The notes below the pieces were generated by a model. It did no database searches and was not told where the DNA came from. It saw nothing but the letters and a program-made list of their open reading frames with translations. The position numbers and the translations under genes are program-made. From contig JAKFXL010000022.1 in assembly GCA_021731365.1 (NCBI GenBank), positions 1 to 64,000 of the forward strand: a stretch of DNA of 64,000 bases. The letters run 5' to 3'. This stretch comes from Gammaproteobacteria bacterium. Lineage in GTDB: Bacteria > Pseudomonadota > Gammaproteobacteria > Tenderiales > Tenderiaceae. Below are positions 1 to 64,000 of this stretch, one piece after another. The stretch's first letter is position 1. The number at the start of each line of letters is the position of its first letter.

Positions 1-90
1 GCTGCTATTGGTGCAGTCATGCGCAAGATTGTGCACGTCTGTTTTGGTGTACTGAAAAATCAACAGGCTTATTCTCTACAAGCGGCATAA
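1..90 (+). CDS. C-terminal end of an IS110-family transposase (cut by window edge)
   Basis: Frame 1 is open from the first base to the TAA at 88-90 and encodes 29 residues, including AVMRKIVHVCFGVLKNQQ. This resembles the conserved tail of IS110/IS1111 transposases (DEDD-type recombinases), where an AAIxAVMRKxxH-like segment precedes the stop. The rest of the gene lies left of the window. The insertion-sequence end must fall between 91 and about 150, only some 60 bp before metF. IS110 elements usually lack terminal inverted repeats and target duplications, so the exact boundary cannot be read here. The family call rests on this short tail only. Confidence 0.6.
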   Translation, partial: AAIGAVMRKIVHVCFGVLKNQQAYSLQAA

Positions 91-151
91 TTGCTACTTG
101 TAGAGGTGAGGGAGAGATGGTATCTACATTTGATCCGAGGATCATCCAAGC

Positions 152-997
152 ATGAACACGCAAAAAAAATACACCAAGTCCTACAGCTGCGAGTTCTTTC
201 CACCCAAGACCGAAAAGGGTGCGGAGAACCTGCGCGCCACACTGACAGAGCTGGCCTTACTCAAACCGGCCTATTTCTCTGTCACCTTCGGCGCCGGCGG
301 CAGCACTCAGGAAGGGACTTACGACACCGTCAAAGAGATTCAGGAGAAAGGCTATAACGCCGCGCCACACCTCTCCTGCGTCGGCTCGACCAAAGAGAAC
401 ATCCGTAAATTGTTGCAGAGCTATATCGCCATCGGCGTCAAGCGCATCGTCGCCCTGCGTGGTGACATGCCCTCCGGCATGCGCGACATGGGTGAACTGC
501 GTTACGCCAATGAGCTGGTGGCGTTTATCCGCAGTGAAACCGGTGACCACTTTCACATTGAGGTTGCCGCCTACCCCGAGATCCATCCGCAAGCACCCAA
601 TGCCCGCAAGGATCTGGAGAACTTTGCCCGTAAGGTGAAGGCTGGTGCCAACGCCGCCATCACCCAGTACTTCTACAACAGCGACGCCTATTTCCGTTTT
701 GTCGATGACTGCGAAAGCGTCGGCGTTGATCTGCCCATCATCCCCGGCATCATGCCCATCACCAACTACAGCCAGCTGGCGCGCTTCTCCGACATGTGTG
801 GTGCCGAGATTCCACGCTGGATGCGTAAACGGTTAGAGGCTTATGGAGATGACAAGGAGAGCATCGTCGCCTTTGGTGAAGAGGTGGTCACGGAACTGGG
901 GCGCAAGCTGCTCGATAACGGCGCACCGGGACTGCATTTTTACACTATGAATCAAACCGGCCCGACCACAGCGCTGTGGAAAAACCTCGGGCTTTGA
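152..997 (+). CDS. metF: methylenetetrahydrofolate reductase MetF
   Basis: Reduces 5,10-methylene-THF to 5-methyl-THF using FAD and NADH in the cytoplasm, supplying the methyl group for methionine synthesis. The 281 residues match the compact bacterial MetF length. Visible family motifs are the N-terminal SCEFFPPK with the catalytic Glu at about residue 14, VTFGAGGS near 45-51, ALRGD with the flavin/folate Asp at about 105, AAITQYFYN near 168-176 with the substrate Gln at about 172, and the C-terminal APGLHFYTMN. The ATG at 152 follows a GAGG about 12 nt upstream. In many proteobacteria metF follows ahcY; here the upstream neighbour is an IS110-type end, so the native promoter may have been displaced. 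No SAM or SAH riboswitch is seen in the roughly 60 nt between the transposase stop and this start. Confidence 0.96.
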   Translation: MNTQKKYTKSYSCEFFPPKTEKGAENLRATLTELALLKPAYFSVTFGAGGSTQEGTYDTVKEIQEKGYNAAPHLSCVGSTKENIRKLLQSYIAIGVKRIVALRGDMPSGMRDMGELRYANELVAFIRSETGDHFHIEVAAYPEIHPQAPNARKDLENFARKVKAGANAAITQYFYNSDAYFRFVDDCESVGVDLPIIPGIMPITNYSQLARFSDMCGAEIPRWMRKRLEAYGDDKESIVAFGEEVVTELGRKLLDNGAPGLHFYTMNQTGPTTALWKNLGL

Positions 998-1003
998 GCC
1001 ACG

Positions 1004-1037
1004 CCGGGGGGGCAAGCTCCGCCCTCCCTACTTTTTC
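1004..1037 (+). terminator. probable terminator between convergent metF and DUF3108 gene
   Basis: A G-rich run followed by GCAAGCTCC and then GCCCTCCC can fold into an imperfect GC hairpin, with a CTTTTTC tract just after it. It lies between two convergent stop codons and overlaps the end of the minus-strand gene. The stem contains mismatches. Confidence 0.45.
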
Positions 1038-2161
1038 TGCATCCCCTCCACCACCTGCTCCAGCACATCGCCATCACTGTTGGTGATCCGCACCTTGGCG
1101 GGTAGATACTGGTGGTCAACGGCGAGCCAGACCTCCACATCATCATCACTGGACTCTTTGCGGACCTTTCTCAGGTGCAGGGCGCGCAGCTCGCCCAGTC
1201 CCGTTTTAATCAGCGCCTCCCCCACCACCTCGGTATTGTAGATACCCAGCTTTCTGCCGCTGGTCATGGAAAATTGCAGAGTGCCACTGAAAGGAGCCTT
1301 AAGCCCAAACTGATATATAAAGGAGAGTTGATCCTGAGTGCCTGGTGGCAACGGCACGGTTGTCGCCTCCGTCACACGGCCATAGGTCAATGTTTTATTG
1401 GTGTAGTCAAAGGTGGCGTAGTAGGTTCTGTCCGCCTTCTGGCCGCGCTGCTCCCAGTAACTCTCCGGCTCCAGGCCGTTGGCGGTGATCCGCCCCTGGC
1501 TGGTCTGGACAATCATCTCACTGGTGAGAAAACGGGCCAGCCCCGCCGCTTCCACCACACTGGCAATCACATACTGGCCATTTTTGATATCCCAGGTGTG
1601 GACAATCTTGCCGATCTTGATCCCGTTTTTACCCTTAAAAAGCGAATAGTTAACGGTCAGCTTGAGCGGCGGATAGGACTCAACGGCGACCGGTTCCGGC
1701 ACCGCCGGCATGGTGGGGGCAACCGGCAGTGGCTCGCTGGCAGCCGAGGCCATCTGCTCAGGTTCGGGCAGAGGCTTATCCACAACGGGTGCTGATTCTG
1801 GTTCTGTCACAGGCACAACACCCTCAGCAGGCACCTCCTCTTTCACCTCTGGTTTTGGCGCACTTGACGGGGGCGGCTCCGGCGCAGCCAGCGAAGGCCC
1901 CGCCACATTGCTAACCGGCGCTGGTTTGGGTTTAGGGGCTACCGGTGGCGGCACTGGCACCTCAGGCGCAGGCGCGGCAATCCGCACCTTAAGCATGGAG
2001 ACCAGGTCTGTCGCCGTCTCTACCGATTTAGCGTCAGGGAACAGTGCCAGATGGATCTGCGGCATAAACAGCAGCCATACATGCAGCAGCAGTGATATCA
2101 ACAATGTTCCGGCTAAAATCCAACCACTGCGAGAAGATGAATGGGGGGCAACAATATTCAT
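1028..2161 (-). CDS. DUF3108 domain protein with TonB-like proline-rich stalk
   Basis: A 377-residue protein of unknown function. Residues 12-36 form one membrane-spanning segment preceded by a short cytoplasmic tail. Residues 60-165 are a Pro/Ala/Glu/Val-rich spacer resembling the periplasmic stalk of TonB or TolA. Residues 165-377 match the DUF3108 fold, a beta-rich periplasmic domain, starting near YPPLKLTVNYSLFKG and ending with a region around ITNSDGDVLEQVVEG. The anchored domain would sit in the periplasm at the end of a flexible arm. It is convergent with metF (30 nt between stops) and divergent from mdlA. No enzymatic residues are recognisable. Confidence 0.8.
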   Translation of the reverse strand: MNIVAPHSSSRSGWILAGTLLISLLLHVWLLFMPQIHLALFPDAKSVETATDLVSMLKVRIAAPAPEVPVPPPVAPKPKPAPVSNVAGPSLAAPEPPPSSAPKPEVKEEVPAEGVVPVTEPESAPVVDKPLPEPEQMASAASEPLPVAPTMPAVPEPVAVESYPPLKLTVNYSLFKGKNGIKIGKIVHTWDIKNGQYVIASVVEAAGLARFLTSEMIVQTSQGRITANGLEPESYWEQRGQKADRTYYATFDYTNKTLTYGRVTEATTVPLPPGTQDQLSFIYQFGLKAPFSGTLQFSMTSGRKLGIYNTEVVGEALIKTGLGELRALHLRKVRKESSDDDVEVWLAVDHQYLPAKVRITNSDGDVLEQVVEGMQKK

Positions 2162-2384
2162 ATTGAGAACAGCAGACTCTCTTTGATTTCTGGTTTTGCT
2201 TCAACCACTTTGCCAATGTCAGCTCATAACACCATCGCAAAACCGTGGGCGATGAGACCCACTCACAGCCATAACCGTGCACACTACTTGAGCCAGAGGC
2301 TTCTGAACAGTCAGCCCGTCACAAAAAAGGGCCATTATTTTGTACAATGGCCCCACAGTAGACACAATCTGGCTCACCACTTCT

Positions 2385-4124
2385 ATGCGTATCCTCCTCA
2401 AACTCCGCTGGTTTTTTCGTCTAAAGTGGCGCAGTTACGGCCTCTCTTTTGCGGCACTGCTGGCCATCGCCGGGTTGATCATGGTACCGCCCTGGATCAC
2501 CGGACGGATAGTGGATGCGGTGGCACAACAGCGTCTTACCCTCAACGACCTGCTGCTCGACATTGCCCTACTCATGGGTGTGGGGGTACTGGTCTACCTG
2601 TTGCGCATCCTCTGGCGACGCCAGCTCTATGGAGCCTCCTACCAGCTGGCGGCCCTGTTACGCAGCCGCATCTATGATCACCTGACCCTGATGGCCCCCG
2701 CCTTCTTCCAGCACCACAACACTGGCGACCTGATGGCGCGTGCCACCAATGATGTCACGGCGGTGGAAATGACCGCCGGTGAGGCGATACTGGCTCTGGT
2801 AGATGGGGTGATTACCGGCCTGGTTGTGCTGCTGGTGATGGCGGTGATGATGAGCTGGAAGCTCACCCTGCTGGCACTGCTGCCCTGGCCCATCATGGGC
2901 TACTTCATGTGGCATCTTGGCAACCAGATGCACGACACCTTTACCGAAGCGCAGCGCCAGTTCAGCCTGCTTAACGACAAAACCCAGGAGAGCATCTCTG
3001 GCATCCGTCTCATCAAGGCCTTTGGCCAGCAGCCGCAGACACTGGCGAGCTACAGCGCCGTGACTGCCGAGGTGAGCCGCGCCAATCTGGAGGTCGCCAA
3101 GGTTGAGGCCAAATATGACCCCACCATCTTTGTCACCGTCGGCACCTCCTTTATGCTCACTGTGGGTGGTGGTGCCTGGTGGATCCACCAGGGTGAACTC
3201 ACCGTTGGCGAGCTGACCACCTTCACCATGTATCTGGGCTATCTCATCTGGCCGATGTTTGCCTACGGCTGGACCCTTAACCTGCTGGAGCGTGGCAGCG
3301 CCGCCCATACCCGCATTGATGAGCTGTTTAATACCGCACCGCAGATTGGCGACCACGGCACACTGCCAGCGCCCGCCACCACCCGGATCGACATGGCGAT
3401 CACACAGTTCCGTTATCCCGGCAGCGAACACCACGCCCTGCAGCAGATCCACTGCACCATTCCGCCCGGTACCACCTTTGGCATCGTCGGCCATACCGGT
3501 AGTGGTAAAAGCACCCTCATCAATCTACTGCTACGCCAGTATGAGGATGATGCGGCACAGATCTGCATCGACGGCCAGCCACTGCACCACTATCCACTGG
3601 CGCTGCTACGCAGCCAATTTGGTGTAGTGCCACAAGACCCGTTTCTCTTCTCCGTTACCCTTGCCGAGAACATCGCCCTGGGCCGTCCCGACGCCACCCT
3701 TGATGAAATCCGTGCCGCCGCCGCCCTCGCCTGCATCGACAGCGACATCCTCGCCTTCCCACAGCAATACGATACATTGGTAGGGGAACGGGGCATCACC
3801 CTCTCTGGCGGCCAAAAGCAGCGTATCGCCATCGCCCGCGCCCTGCTGCTCGATCCGCCAGTACTGATACTGGATGACGCACTCTCTGCCGTTGACATGG
3901 GCACCGAACGGACCATCCTCAACCACCTGAAAGCGGCACGCCAAGGCCGCAGCAACATCATCATCTGTCATCGTCTCTCTGCCGTCACCGATGCTGACGA
4001 GATCATCGTGCTGCACCACGGCGCCATTCAGGAGCGTGGCCGCCATGGCCAATTACTGGAACACGACGGCTGGTACTCACAGATGTTCCGCTACCAACAG
4101 ATCGAGCAACAGATCAATGGATAA
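2385..4124 (+). CDS. mdlA: ABC exporter half-transporter MdlA (type I, degenerate ATP site)
   Basis: Membrane-fused ABC half-transporter of 579 residues. It aligns by eye along its length with E. coli MdlA: VPPWITGRIVD near the N-terminus, YGASYQLAALLRS, TGDLMARATND and ERGSAAHTRI. The N-terminal half has about six membrane segments. The ATPase half carries Walker A GHTGSGKST, signature LSGGQKQR and Walker B LILDDALSAVD. The usual catalytic Glu after Walker B is Asp, the mark of the degenerate partner in heterodimeric exporters. The frame is open 45 nt further upstream, but the ATG at 2385 begins the conserved MRILLKLRWFFR segment. The partner gene mdlB follows. The substrate is unknown; E. 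coli mdlAB is annotated as multidrug-like. Confidence 0.9.
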   Translation: MRILLKLRWFFRLKWRSYGLSFAALLAIAGLIMVPPWITGRIVDAVAQQRLTLNDLLLDIALLMGVGVLVYLLRILWRRQLYGASYQLAALLRSRIYDHLTLMAPAFFQHHNTGDLMARATNDVTAVEMTAGEAILALVDGVITGLVVLLVMAVMMSWKLTLLALLPWPIMGYFMWHLGNQMHDTFTEAQRQFSLLNDKTQESISGIRLIKAFGQQPQTLASYSAVTAEVSRANLEVAKVEAKYDPTIFVTVGTSFMLTVGGGAWWIHQGELTVGELTTFTMYLGYLIWPMFAYGWTLNLLERGSAAHTRIDELFNTAPQIGDHGTLPAPATTRIDMAITQFRYPGSEHHALQQIHCTIPPGTTFGIVGHTGSGKSTLINLLLRQYEDDAAQICIDGQPLHHYPLALLRSQFGVVPQDPFLFSVTLAENIALGRPDATLDEIRAAAALACIDSDILAFPQQYDTLVGERGITLSGGQKQRIAIARALLLDPPVLILDDALSAVDMGTERTILNHLKAARQGRSNIIICHRLSAVTDADEIIVLHHGAIQERGRHGQLLEHDGWYSQMFRYQQIEQQING

Positions 4125-4130
4125 ACAGCA
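4074..4130 (+). repeat. 57-bp direct repeat, copy 1 (3' end of mdlA)
   Basis: This copy covers the last mdlA codons and the original mdlA stop. It matches 4209-4265 at 56 of 57 positions; the difference is A at 4099 versus C at 4234. Within it, ATGGATAA contains both the mdlA stop and a now unused copy of the mdlB start codon. Confidence 0.97.
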
Positions 4131-4136
4131 ATGAAT

Positions 4137-4200
4137 GTAGGGTGCGCCGTGCGCACGAACGTTCTCCCCAACCATCCATGGTGCGCACAGCGCACCCTAC
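4137..4200. repeat. palindromic intergenic element (REP/MITE-like) inside the mdlA-mdlB junction
   Basis: The outer arms are GTAGGGTGCGCCGTGCGCAC at 4137-4156 and GTGCGCACAGCGCACCCTAC at 4181-4200. They are inverted complements at 19 of 20 positions around a 24-nt loop. GTAGGGTGCG palindromes of this kind are, from memory, frequent extragenic repeats in several environmental gammaproteobacteria. The whole inserted segment between the flanking duplications is 4131-4208 (78 bp). No open reading frame is present, so it would be mobilised in trans, if at all. As RNA it would form a strong hairpin between the two cistrons. Confidence 0.9.
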
Positions 4201-4208
4201 AGCACTGC

Positions 4209-4265
4209 TACTCACAGATGTTCCGCTACCAACCGATCGAGCAACAGATCAATGGATAAACAGCA
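4209..4265 (+). repeat. 57-bp direct repeat, copy 2 (vestigial mdlA tail plus mdlB start)
   Basis: Second copy of the duplicated sequence. It contains an untranslated relic of the mdlA C-terminus (reading FRYQPIEQQING, with Pro replacing Gln) and supplies the ATG used by mdlB at 4252. It also carries the sequence that would serve as the mdlB ribosome-binding region. Confidence 0.97.
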
Positions 4266-5994
4266 CCCCTTCATGCGTCTGCTCAGCTACGCACTGAGCG
4301 ACAGAAAGCTACTGCGCCAGGCGCTCATCCTGCTGCTCATCGCCACCGCCGCCGAAGTGGCAGGCCCGCTGTTGATCAAACTCTTTCTCGACGACTACGT
4401 GGTACCCGGCCACTGGCAGCCCAACGCCATGCTCGCCATCGGCGGCGCCTACCTCTTCTTCATGATCCTGGCCGCCGCCACCAACTACCTGCAGGCGGTG
4501 CGGCTCAACATCATCGCCCAACATGCGGTACAGACACTGCGGGAACAGGTATTTGCCAAAGCCATGGCGATGCCGTTGAGCTACTTCGACCGCACCCCCA
4601 CCGGCAGCCTCATCTCACGCATCACCAACGATACCGAATCAATCAAAGAGCTCTACGTCAACGTCATTGGCACCTTCATACAGAACATCATGCGCATCCT
4701 CGGCATCCTCATCGCCATGGCACTGCTCGACTGGCAGCTGATGATCATCTGCCTACTGTTTGTGCCCGTGGTCACAGCGCTGATGTACCTCTACCAGCGC
4801 CTCAGCGCCCCCATCTTCCACCAGGCCCGCACTCTGATCAGCGACATCAACGCCCGGCTGCACGAAACCATCCAGGGCATCAAAGTGCTGCAACTGCTCG
4901 GCCAGGAGCCACGCTTCCGCCGCGACTTTACCGCCCTCAGCAACGAACACAACCGGGTACGGCTACGCAACATCAAACTCGACTCCCTACTGCTGCGACC
5001 ATTGGTGGATATGATTCAGGTGGCGCTGCTCGCCGGGCTGCTCTACAGCTTTGGTTATCAATCCCTCAGCAGTCCGGTGGAGATCGGCGTCATCTACGCC
5101 TTTGTCACCTACCTGGGGCGCTTCTCCGAACCGTTAATCGAAATCACCCAGCGCCTCAGCCTCTATCAACAGGCCATCGTCGCCGGTGAACGTGTCTTCA
5201 CCCTGCTCGACAGCGACAACACCACCCCCACACGCCATGCCGACGCCCGCATCCACAGCGGCAAAATCGAATTCCGCCACCTCCACTTCAGTTACAACGA
5301 CACACAAAACGTCATCAACAACGTCAGCTTCACCATCCCCGCCGGCCAGTTCCACGCCATCATTGGCCACACCGGCAGCGGCAAAAGCACCCTCACCCAG
5401 CTATTGCTGCGCTTCTACACACCACAGCAAGGCGAGATAGAGATCGACAACCAACCACTGGAACACTTCAGCGAAGAGGAGCTACGCCAACGTGTTGGCA
5501 TCGTCCAGCAAGACCCCTTCATCTTCAACAGCAGCGTGCGCGACAACATCGCCATGGGCCAACCCTTCAGCGACTCACAGATCATGCACGCCGCCACCCA
5601 GGCCGGACTGCACGAACACGTACAGCGGCTACCACAAGGCTACAACACCATCATGAACGAACGGGGTAGCAACCTCTCCACCGGCCAGCGGCAACTGCTC
5701 GCCCTCGCCCGCACCCTGATCCACAACCCCAAAGTGCTAATCCTCGACGAAGCCACCGCCAACATCGACAGCCACACCGAGGCACAAATACAAAAGGCAC
5801 TCATGCAGCTGCGCGGCAAAATCACCTTATTGGTCATCGCCCACCGCCTCTCCACCATCGAAAAGGCCGACCAGATATTGGTGTTAAACCACGGCGAGCT
5901 AGTGCAACACGGCAGCCACAACGAGCTGCTGGGGATGGAGGGGGTCTATAGGCATCTGTATGAGATGCAGACGCTGGAGGTTGGGGAACAGTAA
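4252..5994 (+). CDS. mdlB: ABC exporter half-transporter MdlB (catalytic partner)
   Basis: Half-transporter of 580 residues aligning with E. coli MdlB: AAEVAGPLLIKLFLDDYV near the start, SRITNDTESIKELYV, GVIYAFVTYLGRFSEPLIE and QQAIVAGERVFTLLD. The N-terminal half has six predicted membrane segments. The ATPase half has Walker A GHTGSGKST, a non-canonical signature LSTGQRQ and Walker B LILDEATANID with a normal catalytic Glu. Together with MdlA this gives one consensus and one degenerate ATP site, as in other heterodimeric exporters. In the repeat copy upstream, the mdlB ATG would overlap the mdlA stop (ATGGATAA), so the pair was originally translationally coupled. A 78-bp element plus duplication now separates them by 127 nt. 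Confidence 0.9.
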   Translation: MDKQHPFMRLLSYALSDRKLLRQALILLLIATAAEVAGPLLIKLFLDDYVVPGHWQPNAMLAIGGAYLFFMILAAATNYLQAVRLNIIAQHAVQTLREQVFAKAMAMPLSYFDRTPTGSLISRITNDTESIKELYVNVIGTFIQNIMRILGILIAMALLDWQLMIICLLFVPVVTALMYLYQRLSAPIFHQARTLISDINARLHETIQGIKVLQLLGQEPRFRRDFTALSNEHNRVRLRNIKLDSLLLRPLVDMIQVALLAGLLYSFGYQSLSSPVEIGVIYAFVTYLGRFSEPLIEITQRLSLYQQAIVAGERVFTLLDSDNTTPTRHADARIHSGKIEFRHLHFSYNDTQNVINNVSFTIPAGQFHAIIGHTGSGKSTLTQLLLRFYTPQQGEIEIDNQPLEHFSEEELRQRVGIVQQDPFIFNSSVRDNIAMGQPFSDSQIMHAATQAGLHEHVQRLPQGYNTIMNERGSNLSTGQRQLLALARTLIHNPKVLILDEATANIDSHTEAQIQKALMQLRGKITLLVIAHRLSTIEKADQILVLNHGELVQHGSHNELLGMEGVYRHLYEMQTLEVGEQ

Positions 5995-6020
5995 TGGCCA
6001 GAAAGAACCAATATTCAATA

Positions 6021-6121
6021 TAGGGTGGGGGCACCCTAAAGGGTACAAGAGCCATTTTTTGGCGTAACCCACCAAGCGTGCTTCATTCGGCGTAATGCGC
6101 TCTGCTTAGTGCGCCTTATCG
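6021..6121. repeat. mosaic remnant of extragenic palindromic repeats
   Basis: The gap after mdlB contains a small hairpin, TAGGGTG/CACCCTA (6021-6038). This is followed by fragments typical of dispersed gammaproteobacterial repeats: GGCGTAACCCACC, then GGCGTAATGCGC and TAGTGCGCCTTA. The arms no longer pair as one intact palindrome, so this reads as a decayed or composite element. It lies between mdlB and the convergent ATPase gene. Confidence 0.45.
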
Positions 6122-6166
6122 CGTTGCCGGTAAAGGTGTCGGCAATACGGAAGTCCAAGGTGATGG

Positions 6167-7351
6167 TTACCGTTTGAATGTTGGTATCGCGCGGATCATG
6201 AAATCATCAAAGAGCGGAACAGTGAAATCCATGTCGCCGTGCGCAGGGCTATAGATCATCCCTTTGTTAATCAGCTTGGCTCGGACAGGGCCGAGACTGG
6301 TAACTTTAACGTTGAGAATATCAGCGATGTCCCCTGTACGATGCGCACCCGACCCAAGCTCTGCTATTGCTCGTAAAAAATTCTTTTCACTTGGTGTCAG
6401 ACGATCAAAACGCACCCGGAAAAAATTCTCGTCGAGACGTAGGATAACTGTCCTCTTGGCATCCCGGACAACCTGCAAGGTAATTGGACTTGTTGTTGCT
6501 AAATTCCAAGCTACGTAACCCCACTCCTGAAGAAAATAGGGATATCCCTTGGTCAGATGAAAAACCTCATCCAACGCTTCACCCTCAAAAGCGACTCCTG
6601 CTTCTTGTGCGGGTTCCTGCAATGCTTTTGCAGTGTCTTCTTGCGAGAGTGCACCGATATTCGGGAAGTTAAAAAGCCGCTCGGCATAAGACTTTGATTC
6701 ACCTGCCAGTCCGGGAAGGATAGGTAGCCCTGCACCCAGCAATACCAGAGGCAGCTGAAGCTGTTGAACCTTGTGCATCGCCATGATCAGTGCGCCCAAC
6801 TCCTTCTTGCTGAAGTATTGAATCTCATCAATGAAGATAGCCACTGCGCTCTTGCGATCCTCTGCTGCTTCGCCAATTGCAACAAAGAGACTAGGCAGGT
6901 CAATTTCCAAATCACCGCTATCAGCCGACCCCTTCTCCGGCTCAATATCCAACCCGATACTGACATCACCCACCGTAAGTTTGAGTGCTCCGATAAAGCT
7001 TCGAAGCACAGCCAAGCCGCGCTTGACCTTGTCTCCGGTTCCAGCAATCCGATCCAGATCATAGAGCAGGCTACGCAAATATGGTGCAATCAACGGGCCC
7101 AATGCTTTACCTTCGTGCGCCTCGATCGAAATGGTGCGGTATCCTGCGCCGTCTGCCATACGTTTGATTTCGTTTAGCAGCACAGTCTTGCCTACTCCGC
7201 GCAGGCCGGTCAACAGCATGCTTTTCTCAGGTTTCTTCTGCTTCACTCTACCCAACAGAATACGCGCCTGTTCAAGAATGGGGTCTCGCCCTACCAACTC
7301 GGGAGGTGGCGAACCGGCACCGGGAGAAAAAGGGTTTTTGATAGGATCCAT
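6167..7351 (-). CDS. stand-alone AAA ATPase with C-terminal winged-helix region
   Basis: A 394-residue cytoplasmic P-loop ATPase of the Orc1/Cdc6-like AAA_16 type. It starts with the family-like NPFSPGAGSPPPELVGRD. Walker A is GLRGVGKT (49-56), and Walker B is AIFIDEIQYF with the acidic pair at 175-176. The C-terminal roughly 85 residues, around LRAIAELGSGAHRTGDIAD, look like a winged helix. Proteins of this family often occur alone, and their function is not established; NTP-dependent regulation, DNA binding or defence have all been considered. It has no operon partner: it is convergent with mdlB across repeat remnants and has an AT-rich promoter region with three phased 10-bp repeats. Shine-Dalgarno support for the ATG is poor. 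Both features would fit acquisition by transfer. Confidence 0.8.
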   Translation of the reverse strand: MDPIKNPFSPGAGSPPPELVGRDPILEQARILLGRVKQKKPEKSMLLTGLRGVGKTVLLNEIKRMADGAGYRTISIEAHEGKALGPLIAPYLRSLLYDLDRIAGTGDKVKRGLAVLRSFIGALKLTVGDVSIGLDIEPEKGSADSGDLEIDLPSLFVAIGEAAEDRKSAVAIFIDEIQYFSKKELGALIMAMHKVQQLQLPLVLLGAGLPILPGLAGESKSYAERLFNFPNIGALSQEDTAKALQEPAQEAGVAFEGEALDEVFHLTKGYPYFLQEWGYVAWNLATTSPITLQVVRDAKRTVILRLDENFFRVRFDRLTPSEKNFLRAIAELGSGAHRTGDIADILNVKVTSLGPVRAKLINKGMIYSPAHGDMDFTVPLFDDFMIRAIPTFKR

Positions 7352-7353
7352 AG

Positions 7354-7383
7354 TCTAGTTATACCTATTTATATCCATTTATA
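7354..7383 (-). repeat. three contiguous 10-bp repeats just upstream of the ATPase gene
   Basis: On the minus strand the sequence reads TATAAATGGA, TATAAATAGG, TATAACTAGA in succession, ending 2 nt before the start codon. The 10-bp period places each copy on the same face of the helix, as expected of a cooperative operator. The copies also resemble -10 boxes, so overlapping promoters are an alternative. The position leaves no room for a normal Shine-Dalgarno sequence. Confidence 0.6.
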
Positions 7384-7729
7384 CATAGAATAGATAATAA
7401 ATCAGTATAAACTCTCAAGCAACCTCTGTGCTTGCCGTCGGCGGCAGTTGTTCGGAAAAACCAAACAACTGAATTCTCCCCTAGCCCTGTAGTCTGTATT
7501 CCATGCACCACTCCCCGAAACCATCTCTACTAGCTCATTTTGTGGTGAATCATCGAGTAGAACCATCATAAACAAGAAGGGGAAACTACATTATTTATGT
7601 GCATAGACTGCACTCTGCCTGACTGGAAAAATGAATAACATCAGGCACAGCTCCCCACAAAGGGACATAGAAACCAGAAATATAAAATGGCAATAACTGC
7701 ATAATGCTGGCGCAATGTTCAAGGGGCTT
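7384..7729. other. AT-rich intergenic region without recognisable genes
   Basis: This stretch upstream of the ATPase gene and downstream of the PEP-CTERM terminator has no coding frame with a credible ribosome-binding site. It presumably holds the ATPase promoter. No RNA gene or insertion-sequence end was recognised. Confidence 0.5.
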
Positions 7730-7759
7730 AAAACAGAAACAGGGGCCATTGGCCCCTGT
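7730..7759 (-). terminator. Rho-independent terminator of the PEP-CTERM gene
   Basis: ACAGGGGCCA (7739-7748) and TGGCCCCTGT (7750-7759) form a perfect 10-bp stem around a one-base centre. In the minus direction it is followed by TTCTGTTTT. It begins 18 nt after the stop codon of the minus-strand PEP-CTERM gene. Confidence 0.85.
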
Positions 7760-7776
7760 GTTTAACAACTGATTTT

Positions 7777-8583
7777 TTAAACCGCCAGCGATGTCTGTTT
7801 TTTACGCCGGCTTAACCCAATGCCCATCAGCCCAAGTGCTAAAAGCATCACTGTTTCAGGTTCAGGGACCGTGGCATTGGAACCGCCTTGGCTAAGTGAC
7901 TGTACGTAACCTGTGCCAACCGGGGTGACGCTAACCTGGTTAAACGTGGCAAGCAGTGAGCTTGTGTCCATAAATGAGACACTGAGCTGGTTAAAGGGGA
8001 ACCTCAACAGTTCAGCCTCTCCCGGCAGTGCATGGCTCAACAAGGCGGTAGGTGTGGAATAGAGCAAAGTGGTCCAGAAGTTAAACCCCAGTGATGTCAC
8101 ACCACCACCAAGACTCGTGATGTCGATATTGGCATTTGATGTGGTCAGGCTGCCGACAAACATATCTTCCCAGGCGGTGCCACGGCTGGTGAGACGGCGA
8201 TTGTTATCTACGATGACATCGGCATTGCCATTGGCGGCAACGTTGATGCCGTTGCCATTAACACTGAAACCATCCAGCGCGCCGTTATAGGTCATACGAT
8301 CATTAAACCAGCTGATTGTTGAGGGTGAGTTGGTCTCAATGCGAAACTCACCGCTCAGTTTATCCCCCTGATTAAACACAACAACCGTGCCATTATTATT
8401 GATTGAGGTTGTGTTATTGACCGTTGCGGTGTAGTCATAACGCAGATACGTGGCGGATGCCGCCGTGGGCAGCAGCGCCCCGGCCAGGGTCATGATCGCC
8501 AGAGCTGCGGCAGCAAACCCGTTTTTCCTAACAGATACATTTGAAGCGGTGGTGGAGACACTTTTGCAAACAACTGAACTCAT
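7777..8583 (-). CDS. PEP-CTERM sorting-domain protein
   Basis: A 268-residue exported protein. It has an N-terminal signal region (hydrophobic about residues 23-43, ending ASATY), then a beta-rich, Asn/Thr/Ser-rich body. The C-terminus carries the sorting tag: VPEPETVMLLALGLMG followed by basic RRKK. In PEP-CTERM systems an exosortase cleaves near this motif and the protein goes to the cell surface or exopolysaccharide. No exosortase or EPS gene lies in this window, so the processing enzyme must be elsewhere. The start is supported by GGGAG 8 nt upstream. The body matches no specific enzyme family I recognise. Confidence 0.9.
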   Translation of the reverse strand: MSSVVCKSVSTTASNVSVRKNGFAAAALAIMTLAGALLPTAASATYLRYDYTATVNNTTSINNNGTVVVFNQGDKLSGEFRIETNSPSTISWFNDRMTYNGALDGFSVNGNGINVAANGNADVIVDNNRRLTSRGTAWEDMFVGSLTTSNANIDITSLGGGVTSLGFNFWTTLLYSTPTALLSHALPGEAELLRFPFNQLSVSFMDTSSLLATFNQVSVTPVGTGYVQSLSQGGSNATVPEPETVMLLALGLMGIGLSRRKKQTSLAV

Positions 8584-8723
8584 CTCTAACTCCCAATGGC
8601 ATGTGAAGGTGGTGCAAGTCTATAGCGGCAAACAGACTGCTGACATTGAACCTTGGTACTAGATTCTGCCGTTTCTGTTTCGATCCATAGGTATGGGAGT
8701 GCATGTGTATTATGAAACTATCA

Positions 8724-8750
8724 GTGTTACGTATATTTACTTCGTAACAC
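8724..8750. promoter_or_regulatory. candidate NikR-type nickel operator
   Basis: Perfect inverted repeat GTGTTAC-N13-GTAACAC; one further pair, G/C, extends each arm. From memory this matches the operator form reported for Geobacter NikR (GTGTTAC-N13/14-GTAACAC). It overlaps a possible -35 element (ATTTAC, 8735-8740) 16 nt before a TATATA box (8757-8762) reading toward the histidine-rich gene. It lies about 150 bp upstream of that gene and about 140 bp upstream of the divergent PEP-CTERM gene, so either could be the target. Confidence 0.55.
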
Positions 8751-8763
8751 CAGAGGTATATAG

Positions 8764-8900
8764 TCACTCCACTGCCCCAACAACTGTTGACGGCGGTAGA
8801 TGTAAAAGAGAATGGATTCTCTGCAGATCGTCAGGCCGGACTGCTACCACCCTGGCAGTTCTGGCCTTCTTTCACTGACTACAGTTTGGAGGATCGGCAA
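8764..8900 (+). promoter_or_regulatory. structured 5' leader of the histidine-rich gene
   Basis: If transcription starts just after the TATATA box, the mRNA has a leader of about 130 nt. It can form a perfect AGAGAA/TTCTCT hairpin (8807-8822). A second hairpin at 8834-8866 (GGCC-GGACTGC pairing with GCAGTTC-TGGCC) is followed by TTCTTTC. A GGCGGTAG (8792-8799) to CTACCACC (8844-8851) pairing could compete with the second hairpin. This could be an attenuator or simply a structured UTR. No known riboswitch consensus was recognised. Confidence 0.35.
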
Positions 8901-9155
8901 ATGGCATGTGACTCTACTTACCGCAAACATGTTCACCAACAGATAACCCATGTTCACGCCCACCGGCATGATGATGGCCACCATGCCCATACCCACGCGG
9001 AACTGGTTGCAGGTGAACACGAGCATGAACACACACATGAGGTGATGGAACACGCCCATGATCACGACCACAACGATGATCATCATGACCACGAGCATGA
9101 ACACGACGATGATCATCACCATACAGTCCATAAAGTCGCTGCCGTGGCCGGATAG
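8901..9155 (+). CDS. histidine-rich metal-binding small protein
   Basis: An 84-residue soluble protein made largely of His, Asp and Glu runs (HAHRHDDGHHAHTH, EHEHEHTHEVMEHAHDHDHN, DDDHHH). It has no signal peptide and no enzymatic motif. Such sequences chelate Ni(II) or Zn(II), as in Hpn-like nickel stores or the His-rich tails of metallochaperones; the metal cannot be read from sequence. The ATG at 8901 is chosen because a strong GGAGG lies 9-13 nt upstream. The frame is open further upstream but without homology or a ribosome-binding site. It stands alone, preceded by a NikR-like operator and a structured leader, and followed 96 nt later by sbcB. Nickel buffering is inference. Confidence 0.75.
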   Translation: MACDSTYRKHVHQQITHVHAHRHDDGHHAHTHAELVAGEHEHEHTHEVMEHAHDHDHNDDHHDHEHEHDDDHHHTVHKVAAVAG

Positions 9156-9251
9156 TGGTGTGATACAACACTGAAACGTACCGGGGTTCTCTCGAAACAG
9201 GGTGAATATGATAAAGTTGTCCCCCTGTTTTCAACCCAAGATACCGCTCCC

Positions 9252-10661
9252 ATGGCCCAAACTTTCTACTGGTATGACTACGAGGCCTTTGGCCTGAATC
9301 CGATGAATGACCGCTTGGCGCAGTTTGCCGGGGTCCGTACCGATATGGATTTGAACATTATTGGCGAGCCGTTGATGATGTACTGCAAGCCGGCCGATGA
9401 CTTTCTACCCAATCCAACCTCCTGCCTGATCACCGGCATTACACCGCAGAAGGCGCTGGCCGATGGCATTCCGGAGGCAGAGTTTATCCGCCGCATCAAC
9501 GCCGAGTTCAGCGAGCCCAGCACCTGTGTGCTCGGTTACAACAATCTCCGTTTTGATGATGAGTTCACCCGTTATTCGCTCTACCGCAACCTGCAGGACG
9601 CCTACGCCCGCGAGTGGCAAAATGGCTGTTCGCGCTGGGATCTGCTCGACGTGGTGCGGATGACCCGCGCCCTGCGTCCAGAGGGAATCGAGTGGCCGGT
9701 GACGGATGAGGGTCGCCCGAGTGTACGGCTAGGGGATCTGACCCTTGCCAATGGCATCGCCCATGAATCGGCCCACGACGCCCTCTCCGATGTCTACGCC
9801 ACCATCGCCATGGCACGTCTGGTGAAGGAGAAACAGGGCAAGCTGTTTGATTTTGCCTTTGAAAACCGTACCAAAAACCGCATCAAAAAACTGCTCGACC
9901 TGAAGGAGCAGAAGCCGGTGATCCACATCTCTGGCATGTACCCGGTCGAAAAGGGCAACATGGCGCTGGTGGTTCCGCTGGCGGAGCATCCCATCAACAA
10001 AAATGGCATTGTGGTCTACGACCTGAGCGTTGACCCGAAGGATCTGATCAACCTCAGTCCGGCCAAGATCCACGAACGGCTCTTTACCAAAAATGAGGAT
10101 ATGCCGGAAGGTATGGCGCGCATCCCGCTCAAGACTGTTCACATCAACAAGTGCCCAATCATCGCGCCGTTTATGACCCTCGACGGCAAGGCAGCAAAAA
10201 AATATGGCATCGACCTTAACCTCTGCCGCGCCAACCTCGACACCCTGCTCAAACAGCCCGGACTGGCGAAGAAGATTCAGAAGGTCTTCACCGATGGCCA
10301 AACCGTCTTTGAGCCGCGCACCGATCCCGACCAGATGCTCTACGGCGGCCCCTTCTTTAATGATGACGACAAGGCACGCATGGCCCAGGCCCATACGATG
10401 TCACCGCAAGAGCTGGCCGATTACCACCCCCCCTTCAACGACAGTCGATTGTCCGAACTGCTATTCCGGATGCGCGCCCGCAACTGGCCCGAAACACTCA
10501 ACACCGATGAGCAGGCGCGCTGGCAGGAGTACCGCCAGAGCCGCCTCAACCTCGACGACTATCTGCGCGAGATAGAGCTACTGCGCCAGGAGCCACAACG
10601 TAGCGATGCCGAACAGCAGCTACTGGATACACTGGCGCACTATGGAAAAGAGATTGCCTGA
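9252..10661 (+). CDS. sbcB: exodeoxyribonuclease I (SbcB)
   Basis: Processive 3'-5' exonuclease for single-stranded DNA, acting in recombination and mismatch repair. At 469 residues it is close to E. coli ExoI (475). The DEDDh nuclease core is visible: YDYEAFG with the first acidic pair at about 9 and 11, LGYNNLRFDDEFTRYS (second motif), and HESAHDALSDVYATIAMAR with the catalytic His and last Asp. The SH3-like and C-terminal regions follow (e.g. QMLYGGPFF). It is monocistronic. The Shine-Dalgarno sequence is weak. Confidence 0.95.
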   Translation: MAQTFYWYDYEAFGLNPMNDRLAQFAGVRTDMDLNIIGEPLMMYCKPADDFLPNPTSCLITGITPQKALADGIPEAEFIRRINAEFSEPSTCVLGYNNLRFDDEFTRYSLYRNLQDAYAREWQNGCSRWDLLDVVRMTRALRPEGIEWPVTDEGRPSVRLGDLTLANGIAHESAHDALSDVYATIAMARLVKEKQGKLFDFAFENRTKNRIKKLLDLKEQKPVIHISGMYPVEKGNMALVVPLAEHPINKNGIVVYDLSVDPKDLINLSPAKIHERLFTKNEDMPEGMARIPLKTVHINKCPIIAPFMTLDGKAAKKYGIDLNLCRANLDTLLKQPGLAKKIQKVFTDGQTVFEPRTDPDQMLYGGPFFNDDDKARMAQAHTMSPQELADYHPPFNDSRLSELLFRMRARNWPETLNTDEQARWQEYRQSRLNLDDYLREIELLRQEPQRSDAEQQLLDTLAHYGKEIA

Positions 10662-10765
10662 TTTGAGCCAGACATATATATAGTATGGCTGGTGCCAAAC
10701 CCCACCCTGCACGGACCTGGGGTAACTGGCTAGACCGTTCAACCCGTGAGCGATAACAACCCCCT

Positions 10766-11671
10766 ATGAAGCAGCAGATAGGTTACATCGGCCTTGGCCT
10801 GATGGGTCGTCCCGCCGCCCTTAATCTGATCAAGGCGGGATACCCCCTTAACGTCTATGCCCGGCGCGCCGCGATGATGGAGCCACTCTGCGCTGCGGGG
10901 GCCACTGCCTGTAGTAGTCCCGCTGAGGTGGCGGCGCTGAGCGATATCATCTTTATCAACGTCTCCGACAGTTGTGATGTTGAAGAGGTGGTGCTTGGCC
11001 ACAACGGCATTATCACCACCGCCAGACCGGGCAGTGTGGTGGTGGACATGAGCACTATCTCACCCGCCGTCACTCGCAACATCGCCGCCCGTTTGGCAGA
11101 ACGACAGATCGGCATGGTCGACGCCCCTGTCTCCGGCGGTCCACAAGGGGCGACGGCGGGAACGCTGGCCATCATGGTCGGCGGCACCACTGACACCGTT
11201 GCCCAGGTATGGCCACTGCTCGAGGTGATGGGTGGCAACATCGTCCATGTGGGGGGACACAGCGCTGGCCAGGTGGCCAAGGCGTGTAACCAGATTATTG
11301 TGGCCCAGGCCATCACCGCCATCGGCGAGGCGCTGCTGCTGGCCAAGGCGTCGGGGGTTGATCCCGGCAAGGTGCGTCAGGCGCTAAGTGGCGGTTTTGC
11401 CGACAGTGCCGTGCTACAGATCCACGGCCAGCGTATGCTCGACTACCTATTTGAGCCGGGTTTCAAAACCAAACTCCACCATAAAGATATGCACATTGTG
11501 CAGGAGAGCGCCGCTGCACTTGGCATCACCCTGCCCGGTGCGACCCAGGCCACCCACTACCTCGATACCTTGATGGCAGAGGGGGATAGTGAGCTGGACT
11601 CCTCCGCGATGCTGAAGGTACTGGAACAGGTGGCCGGTACCTCTCTTAAACCCACCCATACTCAAGGATGA
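10766..11671 (+). CDS. NAD(P)-dependent beta-hydroxyacid dehydrogenase (GarR/GlxR-like)
   Basis: A 301-residue cytoplasmic oxidoreductase of the 3-hydroxyisobutyrate dehydrogenase family. The N-terminal Rossmann motif is GYIGLGLMGRP (6-16). DAPVSGGPQGATAGTL (119-134) is the substrate-binding signature, GQVAKACNQI carries the catalytic Lys at about 172, and KDMHIVQESA lies near the C-terminus. The closest match by eye is 2-hydroxy-3-oxopropionate (tartronate semialdehyde) reductase. The family also includes glyoxylate/succinic semialdehyde reductases, so the substrate is uncertain. No glyoxylate carboligase or glycerate kinase is nearby. Its stop lies two nucleotides before the chosen start of the following lipoprotein gene. 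Confidence 0.88.
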   Translation: MKQQIGYIGLGLMGRPAALNLIKAGYPLNVYARRAAMMEPLCAAGATACSSPAEVAALSDIIFINVSDSCDVEEVVLGHNGIITTARPGSVVVDMSTISPAVTRNIAARLAERQIGMVDAPVSGGPQGATAGTLAIMVGGTTDTVAQVWPLLEVMGGNIVHVGGHSAGQVAKACNQIIVAQAITAIGEALLLAKASGVDPGKVRQALSGGFADSAVLQIHGQRMLDYLFEPGFKTKLHHKDMHIVQESAAALGITLPGATQATHYLDTLMAEGDSELDSSAMLKVLEQVAGTSLKPTHTQG

Positions 11672-11673
11672 TC

Positions 11674-12561
11674 ATGAACAACCGTAAAACTATCCAGACC
11701 CTCTGCGCTGCCGCCCTCACTGCACTCCTGTTGAGCGGCTGCGAAGAGGCCGTTGATACCAACTTTGGCACCGGCAAGGTGAGTATCGGCATTAAAGACG
11801 CCCCCATCGACGGTGCCATGGCCGTGGTGGTCAGCTTTACCGGCATAGAGCTTAAGGCCTACAGCGGTGAGACCATCACCCGCACCTTTACCACCCCGCG
11901 CACCATCGATCTGCTGACACTGCAAGGGGCTAAAACCAGTCTGTTGCTGGATGGTGAAACCGTGACCGGGGGTAAGTACGACTGGCTGCGCCTGAAGGTT
12001 GATCTCTCAACATCCTACCTGACCAACAGCAGCGGTCGACATAACCTCACCATCCCCAGCGGTGGTGAGAGCGGGCTCAAGGTGATCAACGGATTTACCG
12101 TGCCGCAAGATGGCTCTCTGGCACTCACCATCGACTTTGATCTACGCAAATCGATACTCGAACCCTCCCAAACGGGAGGTGCTTACAGACTCAAACCGGT
12201 GCTGCGTCTGGTACAGAATGACAAAACAGGCCACATCAAGGGCACCGTGCCCAATAGCCGGGTCAATGGCAGTGGCTGCGGCACCGCCGCTGTCTATCTG
12301 TTTGAGGGCAGCAACATCATCGCTGACGACCTGGATGGCATACTGGCCGACCCCAGCGACTCCTCACTGGTCAAGCTGAACAACAGCAGCGGTAACTATG
12401 AGTATGAACTCGGTTTCCTGAATGCAGGCAGCTACACCCTTGCCTTCACCTGCCAGGCCAATCTCGACAATCCCGAGAATAACGATACCGGCGTCATCTT
12501 CAGCGGCACCACCAATGTCACCGTCACGGCGGGGGCTACCACCTCCTACAACTTCCCTTAA
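11674..12561 (+). CDS. DUF4382 domain lipoprotein
   Basis: A 295-residue lipoprotein. Its signal peptide ends in the lipobox LLLSGC, so it should be lipid-anchored after type II signal peptidase cleavage. The region from about 30 to 190 (GKVSIGIKDAPIDGAMAVVV, then GGKYDWLRLKVD) matches DUF4382, a beta-sandwich of unknown function common in lipoproteins. The C-terminal part (GHIKGTVPN onwards) looks like a carboxypeptidase-regulatory-type beta domain. The ATG at 11674 follows AAGGA at a suitable distance; an ATG at 11668 overlaps the upstream stop and is an alternative. Confidence 0.82.
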   Translation: MNNRKTIQTLCAAALTALLLSGCEEAVDTNFGTGKVSIGIKDAPIDGAMAVVVSFTGIELKAYSGETITRTFTTPRTIDLLTLQGAKTSLLLDGETVTGGKYDWLRLKVDLSTSYLTNSSGRHNLTIPSGGESGLKVINGFTVPQDGSLALTIDFDLRKSILEPSQTGGAYRLKPVLRLVQNDKTGHIKGTVPNSRVNGSGCGTAAVYLFEGSNIIADDLDGILADPSDSSLVKLNNSSGNYEYELGFLNAGSYTLAFTCQANLDNPENNDTGVIFSGTTNVTVTAGATTSYNFP

Positions 12562-12613
12562 TGCCTGAGTGCCGGGTGGTAAACCCTGCCCGGCACCGCC
12601 TCAAGGATTGAGT

Positions 12614-13966
12614 ATGAAAAACAACAATATCATTACCCGCGATCTGGCCACCCTCTGGCACCCCTGCTCCCAGATGAAGGACCACGAGTGGCTGCCCCTG
12701 GTACCGATCAAACGGGGTGAAGGGGTCTGGCTGGAGGATTTTGAGGGCAAACGCTATCTCGATGCCATCAGCTCCTGGTGGGTCAATATGTTTGGCCACT
12801 GCAATCCACGTATCAACGATCGCATCAAGGCGCAGCTCGATACCCTGGAACATGTGATCCTCGCGGGTTTTAGCCACGAGCCTGTGGTTGAACTGTCAGA
12901 ACGGCTGATCAAGATCACCCCCGCAGGACTCACCCGCTGCTTCTATACCGACAACGGCTCCTCCGCCATTGAGGCAACGCTAAAGATGAGCTTTCACTAC
13001 TGGCTCAATCTGGGACAGCCACGCAAAACCAAATTCATCACCCTGAGTAATAGTTATCACGGCGAGACCTTGGGCGCGCTGGCCGTGGGTGATGTAAAAC
13101 TGTTTAAAGATACCTACGCACCGCTGCTGATGACACCGATCACCGTCACCAGCCCCGACTGCTACTTCCGTGAAACAGGCGAAAGCGAGGCCGACTACTC
13201 CACCCGCCTGTTTGCCGAGATGGAGCAGACCCTGGCGCAACACCACGATGAGGTCTGTGCGGTCATTGTGGAGCCACTGGTGCAGTGTGTCGGTTCGATG
13301 CGCATGTACGATCCGGTCTACCTGAAACTGTTACGCAAGGCGTGTGACCACTACGGCGTGCATCTGATCACCGATGAGATCGCCGTCGGCTTTGGCCGTA
13401 CCGGCACCCTGTTTGCCTGCGAACAGGCGGACATCACCCCCGACTTCATGTGTCTCTCAAAGGGGATCACTGGCGGTTATCTGCCACTGGCGGTGGTGAT
13501 GACCCACGACCATATCTACCAGGCCTTTTATGATAACTACGAGAAGATGAACGCCTTTCTACACTCCCACAGCTACACCGGCAACCCGCTGGGGTGTGCA
13601 GCGGCGCTGGCGACACTCGACATCTTTGAGCAGGATAACGTCATCGAAAACAACAGGGCGCTCTCACAACACATGGGCAACGCCGTCGCCCACCTGAAAG
13701 ATCACCCCCAGGTGGGTGACGTACGCCAACGCGGCATGATCATCGCCATGGAGATGGTCAAGGATAAACAGACCAAAGAGGCCTACCCCTGGCAGGAGCG
13801 GCGCGGCCTGCGTGTCTATCAACATGCACTCAAACGTGGCGCGCTGCTGCGACCGGTGGGCAATGTGATCTACTTCATGCCACCGTATGTGATCACCCCG
13901 GAGCAGATCGACTTCCTGGCCGAGGTGGCCACGGAAGGCATTGATATCGCCACAAGGGCAGAGTGA
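12614..13966 (+). CDS. bioA: adenosylmethionine-8-amino-7-oxononanoate aminotransferase BioA
   Basis: PLP-dependent class III aminotransferase converting KAPA to DAPA in biotin synthesis, with SAM as amino donor. Its 450 residues carry LWHPCSQMKDH near the N-terminus, ISSWWVNMFGH, NGSSAIEATLKM, YHGETLGALAVGD, DEIAVGFGRTG (cofactor Asp about 254), LSKGITGGYLPLA (Schiff-base Lys about 283) and HSYTGNPLGCAAA. The ATG at 12614 follows AAGGA. It overlaps rsmE by one base (TGATG), so the two are probably translationally coupled. Other bio genes are not in the window. Confidence 0.95.
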   Translation: MKNNNIITRDLATLWHPCSQMKDHEWLPLVPIKRGEGVWLEDFEGKRYLDAISSWWVNMFGHCNPRINDRIKAQLDTLEHVILAGFSHEPVVELSERLIKITPAGLTRCFYTDNGSSAIEATLKMSFHYWLNLGQPRKTKFITLSNSYHGETLGALAVGDVKLFKDTYAPLLMTPITVTSPDCYFRETGESEADYSTRLFAEMEQTLAQHHDEVCAVIVEPLVQCVGSMRMYDPVYLKLLRKACDHYGVHLITDEIAVGFGRTGTLFACEQADITPDFMCLSKGITGGYLPLAVVMTHDHIYQAFYDNYEKMNAFLHSHSYTGNPLGCAAALATLDIFEQDNVIENNRALSQHMGNAVAHLKDHPQVGDVRQRGMIIAMEMVKDKQTKEAYPWQERRGLRVYQHALKRGALLRPVGNVIYFMPPYVITPEQIDFLAEVATEGIDIATRAE

Positions 13967-14700
13967 TGCGTATACCCAGAATTTATATCCCGGCACCACT
14001 GCAGGGCGGTACCACCATCGAGCTGGACAACAACGGCTTTAGCCACGCCGTGCGGGTACTGCGCCTCACGGAAGGTTCGCCCCTCACCCTCTTTAATGGT
14101 GAGGGTGGCGAATATGCAGCCACCCTGTGTGATGTGGAGAAAAAACGGGCCAGCGCGGCCATTGGTGAATACTCACCACGGGAGTCTGAATCCCCCCTGC
14201 CCATCATCCTTGGCCAATGTATATCCCGTGGCGAAAAGATGGATTTCACCATTCAAAAGGCCGTCGAGCTGGGGGTGACCGAGATTGTGCCGCTCTTCAG
14301 CGAACGGTGTGGTGTCAAACTCGACAAAGAGCGCAGTGATAAACGCACCAACCACTGGCAGAACACCATCATCAGCGCCTGTGAACAGTCTGGACGTAAC
14401 CGTCTGCCACAACTACACTCACCGCTAACGCTGGGGCAGTGGCTCGGCACCCTCGAGGCCTCCTGCAAACTGGTACTTGATCCCTGTGCCAGCCACTCAC
14501 TACCCCAACTGCCCCGGCCAGAAAAAAACCTTGCCCTGCTGATCGGTCCCGAAGGGGGATTAAGTGATACCGAGATTGACCACGCCACCCGAACCGGTTT
14601 CACCGGCATTCGCCTGGGACCACGCATTTTACGTACTGAAACCGCCGGGCTTACTGTGCTCAGCGCCATTCAGCTGTTGTGGGGAGATTTGGGGCAATAG
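13966..14700 (+). CDS. rsmE: 16S rRNA (uracil-1498-N3)-methyltransferase RsmE
   Basis: SPOUT methyltransferase modifying U1498 of 16S rRNA. Its 244 residues have an N-terminal PUA-like domain (PRIYIPAPL, NNGFSHAVRVLRL). The SPOUT knot follows: SRGEKMDFTIQKAVELGV, ACEQSGRN, LIGPEGGLS and LGPRILRTETA. The start is taken at the ATG whose first base is the last base of the bioA stop; a GTG one codon earlier is also possible. It is the last gene of the bioA unit, followed by about 190 nt without genes. Confidence 0.95.
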   Translation: MRIPRIYIPAPLQGGTTIELDNNGFSHAVRVLRLTEGSPLTLFNGEGGEYAATLCDVEKKRASAAIGEYSPRESESPLPIILGQCISRGEKMDFTIQKAVELGVTEIVPLFSERCGVKLDKERSDKRTNHWQNTIISACEQSGRNRLPQLHSPLTLGQWLGTLEASCKLVLDPCASHSLPQLPRPEKNLALLIGPEGGLSDTEIDHATRTGFTGIRLGPRILRTETAGLTVLSAIQLLWGDLGQ

Positions 14701-14891
14701 ACGTCAAATCACCGGCAAATAAAGCAGTATTTGCTAAATTTCTAATATAGAAAAACAACGTAAAAGTTTCGCCTTTTAGCATCAAGGAATTCAGTGCCGG
14801 GCCGATCTAAACCGTGCCGAAGTTCAATATCGCAGGGTAAACCAATGGATACCGGCTACCGATCAGGGACAGAGAAAGATATGAGAACCCC

Positions 14892-15920
14892 ATGAGCATT
14901 CCAATCATCATCTGCGACGACTCCAGTGTTGCCAGAAAACTGGTGGCACGTGCATTGCCAACAGGTTGGGATGTTGAGATCACCTATGCCACTAATGGCC
15001 GTGAGGGGATTAACGCCATCGCCGCCGGCAAGGGGGATGTAATATTCCTCGACCTCACCATGCCCGAGATGGACGGTTTTGACGTCCTTGAATATATCCG
15101 CGCCCAGGATCTGCAGACCGTACCCATTGTTATATCCGGCGACATACAACCAGAGAGTTATAAACGAGTGATGAAATTGGGTGCCTTAGCCTTTATTAAA
15201 AAACCGGTAGAGCCGGAAGAGCTGTGCAAAATTCTTGACGAATACGGCGTACTGGACATCCTCACGGGTGCTGACAAAAGTACCAAAAACAGCAAACCTG
15301 CCGCCGTCACAGCCGTGCAGGAAGAGACCCTGGACTTTAGTGACTGGTGTCAGGAGATATCCAATATCGCCATGGGGCGCGCCGCCGATCTCATCTCAAA
15401 GATGATAGATGGCACGGTGCAGCTCTCCATCCCCAAGGTCACCACACTCAAGGCCAGTGACCTGAACATGATGCTCGAATCTATCGGCTCAGACAGGGAT
15501 ATTTTCGCTGTCAATCAAGGATTTATCGGCAAAAATATTGCCGGTGAAACAATGATCATGTTCGAACAGCGGGACATCGCCAAGGTCGCCCAGTTGATGG
15601 GGCATCCCGGCGAAACCGATGCCGAGACCATACATGAGCTGACCATCGATATGGCCAATATCCTGGTAGGGGCTTTTTTAAAAGGGTTTTCTGACCAGCT
15701 GGATATCAGCCTCAGTCAAGGCTACCCTGAGATCTATCTGCATCAGGAGGGTAACAATATGCAGGAGCGCCGGACCGGACGGGTCAGCGGCATTCTGGCC
15801 ATTGAACAGAGTTACAAACTCGGGCCAGAGCTGATCCACTGCGACCAGTTGATCCTCTTCACCCCCGCGTCACAACAAGAGTTGAAACTCCAAATCGACT
15901 ACTCAATGGGTATTATATGA
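14892..15920 (+). CDS. response regulator receiver fused to a CheC-class phosphatase
   Basis: A 342-residue soluble signalling protein. Residues 1-120 are a CheY-like receiver: acidic pair D9-D10, phosphoacceptor D54 in VIFLDLTMPEMDG, and Lys at about 103-104 in FIKKP. Residues 145-340 form a CheC/CheX-type domain with two catalytic patterns D/S-x3-E-x2-N-x22-P. The first, D151/E155/N158/P181, is canonical; the second, E249/D253/N256/P279, is conservatively altered. CheC proteins dephosphorylate CheY-P. Here the domain could act on its own receiver or on a partner. Its stop overlaps the start of the diguanylate cyclase gene (ATGA), so the two very likely act together. The Shine-Dalgarno sequence is weak. 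Confidence 0.88.
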   Translation: MSIPIIICDDSSVARKLVARALPTGWDVEITYATNGREGINAIAAGKGDVIFLDLTMPEMDGFDVLEYIRAQDLQTVPIVISGDIQPESYKRVMKLGALAFIKKPVEPEELCKILDEYGVLDILTGADKSTKNSKPAAVTAVQEETLDFSDWCQEISNIAMGRAADLISKMIDGTVQLSIPKVTTLKASDLNMMLESIGSDRDIFAVNQGFIGKNIAGETMIMFEQRDIAKVAQLMGHPGETDAETIHELTIDMANILVGAFLKGFSDQLDISLSQGYPEIYLHQEGNNMQERRTGRVSGILAIEQSYKLGPELIHCDQLILFTPASQQELKLQIDYSMGII

Positions 15921-16876
15921 GCGAAACTGATAGCTCCATTGATGAGTTACATGAGCTGCTCAGCATCCTTCAGCATGTCGATGTTGGTTTGGTGATGCTC
16001 GATCTCGACTGCAACATCCTGCTCTGGAACAGCTTTATGGAGAACCATAGCGGCATGGGCCGTGCCGACGTGGATGGCAAAAGCCTGTTTGAACTCTTCC
16101 CCAACATCTCCCGGGAGTGGTTTAGTAAAAAAATTGACGCCGTCGCCCATCTCAACAGCCGTTCGTTCAGCGTCTGGAAACAGCGCCCCTTTTTAATGAA
16201 GTTTCAGAGCTACCGCCCCATCACCAGCCGCTCGGAATGGATGTACCAGAATGTCACCATCTTCCCGATTGTCAGTTTACGGGGCACTGTCGACAAGGTC
16301 TGTCTGATGATCTACGACGTCACGGACATGGCACTGCGGGAGCAGAATATCCAGACCGCCAACCAACAGCTTGAAGAGCTGAGCAAGGTGGACGGGCTGA
16401 CCCAGCTGCTAAACCGCCGCGCCTGGGAAGAGCTGCTTAGCATTGAGTACAAGCGCCTGTTACGCAGCCAGGCCACCAGTACCCTGGTGATGCTGGATAT
16501 CGACCACTTTAAACGTGTCAATGATAACTATGGCCATCAGGCCGGTGATGAAATTATCCGTATGGTCTCAAAACAGCTGCGCCAGCAAAAGCGTGACAGC
16601 GACATCGCCGGGCGTTACGGCGGCGAAGAGTTTGGTGTCATCCTCCCCGATACCAATGGACAGGGCGGTATTGTCTTCTGTGAACGACTCCGCAAGGCCA
16701 TCGAATCAACCGTGGTTGAGTACGATGGCAAACCCATCCCGGTCACTGTCAGCCTGGGGTTGGCGGAGGTCAGCTTTGACAGTGATACCCACATCAAGTG
16801 GCTGCAACACTCAGACGAGGCGCTGTATGCCTCCAAAGAGAATGGGCGCAACCGCTGTACACTCTCGGAAAAATAG
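15917..16876 (+). CDS. PAS-GGDEF diguanylate cyclase
   Basis: A 319-residue cytoplasmic enzyme making cyclic di-GMP from two GTP. Residues 10-140 are a PAS sensor (VGLVMLDLDCNILLWN onwards). A short coiled coil around 141-158 (QNIQTANQQLEEL) links it to the GGDEF domain, which starts at DGLTQLLNRRAW. The active site is GGEEF (235-239). An RxxD inhibitory site (RDSD, 226-229) sits exactly five residues before it, so product feedback is expected. There is no membrane segment, so the signal is presumably cytoplasmic. It is coupled by a 4-nt overlap to the receiver-CheC gene, which may control its activity. Confidence 0.93.
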   Translation: MSETDSSIDELHELLSILQHVDVGLVMLDLDCNILLWNSFMENHSGMGRADVDGKSLFELFPNISREWFSKKIDAVAHLNSRSFSVWKQRPFLMKFQSYRPITSRSEWMYQNVTIFPIVSLRGTVDKVCLMIYDVTDMALREQNIQTANQQLEELSKVDGLTQLLNRRAWEELLSIEYKRLLRSQATSTLVMLDIDHFKRVNDNYGHQAGDEIIRMVSKQLRQQKRDSDIAGRYGGEEFGVILPDTNGQGGIVFCERLRKAIESTVVEYDGKPIPVTVSLGLAEVSFDSDTHIKWLQHSDEALYASKENGRNRCTLSEK

Positions 16877-16900
16877 ACGTTTGGCTTTGGGCCTGACGAA

Positions 16901-16941
16901 GGGCTGGTGAGATAATGCGCTAATCGCCAGCCCTCTCTTTT
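16901..16941 (+). terminator. Rho-independent terminator after the diguanylate cyclase gene
   Basis: GGGCTGG (16901-16907) pairs with CCAGCCC (16927-16933) around a loop that can extend the stem. It is followed by TCTCTTTT, and begins 24 nt after the stop. Confidence 0.75.
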
Positions 16942-17025
16942 CATAATTTTCAAACCCACATCCAAATTCACCTCGACTGGCGAGACTCTTGGCGGACGCG
17001 CTCCTCACCCACCCCTGAACCAACA

Positions 17026-18804
17026 TTGCAGTTTGACCCCAAAAGCTGCACAATCGCCACCGTATTTAGCCGTTCTCCAGTCGAGACCTACCTCTTGTTG
17101 CACCGTCTAAGATCCCTGATACACGCCCCTTGGCTACGCGCTGTTCTGGCAACGGTTATGTTTATAGCCGTACTGTATGGCTATGAGATGTCGGTGGCCC
17201 TGCTGGGTGGGTTTGATCACTACCGTTTTTTTGAACGCTGGTTTGAGCTTGGGTTTGTTGTCTATATCTATCTGACCAGCTATCTGATTTTAAAGCCGGG
17301 ACGCTGGCGAGCCCTGCAAGCGGCACTCCCCATCCTGCTGATATATGTGGTACAGGATATTTTTTACCACTTTTATGGAAAAGTATTCCGCATCATAGAA
17401 GTACTGGAGTTACCCGAACTGCTTCAGGTACTGCCACTCACCTACAGCATCCCGATAGTGTTGATACTGTTACTACCGCTGCTATGGCTGATACGTCATA
17501 TCAATTACCAGAAACGACTCTTGATCCTCATCGGCTCCGCGCCACTACTGGCCATCATTGTGCTACTGGAGTTTATGCCACAGGGTTACACATCGCTGAT
17601 CGATAACCATGGCAACCAGATCACTACTTACTCCGACAGCTTTAGCGTCATCAATAACGGCCGTCTGACCATGCTCTTTTACCGCGAGGCAAAACGGATT
17701 GAGGCCCTGGCGGCCACCCACCCCTATCGTAACCGCGACACCTATACGGCAGAAAACGACCAGGTTGCAGCGCAGCTGAAACAGCACAGCAACCAGCGTA
17801 ACGTACACCTGATTGTGCTGGAGAGTTTTCTTGACCCAACTCTCTTTAAAAAGGCCCGGTTCAGCCAGGACCCCGTACATCCCGACTTTACAACTCTGTT
17901 TGGTGACCAGTTGGGCCTCTCCATCTCCCCGGTCTTTGGCGGGGGTACGGCACAGGCAGAGTTTGAGGTGTTGTGTGGCACGCCGGCCATGGAGCGGCTG
18001 ACCAGCGTCGAGTTCAATCTGTTCACCGGCAAATCAGCCGAATGTCTGCCGGCTATTTTTAACCGGCTTAACTACCGCACCGTGGCCACCAACGCCTATC
18101 GCCCCAATTTTTTTAATGCCATTCCGGCCTATAAAGGGGCCGGTTTTAAGGAGACCTACTTCCCGCGTGAGTATGCGGGCAGCAACCCCACCTACTACAG
18201 CAACGGTGATGACGCCGATGATGATTACATCTTTGACGGTGCGCTATTCACCCAAAATGCTGCGTTTGTCGAACAACATATGCGCGACCATCCTGACCAG
18301 CCGCTGGTCAACTACATTATGACGGTGTATGGCCATACACCCCACATCCTCGATACCACTAAACGGCCAGAACTAATCCAAGTGATTGCCGACCATCAGG
18401 ATGAACATCTGCAACGGGCCACCAACCAGTTCTATTACCGGACCCAGGCAATCGCTGCCTACGTGCGTAAGTTAATCGCCATCGATCCACAGAGCATCAT
18501 CATCTTTATCTCTGACCATGTACCACCACTGCTCTACGGCCCTACCACCTACGAGAAGCTGGACTACCTCGACAACCGCGAGGCGCTGCCACATCTGAAC
18601 CGGCTCATGGTGATCGAAAATGGCGAGACCAAACTCTATAAAACCACTCACCACTACGAACTCAACGCCATGGTCTACAACTACATCAGCGGCGGCGACT
18701 ACTGTCACAACAACCGCTGTCCACATCTAAAGCCAGAAACCGCTATCGCCAAAGAGGATTATCTTGAGCAGTATATGCGGCTGATGGCACACGCCTCAGA
18801 GTAG
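17026..18804 (+). CDS. LtaS-family membrane sulfatase-fold enzyme (phosphoglycerol/phosphoethanolamine transferase-like)
   Basis: About 590 residues with several N-terminal membrane segments (roughly 38-60, 70-90, 98-118, 133-156, 166-184) and a periplasmic alkaline-phosphatase-superfamily domain. VHLIVLESFLDPTLF carries a metal-binding Glu. FGGGTAQAEFEVLCG probably contains the nucleophilic Thr, and IFISDHVPP the Asp-His metal ligands. Relatives transfer phosphoglycerol or phosphoethanolamine onto envelope glycans; the acceptor here is unknown. The start is uncertain: no ATG precedes the first membrane segment, the TTG at 17026 gives the longest product, and later TTG codons (e.g. 17095) are possible. 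It is monocistronic. Confidence 0.82.
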   Translation: MQFDPKSCTIATVFSRSPVETYLLLHRLRSLIHAPWLRAVLATVMFIAVLYGYEMSVALLGGFDHYRFFERWFELGFVVYIYLTSYLILKPGRWRALQAALPILLIYVVQDIFYHFYGKVFRIIEVLELPELLQVLPLTYSIPIVLILLLPLLWLIRHINYQKRLLILIGSAPLLAIIVLLEFMPQGYTSLIDNHGNQITTYSDSFSVINNGRLTMLFYREAKRIEALAATHPYRNRDTYTAENDQVAAQLKQHSNQRNVHLIVLESFLDPTLFKKARFSQDPVHPDFTTLFGDQLGLSISPVFGGGTAQAEFEVLCGTPAMERLTSVEFNLFTGKSAECLPAIFNRLNYRTVATNAYRPNFFNAIPAYKGAGFKETYFPREYAGSNPTYYSNGDDADDDYIFDGALFTQNAAFVEQHMRDHPDQPLVNYIMTVYGHTPHILDTTKRPELIQVIADHQDEHLQRATNQFYYRTQAIAAYVRKLIAIDPQSIIIFISDHVPPLLYGPTTYEKLDYLDNREALPHLNRLMVIENGETKLYKTTHHYELNAMVYNYISGGDYCHNNRCPHLKPETAIAKEDYLEQYMRLMAHASE

Positions 18805-18910
18805 CCCAACATCCCGGCTATCCATTTGATACACAGCAACAAAGTACAACCCAACCGTATCGATTACCGTTACTATAAGTTACTCACTGATAGCCAGACA
18901 GAATCTACCC

Positions 18911-20161
18911 ATGACCAGTCGTCCCACTGAACTTAGCCAGATCATTGCCCAGGAAAAACCCCGCCGCCGCAAAATGGTTTTTATCATCGTGCTGATTGTC
19001 ATCGCGCTGCTGCTCTTTGTCCGGTTTGGCAGTCACGAACAGAAGCAGCCCACCTTTACCACTGCCACCGTGGAGCGTGGCGACCTGATCACCACGGTTA
19101 CCGCTACGGGCACCCTGGCACCACTCAACCAAGTGGATGTGGGCAGTGAAATATCCGGGGTGATTGAGTCGATCAGCGTTGATTTTAATGATCGTGTCAA
19201 ACGTGGTCAGGTGCTGGCACGGATCAACACCGACGAACAGCAGGCCCGTGTTGTACAGTCACGCGCGGCGCTGGAGGTAGCGGAGGCGCGGGTACTGCAG
19301 GCCAGTGTTACGGTACGGGAGAGCCAACATAAACTGGCGCGCTGCGAAACATTGTCACAACAGGGGTACTGCCCGTCACAGGAGCTGGAGACGCTACAGG
19401 CCAACCGTGACCGTGCGGTGGCTGACGAGGCCAGCGCCAAGGCCCAGGTATCACAGGCCAAGGCCACTCTGAACGCCGATCAGACACGTCTGGCCAAGGC
19501 AGTCATCCGCTCCCCCATTGACGGCATTGTCCTTAAACGCGCCATAGAGCCTGGCCAGACCGTGGCGGCATCGCTGCAGGCCCCCATTCTTTTTACACTG
19601 GCGGAAAATCTCAGTCAGATGGCGCTGCATGTCTCCGTCGATGAGGCCGACATCGGCCAGGTACACGTGGGACAGAAGGCGACATTCAGCGTCGACGCCT
19701 ACAACGAACAGAGTTTTGCCGCCACCCTCACCCAGGTCCGGATGGCACCGCAAAACAGTGGCGGGGTGGTGAGCTACGAGACCATCCTCGCCGTCGACAA
19801 CCAGGCCCTGACACTGCGCCCCGGCATGACGGCCACCGCCCGAATTGTGGTGCAGGAGATTAAGGGGGCACGGCTGCTGCCCAACGCCGCGCTGCGCTTT
19901 ACCCCCCCGGTGGTCAGCGCCACAGAAGATCAAAACCTGATGGATAAACTCTTGCCCCGCTGGGGCAACCGCAACAGCAACCGTGACAAAAACGAGCAGC
20001 AGGGCCGACAGAAACAGGTTTGGATATTAAAAGAGCAGCGCCCCATGGCCATCACCCTGCAGACCGGTGCCAGCGATGGCCGCACCACCGAGATCATCGA
20101 GGGGGATCTGCAGCCAGGCAGCGAAATCATAACCGGCGTGACCGGTGGCCCGGCGCAATGA
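18911..20161 (+). CDS. periplasmic adaptor of a MacAB-type tripartite exporter
   Basis: A 416-residue membrane-fusion protein with one N-terminal membrane anchor (about 21-39). A lipoyl/barrel-sandwich half follows (ERGDLITTVTATGTL, VDVGSEISGVIESI), then a helical hairpin rich in Ala/Gln (about 105-190), the second lipoyl half (VIRSPIDGIVLKRAIEPGQ) and beta-barrel domains. A short Arg/Asn/Gln-rich insertion occurs near 360 (GNRNSNRDKNEQQGRQ). It would link the MacB-like inner-membrane pump to a TolC-type channel not in this cluster. Its stop overlaps the ATPase start (ATGA). Confidence 0.88.
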   Translation: MTSRPTELSQIIAQEKPRRRKMVFIIVLIVIALLLFVRFGSHEQKQPTFTTATVERGDLITTVTATGTLAPLNQVDVGSEISGVIESISVDFNDRVKRGQVLARINTDEQQARVVQSRAALEVAEARVLQASVTVRESQHKLARCETLSQQGYCPSQELETLQANRDRAVADEASAKAQVSQAKATLNADQTRLAKAVIRSPIDGIVLKRAIEPGQTVAASLQAPILFTLAENLSQMALHVSVDEADIGQVHVGQKATFSVDAYNEQSFAATLTQVRMAPQNSGGVVSYETILAVDNQALTLRPGMTATARIVVQEIKGARLLPNAALRFTPPVVSATEDQNLMDKLLPRWGNRNSNRDKNEQQGRQKQVWILKEQRPMAITLQTGASDGRTTEIIEGDLQPGSEIITGVTGGPAQ

Positions 20162-20865
20162 GCAGTGCGGTCCCACTCATCACCCTGCATGACCTGAGTA
20201 AGAGCTACGGCCAGGGCGATGCCAAGGTGAACGCCCTCTGCAATATCAACTTGCAGATCAATAGCGGCGAGTTTGTGGCCATGATGGGGCCCAGTGGCTC
20301 TGGCAAATCGACCTGCATGAACATTCTTGGCTGCCTTGATACCCCAAGTACCGGCCAATACCTGTTTCAGGGGGAGGCCGTGGAGCAGCTATCCCGCAAC
20401 CAACGCGCCTTGTTACGTCGCCACTACATCGGTTTTGTCTTTCAGGGATTTAACCTGCTGGCGCGCACCAGTGCGCTGGAAAATGTCGAGCTGCCACTCA
20501 TCTACCGCCGCATCCCCAGGGCCGAGCGCCGCGCCCGCGCCCGTGCCGCCCTCGCGGCGGTTGGGCTGGAAGGGCGTGAAAGCCATACCGCAGCTGAACT
20601 CTCCGGCGGCCAGCAGCAGCGAGTCGCCATCGCCCGTGCGCTAGTCACCGAACCGGCGGTGCTGCTGGCCGACGAACCCACCGGCAATCTCGATAGCGAA
20701 CGCAGCCACGAGATCATGGCGCTGCTCTCCCGACTCAATCGCGACAACGGCATCACCATCATTATGGTGACCCACGAGCACGACATTGCCGCCTTTGCCA
20801 AACGCACCCTTCACTTTGTAGATGGTGCCATCCAGCAGACAGCGGTCAACGGGGCGTCACTCTAA
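20158..20865 (+). CDS. MacB-type ABC transporter ATPase subunit
   Basis: A 235-residue ABC ATPase of the MacB/LolD/FtsE class: Walker A GPSGSGKST, Q-loop FVFQGFNLLART, signature ELSGGQQQRVAIARAL, Walker B LLADEPTGNLDS, and the H-loop His in VTHEHD. The start is the ATG at 20158 overlapping the upstream stop; the open frame extends further left inside macA-like coding sequence. The gene ends TAATG, overlapping the permease start by one base. Unlike E. coli MacB, the ATPase and permease are separate polypeptides, which is common. Confidence 0.92.
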   Translation: MSSAVPLITLHDLSKSYGQGDAKVNALCNINLQINSGEFVAMMGPSGSGKSTCMNILGCLDTPSTGQYLFQGEAVEQLSRNQRALLRRHYIGFVFQGFNLLARTSALENVELPLIYRRIPRAERRARARAALAAVGLEGRESHTAAELSGGQQQRVAIARALVTEPAVLLADEPTGNLDSERSHEIMALLSRLNRDNGITIIMVTHEHDIAAFAKRTLHFVDGAIQQTAVNGASL

Positions 20866-22070
20866 TGTGGTTAAGTGCCCTGGCCCTGGCATTACGCGAG
20901 ATCCGCCGCAACCTGCTGCGCTCCATGCTCACCATGCTTGGCATTATCATCGGCGTGGCTGCTGTCATCATCATGATGACCATCGGCAACGGCACCACCG
21001 CCAAGGTGACTGCACAGATCGAAAGCCTTGGCAGCAACCTGCTCATCGCCCGCCCCGGTCAGCGCCACCGCCCCGGTGCCCGTGAACAGGCCAAACCGTT
21101 TGAGCTGACCGATGCCGAAGCATTGGGGCGCGACATACCCAACGTCGTCGCTGCCAGCGCCTCTTCGGCCCAGCCCACCACCGCCATTTTTGGCAACGCC
21201 AACTGGTCCAGCACCGTTACCGGCATCGACAATCAATTTCTCACCGTGCGTAACTGGCCGCTGGCCAGTGGCCGTGAATTTAACAGTGGTGAACTGCGGG
21301 CCGGGGCCTCCGTCTGTCTGATCGGTGCCACTGTCTCTCAGCAGCTGTTTACCCAGGAGGAGTCCATCGGCAATTACATCCGCCTCGGCAAAATCTCATG
21401 TCAGGTGGTGGGTATTCTGGCCACCAAGGGGCAATCCGCCATGGGCCAGGATCAGGACGACGCCATCCTCATCCCACTCCGCAGCTTCTGGCGTCGTATC
21501 GCTGGCAACCAGAATGTCAGCTACATCCACCTCTCGGCGCGCCCCGGTGTTGCGACCGAACAGGTCAAGCGTGATGTCGAACGGCTACTGCGGGAGCGAC
21601 GCCACATCAGTGGCGACAAAGAGGATGATTTCAGCATCATCGACATGAAAGAGATTGCCAAAACCATGGCTGGTACCACCCAGATCATGACCGGACTGCT
21701 CGGTGCCGTGGCCGCCATCAGCCTGATTGTGGGGGGCATTGGCATCATGAATATCATGCTGGTCTCCGTTACGGAGCGGACCCGCGAGATCGGCATTCGC
21801 CTTGCCATCGGCGCACTTGAACGTGAGGTACAGCGACAGTTTCTGGTCGAAGCGGTGGTGCTCTCCTCCGTCGGCGGCATTCTCGGAATTTTGCTCGCCA
21901 TACTCGCCTCCTGGTTTATCGCCGGGGCACTTGATGTCCCCTTCATGCTCGACAGCACAATTATCATCGCCGCCTTTCTCTTCTCCGCAGCAATAGGGGT
22001 ACTGTTTGGCTACTTTCCCGCACGAAAAGCCGCACAGCTCAACCCCATCGATGCCTTACGACATGAGTGA
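20865..22070 (+). CDS. MacB-type ABC transporter permease subunit
   Basis: A 401-residue permease with the MacB topology. The first membrane helix (about 20-42: MLTMLGIIIGVAAVIIMM) is followed by a large periplasmic MacB-PCD domain (about 45-265). Three C-terminal helices of the FtsX-like domain follow (about 280-305, 325-350, 365-385), with the family motif ERTREIGIRLAIGA and a final ARKAAQLNPIDALR. With the adaptor and ATPase it should form a mechanotransmission exporter for macrolides, peptides or lipids; the substrate is not predictable. Confidence 0.92.
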   Translation: MWLSALALALREIRRNLLRSMLTMLGIIIGVAAVIIMMTIGNGTTAKVTAQIESLGSNLLIARPGQRHRPGAREQAKPFELTDAEALGRDIPNVVAASASSAQPTTAIFGNANWSSTVTGIDNQFLTVRNWPLASGREFNSGELRAGASVCLIGATVSQQLFTQEESIGNYIRLGKISCQVVGILATKGQSAMGQDQDDAILIPLRSFWRRIAGNQNVSYIHLSARPGVATEQVKRDVERLLRERRHISGDKEDDFSIIDMKEIAKTMAGTTQIMTGLLGAVAAISLIVGGIGIMNIMLVSVTERTREIGIRLAIGALEREVQRQFLVEAVVLSSVGGILGILLAILASWFIAGALDVPFMLDSTIIIAAFLFSAAIGVLFGYFPARKAAQLNPIDALRHE

Positions 22071-22280
22071 TCTGGATATCCGCCCCTTTTAATACCCTCA
22101 CCGATTAAAAATTTACATTTATTTAATAATGACAATACAAACAGTTACGTGAACAACCCCACGCCAGGAGCATTTACCACACTTATTAACTGGTAGTCGC
22201 CCCCCCATTATTTGAGACAATACCCGCCTGCTACAGGTTATCAATATAAAACTTAATTTAAATTAACAGGGGAATATCAG

Positions 22281-24380
22281 ATGAATCGGCATCTACTCAC
22301 TACCTTAATACTTTCGTTATCGCTACCTGCCATGGTGCAGGCAGCCCCTATACAACGGGTTCAAAACCCCATTGCCGGGCAATACATCGTACTGATCAAG
22401 CCCGATCAGGTGCGTGGACCGCAAGACTTCAGCGCTGCTGCACGCTCCCGTCCAAGCGTATCGCAGTTTGCCAACAGCCGCGCCAGGAGCCATGGTGCCC
22501 AGGTAGAGCGGGTGTTTGAAAATGCAGTACGCGGCTTCTCAGCAAAAATGAGCCCCCGTCAGGCCCAGCGGCTGGCTGACGACCCTGCCATTCTGCTGGT
22601 GGAAGAGGATCAAGTCATGAGCATCAACGCCACTCAGGCCAATGCCACATGGGGACTGGATCGTGTCGATCAGGCCAGCCTGCCACTTGATACTAACTAT
22701 ACCTACAACGACACCGCTGCCAACGTCCATGCCTATGTCATTGATACCGGCATCTTCTACAGCCACACCGATTTTGGCGGACGGGCGGTACCCGGTTTCG
22801 ATGCCATCAATGACGGACGTAATGGTAACGACTGTAATGGTCACGGCACCCACGTAGCGGGCACCATCGGTAGCGGCACCTACGGTATTGCCAAAGGTGT
22901 GCAGCTACATGCCGTGCGTGTTCTGAACTGCACCGGCGGAGGCACCACGGCTGGTGTCATTGCCGGAGTCGACTGGGTAGCAGCTAACCATCAGGCCCCT
23001 GCTGTGGCCAACATGAGCCTGGGTGGTGGGGCCTCCAACGCCCTCGATAACGCCGTACGTAATGCCATCGCTCGTGGTGTAACGTTTGCCGTTGCCGCCG
23101 GTAACGCCAACGCCAACGCCTGCAACTCATCACCTGCACGGGTAACACAGGCGATCACCGTCGGGGCCAGCGCTGACACCGATGTACGTGCCACCTTCTC
23201 CAACTTTGGCACTTGCCTCGATCTGTTTGCCCCAGGCGTCAACATCACCTCCACTTGGAATACCAGCAACAGTGCTGTCAACACCATCAGCGGTACCTCC
23301 ATGTCTTCCCCTCACACCGCTGGGGTAGCTGCACTCTATCTGGCCGCCAATCCAGCCAAGACACCTGCCGAAGTTGAGGCTGCATTAAAAGGCAATGCGG
23401 TTGGCAGGGTCACATCAGCAGGCACAGGGTCAACCAACCTGTTGTTGCAGTCACTCTTTGCCGGGGCTGGTACCGGCACAGGTGCCACCGTGCCGCTAAA
23501 CAACGGTGATACCGTGGCAAACATTACCGACACCCTCGGTAACGACCGCCTCTACACCGTCACCGTACCCAGTGGTGCCACCAACCTGAGCGTCAGCAGC
23601 AGCGGTGGAACGGGCAACGCCGACATCTATCTACGCCTCGGCAGCGCACCGCAGCTAGCCACCTTTGACTGTCGTTCAATCGCCACAGGCAATACCGAGA
23701 ACTGCACCGTTGCCACACCTACCGCCGGTGTCTACTACATCATGTTACACGCCACGGCAGACTATGCTTCACTCAGCCTGAACGTGAATTACACCACCAA
23801 CACTGCCAATCAGGCACCTGTGGCAAACTTCACCACCGCCATCACCAACCTGAATGTACAGTTCACCGACACCTCCAATGATACAGACGGCAGCATCACC
23901 GGCTGGTTGTGGAATTTTGGTGATGGTGGCAGCTCCGTACTGCAAAACCCCAGCCGTACCTACGCCGTCAGTGGTAGCTATACCGTCACACTCATTGCTA
24001 CAGACAATAGCGGTGCCAGCAATACACGCAGCGCTATAGTCACCGTCAGCTCCGGGCAGGCGAGCCAACCGTGCACCAGCTGTGAAAGCTACACTGGCAC
24101 ACTCTCTGCCGGTCAGACCGTTTATCAACCCAACGGTGGTTCTTACAGCACTAACGTCAGTGGTGTGCATGAAGCGTGGCTGGAAGGTGCAGCAGGCACC
24201 AACTTCAACCTCACCCTCTACCGTCAATTCAGGCATAACCGCTGGACCGCCGTTGCTACATCCTCAGGCAGCACCTCCTCTGAGCACGTCAGTTACAGTG
24301 GTACCCCAGGCACTTACCGCTGGGGCTTGAATAGCGCGTCAGGCAGCGGTACCTATGACTTCTGGATGATTCGCCCGTAA
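22281..24380 (+). CDS. secreted subtilisin-like serine protease (proteinase K type) with PPC and PKD domains
   Basis: A 699-residue exported protease with a signal peptide (1-21, ending VQA) and an I9 propeptide inhibitor (about 33-115, QYIVLIKPD to VEEDQVMSI). The S8 catalytic domain spans about 125-385: Asp155 in VIDTGI, His188 in NGHGTHVAG, oxyanion Asn275 in AAGN and Ser340 in GTSMSSPH. A PPC beta domain follows (about 410-505), then a PKD domain (about 512-592, with WNFGDGG) and a C-terminal PPC-like domain (600-699) starting after CTSCESYTG. It would be secreted and autoprocessed. The ATG follows GGGGA, and a clear terminator ends the gene. Confidence 0.94.
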   Translation: MNRHLLTTLILSLSLPAMVQAAPIQRVQNPIAGQYIVLIKPDQVRGPQDFSAAARSRPSVSQFANSRARSHGAQVERVFENAVRGFSAKMSPRQAQRLADDPAILLVEEDQVMSINATQANATWGLDRVDQASLPLDTNYTYNDTAANVHAYVIDTGIFYSHTDFGGRAVPGFDAINDGRNGNDCNGHGTHVAGTIGSGTYGIAKGVQLHAVRVLNCTGGGTTAGVIAGVDWVAANHQAPAVANMSLGGGASNALDNAVRNAIARGVTFAVAAGNANANACNSSPARVTQAITVGASADTDVRATFSNFGTCLDLFAPGVNITSTWNTSNSAVNTISGTSMSSPHTAGVAALYLAANPAKTPAEVEAALKGNAVGRVTSAGTGSTNLLLQSLFAGAGTGTGATVPLNNGDTVANITDTLGNDRLYTVTVPSGATNLSVSSSGGTGNADIYLRLGSAPQLATFDCRSIATGNTENCTVATPTAGVYYIMLHATADYASLSLNVNYTTNTANQAPVANFTTAITNLNVQFTDTSNDTDGSITGWLWNFGDGGSSVLQNPSRTYAVSGSYTVTLIATDNSGASNTRSAIVTVSSGQASQPCTSCESYTGTLSAGQTVYQPNGGSYSTNVSGVHEAWLEGAAGTNFNLTLYRQFRHNRWTAVATSSGSTSSEHVSYSGTPGTYRWGLNSASGSGTYDFWMIRP

Positions 24381-24437
24381 ACACTATTGGTGATGTTATT
24401 GCCACCGTGGATTAACAATCAATAGATGTAAAACCCA

Positions 24438-24467
24438 CTGAAGCCGCACTTGCGGCTTCAGTTTTTT
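24438..24467 (+). terminator. Rho-independent terminator of the subtilase gene
   Basis: CTGAAGCCGCA pairs perfectly with TGCGGCTTCAG around a two-base loop. TTTTTT follows immediately. Confidence 0.95.
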
Positions 24468-24632
24468 ATACCCCATTAAAAAAACTATACCCCCCTGATT
24501 CACTCCGTTCACCAGTGATATAAACCACAAACTTATACTAATGCCACCCCTCACACTTCAACAGACTCACCACGATCAAGGATCAAGGATCAGTTCGGAG
24601 AACCATGGGTTTACTCTCGACCAACGTCACAT

Positions 24633-24663
24633 AAAAAAAGGCCCCGCCATTACTGACGGGACC
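24633..24663 (-). terminator. Rho-independent terminator of groESL
   Basis: Read on the minus strand, GGTCCCGTC-AGTAAT-GGCGGGGCC forms a GC-rich stem followed by TTTTTTT. It lies about 34 nt after the groEL stop. Confidence 0.85.
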
Positions 24664-24696
24664 TCTCTTAACAACAGGTATTACGAAACGTTTGGG

Positions 24697-26376
<1,680 letters not shown>

Positions 26377-26392
26377 TCAGTTAAAAACTAAA

Positions 26393-26680
26393 TTATCCAA
26401 GAACGGCCAGCAGATCATCTTCACGCATGACCATCAACTCCTGGCCCTCAAGCTTGATCTCGGTGCCGGAGTATTTACCAAACAGCACCTTGTCACCCAC
26501 TTTGACATCCAGGGCGCGCTTGTCGCCGTTTTCCAATATGCGGCCAGTACCCACAGCCACTACTTCACCCATCATCGGTTTTTCCTGAGCGGAGCCGGGC
26601 AGAACAATGCCACCAGCAGATGTCTCTTCACTCTCAAGGCGTTTTACTACTACACGATCATGCAATGGACGTATATTCAC
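26393..26680 (-). CDS. groES: co-chaperonin GroES (Hsp10), GTG start
   Basis: A 95-residue lid of the GroEL chamber: [14 protein letters not shown] at the start, mobile loop around [18 protein letters not shown], and [15 protein letters not shown] near the end. The frame is open for 76 more codons upstream, but the conserved GroES N-terminus aligns to a GTG at 26680. That codon is preceded by AGGAGG 9 nt upstream, which fixes the start. It is the first gene of groESL. Confidence 0.98.
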
Positions 26681-26765
26681 GATATGTTCCTCCTGAAAAC
26701 ATAACACTCTGTTATCTAAGCAATTAACATCAGATAAAACATTCTCGGACGAGAAGGTGCCTGTT

Positions 26766-26794
26766 ATATGGGGAACACTGTTTACAGTTTCAAG
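26766..26794 (-). promoter_or_regulatory. sigma-32 heat-shock promoter of groESL
   Basis: On the minus strand CTTGAAA (26788-26794), a 14-nt spacer and CCCCATAT (26766-26773) match the RpoH consensus almost exactly. It lies about 86 nt before the groES start. No CIRCE element (TTAGCACTC-N9-GAGTGCTAA) is present, so control is probably RpoH rather than HrcA. A TTATCTGA/TTAGATAA imperfect dyad (26712-26737) lies in the leader. Confidence 0.9.
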
Positions 26795-26922
26795 GGCGGG
26801 GGATGAAATTTTTACTACTTTAGAGGCCACAATTGACGTAACTGCATAGTAGTCGATGGTGACAGGCAACTCGCCCGGCGACACACTGCCACCGGGCGTA
26901 GATATCAATAGCGATGAAACAG

Positions 26923-28323
26923 TTAATCAATACGTCCATCACGGGCAGCTTTAAGCACCAGGGCATCAAACGCATCCGCGCTCATCAGCCCCTGTTCGGC
27001 GACGAGGTCACGCACCGGGCGACCACTCTTCTCCGACTCTTTGGCCACTTCACCGGCCTTCATGTAGCCGATGCTGGTATTGAGCAGCGTGGCCAAGGCG
27101 CAACTGGTGTGGAGAAACTCCTTGCAGCGCTCGCGGTCGATCTTCATCCCTTTGAGGTTAAACTCAGTGGCGGCATTGATGGCGTTGGTCAGCCACTCCA
27201 TCTGGTCAAACAGCGCCGAGCCCATGGCCGGCATCATGACGTTGAGTTCGAGCTGACCGGCTTGAGTCATGTAACCGATGGCGGCGTCCTGCCCCAGCAC
27301 CTGAAAACAGACCTGATTCAACATCTCAAACATCACCGGGTTGACCTTACCGGGCATGATGGAGGAACCGGGCTGCACCGGCGGCAGCTGGATTTCGCCA
27401 ATGCCGGTACGTGGGCCGGAACAGAGCAGCCGCATGTCGTTGCTGATACGGGTAATCTCCAGCGTCAGATCACGGATCGTCGAGGAGAGGCGTTGAATAT
27501 CGTGGGTCGACTGCATCTGTGCCGCCAGATCATCGGCGGGACGGATCTTCTCCCCCATCAACCGCGCCACCTCGACGGCGACACGGTTGGCGTAGTCAGG
27601 CGAGGTATTAAGCCCGGTACCGGCGGCGCTGCCCCCCAAACCCACCTCACACAGCCCATCACGACACGCTTCGATATTGCGGGCGGCGCGACGCAGGGTC
27701 CAGGCGTAGGCGCTGAACTCACGCCCCAGCGTTGTTGGCACTGCATCCTGCAGATGGGTACGACCCGATTTGACGGTATCCACCTCTTCAACCCCGATAC
27801 GGGCATATTCGTCGGCCATGTTATTCACGGCCGCCAGCAGACGTGGCAGCTTCATCAACGCCGTCAATCGCAGTGCGGTAGGGATGGTATCGTTAGTGGA
27901 CTGCCCCATGTTGACGTGGTCATTGGGGTTGATCGGCGTATAAACCCCTTTAGTGCCCCCCAGTGCAACATTAGCCAGGTTGGCCACCACCTCATTACTG
28001 TTCATGTTGTGGCTGGTGCCAGCCCCCGCCTGGAAACGATCCACCACAAACTGGTCCAGATAGTCACCGGCCAGGATCTGGTCACAGGCCGCCACAATCG
28101 CCTTGGTCAGGGTGTCGTCCAGCCAGTGGGGCTGGTTGTTGGCAACTGCCGCCGCACGTTTGATCAGTACATGGGCTTTGACAAAATCAGCATCGGGGCG
28201 ACGACCACTAATGGGGAAGTTGATCACCGCACGGGCCGTCTGTGCACCGTACCAGGCATCAGTGGGAACCTTTACTTCACCCAGACTGTCTTTTTCGATG
28301 CGAAACTGATTTTTATCACTCAC
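26923..28323 (-). CDS. aspartase/fumarase superfamily lyase (aspartate ammonia-lyase or class II fumarase)
   Basis: A 466-residue homotetramer-type lyase. The superfamily signature [11 protein letters not shown], the [13 protein letters not shown] segment, [11 protein letters not shown] and [11 protein letters not shown] are all present. It either deaminates aspartate to fumarate or hydrates fumarate to malate. [13 protein letters not shown] and [11 protein letters not shown] resemble proteins annotated as aspartate ammonia-lyase, while PGK instead of PAK in the signature loop is fumarase-like, so the substrate is left open. The start is the GTG at 28323, preceded by AGGAG and opening [15 protein letters not shown]; the upstream open frame is unsupported. 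It is divergent from acyP. Confidence 0.9.
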
Positions 28324-28479
28324 TATGAATCTCCTGTAGATAGGCACGGCGTCAAGTGTGGACAGTTTAAACCATGAAGGTGTCATACCAACAGTAAAAC
28401 GGGGACGTCCAATGGGGGCTGGCACCTCACACTATAATCGCCTATGTTATAGGTCTGTTTGAGAGGAGCACTGCTGCGG

Positions 28480-28752
28480 ATGGAGGTATGTACACAGTTT
28501 CTGATATCCGGCCGTGTGCAAGGTGTCTGGTTCCGTGCCACCACACAACAGACGGCCAACCGCCTGGGGATTACCGGTTATGCTAAAAATCTGCCTGATG
28601 GCCGGGTTGAAGTGTTGGCCTGCGGCGAACATGATAGTGTGACCGAGCTGGGAGAGTGGCTCTGGCAAGGCTCAGCTCACTCTGATGTAAAAGAGATCGT
28701 TATTCACCAGAAGGGGGCGCAGGATCGCCCCAATAGCTTTGAAATACGTTAA
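28480..28752 (+). CDS. acyP: acylphosphatase
   Basis: A 90-residue ferredoxin-fold enzyme hydrolysing carboxyl-phosphate bonds. The family signature SGRVQGVWFRATTQQ holds the phosphate-binding loop and catalytic Arg at about 19. GYAKNLPDGRVEV holds the catalytic Asn at about 37. The ATG at 28480 is preceded by AGGAG at 11 nt; an in-frame TTG at 28459 is less likely. A TATAAT box lies about 45 nt upstream. Confidence 0.95.
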   Translation: MEVCTQFLISGRVQGVWFRATTQQTANRLGITGYAKNLPDGRVEVLACGEHDSVTELGEWLWQGSAHSDVKEIVIHQKGAQDRPNSFEIR

Positions 28753-28780
28753 CCCATTCACATACCCAAGGAGCTTGACC

Positions 28781-29146
28781 ATGTCTAAAAACAGCCTGTT
28801 AATCACCACCACCCTGATTGGGGCACTGCTGGCAGTGCCCGCCTTTGCCGACAAGGACAAAGAGAAGAGCGGTGAAGGTAGTGGCCATACGGCCAACCAC
28901 AAAGAGCATTTTCAACAACGTCAGCAGATGCACATGGATATGATGAAAATGATGGCCGATACCATGACCATCCTCCGGGATTTAAACCATCAGCCCAGCG
29001 CTGATGAGAAAAAGCGGCTCACTGACATGATCAACCGCATGAACGAAATGCTGGCACAACATAAAACCATGGATGAAGGCGCAATGAAATCCATGGATCA
29101 CAAAATGGGCAGCCCTAAAGGGGCCGGACATCACGACAAGAAGTAA
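28781..29146 (+). CDS. Met/His-rich periplasmic protein of unknown function
   Basis: A 121-residue protein with a signal peptide (1-20, ending VPAFA). The mature part is mostly helical and highly charged, rich in Met and His: HMDMMKMMADTMTILRDLNH in the centre, HKMGSPKGAGHHDKK at the end. Such composition occurs in periplasmic copper-binding proteins, but no named family is recognised. The ATG at 28781 is chosen for AAGGAG upstream and for the signal peptide. It may be cotranscribed with acyP (28-nt gap) and is followed by a strong hairpin. Confidence 0.75.
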   Translation: MSKNSLLITTTLIGALLAVPAFADKDKEKSGEGSGHTANHKEHFQQRQQMHMDMMKMMADTMTILRDLNHQPSADEKKRLTDMINRMNEMLAQHKTMDEGAMKSMDHKMGSPKGAGHHDKK

Positions 29147-29153
29147 CCTCAGC

Positions 29154-29181
29154 ACCCCTCAGCCCTGCTGAGGGGTATCTT
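29154..29181 (+). terminator. hairpin terminator after the Met/His-rich gene
   Basis: ACCCCTCAG (29154-29162) pairs perfectly with CTGAGGGGT (29168-29176) around CCCTG. The tail ATCTTCC is only weakly T-rich. Confidence 0.65.
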
Positions 29182-29297
29182 CCCCCCTTCTACACACCAC
29201 ACCCCCCACATTCACCACACCCACTGGCTGGTTAGATACGGTTCGTGCTCTAATCGCAGGGCAAATATGTCCAACAACGCCGTGGCCTGGAACTCTG

Positions 29298-32153
29298 ATG
29301 AAAAACATACCCCTACGTGCCCTGGCACTACTCTGCATTATCCAGCTCATCCCATCGGTCCAGGCAGGCATTAGCAACGACCCGAGGCTGAACTGGAAAA
29401 CCCTTACCAGTGAACACTTTACACTTCACTACCATGATGGTGAAGAGCAACTGGCCCAGACAACCATCGCCATTGCCGAGCGGGTTCACACCAGACTTTC
29501 ACCCATTTTTCAATGGGTCCCCCTGGAACCGACCAACATTGTATTGACCGATCAGGTCGATTTTTTCAACGGCTCCGCCACCCCCATCCCCACCAACACC
29601 ATGACGCTGCACGTCACGCCCCCGGAGATATTCACCGGGATTGAGGACCACGCCGGGGCGCTGGAGACACTCATCACCCATGAGTATGTGCACATACTGC
29701 ATCTGGACAAGGCGACCCGTGGACCTCTGCTGGCACGGCAGCTGCTGGGACGGTTTATTCTCCTCTTCCCCGGCGTGTTTCAACCCGCCTGGCTGGTTGA
29801 GGGGTTGGCCACCTACTACGAGACCGACCCGGAACGGGCCATCGGCCGTGGCCAGAGCAGCGCATTTGAGATGCTGATGCGCACCGAATATAGCTGCGGC
29901 ATCAAACCACTGCGACAGGTCAATCAACCCATCGCCAGCTGGCCCAGTGGCAGCGTCCCCTACCTCTACGGTGTCCACTTTTACCAGTTTATCGCCGACC
30001 GCTACGGCGAAGAGAAGATCCAGCAGCTGGTCACACGCTACAGCGGCAACCTGCTGCCCTTCAGCATCAACAACACCAGCAAACGGGTTTTTGGCAAAGA
30101 TATGGCGGCGCTGTGGGACGAGTTCGAGGTTTACCTTCAAGGGCAATATCAACCGCAACTCAATACCCTGCAATCACAAGGCGAACACGCTGGGGTGCGT
30201 ATTGGCGAGCAGGGTTACGTCACCAGCAGCGCCCACCCGCTGCCCGATGGCACACTCTTTTACCTGAGTTTCAACGGCTACAACGCCCCGGCGTTAATGC
30301 GGTTACGACCCGGCTCACAGACACCCGAGCGACTCGCTGATGTGCATCAGGGGGCCCGTTTTGATCTGCACCCCGAGGCCGGCATTGTGGTAGCGCAACC
30401 TGAGGTGAGCCATAACGCCAACCTCTTTTACGACCTCTACCAGATCGACCCGGCCAGTGGCAAACAGCGCCGTTTAACCCATGGTCAGCGTTACCGCGAC
30501 GCCACCTGGTCACCCGATGGCAAAGAGATGGTGGCCATACAGAGCGCCCTGGGCAATCAGGCGCTGCACCGGCTGAATGGCAAAGGTGAACTGATTGAGG
30601 TGCTCTGGAGCGGTGACAATGGCACCACACTCAACAATCCCGACTGGTCTCCCGACGGCACAGCACTGGTGATGTCGGTCTGGCGGCCAGACGGGGGGTG
30701 GAATCTGGAACAGTTCAATATGAACGACCGTAGCTTCACCGCACTGACACAACAGTCAGTGATCGAGGCACAGCCCCGCTACAGCCCTGACGGCCGCAGC
30801 GTGCTCTTCAGCGCTGATCATGGCGGCACCTACAACCTGCGCCGTCTCGACCTTGCCAGCGGCGAGATCACGACCCTGACCCACGTCGCCAGCGGCGCAT
30901 TTGAACCCCATCAAGCCACCACTGATGGTCCGATCTACTACACCGGCTTCAACTGCGATGGCCTGGATATCTACCGTCTTGACCAGCCAGAGTCACTGCC
31001 GACCCCAGTGGCCAATACGGGCACCTCGGGGATCCCGCTACCACCGGCACCCCTGCCAGAGGGGTTGCAGACCCGCGACTACTCCCCCTACGCCCATCTG
31101 CGCCCACGCTGGTGGCTACCACACATCGCCATCGAAACCGGCCGTACCGAGCTGGGGCTGACGACCTCCGCCAGCGACCCACTCAACCGCCACCTCTATC
31201 AACTGAACGCCGCCTATGACTTCAGCAACCGGATGCTGATCGGCTCTGTTGACTATATCTATGACCGTTACTACCCGCTCTTCAAACTGCACGCAGAACG
31301 GTTCAACCAGCTGGAACACAGCAACGACGACACACTGCTGCGTGTGCGTCAGGAGGAGCGTTATCAGGCAGAGGTGGTGCTGCCTTATCTGCAATACAAC
31401 CGCCAGATTTCGCTCCACGCCGCCGCCATTAACGATCAGAGCGCCGACCACTGGCGGGCGCTGAGCACCACCCCCCGCGCCGACCGCACCGACCGCCTGC
31501 TCGGACTGGCCATGGTCTACAACTCAGCACGGCGCTACCCCCTGGCCATCAGCCGCAACAACGGACTCTCTCTGCAACTGGTCGCAGAGAGCAGCGACGC
31601 CTTGAGCGGCTCAGACTACAGTGGCACCACCTACCTGTTCGATAGCCGCGCCTACATCCCCCTGGGTGGCAAACATCTGCTGGCCCTGCGTATTGCGGGC
31701 GGTGCTGGTGACGACCAGTCACGCCCCTTTGTGCTCGGTGGCAGCCGCAGCGCCGGGCAGACCACTGCCCTGCTGGGACCACCCCAGATCGACTCACCCT
31801 TCAACCGGCGTGGCTACGCACTGCGTGGGTATAGCGTCGGCGAGGCGGGGCTGGTTGGCTCGCGCATGGCACTGACATCCGTTGAGTGGCGCTTCCCCAT
31901 CGCCCTGGTCGAGCGTGGTTTTATGGCACCACCCGTGGCGTTGCACCAGCTGCATGGTCTCGCCTTTATTGAGGCAGGCGACGCCTGGTACACCGGGCAG
32001 AAGGAGCGCTTCGTCACCTCCGCCGGGGTAGAGCTGCGCGCCGAGCTGATGCTCTTTTACGGTTTAGGGCTACAGACACGCCTCGGTTACGCCCGCGCCC
32101 TTGATAACGGTGGCGACAACGAACTCTATCTGCAGCTGGGCAGCTCATTCTAA
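29298..32153 (+). CDS. outer-membrane protein with gluzincin peptidase, beta-propeller and beta-barrel regions
   Basis: A 951-residue exported protein with signal peptide 1-23. Residues 30-290 form a peptidase-like domain with HEYVH (128-132) and a downstream Glu at about 168 in VEGLATYYE, the zinc-ligand arrangement of gluzincin MA peptidases. Residues 300-600 carry TolB/WD40-like propeller repeats with WSPDGKEMV, WSPDGTALVM and YSPDGRSVLF. Residues 620-951 are rich in alternating aromatic strands and end in LYLQLGSSF, like an outer-membrane beta-barrel with a terminal Phe; the D15/BamA surface-antigen type seems closest. The N-terminal parts could lie in the periplasm or outside. The Shine-Dalgarno sequence is weak. 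The function is unknown; envelope protein turnover or surface proteolysis is possible. Confidence 0.8.
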   Translation: MKNIPLRALALLCIIQLIPSVQAGISNDPRLNWKTLTSEHFTLHYHDGEEQLAQTTIAIAERVHTRLSPIFQWVPLEPTNIVLTDQVDFFNGSATPIPTNTMTLHVTPPEIFTGIEDHAGALETLITHEYVHILHLDKATRGPLLARQLLGRFILLFPGVFQPAWLVEGLATYYETDPERAIGRGQSSAFEMLMRTEYSCGIKPLRQVNQPIASWPSGSVPYLYGVHFYQFIADRYGEEKIQQLVTRYSGNLLPFSINNTSKRVFGKDMAALWDEFEVYLQGQYQPQLNTLQSQGEHAGVRIGEQGYVTSSAHPLPDGTLFYLSFNGYNAPALMRLRPGSQTPERLADVHQGARFDLHPEAGIVVAQPEVSHNANLFYDLYQIDPASGKQRRLTHGQRYRDATWSPDGKEMVAIQSALGNQALHRLNGKGELIEVLWSGDNGTTLNNPDWSPDGTALVMSVWRPDGGWNLEQFNMNDRSFTALTQQSVIEAQPRYSPDGRSVLFSADHGGTYNLRRLDLASGEITTLTHVASGAFEPHQATTDGPIYYTGFNCDGLDIYRLDQPESLPTPVANTGTSGIPLPPAPLPEGLQTRDYSPYAHLRPRWWLPHIAIETGRTELGLTTSASDPLNRHLYQLNAAYDFSNRMLIGSVDYIYDRYYPLFKLHAERFNQLEHSNDDTLLRVRQEERYQAEVVLPYLQYNRQISLHAAAINDQSADHWRALSTTPRADRTDRLLGLAMVYNSARRYPLAISRNNGLSLQLVAESSDALSGSDYSGTTYLFDSRAYIPLGGKHLLALRIAGGAGDDQSRPFVLGGSRSAGQTTALLGPPQIDSPFNRRGYALRGYSVGEAGLVGSRMALTSVEWRFPIALVERGFMAPPVALHQLHGLAFIEAGDAWYTGQKERFVTSAGVELRAELMLFYGLGLQTRLGYARALDNGGDNELYLQLGSSF

Positions 32154-32213
32154 AAGATGGCACACGCGCCGTTTGGTCTCAGCTAAACGGCATTGATGCA
32201 CCATTGGCCTTCC

Positions 32214-33914
32214 TCAGCGTAAATAGGCCTCACTGGCGTAGCGCCGCATCATGCGCTGGCTATTGAAAAAAGAGGCACTTTGGGAGATGGCCCCCTTCAT
32301 CACCGCCGTCCAGCCGGGAGCGTCCTGGTAGTAGAGCGGCAGAACGGTCTGTTCCAGCTTTTGATACAGATGTTCCGCATCATCACCATTGGCAGAGACG
32401 TTATCCTCACCAATGGCCCAGCCTGTAATCCCTTCGATACACCCCTCAACCCACCAGCCATCCAGCACACTCAGATGGGGCACACCATTAAAGGCTGCTT
32501 TCATACCGCTGGTACCACTCGCCTCCATCGGCCGCAGCGGCGTGTTCAGCCAGACATCCACCCCCGCTACCAAGGTTAGTGCCGTCGCCATGTCGTAGTC
32601 AGGCAGATAGGCGATGGTGACAACATCTTTAAGTTCATGCAGATGTTTGTGCAGTGTTTCAATCAGTCTCTTGCCTGATTGGTCCTTTGGGTGCGCTTTG
32701 CCCGCCAGCACTATCTGCAGGGGGTGGCGCTGTGCGATCTGTCTGAGTCGATTTATATCAGAAAAGATCAGGTCCGGGCGTTTGTAGGCCGTCATACGGC
32801 GGGCAAAACCGATGGTGAAACAGTCTGCCTTCAGGGTCACCCCCGCCTCTTGCCTGACTTTGTCGATGAGTCCCTGTTTGGACTGCAGGTGGGCGACACG
32901 AATCGCCTCATCGGCCACACAACAGGCCACGCGCATCAGCCGCTCCGGTTCATGGCACCACCCTGGCAGGACGGCATCGTAAAGTTGCCGGAATGGCAGA
33001 CTGGTCCAGGTAAAGGGGTGTACACCGTTGGTGATGGCATGGACACGATAACCAGGAAACATATGGCGGGAGATCTCGGCATGGCGACGGGCGACACCGT
33101 TGACATACTCACTCAGACTCAGCGCCAGTCGTGTCATGTTGAGGTGCTCCACGCCGGCCAGATGCTGGAGCGTGGGCAGATCGATATAATCCCCCAGCAG
33201 ACGCTGTACCAGCGCATAGCTGAACTTGTCATGCCCCGCCTCCACCGGCGTATGGGTGGTAAAACAGCACAGTTCGCGTACACGTGGAATGTCATAAGAG
33301 GATTCGCCCGGCCGCAGATCTCCCCGCGGGTAGGCGTAACGGCGCAACAGCTCCAGCGCTAACAGTGCCGAGTGTCCTTCATTCATGTGGTACTGGCGCA
33401 GCTGAAAACCCAGGGCCTGCAACATACGTGTGCCACCAATACCAAGCACAATCTCCTGTTTAAGACGGTAGGCCTCATCACCCCCGTAAAGCTGCCGTGT
33501 GAGGGTACGATCCTCGGCACCATTCTGCTCCAGATCGGTATCGAGCAGCAGCACCGGCTGCTCGCCGTTCATATGCCCTTTGAGCACATAGAGCCAGCCA
33601 CCCACCCAGACGGTTCGCCCCTCAATGGTCACCGCCACAATGGCACCCAGGGGCACTGCCCAGAGTGATGGATCCCAAGAATCCTTCTGCTCAGTCTGTC
33701 GCCCCTCCAGATCGAGTACCTGGCGAAAGTACCCCTCTGTACTGGCCAGCGTTATCGCTACCAGCGGTACCTCCAGGTCGGCGGCAGAACGCAGCGCATC
33801 GCCCGCCAGCACCCCCAGCCCACCCGCATAGGTGGGGATCTCATCACACAGGGCAATCTCCATGGAGAAATAGGCCACCCGCAGCTCATGAGTAAAGTTA
33901 TCGATCGTCGCCAT
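32214..33914 (-). CDS. glgP: alpha-glucan (glycogen/maltodextrin) phosphorylase, short form
   Basis: A 566-residue GT35 enzyme releasing glucose-1-phosphate from alpha-glucans with PLP. It belongs to the short group, much shorter than the roughly 800-residue E. coli GlgP. Visible features are the N-terminal VAYFSMEIALCDEIPTYAGG, HMNEGHSALLALEL, FTTHTPVEAGHD, AITNGVHPFTW, and EASGTSGMKAAFNG, which contains the PLP-linked Lys. It lies 90 nt downstream of the copper P-type ATPase on the same strand and may be read through from the copper operon. A metabolic link to metal stress is not evident. Confidence 0.93.
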   Translation of the reverse strand: MATIDNFTHELRVAYFSMEIALCDEIPTYAGGLGVLAGDALRSAADLEVPLVAITLASTEGYFRQVLDLEGRQTEQKDSWDPSLWAVPLGAIVAVTIEGRTVWVGGWLYVLKGHMNGEQPVLLLDTDLEQNGAEDRTLTRQLYGGDEAYRLKQEIVLGIGGTRMLQALGFQLRQYHMNEGHSALLALELLRRYAYPRGDLRPGESSYDIPRVRELCCFTTHTPVEAGHDKFSYALVQRLLGDYIDLPTLQHLAGVEHLNMTRLALSLSEYVNGVARRHAEISRHMFPGYRVHAITNGVHPFTWTSLPFRQLYDAVLPGWCHEPERLMRVACCVADEAIRVAHLQSKQGLIDKVRQEAGVTLKADCFTIGFARRMTAYKRPDLIFSDINRLRQIAQRHPLQIVLAGKAHPKDQSGKRLIETLHKHLHELKDVVTIAYLPDYDMATALTLVAGVDVWLNTPLRPMEASGTSGMKAAFNGVPHLSVLDGWWVEGCIEGITGWAIGEDNVSANGDDAEHLYQKLEQTVLPLYYQDAPGWTAVMKGAISQSASFFNSQRMMRRYASEAYLR

Positions 33915-34004
33915 GATTAATCAGCCCCCTGTCCAACCATCGGCTTATTGAAAATCTGATGATACCGTCTGTTCATGATCCCTCCCCTTACCCGTTGTTC
34001 TCCA

Positions 34005-36485
34005 TCACAACTTCACACGTTTCAACCATAGTGCATTGGTAATCACCGACACAGAACTGAAACTCATCGCCGCCGCCGCAATCATGGGGGACAGCAGCAG
34101 ACCAAAAAAGGGGTACAACAGACCAGCGGCAATGGGCACACCGGCAGCGTTATAGATAAAGGCAAAAAAGAGATTCTGGCGAATATTACCCATGGTGGCG
34201 TGTGACAGCCGCCGGGCGCGCACGATGCCACGCAGATCCCCCTTCACCAGCGTCACACCCGCACTCTCCATCGCCACATCGGTACCCGTGCCCATGGCGA
34301 TGCCGACCTGGGCCTGAGCCAGTGCAGGCGCGTCGTTGATGCCGTCACCGGCCATGGCGACGATGCGCCCTTCGGCCTGCAACTGTTTGACCACGGCGGC
34401 CTTCTGATCCGGCAATACCTCTGCATGCACCTGATCGATGTCGAGTTTGGCGGCCACTGCCTCAGCAGTCTTACGACTGTCACCAGTGAGCATGACAATG
34501 CGGATCCCCTCGCCGTGCAGCAGACGGATCGCCTCCGCCGTGGTCTCCTTGATCGGGTCGGCCACACCAATGAGTCCGGCAACACGACCATCGACACCCA
34601 GGAACATCACCGTCTGCCCCTCGCTGCGCAGGGCGTCAGCCTGGCTGGGTAGATCACCGACATCAATGGCAAGATCCTGCATTAGCCTCAAATTACCCAG
34701 GGCAATCTTGCGGCCATCCACCACGCCGGTGACGCCCTTGCCGGTGACGGATTGGAAATCCTCTGCTGCTGCCAACTCTGTCTTACGTTTTTCCGCACCA
34801 CGGACAATGGCGGCGGCCAACGGATGCTCGCTGCCACGCTCGATGCTGGCGGCCAGTCGCACAATTTTGGTTTCATCAAAACCTTCAGCTACTGTCACAC
34901 TCACCAATTCAGGATGGCCCTCGGTGAGCGTGCCGGTTTTATCCACCACCAGGGTATCGACCTTGCGCATCACCTCCAGCGCCTCGGCATTTTTGAACAG
35001 CACACCCATCGTTGCGCCACGGCCTGTACCCACCATAATCGAAACGGGCGTAGCCAAGCCAAGGGCGCAGGGGCAGGCGATTATCAACACCGCCACGGCG
35101 TTAATCACGGCATGGGCAAGCCGTGGTTCCGGCCCCCAGACGCCCCAGATAACCATGGTGATCAAGGCAATGAAGACCACCGCCGGAACAAAATACCCGG
35201 AGACCTGATCCGCCAGTTTCTGGATCGGCGCACGCGAACGCTGCGCTTGCGCCACCATCTGGACGATCTGCGCCAACAACGTATCAGCACCGACCTTTTC
35301 CGCCACCATCACCAGACCACCCGTGCCGTTGATCGTGGCACCGATCACCTGGGTCCCGCTGCTCTTCTCCACCGGTACCGGTTCGCCGGTGACCATTGAC
35401 TCATCCACATGGCTGACGCCATCAACCACACTGCCATCCACTGGCACCTTCTCGCCAGGACGGATGCGCAACTTATCGCCGGGCTGGACATGCTCCAGCG
35501 GAATATCCTCTTCATGACCATCGTCACGCACGATGCGTGCTGTTTTGGGTGCAAGCCCCAACAGCAGCTTGATTGCCGTATTGGTCTGACTGCGGGCGCG
35601 CAACTCCAGCACCTGCCCCAGCAATACCAGTGTGGTGATGACGGCGGCAGCCTCGAAATAGACCGGTACTACACCCATCGCATTAAATACCGAGCGCGGA
35701 AAAATATCCGGCATAAGCGCCGCTACCATGCTGTAACCCCACGCCACCCCCACACCCAGTCCGATGAGCGTGAACATGTTGAGATTACGTGTCACCAACG
35801 ACTGCCAGCCACGGACAAAAAAGGGCCAACCGCCCCACAACACTACTGGCGTGGCGAGCAACATCTCCAACAGCTGACGTGTGCCCGGCTGGACAACTGC
35901 TGCGACACTCTCGGGCCAGAACTCTGCACCCATGGCGCTGATGAATACCGGAATGGAGAGCACCGCGCTGATCCAGAAGCGGCGTGTCATATCACGTAGC
36001 TCGGCGTTATCCTCCCCGGCCACCGTCAGGGTGCGCGGCTCTAAGGCCATGCCACACTTGGGGCAACTGCCTGGGTGATCCTGAACGATCTCGGGATGCA
36101 TGGGGCAGGTATATTCAGTTTTTGTGATGGTGTCTGGGATGGTATTAGGCACGCCCATCAGCTCCAGTGCCATGCCACATTTTGGGCAGCTGCCCGGCCC
36201 TGGCTGCTGAATCTCAGGGTGCATCGGACAAGTATAAAGTGGTGTTGCCGCACTGGCATTGACACTGGCATTGACACTGGCCTTGGCACCGGCGGTCTGA
36301 CTTAACAACTCTCTATGATGATGGCCGCCTTCGACCGGGGAATGAATATATTGTAGCGGTGCTGCATTAAACCTGGTCAGACAGCCAGGGCCACAGAAAT
36401 GGTATCGCTGCCCTACATAACCGGCATAGTGGAGGGCATCTGCCGCCACCTCCATGCCACATACGGGATCTTTTTCAGTTGCCAT
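34005..36485 (-). CDS. copper/silver-translocating P-type ATPase with YHS and two HMBD modules
   Basis: An 826-residue P1B ATPase pumping Cu(I)/Ag(I) out of the cytoplasm. The N-terminus has a YHS domain ([24 protein letters not shown]; 6-35) and two tandem heavy-metal-binding modules YTCPMHPEI...CPKCGMALE (84-108 and 125-149). It lacks the usual CxxC ferredoxin-like HMA domains. The pump core has CPC in [29 protein letters not shown] and GDGINDAPA. The linker near 66-80 is Ala/Ser/Val/Asn-rich, encoded by a 12-bp microrepeat around 36256-36284. It is part of the minus-strand copper operon. Confidence 0.94.
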
Positions 36486-36613
36486 CTTGTTGCCTCGCTT
36501 GCTAGCGTTTACAAATAAGATCAGCCCTTTTTAATCGATTCCACTCCGTTATAGCAGCACCACCCCTTGATGGTGCCCTCTTCAAAACATCAAATAGCGC
36601 CGGACTCAGCCCC

Positions 36614-36754
36614 TCATCTGCTTTTATTAACAAACAGATACTTCACCAGCCCGGCCACTACCAGCAACACAATCAACCAAAAAAGGATGCCAAACCCCCA
36701 GTGTCCAGCCCCCATCTCCATTCCCATCGACCAACTGCCGCTATCGTGCATCAT
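36614..36754 (-). CDS. 46-residue Met/Trp-rich single-span membrane protein
   Basis: A small gene between the DUF2231 gene and the P-type ATPase. It reads MMHDSGSWSMGMEMGAGHWG, then a hydrophobic span FGILFWLIVLLVVAGLVKYL and a basic end (VNKSR). GGAGG lies at a good distance upstream, supporting translation; the second ATG at 36751 is an alternative start. Short membrane proteins of this sort with Met/Gly/His/Trp-rich N-termini recur in copper-resistance loci, where they may bind copper or modulate the pump. No function is assigned. Confidence 0.75.
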   Translation of the reverse strand: MMHDSGSWSMGMEMGAGHWGFGILFWLIVLLVVAGLVKYLFVNKSR

Positions 36755-36807
36755 TTAACACCTCCGCATCGTTGAGCTAACTGTTAAGCGACGTCGAGCA
36801 TAACACC

Positions 36808-37440
36808 TCAATGCTGATGATCATGTCCATCGTCGTTCATCGTGGCATCCATATCGTCCGTCCCCATGCCCAGGTCGTCATGATGGGTACTGTCCAGCGA
36901 CTCGCCATGGTGGCCATCCATCACCTCAGCGCCACTGCCGCCGTGGTGATCCGCGCCATCGCCGTGGGAATGGCTATGCCCTTCTCCTTCAGACTTCGGT
37001 AACGACATCACCCCCAGGCCGTAACGATAGACCACTTCGCCACCACGCCAGGCGGTTGCTGACAACACCGCACCCGCGATCACCATACCAACAACAAACA
37101 GGGTACCCAGTTTTTTGCCCGTCCAGGTCGAGAATACCGACCAGGCTGCCAGCAGCAAAAAGAGTATCAGCGTGGCGATTGCCCAGTTGCGGTGAAGGGT
37201 CATGGCCTGGTGAGAGGGGGTGTCGTGGGCAACGGTATTGTAGGCATACCACCCCGTCAGGCCGGTGATGATGGCAAAACCGGCACCAAACCATAAGGAC
37301 CAGCGCGCTACAATCTGCCACTGCTCCTGCAGCGGTGATTTTACAAAGAGTGTGACCACGGTCAGGCCGGCAGCCAGGGAGAGTAGCGCCACAGTAAAGT
37401 GGACAAAGATGGGGTGCCAGTTGGGGATGATTTCGAACAT
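36808..37440 (-). CDS. DUF2231 membrane protein with histidine-rich tail
   Basis: A 210-residue inner-membrane protein with four predicted spans (about 11-31, 48-66, 85-106, 113-132). It starts with the DUF2231-type WHPIFVHFTVALLSLA. The C-terminal roughly 70 residues are soluble and packed with His/Asp/Met (GHSHSHGDGADHHGGSG, TDDMDATMNDDGHDHQH), an evident metal-binding tail. DUF2231 proteins are of unknown function and are often found near copper and redox genes. It is located inside the copper operon between copB and the small membrane protein. Confidence 0.85.
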   Translation of the reverse strand: MFEIIPNWHPIFVHFTVALLSLAAGLTVVTLFVKSPLQEQWQIVARWSLWFGAGFAIITGLTGWYAYNTVAHDTPSHQAMTLHRNWAIATLILFLLLAAWSVFSTWTGKKLGTLFVVGMVIAGAVLSATAWRGGEVVYRYGLGVMSLPKSEGEGHSHSHGDGADHHGGSGAEVMDGHHGESLDSTHHDDLGMGTDDMDATMNDDGHDHQH

Positions 37441-37545
37441 TTAGTGCTCCTTAAAATAGTGTTTAGTTAAATGCTGTTGAGTCCATTCATCTTCAGCAAA
37501 CTTGCCGCGCCATTGTTACACCTATACAACTGTAAAAAATAGTGG

Positions 37546-38538
37546 TCAGAACCAGAAACGGAGACCGGCTACCACACGAGTATCATCTGTCTGCCCGCCA
37601 GCTGCGCGGACATAATCGGCTGTATCACCATAGGTACCCGCCCACTCAATGCCTATGTAAGGGGCAAACTCCCGTCTGACCTCATAGCGTAGACGCAAAC
37701 CTGCCGTCACGCTTGAAAGACCACTGCCCAGACCCCGTTCAGGATCATCCTTACCATAAAGTGTTGTCTCAACACGCGGTTGCAGAATCAGCTTCTGGGT
37801 AAACAGCAGCTCATACTCGGCACTCAACCCGACGGCACTGCGACCACCATCACCCAGATAAGCGCTGGCCCCCACCTCAAACCAGTAGGGGGCCAGCCCC
37901 TGCACACCCATGGCGAGCCAGGATTGATTCTCCCCTTCACCACTGTCGTAACGCAAACCGAGTTCACTATTCCAATAAGTATCAATGGCATGGCTCCAGA
38001 GCAGTTGGGTGCTGGACTCCATCAATGAGTCATTGGCAATCTCACCCTCTGATTTCAATACGATGCGATTGTAATCACTACCATACATGGCTTTAAGGTC
38101 ATATAACCGCCAGCTGCCCTCTTTTCCACGCACCGCCTCCAGACGATCAACCATTAACGTCGCCATAGTGTATTGATCCGCCAGTGTTAACCGCGGTGAC
38201 GCCCTAAACTCAAGTCCATCGGAATAGGCGTGGGGATCACGGGCATCCGCCGGGGCCGAACCCCCTTGCATCTTCATGCCGCCCATACCGCCCGCACCAT
38301 GTTGCATCGTACCACCCGCAGCATCGTCCCCCATGGAGTGACCCATAGCAGAGTGGTCCATGGCCGACTCTGACTCCATGTCCATGCCGGAAAAGTCCAT
38401 CTCCGCCGCATCAGCGGTGGGTGTCGACATGTTGCCTGTGTGCCCCGAATGGTCCATGGCCATATCGCCCGCTGCCCATAGGGGGGTGATGTTGGTGAGC
38501 AGTAACGCCGCCATCAATGATTTTTTTCTGTTTTTCAT
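37546..38538 (-). CDS. copB: copper resistance outer-membrane protein CopB (PcoB)
   Basis: A 330-residue outer-membrane beta-barrel protein with a signal peptide, then a Met/His/Gly-rich stretch (MAMDHSGHTGNMS, MDHSAMGHSMGDD, MQHGAGGMGGMKMQGG). The CopB domain follows (GLEFRASPRLTLADQYTMAT onwards) and ends in Phe (GLRFWF), typical of barrel proteins. It probably binds or moves periplasmic copper with CopA. The start is the ATG at 38538, which begins a good signal peptide; ATG 38559 and a TTG overlapping the copA stop are possible. It directly follows copA. Confidence 0.93.
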   Translation of the reverse strand: MKNRKKSLMAALLLTNITPLWAAGDMAMDHSGHTGNMSTPTADAAEMDFSGMDMESESAMDHSAMGHSMGDDAAGGTMQHGAGGMGGMKMQGGSAPADARDPHAYSDGLEFRASPRLTLADQYTMATLMVDRLEAVRGKEGSWRLYDLKAMYGSDYNRIVLKSEGEIANDSLMESSTQLLWSHAIDTYWNSELGLRYDSGEGENQSWLAMGVQGLAPYWFEVGASAYLGDGGRSAVGLSAEYELLFTQKLILQPRVETTLYGKDDPERGLGSGLSSVTAGLRLRYEVRREFAPYIGIEWAGTYGDTADYVRAAGGQTDDTRVVAGLRFWF

Positions 38539-38576
38539 ACTATATATAGTCCTATGCATCACAACCCTCGCCTCAC

Positions 38577-40304
38577 TCAAGAGACCACCACTTCACGGAA
38601 CATGCCCGTATCCATGTGGTACAGCAGATGGCAGTGCCAGGCCCAGTGGCCCAGCGCATCGGCGGTGACAAGAAAGCTGATCCGTTGCGCTGGCTGCACA
38701 CTGATGGTGTGGCGACGTGAAAGTACCTCACCCTCCGGACTCTCCAGCTCACTCCACATGCCGTGCAGATGCATGGGGTGAGTCATCATGGTGTCGTTGT
38801 GCAAAATGACCCGCAGCCGCTCGTTGTGACGAAAGTGTATAGGTTTGGATTTGCCAAACTCCACCCCATCAAACGACCAGGTATAACGCTCCATATTGCC
38901 GGTCAGATGCAGCTCCATGTCACGCCCCGGCTCGCGCAGATCTGTAGGGCCATGAATGCTACGCAAATCTGCATAGGTCAATACTTTGCGGCCGTTATTA
39001 CGCAGACCAATACCGGGATCATCGAGATTGGTGCGTGGTGTATCAACACGCATATCAACACTGGGGCCATACTCTGTGCTGGCGTGGCGCACTTTGACCG
39101 CCGATGCTGCCATCGCACCCCCTCCCGTCGCGCCCATACTCCCCATCATGTCTGTCATGGTCAACATCTCGGGTCTGTCCAGCGCCGGCACAGGGGCCGC
39201 TAACCCGTCCCGGATTGCCAGCGTACCTCTGGCGTATCCGGTACGGTCCATCGACTGTGCAAAAATGGTGTAGGCATCGTCACTGGGGGTCACAATCACA
39301 TCATAGGTTTCACCCGGACCAAAGCGGAACTCATCCACCGTGACCGGCTCAACCGCCAGGCCATCGGCTCCGACCACGGTCATCTTCAATCCGGGTATAC
39401 GCACATCAAAGAAGCTTTGGGTTCCTCCATTAATAAAACGCAAACGTACCCGCTCACCAGGGCTGAACATCCCCATCCAGTTACCCCGTGGCGTGGTACC
39501 GTTCATCAAGTAGGTATACCCGTACGCGGAGATGTCCGCCAGATCCGTAGGACTCATCCGCATCTGGTTCCACATCCGCCGCTTGGAGATGGCGGAGGCC
39601 AACCCTTCGGTACTGACATCACGAAAAAAATCGACCACCGTCGGCTGATTGAAGTTGTAATAGTCGGACTGCTTTTTCAGATTGTTAAAGACGTTCATTG
39701 GGTCGTCATCTGTCCAGTCCGACAGCAGCACAACGTGATCACGGTCAACCTGCGGACCGGCCTCTTCAGCAGGGTCGATAATAATCGCCCCGTACATGCC
39801 CGTCTGCTCCTGAAAGCCGGAGTGGGAGTGGTACCAGTAACTACCCGACTGCTGCACTTTAAAGCGATAGACAAACGTTGTGCCCGGCGCAATGCCATCA
39901 AAACTGATGCCCGGCACACCGTCCATCTCAAATGGCAGGATGATGCCGTGCCAATGGATAGAGGTCGGCACACTCATACGGTTAGTCACACGCAGGGTGA
40001 TCGTATCACCCTCACGCCAGCGTAACGTTGGTGCAGGAATCGACCCATTAATCGTCGTTGCCATGCGTGGCGCACCTGTAAAATTGGCGGGCGACTCTGC
40101 CACCGTCAGCTCAAACTCCGTGCCACTTAATACAGGGGCTGAACCGGTTGTTGTCATACCCGCCACCTCGGTGGCTGACTGCGCCCAAGTTGATTGGCTT
40201 GCTGGCGCCAACCCTAACAATACCCCGCCTGCCATCAACCCTTGTACAAAACGGCGACGTGGCAAGTTAGCCAGTGGTGGGTTCGGTGGAAAATTGTGTT
40301 TCAT
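38577..40304 (-). CDS. copA: periplasmic multicopper oxidase CopA (PcoA), Tat-exported
   Basis: A 575-residue multicopper oxidase that oxidises Cu(I) to less toxic Cu(II) in the periplasm. The Tat signal is RRRFVQGLMAGG. All copper-site motifs are present: IHWHGIILPF, WYHSHSGFQEQTGMYG, HPMHLHGMW and HWAWHCHLLYHMDTGM, which provide the type 1, 2 and 3 ligands. A Met-rich segment (MTMTDMMGSMG) lies in the middle. The ATG follows AGGAGAGGAG. It is copB's partner (38-nt gap). Confidence 0.96.
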   Translation of the reverse strand: MKHNFPPNPPLANLPRRRFVQGLMAGGVLLGLAPASQSTWAQSATEVAGMTTTGSAPVLSGTEFELTVAESPANFTGAPRMATTINGSIPAPTLRWREGDTITLRVTNRMSVPTSIHWHGIILPFEMDGVPGISFDGIAPGTTFVYRFKVQQSGSYWYHSHSGFQEQTGMYGAIIIDPAEEAGPQVDRDHVVLLSDWTDDDPMNVFNNLKKQSDYYNFNQPTVVDFFRDVSTEGLASAISKRRMWNQMRMSPTDLADISAYGYTYLMNGTTPRGNWMGMFSPGERVRLRFINGGTQSFFDVRIPGLKMTVVGADGLAVEPVTVDEFRFGPGETYDVIVTPSDDAYTIFAQSMDRTGYARGTLAIRDGLAAPVPALDRPEMLTMTDMMGSMGATGGGAMAASAVKVRHASTEYGPSVDMRVDTPRTNLDDPGIGLRNNGRKVLTYADLRSIHGPTDLREPGRDMELHLTGNMERYTWSFDGVEFGKSKPIHFRHNERLRVILHNDTMMTHPMHLHGMWSELESPEGEVLSRRHTISVQPAQRISFLVTADALGHWAWHCHLLYHMDTGMFREVVVS

Positions 40305-40380
40305 ACAGAGAGCTCCTCTCCTGAGTGACCATTTTTAATCTGTAGTGCCAGGGCACACAACCTGTGTTCGGACATCTCAA

Positions 40381-40449
40381 TCACAGCATTAATTTTGTTG
40401 AACAGGTTTTAAAGTCTGACAACGCCAAACACTTAAGACTATCGTTCAT
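40381..40449 (-). CDS. possible 22-residue small ORF between the Cys-cluster gene and copA
   Basis: Reads MNDSLKCLALSDFKTCSTKL plus two residues. GGAG lies eight bases before the ATG. It contains two Cys. It could be a translated leader affecting copA expression or chance; there is no homology evidence. Confidence 0.25.
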   Translation of the reverse strand: MNDSLKCLALSDFKTCSTKLML

Positions 40450-40481
40450 CAACACGTCTCCTTCTCCTCATACGCCATGCT

Positions 40482-40973
40482 TTACCATAGCTGCTGGCCT
40501 GACGCCTTCATCGCTGCCACCCGCGTACAAAACTCGGCGGGGCCATAGGCATACACCGTCTGCTGTCGAGAATAACCATCACTCTCTTTTGGTTGTTCGG
40601 TATACAGTAGTGGCCGCCCACTTTTTTCTGCATGACGCAGTAACCAATCTAACGCACGCTGCGGAATTCGTTTCCCCACAGGCACCGCCAGATCAACCGG
40701 TCCGTCTCTCCATCTCAACCGGTTAAATACAACAATTACCTTTGAGTAGCTGGGCTGCATCCATGTCGGCAGCGGCGACTCATCCATCAACCAGCCGCAC
40801 GTAAAGGCACCACAGGGATCATGAGGACGATTGTCATAATCACCGCACTTTCCACCACTGCTATGCTGGCAGCCCTTGCCAGGGTAGAGATGGGTCCCGT
40901 TCACATAGGTCTGCAACCACCCGTCACAACACGCCGTACAGGGCTGACACTCTCGGGCATTTATCATCACCAT
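40482..40973 (-). CDS. YkgJ-like cysteine-cluster protein
   Basis: A 163-residue cytoplasmic protein. Its N-terminal half carries a Cys/His cluster typical of YkgJ/CxxCxxCC zinc- or iron-chelating proteins: CQPCTACCDGW, GCQHSSGGKCGDYDNRPHDPC, then FTCGWL. The C-terminal half has no recognisable motif. It has no signal peptide. It is encoded between the YtkA/FixH-like gene (24-nt gap) and copA in the copper operon, so a role in copper handling is likely by context only. Confidence 0.75.
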   Translation of the reverse strand: MVMINARECQPCTACCDGWLQTYVNGTHLYPGKGCQHSSGGKCGDYDNRPHDPCGAFTCGWLMDESPLPTWMQPSYSKVIVVFNRLRWRDGPVDLAVPVGKRIPQRALDWLLRHAEKSGRPLLYTEQPKESDGYSRQQTVYAYGPAEFCTRVAAMKASGQQLW

Positions 40974-40997
40974 TAGCTCGCTTAGTCGCCAGAGGGT

Positions 40998-41486
40998 CTA
41001 ACTGCCCGAGTAATAGATGCCGCCGTTATGTTTTACACCATCGGCGGTTTTAAACTGAAACATCAGCTGATGTTTACCCGCGTGTCCCAGGTCATACCCC
41101 ACCATATACCACTCACCCATCTTCATGGTCGCCTTAGTCTCGGCACTGCCATTGGGATGCACCACCTTGGTATTCATCGACAGATCCGCCACCGCCTGAC
41201 TATTCTGTTCAACCTTGATCATAAAGTCGTGGCTACCGCCCATCTCACTGCCAGCCTTAGCCTTCATCACCTGAATAGTGACGTTGTAACCATCCACCTC
41301 TTTCTGTTCTGTTAACCGATAATCTACCGCTGCCAAAGTGGCGGCCATCGGCATCATGGATGATGAACCTGACATGCCGTGTTTCATTCCTCCATCAGAA
41401 CCGTGATCACCCGATGCAAACAAAACCGGTGCCGCCACCAGGGTGGCAAATGCAAAACTCATGGCAAATACAGTGATATGTTTCAT
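40998..41486 (-). CDS. Met/His-containing periplasmic protein (YtkA/FixH-like) of the copper operon
   Basis: A 162-residue exported protein with signal peptide 1-24 (ending VLFASG). A Gly/Met/Ser/His segment follows (GDHGSDGGMKHGMSGSSSMM), then a beta-sandwich domain around YNVTIQVMKAKAGSEMGGSHDF and MGEWYMVGYDLGHAGKHQLM. This pattern is like YtkA/FixH-type Ig-fold domains found beside copper genes. It is the first gene after the CopR-box promoter, so it is expected to be strongly copper-induced. Periplasmic copper binding is inference. Confidence 0.7.
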   Translation of the reverse strand: MKHITVFAMSFAFATLVAAPVLFASGDHGSDGGMKHGMSGSSSMMPMAATLAAVDYRLTEQKEVDGYNVTIQVMKAKAGSEMGGSHDFMIKVEQNSQAVADLSMNTKVVHPNGSAETKATMKMGEWYMVGYDLGHAGKHQLMFQFKTADGVKHNGGIYYSGS

Positions 41487-41591
41487 GTAACGTCTCCTGG
41501 CCGATTAAAGATAGTCTCTTCTGGAACCGCCATTGTGCTGCCCCAGTGACTTCAGAATAGCGACCAGGCGCTGTCATAAAAGTGACGGCCG

Positions 41592-41609
41592 CATTACAAA
41601 CTTGTAATG
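41592..41609. promoter_or_regulatory. CopR/CusR-type operator
   Basis: CATTACAAACTTGTAATG is a perfect 8-bp inverted repeat around two bases, like the palindromes bound by copper-responsive OmpR-family regulators of the CopR/CusR group. It lies 84 bp before the first gene of the regulator operon and 106 bp before the divergent copper structural operon. It could drive both. Confidence 0.8.
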
Positions 41610-41692
41610 TAGATGTCATGTTGATGGCAGCCAGCGCAAGCTAACCTTGATTGGACGTGGTTAACACCTCCCCTCAGACAAACAGGCAGACA

Positions 41693-42379
41693 ATGAAGCT
41701 TTTAATCGTTGAAGATGAGATTAAGACAGGTGAATACCTCAAACAGGGGTTAAGTGAAGCGGGGTTTATCGTTGATCTCTGTCACAACGGTTTAGACGGT
41801 TACCATCTGGCGATGACCGAACCCTACGAGCTCATCATCCTCGATGTAATGCTGCCGGATGTGGATGGCTGGCGAATCCTCACCTCACTGCGTGATGCCG
41901 GTAAGAAATCACCGGTACTCTTTTTAACCGCCCGTGACAGCATTGATGATCGTGTGAAAGGGCTGGAGCTGGGGGCAGACGACTATCTGGTCAAACCGTT
42001 TGTCTTTGCGGAGCTGCTCGCCCGTGTGCGCACCCTGTTACGGCGTGGCGTAAACCCGACCAACGAACCCACCCTCAAGATCGCCGACCTGGAGCTGGAT
42101 CTGGCCCGCCACCGCGCCACCCGGCATGGGCAGCGCATCCACCTGACAGCAAAAGAGTTTGCACTCCTGGAGCTACTGGTACGACGCCAGGGCGAAGTTT
42201 TGCCACGTTCACTCATCGCCTCTCAAGTCTGGGACATGAACTTTGATAGCGATACCAACGTGATCGACGTCGCCATTCGCCGCCTGCGCGCCAAGATCGA
42301 CGACCCCTTTGAACCCAAACTGATTCATACCGTACGTGGCATGGGCTACATGATCGACGCTCCGGATGGCACCTCATAA
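41693..42379 (+). CDS. cusR: heavy-metal response regulator CusR/CopR
   Basis: A 228-residue OmpR-family regulator. The receiver has D51 as phosphoacceptor ([13 protein letters not shown]), acidic residues near 8-9 and Lys in YLVKPF. The C-terminal winged helix (about 130-225) includes [16 protein letters not shown] and [13 protein letters not shown]-like recognition elements. Sequence around [10 protein letters not shown] and [22 protein letters not shown] is typical of the CusR/CopR/CzcR group. The ATG at 41693 starts the conserved MKLLIVEDE. The sensor kinase gene starts directly after its stop. Confidence 0.94.
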
Positions 42380-43750
42380 ATGAGACACCCCCTCTCCCTC
42401 ACACTGCGCCTGACCCTGCTATTTGCCGCCGCCTCCATCATAGTACTGCTCACATTTGGCTGGATTATCGGCCGCTCCATCGAGCAGCATTTTGTTGCAG
42501 AAGATCTCAACGAACTCGACGTCATCACCGCCTCAGTACAGCAAACACTCACTACACTGAAAAGCGGTCTACAACCAGAGGATATCCAACAACGGTTTGA
42601 TGATATTTTAGTGGGACACCACAGCGCTCTATTACGTCTGAGTGATTCACAAGAGCGGATTATTTATCTCAGCCCCGGCCCCGACTTCTCGTCACTGCCC
42701 ACCACCACCTCTGAACAGAGACTGATCCCCAAATGGAGTGATGGCAAACACAACTACCGCCTGTTAATTCAGCGGGTCACCACCGACCAGGACACCTATA
42801 CCATCGTGGCAGCCGTCGCCATCGACTTCCATCTGCACTTCTTCAGTAACTTTATCCGTACCCTCTGGCTCATGGTCGCCGGCGCTATTGCACTCATGGT
42901 GCTGTTGGCATGGATTGCCGTCCGCCAGGGACATCAACCCCTGCGCCAGATCATCAATCAGATCCGCCAGATTCGCGCCAGTGAGCTCAACAGCCGCATC
43001 GATCCCGCCACCGTCCCCACGGAACTGACTGAGCTGGCCCACTCGTTCAACGAATTGATGCAACGGTTAGAGGCGTCGTTTACCCAGCTCTCCCACTTCT
43101 CGGCCGATATCGCACACGAGTTGCGTACCCCCATCACCAACCTGATGACCCAAACCCAGGTAGTACTCTCACAGCCCCGCGATAATCAAGCCTATCAAGA
43201 GACCCTCTACTCCAACATGGAGGAGTATGAACACATGGCACAGATGGTGGGGGACATGCTCTTTCTTGCCAAAGCCGATAACGGCCTGAAGCCCCCCGCC
43301 ACTGTCGCCATAACGTTAGCAACGGAGATAGCGAGTCTATTCGACTACTATGAGGCGTGGGCCGAAGAGCAAGGAGTACAACTCATCACTCAAGGCAGCG
43401 CCACGATACAAGGGGATCGCCCGATGTTACGACGGGCACTGGGCAACCTACTTGCTAACGCCATTCGCCACACCCCCGCCGGCATGGGTGTCACCATCAA
43501 GGTCAACCAGGAGCACAATACAACCATCATCGCCATACAAAACCCCGGCACAGCCATTGCTGCGGAACATCTGCCACACCTCTTTGACCGCTTTTACCGC
43601 ATCGATCCATCACGCCAGCGTAATGAGGAGGGGGCCGGGTTAGGGCTGGCCATCGTCAAGTCAATCGTCGACATCCATGGTGGCAACATCTCAGTCACTT
43701 CTAACGATGCACTCACGGAATTTCAGATAAGACTCAGCACCAACGCATAA
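42380..43750 (+). CDS. cusS: heavy-metal sensor histidine kinase CusS/CopS
   Basis: A 456-residue membrane kinase with a first span at about 12-30, periplasmic sensor region 35-155, second span 160-181, HAMP about 183-235, and HisKA with phospho-His at 246 (ADIAHELRTPITNL). The HATPase domain has LLANAIRHTPAG (N box), IQNPGTAI (G1) and GAGLGLAIVKSIV (G2). It matches the Cu/Ag sensor kinase family and phosphorylates the adjacent CusR-type regulator. There is no gap between the two genes. Confidence 0.93.
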   Translation: MRHPLSLTLRLTLLFAAASIIVLLTFGWIIGRSIEQHFVAEDLNELDVITASVQQTLTTLKSGLQPEDIQQRFDDILVGHHSALLRLSDSQERIIYLSPGPDFSSLPTTTSEQRLIPKWSDGKHNYRLLIQRVTTDQDTYTIVAAVAIDFHLHFFSNFIRTLWLMVAGAIALMVLLAWIAVRQGHQPLRQIINQIRQIRASELNSRIDPATVPTELTELAHSFNELMQRLEASFTQLSHFSADIAHELRTPITNLMTQTQVVLSQPRDNQAYQETLYSNMEEYEHMAQMVGDMLFLAKADNGLKPPATVAITLATEIASLFDYYEAWAEEQGVQLITQGSATIQGDRPMLRRALGNLLANAIRHTPAGMGVTIKVNQEHNTTIIAIQNPGTAIAAEHLPHLFDRFYRIDPSRQRNEEGAGLGLAIVKSIVDIHGGNISVTSNDALTEFQIRLSTNA

Positions 43751-43895
43751 CAACGATGATGTTTAAGGTTTAAAAAAGGAGGGGCACACATCGACCCCGG
43801 CAAGGGAGTCGAGCCTGATCCAACAGCGATACCATTCAACCGTGGTCACCATTAGATCAAGCCGGATCTACTTCATATCAGACACTAAGACCTGA

Positions 43896-44642
43896 CTATT
43901 TTTCTTCGTTTTTAGCTGCAAGCTCAATACTTTCAAGCAGTTTTTCATCCAGCATTGGCACTGTCTCAAGCGTCGTTGCATCTTCAACCAGTGGTTTGAG
44001 CTGGGTATAAAGGGTTTCGCTGTAGGTATGCAGTGTACGGAACTGCTCAGCCAATTTACCGCCTTGCTCAACAGCCGCCTTCAGCGTCATAACACGTTGC
44101 TCTTGAGTGCGCTTTTCCTTACGCAAAGAGACAACCTCATTGGAGACCTGTTTACGAGCCTCAGACTCCTCATCCTTCTGCTTCTTGAGCGCCTTCATCT
44201 TCTTGACCACATTTTCTGGTGTATCCGCCAGAATCTTATTGATCGTTTTAAAGGTCTTCTCTTTCTCTGCCAGCTGAGCCTTAATGGCTACCAGCTCTTT
44301 CTCCTGCGCTTCACGCAGAGCGGCAATTGTCTGCTCAATCTTACGCTGCCCCGCCAAAGCACCTTCTTTAGCAGCTTCTGACAACGTCTGTGCACGCTCA
44401 CTGAGCGCTACCTTTTTTTCCATAATGCCAACGGCAATCTGGGCATGCTCCTGTGCTTCTTTGATGTTGATGTCGGCTTCAATAGATCTTTTAATCGCCG
44501 CATCCAGAGTGGCCTTAAGATCTTCAGCGCTAGAGTCTGGATCTATACCCAGCGCTTCACACGCCGTTCTCATCAGTATCTGCTTGCCTATGGCAAGTTC
44601 TTTCCACACTTTTAATTGCAGTTGCAAATCAGCTTGGTCCAC
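43896..44642 (-). CDS. coiled-coil protein of unknown function
   Basis: A 248-residue cytoplasmic protein dominated by long charged helices (about 55-200) rich in Lys, Glu, Gln and Ala, e.g. KKVALSERAQTLSEAAKEG and KKMKALKKQKDEESEARKQV. It has no signal peptide, membrane span or catalytic motif. It begins MDQADLQLQLKVWKELAIGK. It is convergent with cusS and lies upstream of nothing on its strand; proS is on the same strand 218 nt behind it. Confidence 0.65.
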   Translation of the reverse strand: MDQADLQLQLKVWKELAIGKQILMRTACEALGIDPDSSAEDLKATLDAAIKRSIEADINIKEAQEHAQIAVGIMEKKVALSERAQTLSEAAKEGALAGQRKIEQTIAALREAQEKELVAIKAQLAEKEKTFKTINKILADTPENVVKKMKALKKQKDEESEARKQVSNEVVSLRKEKRTQEQRVMTLKAAVEQGGKLAEQFRTLHTYSETLYTQLKPLVEDATTLETVPMLDEKLLESIELAAKNEEK

Positions 44643-44860
44643 ATATTTCTCCGGGTTAGTTAGGGGGGTATCTCTTCAAGGGGCGTTATTGTATCCTAAA
44701 ATGAGCCGGTCAACCCATTCTCCATGCGTTGAGGGGGGATTTTGCCTCACACCCCCCCTTTCCAGCCCCTTTCCACCGGGAATCGGCCCCCAAAGGGGTA
44801 CTCATCTCCATCACACTCACTGCTTTTTGATCGTGATACACGACGCTACAACACATCGAC

Positions 44861-46570
44861 TCAAACCAGACGCGCCTTGAGAAAGCTCACCATCTCTGCC
44901 AGAGGGATAAACTGGTTTTCAGTATCGCGCCGCCCTTTATACTCGAGTTCCCCCTTATCCAACCCCTTTTCACTAAAGACGATACGATGGGGAATACCAA
45001 TCAGCTCCATATCCGAAAACATAACCCCTGGGCGCTCCTTGCGATCATCAAACAGCACCTCAAAACCCGCCGCCACCAACTCTCCGTAGAGTTTTTCAGC
45101 CGCCTCGCACAGACGCTGTGACTTATGCATATTTAATGGAATCAAGACCACATGGAAAGGGGCAATGGCAACAGGCCAGATGATCCCCTGGGCATCATTG
45201 TTCTGCTCAATGGCCGCCGCCACAATGCGCGAAACACCAATGCCATAACAACCCATGGTCATCACCACCGGTTTACCATCTTCACCCTGCACGTTTGCCT
45301 TCATCGCCTCGCTATACTTGCGGCCAAGCTGGAAGATGTGTCCTACTTCAATACCACGTTTAATCAGCAGTGTGCCTTTGCCGTCCGGGCTGGCATCACC
45401 TTCAACCACATTGCGAATATCGACCACCACCCCTTCCGGCAGATCACGCCCCCAGTTCACACCTGTCAGATGTTTACCGTTCTGGTTCGCACCACAGACA
45501 AAATCAGCCAGCTGGGCAGCACTACGATCAACAATCACCGGGACGCTCAGCCCCACCGGGCCGACCGAACCCGGCGCACACCCTGCCACCGCCTTCACCT
45601 GCTCAGGGGTAACAAAGGTGAGGGGCGTGGCAACCTGGGGGAGCTTCTCCACTTTGACCTCATTCACCTCGTGGTCGCCTCTGACGACCAGCGCCACCAC
45701 GCTCCCCGGCACGGCTCCCTGCACCAGCAGCGTCTTCACCGTCTGGCAAGCCTCTATATTAAGGTGAGCACACACCTCTTCGATGGTGTGCTGGGCAGGA
45801 GTATCAACCGTGGTCAATGTCGCTGTTGCTGCTGGACGGCCACTGCTCGGGGCCACCGCTTCGGCCAACTCAACGTTGGCGGCGTAATCACTCTCCGTAC
45901 TGAAGGCGATGTCATCCTCACCGGATGAGGCCAGCACGTGGAACTCATGGGAGGCATTACCGCCGATGGCCCCCGTATCGGCCTGCACCGCACGGAACTC
46001 CAAACCAAGACGGCTAAAGATGCGGGTATAGGTCTCGTACATCACATCATAGGTCTGCTGCAAAGAGGCATCGTCGATATGGAAGGAGTAGGCATCTTTC
46101 ATCAAAAACTCGCGGGCGCGCATCACCCCAAAACGGGGACGGCGTTCATCACGGAATTTGGTCTGGATCTGGTAAAAATTGGCAGGCAGCTGTTTGTAGC
46201 TGCGCAACTCGTTACGAATCAGGTCTGTTACCACCTCTTCATGGGTCGGTCCAAAGCAGAAATCACGCTCATGGCGATCTTTCAACCGCAACATCTCCTC
46301 GCCCATCTGCTCCCAGCGACCCGACTCCTGCCACAGCTCAGAGGGCTGAATGGCCGGCATCAGGATCTCCTGCCCGCCTGCGCGATTCATCTCCTCACGG
46401 ACGATCGCCTCCACCTTACGCAGTACCCGCAGCCCCATCGGCATCCAGGTATAGAGCCCTGCCGCCAGTTTACGGATCATACCGGCGCGGGTCATCAGCT
46501 GATGGCTAACAACTTCGGCGTCGGAGGGGTTCTCTCTCAAGGTCGACAACAGGATCTGGGATGTACGCAT
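44861..46570 (-). CDS. proS: prolyl-tRNA synthetase, bacterial type
   Basis: A 569-residue class II synthetase charging tRNA-Pro. Motif 1 region: [20 protein letters not shown]. Motif 2: [18 protein letters not shown] followed by MKDAYSFH. Motif 3: [10 protein letters not shown]. The YbaK-like editing insertion (about 225-400) is present, which defines the bacterial form and removes mischarged alanine. The C-terminal anticodon-binding domain covers about 470-569. It is monocistronic. Confidence 0.98.
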
Positions 46571-46856
46571 GACGGCTGATTCTTCTTGAATTTGTTAAGG
46601 GGGTGGATTTTAGCCGTTGATGGGCGCTGGTGGCCAGCACCAAAAGAAAATCACTGATACTACCGTGCGTTGAACTGACACCTGTCCACGCCTATTTAAA
46701 TGCTCTTCTTCTACATTTCAGCGCCCGCCAACGGGGGGAACATTAATTAAATATTGTTAAATTATTAAGCATTAGTTAAGGTATCGGGACTGCACAAGGA
46801 GGTCACACACCAACCTCCAGAAAGATGGTCATTACTTTTTCAATGGGATATAACCT

Positions 46857-47804
46857 GTGCTCAAACGCTTTATCACCACAAGCTTTGTCCTTCTGACTCT
46901 CTGCACGCCTCTAAAAACCATCGCCGAACCACCCTCTGCGCCTGCCAATACAGCGTTCCAGTTCAACTTCCTACCTCTTGAGAACAGAAAAAATGTCCAG
47001 GTCTTTGCCGCTTGTGGCATTGGCAACCTGCCCATCGGTATGGGCGCAAAGGGTGACAGGATGTGCGATGACAATGCTGGCGGGCCGGGCGGATACAAGG
47101 ATCGTTACGTCCACGATGGCTACATCCCCAACACCGTTGAGTACCTGCACGAGCAGGATGGTGATCTATTCCATCAAGTATTGATCGATTACGCTGAAAA
47201 CTGGCGCATGGAGGTCTACATCAGCACACCTAAAGGGACGGCAGGCTACACACAGGCACGCCCCATGAGCGCGGGTAAAAACGATGGCCATGTCTACGCC
47301 ATTGATCCCAAAAACCAGGCAATCACTGGCACCGGAACGGGCGATCCTACACGTGTGCAGTGGCGTATGGTGGTTGACGGGGCGGGCTTTTCAATGGATA
47401 TGCTCAAAAACAGCTGGAGTAACAAACCCAAAATTACAGAGATAATCACCAGCGAATCCATGACCATGACCCACATCATCGACATGAGTAACAGCACCTA
47501 TTCAGAGCTATTTACACCCGCACGTGTCACCAATACCACCAATGTGGCAGGGGTAACTCCATTCAGTTACGATTCAAACAGAAACGCTGGTAAAACAATC
47601 ACCGGGGGTAAGTTCAGGATAACCAACTACGTTAACAATGATGATCCCACCTACGAATATGGCGGCAATACACCCAATGACTTTGGAAAAAACCTGAACT
47701 GGCTGGAGTACTGGCACGGCTCAAAACACTGGAAACCGGGCAACAGCTATGGTTATGGCAGTGGCAAATTTACTGAGGGGTCAGATGCTGGCTGGGGCAA
47801 CTGA
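46857..47804 (+). CDS. exported protein of unknown function, GTG start
   Basis: A 315-residue protein with a signal peptide (LKRFITTSFVLLTLCTPLKT, cleavage after IAEP or similar). The mature part is Asn/Gly/Thr/Tyr-rich with many aromatic residues, contains three or four Cys, and ends GSDAGWGN; it looks like a secreted beta-sandwich. No family is recognised. A stop two codons upstream forces the GTG at 46857 or a later start. A GGAGGT/ACCTCC hairpin (46799-46818) lies shortly upstream, together with an AT-rich region that may be the promoter. It is convergent with mqo. Confidence 0.7.
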   Translation: MLKRFITTSFVLLTLCTPLKTIAEPPSAPANTAFQFNFLPLENRKNVQVFAACGIGNLPIGMGAKGDRMCDDNAGGPGGYKDRYVHDGYIPNTVEYLHEQDGDLFHQVLIDYAENWRMEVYISTPKGTAGYTQARPMSAGKNDGHVYAIDPKNQAITGTGTGDPTRVQWRMVVDGAGFSMDMLKNSWSNKPKITEIITSESMTMTHIIDMSNSTYSELFTPARVTNTTNVAGVTPFSYDSNRNAGKTITGGKFRITNYVNNDDPTYEYGGNTPNDFGKNLNWLEYWHGSKHWKPGNSYGYGSGKFTEGSDAGWGN

Positions 47805-47823
47805 ACCCAAATAGCAGGACCAC

Positions 47824-49146
47824 TCAAACCGGCCTGAGATCACCATCCAGCGCCACATCATCGATGCTACACCCCAACCGTTGGGCAATGATCCGCATAT
47901 CCTTCTCGGCATTATGCAGACAGCTGGTGGCACCCGGTGAGGGTGTCATGTTGAAAATAATGCCATTGCCGGGATCAATCTTCGCCTCACCCATATGTAA
48001 CTTACGGTTGATCTTATCGATCATCACGGGGCGAATCCCCCCCACCCGTTTGGCAAACGTCAGGTCCTTGAGCTGCAGTGTCGGTACCACCTTACGGGCA
48101 TCTTTCAGGAACAGATGACGGCGCAATATCGGCACCTCAAACAACATATTTTTAAACAGGTAGTCACGAATGTCCTTGACCTTGAGCAGGTCTTTCATGA
48201 CTGCCAATACCGGGCCATCCAGGGAAAAAACCTGCATAAACTCAGGGATAGTGCTGTAGTTGTAACGCTCCAACATCGGCAACATCAGGGCGGTGGGGCC
48301 AAAACGGGTCTTGCCCGGCATCAGCACATCCGGGTCGCCATGAATCGCCGCAAAGGGTAGTTTATCGTTCTGCACTGTGTAGACCTTACCATTGAGAGTA
48401 CTGGGGGTGTAGTAAAAGCTGCCAGCAACCGGCAGGCAGGCGTACTCCAACCCATGCCCCATGCGCTGGGCAAAGAGCAGGCTGTGGCCACCGGCAGAGA
48501 CCACCACAAACCGCGCATTGATGACCCCTTGGTCGGTTGCCACATCAAACCCGTCACCCTTACTCTCAATCTGTTTCACCCGCGTGTTTAACCGCACTTC
48601 AACAGACTTATTCACCACCGCTTGGGCATCCGCAGCAAATGTTTGTGATAACAGTTGAAAATTGACAGCGCTGTACTCGTTCCTCACCCCCAGCGCCAGT
48701 ACCTGCTCCTGACGACCACGGGTCACATTTGGTTCAAGCTCACTGATCGCCTTCTCATCAAAAAGCTCCAACGAAGTAAAGTGAGGTTTGAATCGCTCAT
48801 AACGCTCCTCCAAACCCTCACACTCCTGGGCACCCACCCCCAGAACCATTTTTGAATAACGGTAAAGCAGTCGCTCACAATCGACATGCGCGGTGGCGTA
48901 ACGCTCCACCATCGCCGCCGATGCCTTTACCTGAATCGCCTTCTCAAGCGAATAGTTGGTTTCGATATCGCCACAATGCAGGGTTTGGCTGTTATTACGA
49001 CCATGGGAGTTGACCGATGCCAATGTCGAATATTTTTCGAGCAGGGCGATTTTTTTCAAGTCCGTATAACGGGCCAACATATAGAGCAGCGCCGTACCCG
49101 AGATGCCCCCACCAATAACAACCACATCTTGTTGAGAAATTTGCAT
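47824..49146 (-). CDS. mqo: malate:quinone oxidoreductase, Helicobacter-type
   Basis: A 440-residue FAD enzyme oxidising malate to oxaloacetate with electrons to quinone at the inner membrane. The N-terminal dinucleotide motif is VVVIGGGISGTALLY. The similarity by eye is to the Helicobacter pylori MQO: NSQTLHCGDIETNYSLEKA, AVNFQLLSQTF, CLPVAGSFYYTP, GKVYTVQNDKLPFAAIHGDP, KTRFGPTALMLPMLERY and FNMTPSPGATSCLHNA. The ATG at 49146 is chosen because it directly precedes the FAD motif; the frame opens 12 codons earlier. It is monocistronic. Confidence 0.9.
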   Translation of the reverse strand: MQISQQDVVVIGGGISGTALLYMLARYTDLKKIALLEKYSTLASVNSHGRNNSQTLHCGDIETNYSLEKAIQVKASAAMVERYATAHVDCERLLYRYSKMVLGVGAQECEGLEERYERFKPHFTSLELFDEKAISELEPNVTRGRQEQVLALGVRNEYSAVNFQLLSQTFAADAQAVVNKSVEVRLNTRVKQIESKGDGFDVATDQGVINARFVVVSAGGHSLLFAQRMGHGLEYACLPVAGSFYYTPSTLNGKVYTVQNDKLPFAAIHGDPDVLMPGKTRFGPTALMLPMLERYNYSTIPEFMQVFSLDGPVLAVMKDLLKVKDIRDYLFKNMLFEVPILRRHLFLKDARKVVPTLQLKDLTFAKRVGGIRPVMIDKINRKLHMGEAKIDPGNGIIFNMTPSPGATSCLHNAEKDMRIIAQRLGCSIDDVALDGDLRPV

Positions 49147-49227
49147 ACACTCACTCAGCAGCGACACATACAGAGGTGCCACTCATAACATCGGTTTAAA
49201 CTTATATGGACTTTAAAATGGAGGAGC

Positions 49228-49482
49228 CTAGCGCTTCTGGTCAGATCTTTTACGCGTCAGTAACATATTTAACAATATCGGGATGGCACGTCTGGCCATG
49301 GCCAAACCGGCCAAGTCTAACAAACGCAACCGGGCCACCACAAAACCAGCCACCGCCGCACCACCCAATAACGGCCATCCGCCCTTATCCATCCAGGCAC
49401 CAATAGCGACATTCTGCGCCGCCACACGCAAACGCGCCTTGGCCTCCGCCGTTGTTAGCGGTTTTTGCGAAGTGCTATCCAT
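49228..49482 (-). CDS. YqjK-like small membrane-associated protein
   Basis: An 84-residue protein: an Ala/Arg-rich amphipathic N-terminus (TTAEAKARLRVAAQ), a hydrophobic segment WPLLGGAAVAGFVVARL, then a basic C-terminus (LLTRKRSDQKR). It is third in a yqjD-yqjE-yqjK-like cluster. It begins inside the 3' end of the YqjE-like gene (28-nt overlap), so translation is probably coupled. The function is unknown. Confidence 0.65.
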   Translation of the reverse strand: MDSTSQKPLTTAEAKARLRVAAQNVAIGAWMDKGGWPLLGGAAVAGFVVARLRLLDLAGLAMARRAIPILLNMLLTRKRSDQKR

Positions 49483-49730
49483 GCAAAGCCTCCCGCCACC
49501 GCCATTGCCAAGAGGCCGACCAGCGCCTTCGCCATGATCGGCCCCACCAGCACAGATAGCCACTGATAACAGGCCCAGAGAAAGAGAATGGCCCCCACCA
49601 GCACCAGGACAGCAGCCACCGACAGGCACATCAGCCAGAGCCACGTATTTAAGGTAGTGCGTCGTAAAGCCCGCCCCTCAGCCTCAAACAGTTCGACCAG
49701 CGCAATTGCCAGTTCAGCAATACTATTCAG
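49455..49730 (-). CDS. yqjE: YqjE-like phage-holin-family membrane protein, probable CTG start
   Basis: A 91-residue protein of the holin_3_6/YqjE type, with an N-terminal amphipathic helix (SIAELAIALVELFEAEGRAL) and two spans (WLWLMCLSVAAVLVLVGAI and AKALVGLLAMAVAGGFAWIA). No ATG, GTG or TTG is available before the conserved N-terminus. A CTG at 49730 overlaps the yqjD stop as CTGA, the position where ATGA would be expected, so CTG initiation through coupling is proposed. It could also start further in. Confidence 0.65.
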   Translation of the reverse strand: MNSIAELAIALVELFEAEGRALRRTTLNTWLWLMCLSVAAVLVLVGAILFLWACYQWLSVLVGPIMAKALVGLLAMAVAGGFAWIALRKNR

Positions 49731-50047
49731 CGGCGCTCTCCCAAATCAAGCAGCTTGGCTATTAAAAAACCAACCCCAAATGCCGCCAAAACACTGGCCG
49801 TTGGGTGTTCACCTATCTTCTGCCCCACGTGGCGCACCCCTTCACGCCCCTGACCCAGCGCCTCATCCAGTTTGCCCTCAAGCGATTCCCATGCAGTGTG
49901 AATCTTATCTCGCGCCTGGGCCTTGGTCTCATCCACCTTATCTGCCGCCGCATCTTTAACCGCGCTGGTCAAACCTGCAATATCTTTACGTAGCTGCGCG
50001 ATATCATTTTTGAGTGCATCGACTTCCTTGCGAATCTCTTCTGCCAT
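49727..50047 (-). CDS. yqjD: DUF883 (YqjD/ElaB-type) membrane-anchored ribosome-associated protein
   Basis: A 106-residue protein: long charged amphipathic helix (EEIRKEVDALKNDIAQLRKD, then AADKVDETKAQARDK) and a C-terminal membrane helix with the DUF883 pattern GEHPTASVLAAFGVGFLIAK. E. coli YqjD and ElaB bind ribosomes and tether them to the membrane in stationary phase. The ATG at 50047 has GAGGAT upstream and opens MAEEIRKEVD. It is followed by yqjE- and yqjK-like genes in overlapping order. Confidence 0.85.
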   Translation of the reverse strand: MAEEIRKEVDALKNDIAQLRKDIAGLTSAVKDAAADKVDETKAQARDKIHTAWESLEGKLDEALGQGREGVRHVGQKIGEHPTASVLAAFGVGFLIAKLLDLGERR

Positions 50048-50260
50048 GACAATATCCTCAATCTGTAATGTAAAAGGGAACGCTACTGGGACAACTATAC
50101 CCGCTACACAGCAGCATAAAAACGTGCTGATTGTATGCCTTGTTGTGACATAACAGTGGCTAAACAATAATCAAACCATCAATCACCACACCACTCATCA
50201 TAGAACAGACCGAGTATTGATAACAGCTAATTAAAACCCACCATCATCCAACCCAGATAC

Positions 50261-54708
<4,448 letters not shown>

Positions 54709-54728
54709 ATTCAGCACCTGGCGATTAG

Positions 54729-56015
54729 TTATAAAGGGGAGACAACAGGGAGACCACCGAGCAGCCGCTCGATCTCCACCGCTGCTCGGTGTGCATCAGA
54801 CAGCGCACGTAAATGTTGGAACTCTGCCTGTATCAGGGTGCGCTGGGCATCCAGCACCTCAAGGAAGTTAAATTTCCCCAGCTCAAAGCCTCGGGTCACC
54901 AAATCGTAGGACGTCTGTGCGCCCGGAAGAACCTCATTACGCAGTGCCTCAACCGTCTGCCGCGCCACACTTAACCCGGCGTGGGCCTGTGCCAGGGCAA
55001 CGGTTAACTGCAGCTCCGTTGCCACCAGCTCATCCCGCGCCTTATCGGTGCGACGTAACGTCTCCAGCACATTGCCTTGATTACGATCAAACAGCGGGAT
55101 TGGAACAGAGAGCCCTAAAATTGCCTGGTTACGCGCCAACGTCTCATCACGTTTAACCCCCAGGCTTACCGTCACATCAGGAATATGGCGACGACGTTCA
55201 ACATCAGCCAATGCCTGACGACGCTCCAGTTCCAACCGTTCACGTAACATCACGGGGGCGTTCACAAGCGCTCGAGTCAGCGCTGTTAATGGTGGCAATG
55301 AAGGTAAAGCAGAGAGGTCCCCTGCCACAGATTCAAACTGCGCCTCTGAATCGCCCCAGGTGGCAGCCAGACGTTGACGCGCCATGGCCAGGTCGCTCTG
55401 GGCCTGCAGCAACAGCAGACCTACCTCAGCCTCTGCCACCCGCGCCTTGCCCTCCTCCACCGGCGACACCTTACCCGCTGTCACCCGCCGTGCCGCCGCC
55501 ACTGTCGCCCGCCCTGCCAGCGCCATTGAGTTTTCGGCAAGTCGCCACTGCTCCTGCGCTGTCAGCAGATCAAAAAACGCACCCCCGACCGCCGCCCGCA
55601 CATCGGCACGTTTGGCTGCCAGCACCGCCAATGCAACATCGCCACCACGCTCGGCGGCCTCAATACGGGCGTCACGCTTCCCGCCCAGCTCAATTAGCTG
55701 GTTCAATTGCAACGTTGTGACACGGGTTGCCCGGCGGGTATCTTCGATCTGTGTGGAGATGTGTGGATTGGGCAAAAGCTGCGCCTGAGTGATAATGGCA
55801 TGCTCTGCTGCTGATTCATGCAGCGCCGCCCGCAGCTCGGGATTGGCCTCAAACGCCCGCGCCAGGGCCATCTCTAGCGTCAGCGCTGGCGTTATATATA
55901 GAGTGTGGCCCGCACCCCCTTCAGCAACATTAGTCGCACCAATATCAACTGTTTGTGCAGATGATGGGCTGAAATAGACAACCGCCAGCCCCAGCGGCAA
56001 TAGAAATCTGAGCAT
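54729..56015 (-). CDS. czcC: CzcC outer-membrane channel (TolC family)
   Basis: A 428-residue outer-membrane factor with signal peptide (1-20, SPSSAQ). Two TolC-type repeats are rich in Ala/Leu/Glu/Arg heptads: LTLEMALARAFEANPELRAA at the start of the first, and ALTRALVNAPVMLRERLELE with SVPIPLFDRNQGN in the second. AGGAG lies 8 nt before the ATG. It is the exit duct for the Czc pump and is separated from czcI by 70 nt. Confidence 0.93.
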   Translation of the reverse strand: MLRFLLPLGLAVVYFSPSSAQTVDIGATNVAEGGAGHTLYITPALTLEMALARAFEANPELRAALHESAAEHAIITQAQLLPNPHISTQIEDTRRATRVTTLQLNQLIELGGKRDARIEAAERGGDVALAVLAAKRADVRAAVGGAFFDLLTAQEQWRLAENSMALAGRATVAAARRVTAGKVSPVEEGKARVAEAEVGLLLLQAQSDLAMARQRLAATWGDSEAQFESVAGDLSALPSLPPLTALTRALVNAPVMLRERLELERRQALADVERRRHIPDVTVSLGVKRDETLARNQAILGLSVPIPLFDRNQGNVLETLRRTDKARDELVATELQLTVALAQAHAGLSVARQTVEALRNEVLPGAQTSYDLVTRGFELGKFNFLEVLDAQRTLIQAEFQHLRALSDAHRAAVEIERLLGGLPVVSPL

Positions 56016-56085
56016 CGAACTCTCCTGATAATACTAAGGAAGATATTCGGCGGGGATGATGGGTAAAAAGGATTATCCCGCCGGC

Positions 56086-56424
56086 TTACGCGACGGAGAG
56101 TAATTTGGGGCGTTCGGGACCGTTAGGAATGTAGGAACGATATACAACAGGAGGGGATTCTATATAGGCGATGTTAGGAGAGGGGACCATCTGCGCCAGC
56201 TGCAGTAACATTGAACTCATGCTGAGATGGCAAAAGCCACAGTCACTATGGACCTCGGCGATGCTGTCATCATCAACATTTTGCGATGACTGATGTTCAT
56301 GTTCATGATGGCCAAAGTGCTGAACCGACGGGGCCTTTTCATGCTGACAGTAAGGTGCCACCACTGCCCAGGAGATCTGGAATGGCAATATCAACAGTAA
56401 AAAAGTGAGCAACAGCCGCTTCAT
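56086..56424 (-). CDS. czcI: CzcI-like periplasmic metal-responsive protein
   Basis: A 112-residue exported protein: signal peptide MKRLLLTFLLLILPFQISWA, then CQHEKAP, a FGHHEHEHQS histidine patch and a CGFCH motif. This is the pattern of CzcI, the small first gene of many czcCBA operons, thought to tune their expression. The ATG at 56424 starts the signal peptide; it lies only 7 nt from a good -10 box and has no Shine-Dalgarno sequence, suggesting a leaderless message. Confidence 0.82.
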   Translation of the reverse strand: MKRLLLTFLLLILPFQISWAVVAPYCQHEKAPSVQHFGHHEHEHQSSQNVDDDSIAEVHSDCGFCHLSMSSMLLQLAQMVPSPNIAYIESPPVVYRSYIPNGPERPKLLSVA

Positions 56425-56431
56425 GGGCACG

Positions 56432-56461
56432 AGTATAACGTCAAGATTGTAAAGGAGACAA
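56432..56461 (-). promoter_or_regulatory. promoter of czcICBA directly abutting the start codon
   Basis: On the minus strand TTGTCT (56456-56461), an 18-nt spacer and TATACT (56432-56437) form a sigma-70 promoter. It is followed after CGTGCCC by the czcI ATG. The transcript would start at or next to the ATG. Confidence 0.55.
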
Positions 56462-56620
56462 CGGTTTAACTGAGCCCCTCTCAACAACAGACAATACGCT
56501 CCATACAAAACACTGACACCACTCTTCTGCCAGCGACACGACTCAACAGCCGGTGTTAACTATTTTTCACTACAAGGAAGCCCCTTTACCCAATCAGGTG
56601 CCGGGGCTATACGCAGCGCG

Positions 56621-56956
56621 CTATTTTGCAGCCACTATTTTTGTAATGACGGCAACCCGTCCTTCCATTACAAAATCAAAGTCGACCTTCTGGCCGACCG
56701 CCAGATTACTGCTCAGCTCCGGTTTGATCTTAAAACCCATTTTCATGGCTGGCCAGTTGAGTGATGGCACCGGTTCATGGGTAATAGTCACCTTGCCTTT
56801 GGCGGCATCAATCGCATTCACCACACCGGTGGTCTGGGCAGACTGAACAGCAGCGTCCGCTGTATCGCCCATCTTCATTCCTGCCATGTCGCCGGCAAAG
56901 AGTGGGGTAGCGACAAACAGTGCTGCCAGTAGTCCGTAAGGGGTTAATTTTTTCAT
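56621..56956 (-). CDS. cusF: CusF periplasmic copper/silver chaperone
   Basis: A 111-residue protein with signal peptide 1-21. The CusF beta-barrel domain follows ([19 protein letters not shown], then [14 protein letters not shown]). The Cu(I)/Ag(I) site is complete: His60, Trp68, Met71 and Met73, in the same order as E. coli CusF (H, W, M, M). It hands metal to CusB/CusA. Its ATG overlaps the cusA stop by four bases, so it is the last gene of cusCBAF. Confidence 0.95.
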
Positions 56957-59900
56957 TGAATTGCTCCTTCATTTGACGAAGTGGATGGCTGAGTGAGTGG
57001 ACGACGGCGCATCAGCCAATACGCAGCCGGGACAACAAAGAGTGATAGAAGTGGTGCGGTGATCATACCGCCCACCATGGGTGCTGCAATGCGGCTCATC
57101 ACCTCACTGCCGGTACCGCTGCCCCACAAGATGGGCAGCAGGCCAGCAATAATCACCGCGACAGTCATGGCCTTGGGTCGTACCCGCATCACCGCCCCTT
57201 CGCGGATGGCATCGAGCAGCCCGGCGGCGCTGGTATCACCAGCATCCAGTCGACTCTGCCACGCCTGCTTAAGATAGATCAGCATGATCACCCCAAATTC
57301 GGCAGAGACCCCCGCCAGTGCGATAAAACCGACCCCGGTGGCCACCGAGAGGTTGAATCCCATCCAGTAGAGAAACCAGATCCCTCCCGTCAGCGCAAAG
57401 GGGAGCGTGGCCAGGATCAGCAGCGCCTCATCAAAACGGCCGAAGGTGAGGTAGAGCAGGACAAAAATGATCATCAGTGTGCCCGGCACTACCCACTTAA
57501 GACGGGCATTGGCGCGCTCCAGAAACTCAAACTGGCCTGAGTAGGAGAGGCTCATACCGGTTTCAAGCTTAACCTCTTTTGCCACCGCAGCACGCAGATC
57601 GGCCACTGTGGATGAGAGGTCACGACCACGAACATCGATATAGACCCAGCCGCTCAGCCGCGCATTTTCACTCCTGAGCATGGGCGGGCCAGACGTCACT
57701 TTAATGGCCGCCACCATGCCCAGGGTAATCTGGCTGCCCATTGGGGTAATGATGGGCAGAGCACCCAACCCCTCTACAGTGTCGCGCCACTCCCGTGGGT
57801 AACGTACGTTGATCGGATAACGGGCCAACCCTTCAACGGTTTCACCGACGTTATCCCCTCCCACCAGACCGGCAACCACCGCCTGTATCTCGGCAATGCT
57901 CAGGCCATAACGGGCTGCCGCAGCCCGGTTGATATCCACGTCAACATAACGCCCCCCGGTCAGCCGCTCGGCCAGTGCCGACGAGACCCCCGGCACACCT
58001 TTGGCAATGCGCTCTACCTCCTGGGCAACGCGGTCAATATCAGCCAGATTGGTACCCGCCACCTTGACCCCCACCGGGCTTTTAATGCCTGTGGCCAACA
58101 TATCAATACGGTTACGGATTGGCGGTACCCAGATATTGGCTAACCCCGGCACCTGAACAGCCTTATCCAGCTCCTCCACCAGCTTTTCCGCCGTCATGCC
58201 GGCACGCCACTGATCACGCGGTTTAAATTGAATCGTGGTCTCAAACATCTCCAGCGGCGCGGGATCGGTGGCGCTCTCGGCACGCCCCGCCTTGCCAAAG
58301 ACCCGCGCCACCTCAGGCACGGTTTTGATCATACGGTCAGTCTGCTGTAACAGCTCACTCGCCTTTTGTGCCGACAACCCTGGCAACGCACTGGGCATAT
58401 AGAGCAAGTCCCCCTCATCCAGCGGCGGCAGAAATTCCCCACCCAACTGGCTCACCGGCCAGAGCGCCGTGAAAAAGAGCAGTGTCGCTGCCAGCAGTGT
58501 CAGTTTTGGCCACCGTAATACCTTCTCCAGCAGTGGCCGGTAGAGCCAGATCAACCCACGATTAAGCGGATTGCGTGACTCATCCGGTAACTTGCCACGA
58601 ATCCACAGCCCCATCAGCACTGGAATCAGTGTCACAGACAGCACCGCCGCCGCCGCCATGGCGTAGGTCTTGGTGAAGGCCAGCGGGGCGAATAACCGCC
58701 CCTCCTGGGCCTGCAGGGTAAATACCGGAATAAATGAGAGGGTGATAATCAGCAGTGAGAAGAAGAGTGCTGGCCCCACCTCGACCGCTGCATCGGTCAT
58801 GACCCGCCAGTGGGCCTCCCCTTTAAGCTGTTGGCCGGGGTTGGCATGTTGCCACTGCTCCACCTTTTTATGGGCGTTTTCAATCATCACCACGGCGGCG
58901 TCTACCATCGCCCCCACGGCAATGGCAATGCCGCCCAAGGACATTATGTTGGCGTTAATCCCCTGCTGCCGCATGATGATAAAGGCGATCAAAATCCCCA
59001 GTGGCAGCGAGACTATCGCCACCAGTGACGACCGCAAATGCCACAGGAACAGCGCACAGACCAGCGCCACCACAATGAACTCCTCAATCAGCTTGTAGCT
59101 CAGATTCTCCACCGCCCGGTCGATGAGCTGGCTGCGGTCGTAGGTGGTGACAATCTCCACCCCAGCGGGCAGGCTGCCTTTCAACTCCTCCAGCTTGGCA
59201 TGCACCGCTTCAAGGGTGGTGCGGGCATTTTTACCCGAACGCAGCACCACCACCCCGCCCACTACTTCCCCTTCACCATCCAGCTCGCCGATGCCACGCC
59301 GCATCTCCGGCCCCAGCTGAATATGGGCCACGTCACCCAGCAGCACCGGCACACCACCCACCAGTTTGAGCGGGATGGAGCGAAAATCGACTATGGTCTT
59401 CAGGTAACCGCTGGCCCGCACCATCAGCTCCGCCTCACCCAACTCCAGCAGCGAACCGCCGGTCTCCTGGTTGGCGGACTGAATCGCCTCACGTACCTCG
59501 CCATAGGTAATACCAAAGCTGGCCAGTTTTACCGGGTCCAGCACCACCTGATACTGTTTAACCATGCCGCCGATGGTGGCGACCTCTGATACATTGGCCA
59601 GCGTTTTAAGTTCGTATCTAAGAAACCAGTCCTGCAATGAACGCAACTGTGCCAGATCGTGCTGACCGCTCCGATCCACCAACGCATACTGATAGATCCA
59701 GCCAACGCCCGTCGCATCAGGCCCCAGATAAGAGCGGGCCGTCGCTGGCAGACGGCTCTGCACCTGATTGAGATACTCCAGCACCCGCGAACGGGCCCAG
59801 TAAAGGTCCGTGCCGTCCTCAAAGATCACGTAGACAAAGCTGTCACCAAAAAACGAGAAGCCACGCACCGTCTTGGCCCCCGGTACCGAAAGCATGGTTG

Positions 59901-60111
59901 TGGTCATGGGATAGGTGACCTGGTTCTCCACAATCTGTGGTGCCTGCCCAGGAAAACTGGTACGGATAATCACCTGCACGTCAGACAGATCGGGCAGCGC
60001 ATCAATGGGGATTGTCTTGATCGACAGCAGCCCCGCCGCCGTAATAAACAGCGTTGCCAACAGCACCAGAAAACGGTTACCCACTGACCAGCGGATCACC
60101 CCAGCAATCAT
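56953..60111 (-). CDS. cusA: copper/silver RND efflux pump CusA
   Basis: A 1052-residue HME-RND pump for Cu(I)/Ag(I). The proton-relay helix reads [17 protein letters not shown], the monovalent-metal pattern. The three Met of the periplasmic binding site are found in [20 protein letters not shown] and [13 protein letters not shown], as in E. coli CusA. It has twelve predicted spans. It overlaps cusB upstream and cusF downstream by four bases each (ATGA), indicating tight translational coupling. Confidence 0.96.
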
Positions 60112-61595
60112 GAACCGCCCCCAATCTTGTTCAGCTTCTCAACAAACAACCCTGCGTCACGCTGACTGACGGCAACCGATACACGGTCCCCCACCTTCAA
60201 ACCATTCACTAACTCAGGTTTAGCCAGGGGGAAGATCATCTCCATGCCTGGCATTGCCAACGTTTTAAAGGGTCCATGGTCCAGAGTGGCCTCGCCAGGG
60301 GCAAGCTCACTGATAATGGCAGTCGCTTCATGCAGCACCAGTGCAGGGGTGCTCGGCGCTTCGCTGGACGAGCGGGCGATAATCCCTTTAAAACTAGCCT
60401 CCGAATCGATCAGGAATTGACCACTGGCGACCACTTTATCCCCCTCGTTCAGCCCTGCCATAATCGTCGTCTGCGCACCAATCTCACGCCCTATCTCCAC
60501 CTCCACAGGCTCAAATTTGCCCGCTTCGTGCGCCACCATCACCATGGAGCGCTTACCGCTGCGGATCACCGCCTCTGTTGGCAGTGCCAGTACCGATTCG
60601 GAGGTCGACACCCTCAGCAACACATGCCCGGAAAGCCCTGGGCGTAAGCTGCCATCACGGTTCACCAGTTCAATCCGCACCCGCAAACTGCGGGTGATCT
60701 CGTTAAGCATCGGCAGGATAGTGGTAACCGTGCCTGCCAGCATCTGCCCCGGGAATCCGGCCAGACGAATCTCCGCAGCGGCACCACTACGCAAGACACC
60801 GGCATATATCTCCGGCACAGCCACCTCCATCCAGACAGTGGACAACCCTCTCACCCGCGCAACCGTCTGCCCGACCGATACCGCCATACCCAGACGCGTA
60901 TCCAGTGACTCAACCACCCCCGAGATGGGGGCAGTCACGATAAAGCTGGAACGGACCGTGCCACTCTTTTCGACCGCCGCAATCATCGCGTTAGGCATAC
61001 CCAACAGCCGCAACCGTTGACGGGCTGCGGCAACCAGCGAGTCATCACCTAGTGACTTCAATGCCAACAACTCATACTCAGCTGCCGTCCACTCCGGTGC
61101 CAACATCTCCACCAGAGGGGCACCCGCCTTCACCAGGTCACCCGGTGCCATCGGCCAGACACGCTCAACAAACCCGCTGCTACGGCTCTGCACCACCGCC
61201 ACATCACGTTCGTTAAAACCGATCACCCCCGTCGCTTCAACCTGTGTTGACAGTGGGATTCGTGTCACCGTGGCCAGCCTCACCCCCAGATTTTGAGTAA
61301 TCAGGGGATCGATTTTTACCGCATTACTGGTGCTATCCATGTTGGCGTACATCGGAACCAGATCCATATCCATAAAAGGTGATGGCCCCGGTTTATCAAA
61401 ACGCTGTTGCGGTACCATCGGGTCATACCAGTAGAGCACCTGCTGCTCCGGCACAACCAGTTGCGCCTCTGCCGGCGGAACCGCGACAACACTCTGTTGC
61501 CCCCACCACCGGCCACCGCCCACCCCCACCACAAGCAGTAGGATGACGATAATTGACGCCATCACAACATCTTTAGAAAAGTGTATTTTTTTCAT
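60108..61595 (-). CDS. cusB: CusB adaptor with HMBD and a C-terminal CusF-like domain
   Basis: A 495-residue membrane-fusion protein with anchor at about 10-28. A heavy-metal-binding YWYDPMVPQ...[10 protein letters not shown] module follows (about 54-83). Lipoyl, hairpin and barrel domains follow ([37 protein letters not shown]). Beyond the usual CusB end, residues about 420-490 form a CusF-like barrel ([20 protein letters not shown]). There His and the Met pair are kept, but the Trp of CusF is replaced by a small/aliphatic residue. One-base overlap with cusC (TGATG). Confidence 0.93.
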
Positions 61596-62863
61596 CAGTC
61601 CCCCTCCCCGGCACCATAAACATAGTGCAACCGGGCGGCCACCTGACGCTGCTCGCCCTCCAGTGCAATTGCCTTGAGTTCTATATCAATACGTTCGCTG
61701 CGGGCAGAGATCAGCTCCGTCAAACTGCCCTTGCCACCCCACCACGCCGCCATCGCCAGGGAAATTTTCTCATCGGCCAGCGGTAGCAACCGCTGACGCT
61801 GACGTTTAATGGCACTGCCAAGCCGTTTGTAATCGGCAAGATCAGATTCCAACTCAGCGGTATGCATGCGCAATACAGACTCACGCTCCGCATCAAGCGC
61901 CACACGCTCAGCACGTTTGGCCGCAACCAGTGGCTCCTGACGTTTGCTGGTAAACATGGGCAGATCAAAACTAACCTGCAACATCACCATGTCACCAAAC
62001 CGAAAGGCACGATTCTGATAGGCAAACTCCAACGCCCAGTCAGATTTTTTTGCCGCCTCGGCCTCAGCAACTTCCGCATCCAGGACACGCCCCTGTGGGG
62101 CAAACAGCACAATCTCCGGATGTCGGTGCAGACCATGCAACAGCGGCTGACTGCTAATCGACCAATCAGGCACAGTGCCCACCAGCGGTGAATCGGCCGC
62201 CGTCCCCACCCAGCGCCGCAGGTTGGCAATGGCCTGTTCACGCCGCGCCTGCAACTCATCACGGCGCTCCTCTATCTGTGCCGCCTCCTGCCTGGGCATC
62301 ACAATCTCCGTTGTCATTCCACGGCCACCGGCAAGCTGCGCCCGCACCGCTGCATCAAACAGTTTATTCTCTGCAAACAACGCGTCCACCTGTTCCAGTT
62401 GTTGCTCAACCGTATCACGTGCAATCCAGGCAACAGCGGTTTCACGCATCACCAGCAGACGGGTAACCTCAATCGCCGCTCCAGCAAGCTCCACACGACC
62501 ACGCGCCACATCCACACGTGCAGCGCGTTTGGCACGGTTGGGAAACTCCTGCATCAGGCCAATACGCCGCATGGTCATCGCTTCGCTATTAAGATTAAAA
62601 CGGTCTGGACCTTCAATAGGCACATTATCAATACCCAGCGCTAACCGTGGGTCAGGGAGCGCACCTGCCGGAACTGCTGCCTGACGGGCCGCATCAAGTT
62701 GCGCCTCATTGACGGCAAGTATTGGGGCTTCACGCAACGCCAACGCCAGCGCCGCATCAAAACTCAGCGGCTCAGCCTGTGCACTAACCATCGTATTGAT
62801 TAACAATACCGACACCCCAGCGCACCGCAAAAAAGAGGTAAAAGACCTGGTTGATCTACTCAT
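61595..62863 (-). CDS. cusC: CusC outer-membrane channel (TolC family)
   Basis: A 422-residue outer-membrane factor of the heavy-metal efflux group: signal peptide ending VSAQA, then PLSFDAALALALREAPILAV and PDPRLALGIDNVP, which recur in Cus/Czc-linked TolC proteins. Long helical repeats follow (ERRDELQARREQAIANLRRW, GSLTELISARSERIDIELKA). The start is placed at the ATG 62863, preceded by GGAG, rather than at upstream in-frame codons without a ribosome site. It is the first pump gene of cusCBAF. Confidence 0.92.
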   Translation of the reverse strand: MSRSTRSFTSFLRCAGVSVLLINTMVSAQAEPLSFDAALALALREAPILAVNEAQLDAARQAAVPAGALPDPRLALGIDNVPIEGPDRFNLNSEAMTMRRIGLMQEFPNRAKRAARVDVARGRVELAGAAIEVTRLLVMRETAVAWIARDTVEQQLEQVDALFAENKLFDAAVRAQLAGGRGMTTEIVMPRQEAAQIEERRDELQARREQAIANLRRWVGTAADSPLVGTVPDWSISSQPLLHGLHRHPEIVLFAPQGRVLDAEVAEAEAAKKSDWALEFAYQNRAFRFGDMVMLQVSFDLPMFTSKRQEPLVAAKRAERVALDAERESVLRMHTAELESDLADYKRLGSAIKRQRQRLLPLADEKISLAMAAWWGGKGSLTELISARSERIDIELKAIALEGEQRQVAARLHYVYGAGEGD

Positions 62864-62949
62864 ACGCCAACTCCAAATTTCATAAATAACAGAAGACATG
62901 CCCCAATTTTTGCACCCATCACAGGGCAAAACTCAGTGCATCAGAAATT

Positions 62950-63306
62950 TTAGAGTTCTATCGGGGGACGCCAGACACTGGCAGGAGGAAAGCTGAAAAG
63001 GGGAGAGTCCAACTGAGATAAATGTTTCACATCAACAACAGGCGCAAACGACTGCAACGTCAACGAAACGGGCACATATTGACCGCCACACGGGCACTCA
63101 TGGCCAACCTTGCAAACCTTGCCACCATTTGCATTAGTGACAGGTTCTACCTCATCACAACAGTCATGCTCATGGCTGACAGGGTGCTCTTTGATTTTCT
63201 GTTTAACCATAGGACATGCGGTGGCGGCCATCACCACCGCTGCAACACCCTGAAGGGGAATCACAAGGCAGAGCAGTAGCACCAACATGTTTCTGAGGTT
63301 ACACAT
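62950..63306 (-). CDS. small Cys/His exported protein leading the cus operon (CopL/DUF2946-like)
   Basis: A 118-residue protein with a signal segment NMLVLLLCLVIPLQGVAA, then MAATACPMVKQK, HEHDCCDEVEP and CKVGHECPCGGQYVP, with at least seven Cys in the mature part. The layout parallels CzcI at the head of the czc operon: a signal peptide followed by a short Cys/His patch and a Pro-rich end. It probably binds metal or tunes expression. The ATG at 63306 is taken because a promoter ends six bases before it. Confidence 0.65.
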   Translation of the reverse strand: MCNLRNMLVLLLCLVIPLQGVAAVVMAATACPMVKQKIKEHPVSHEHDCCDEVEPVTNANGGKVCKVGHECPCGGQYVPVSLTLQSFAPVVDVKHLSQLDSPLFSFPPASVWRPPIEL

Positions 63307-63312
63307 GCAGCG

Positions 63313-63342
63313 AGTGTAGCCCGTGCATGACAACTGGTGCAA
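63313..63342 (-). promoter_or_regulatory. promoter of the cus operon directly abutting the start codon
   Basis: TTGCAC (63337-63342), an 18-nt spacer and TACACT (63313-63318) on the minus strand are followed by CGCTGC and then ATG. The layout is nearly identical to the czcI promoter (TATACT-CGTGCCC-ATG). Confidence 0.5.
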
Positions 63343-63408
63343 GGCTGAGCGGATAAATAACGGCACAGCTACAGATTAATAATTTCTCGGAACCATTTTA
63401 AATCGATG

Positions 63409-63597
63409 TTATTTAACCTTCAACTCACGTACTTTGGGTGTGGATGAAATCTGAGCATCAATTTTCTCCTGTTCCAACAGATAAGCCAAAAATTCACGGT
63501 CATCCTTAAATTTTTTAATCTGTTTATCCTTATCAGTAGCTTTTTTGGTACCAATTTCCATAATTACTTTGTGCCTAAAATAGCCGTCGCCAGACAT
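63409..63597 (-). CDS. hypothetical 62-residue charged protein
   Basis: Begins MSGDGYFRHKVIMEIGTKKA and continues with a Lys/Asp-rich helix and the end PKVRELKVK. GGGGA lies 7 nt before the ATG at 63597; earlier in-frame ATGs (63609, 63654) are possible but lack ribosome-site support. No family is recognised. It lies between the cus operon and the channel gene, all on the minus strand. Confidence 0.5.
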   Translation of the reverse strand: MSGDGYFRHKVIMEIGTKKATDKDKQIKKFKDDREFLAYLLEQEKIDAQISSTPKVRELKVK

Positions 63598-63714
63598 GAT
63601 GTTCCCCATTAAATTAGCCAGATACCTTTGCAATGCAGAAGACAGGATCGGCACCGGCCAAAAATACTTAAGGGAGCATAATGTGTGAATAATAAATAAC
63701 GACCAAACCCCCAG

Positions 63715-64000
63715 CTACAACCCCCCATTCTGAGGCAGAACTCTTTGTAACAACAACGTTTTGAGTTCGCGAATCTCTTCACGCATCACCCGTATTTCAG
63801 CATGCATATCCTCTTCAATATGTTCACGTGCATATTCAACAGCCGCCACTGTCTCCTTCTGCTCTGACTCGGTGTAGCTCTGCATCGCATTCACAATAAT
63901 GGCAATAAACAGATTTAGCATGGTAAATGTTGCGACTAAAATAAATGGGACAAAAAATATCCAGGCATAAGGAAAGCTCTCCATCACAGGGCGTGCGATA
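63715..64000 (-). CDS. C-terminal part of a voltage-gated sodium-channel-type (BacNav) protein (cut by window edge)
   Basis: The frame continues through the right window edge, reading [15 protein letters not shown] at its upstream end. The visible part is the pore-lining S6 helix ([20 protein letters not shown] followed by VNAMQ) and a C-terminal coiled coil (about [18 protein letters not shown]). This is the arrangement of NachBac/NavMs-type homotetrameric sodium channels, in which S6 ends in NAMQ and a four-helix bundle follows. The selectivity filter lies outside the window, so ion selectivity cannot be read. Confidence 0.85.

Follow-up and report, generated by a model that had tools for sequence, protein, structure and literature searches.

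Locus and Domain Architecture

The window considered here, i.e., the whole stretch of 64,000 nucleotides, carries on its forward strand an intact open reading frame (ORF) that starts with an ATG at position 29298, has a stop codon ending at 32153, and encodes a protein of 951 amino acids. According to the ORF and its Pfam matches, this protein comprises a putative zincin domain, a TolB-like β-propeller, and an Omp85 barrel, and the initial annotation, which had described a peptidase, a propeller, and a barrel in one 951-residue chain, was right on both the domain content and its order. As read from the translation, the chain begins with a probable Sec-type signal peptide (about residues 1–23; 29298–29366, + strand), predicted to be cut between MKNIPLRALALLCIIQLIPSVQA and G and devoid of a lipobox.

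Directly upstream, at 28769–29146 (+), lies a gene for a small secreted Met/His-rich protein, which has no significant match to a Pfam family and is not conserved next to the genes of the relatives; a hairpin, identified by eye near 29154–29174, separates it from the 951-residue ORF. Translations of other genes of the window read as a nearby heavy-metal P-type ATPase and CopB-like outer-membrane protein (34005–38580, − strand), which suggests a copper-resistance cluster, and as a secreted subtilisin-like protease with a PKD-like domain (22281–24380, +).

The N-Terminal Domain

Residues 26–292 (29373–30173, +; boundaries approximate) form a gluzincin-like peptidase domain, as indicated by the Peptidase_MA_2 matches found in relatives. 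The HEYVH motif that had been noticed earlier is located at residues 128–132 (29679–29693, +), where it would supply two zinc ligands and the catalytic Glu, and the downstream Glu is E168 (29799–29801, +), the putative third ligand, embedded in EGLATYYE. For each of the four residues of this putative site, namely H128, E129, H132, and E168, 41 of the 42 aligned sequences of the family agree with the window protein; with an overall identity to the query of only 20–47% in this set, the pattern is conserved beyond chance. The loss of zinc ligands in orthologues, named in the initial annotation as a ground for rejecting a protease, is confined to one copy in each of two genomes that have two copies, and does not refute that reading.

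The match of the window protein to Peptidase_MA_2 (PF13485) has a score of 15.4 bits (E 0.016), below the cut-off of 32.4, and remains under the cut-off when the N-terminal domain is searched alone (E 0.0017). At a threshold of E ≤ 0.01, the same model recognizes the N-terminal domain in 10 of the 39 members, with a best value of 8.7e-10, and it reaches 34.5 bits, above the curated cut-off, in a distant relative (L022), a protein of 1018 residues encoded on a Latescibacterota contig. The PF13485 search returned no match in the genome of the window, yet the control genomes likewise gave none, and the N-terminal family profile had no significant match among solved structures. AlphaFold models, built from an alignment of the window protein and L022 only, had a pLDDT of 42 for the N-terminal domain and of 36 for the whole protein, values too low for either model to be of use. 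On the strength of its sequence relationships, the N-terminal domain is probably a zinc peptidase.

The Propeller and the Barrel

The TolB-like propeller spans approximately residues 293–596 (30174–31085, +), a range that also takes in the short linker leading to the barrel. It is recognized by Pfam PD40 in the window protein (E 2e-11), and the family profile of this region matches TolB structures with E 3.1e-28; the SPDG-type repeats reported before are found at residues 405–408, 451–454, and 496–499.

The C-terminal domain (residues 597–951; 31086–32150, +) matches the Omp85 family PF01103 above its cut-off of 24, with 25.8 bits (E 9.6e-6) for the window protein and 29.1 bits (E 9.5e-7) for the barrel alone, and PF01103 matches 17 of 40 family members. 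The sequence LRGY at residues 842–845 (31821–31832, +) corresponds to the Omp85 loop-6 motif (V/I)RG(F/Y): RGY fits the motif, the first position being Leu rather than V/I, and the stretch aligns with VRGF of TamA barrels. Within the aligned set, G844 is invariant (42/42) and Y845 is present in 40 of 42 members. In hhalign comparisons, the barrel profile and BamA barrels are collinear across 278 columns, at a pairwise E of 2e-5, and TamA aligns with the last 90 columns, whereas no match was obtained with the CopB-like protein of the window, used as a negative control and, by our reading, an outer-membrane protein outside Omp85. Against solved structures, the profile retrieved TamA only, at E 0.13.

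In the barrel region, and likewise in BamA, hydrophobicity alternates more than in column-shuffled controls, which is not the case for the other two domains; the strand count on which this depends shows no difference from shuffles at a low threshold and differs at higher thresholds, chosen afterwards, so that it supports the closed 16-strand barrel of Omp85 proteins weakly. The barrel-like C-terminus ending in Phe is as described initially: Phe is the last residue of the window protein, and of the 39 aligned barrels complete at the C-terminus, 30 end in it as well. No Pfam match to a POTRA domain was found in the window protein, in which the short linker alone joins propeller and barrel; this is compatible with Omp85 membership, since the main text of PMC4104836 describes the WD40-Omp85 and noNterm subfamilies as lacking POTRA. 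These comparisons place the predicted barrel in the Omp85 superfamily (BamA/TamA type) instead of among generic barrels.

Distribution, Co-inheritance, and Paralogues

At E ≤ 1e-20, and with the query genome included in both counts, the family has matches in 19 of the 398 genomes from the phylum and in 38 of the 369 from the class (about 10%). Profile searches of 274 class genomes located the N-terminal domain in 30 and the barrel in 31. All 30 genomes with the N-terminal domain also have the barrel, and the two sit in one open frame of about 910–1040 amino acids, with the exception of G446, G449, and G492, in which the frame or the contig is interrupted, and of G656, which has an upstream extension. 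The only genome with a barrel alone, G515, gives a weak match in a frame of 425 residues. The three domains are thus inherited as one unit. Two relatives of 1266 and 1310 amino acids were considered as larger fusions and, by inspection, look like upstream extensions of the reading frame.

A search for a conserved operon across 42 loci found no neighbor common to more than four of them; the family is patchy in occurrence and stands alone, with no conserved neighbors. No relatives were found on viral contigs, plasmids gave no match, and phages gave a match to TolB only.

Pairs of intact and altered copies are confined to two genomes. Genome G446 encodes one protein with HEYVH (L139) and a second in which motif and Glu are both changed (L084), while genome G411 encodes one with HETLH (L141) and another with HETMS that retains the Glu (L140). 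With one intact and one altered site each, these pairs resemble those formed by an enzyme and a pseudo-enzyme.

Proposed Function and Alternative Explanations

The view taken in the initial annotation, of a protease held in the outer membrane by its own barrel, is supported in part, by the domains and the conserved zinc ligands, and, judged from sequence, it is still the best reading, with substrate docking by the propeller a putative role. We lean moderately toward an exported zinc metallopeptidase of the outer membrane that faces the periplasm and is carried on its own POTRA-less Omp85 barrel. In such a scheme, the protein would be exported by Sec, and BAM would insert the C-terminal domain as an Omp85-type barrel; the gluzincin domain and the propeller would then lie on the periplasmic side, in the place taken by the POTRA domains of other Omp85 proteins. 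The propeller may order or gate access to the zinc site, which in turn might cleave stalled or unfolded envelope proteins, or peptides, close to the outer membrane. This reading is consistent with the Omp85 and TolB matches, the BamA alignment, the Peptidase_MA_2 matches in relatives, the conserved HExxH...E, the fixed architecture, and the patchy occurrence of the gene on its own. Against it are the score of the query under the Peptidase_MA_2 cut-off, the lack of a significant solved structure for the N-terminal profile, the unusable AlphaFold models, the absence of any substrate, partner, or operon pointing to proteolysis, and the altered-site copies of two genomes.

Two alternatives concern what the barrel does. 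Display or secretion of peptidase and propeller at the cell surface, in the manner of an autotransporter, was the original idea for PlpD, and it draws on the outward movement of proteins by some Omp85/TpsB relatives and on the type V order of N-terminal passenger and C-terminal barrel, both described in the main text of PMC4104836. We regard it as quite unlikely because the enzyme domain of PlpD, the nearest tested analogue, was shown to remain in the periplasm (PMC11116518), from which we infer by analogy the periplasmic topology preferred here, and because a propeller of some 300 residues, once folded, would make a poor passenger. Unlikely too, if to a lesser degree, is a protein devoted mainly to outer-membrane assembly, a fused analogue of BamA and BamB as Heinz and Lithgow proposed in 2014 (main text of PMC4104836), with a secondary zincin; the loop-6 motif of the barrel and the persistence of copies with no intact HExxH speak for it, but nearly all members retain HExxH and the Glu, the genome itself encodes separate BamA-like and TamA-like proteins, and the family is restricted to the tenth of class genomes noted above.

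The remaining alternative concerns the zinc site, which might hydrolyze a non-protein substrate of the envelope or belong to a noncatalytic binding module. HExxH by itself is no proof of peptidase activity, and it is lost in some paralogues; given that, at the level of the family, there is a match to the Peptidase MA superfamily, we hold this to be improbable.

If the metallopeptidase reading preferred here is true, the outer membrane might have a new proteolytic route, and the zinc-peptidase site would be the second type of enzyme on an Omp85 scaffold, after PlpD. More tentatively, and with rather less confidence, the proteins may make up a widespread family of zinc proteases that anchor themselves in the outer membrane, are gated by a propeller, and are built on an Omp85 barrel with no POTRA; in some species, inactive paralogues would serve as their partners or regulators.

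Comparison with Known Systems

The initial annotation recognized no characterized member. No tested member was found, but the propeller-Omp85 architecture had been named in 2014 by Heinz and Lithgow, who defined ten Omp85/TpsB subfamilies, WD40-Omp85 among them, and likened the latter to a BamA-BamB fusion (main text of PMC4104836). A propeller N-terminal to an Omp85 barrel defines that uncharacterized subfamily, and the window protein has this order, with a TolB-like propeller and no POTRA; the two families are likely the same. In that case, the idea of a BamA-BamB fusion would need revision. The main text of PMC4104836 mentions no zincin domain for WD40-Omp85, and the word "peptidase" is absent from it, so that, relative to this text, the zincin domain is a real addition to the propeller-Omp85 fusions already known. 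A literature search, with most subscription literature outside its scope, found no paper joining "Omp85" with "peptidase MA".

The PlpD paper names WD40-like Omp85 proteins among the poorly characterized ones, and its authors point out that the Omp85 proteins studied earlier all assembled or moved other proteins (PMC11116518). PlpD and the other patatin-Omp85 proteins share with the window protein an N-terminal enzyme domain fused to an Omp85 barrel; they differ in that PlpD has a patatin lipase domain and POTRA, with neither propeller nor zinc site.

The "Metallo" Omp85 subfamily (PF00149) likewise has a metal-dependent domain N-terminal to the barrel, although we take PF00149 to comprise calcineurin-like metallophosphoesterases and not peptidases of the HExxH kind, and so to differ from the domain described here. 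The term applied to this subfamily in section 10 of PMC4104836 is metalloproteases. With Peptidase_MA_2, the window protein has in common the HExxH and downstream Glu, and the likeness extends to L022, which exceeds the cut-off that the window protein itself does not reach.

Finally, BepA, YcaL, and LoiP are zinc peptidases involved in outer-membrane quality control (PMC13067283). They belong to a different peptidase family (M48) and have neither propeller nor barrel, but, being zinc peptidases of the outer membrane, they offer a functional analogy, proposed only as such, for the protein encoded in this window.
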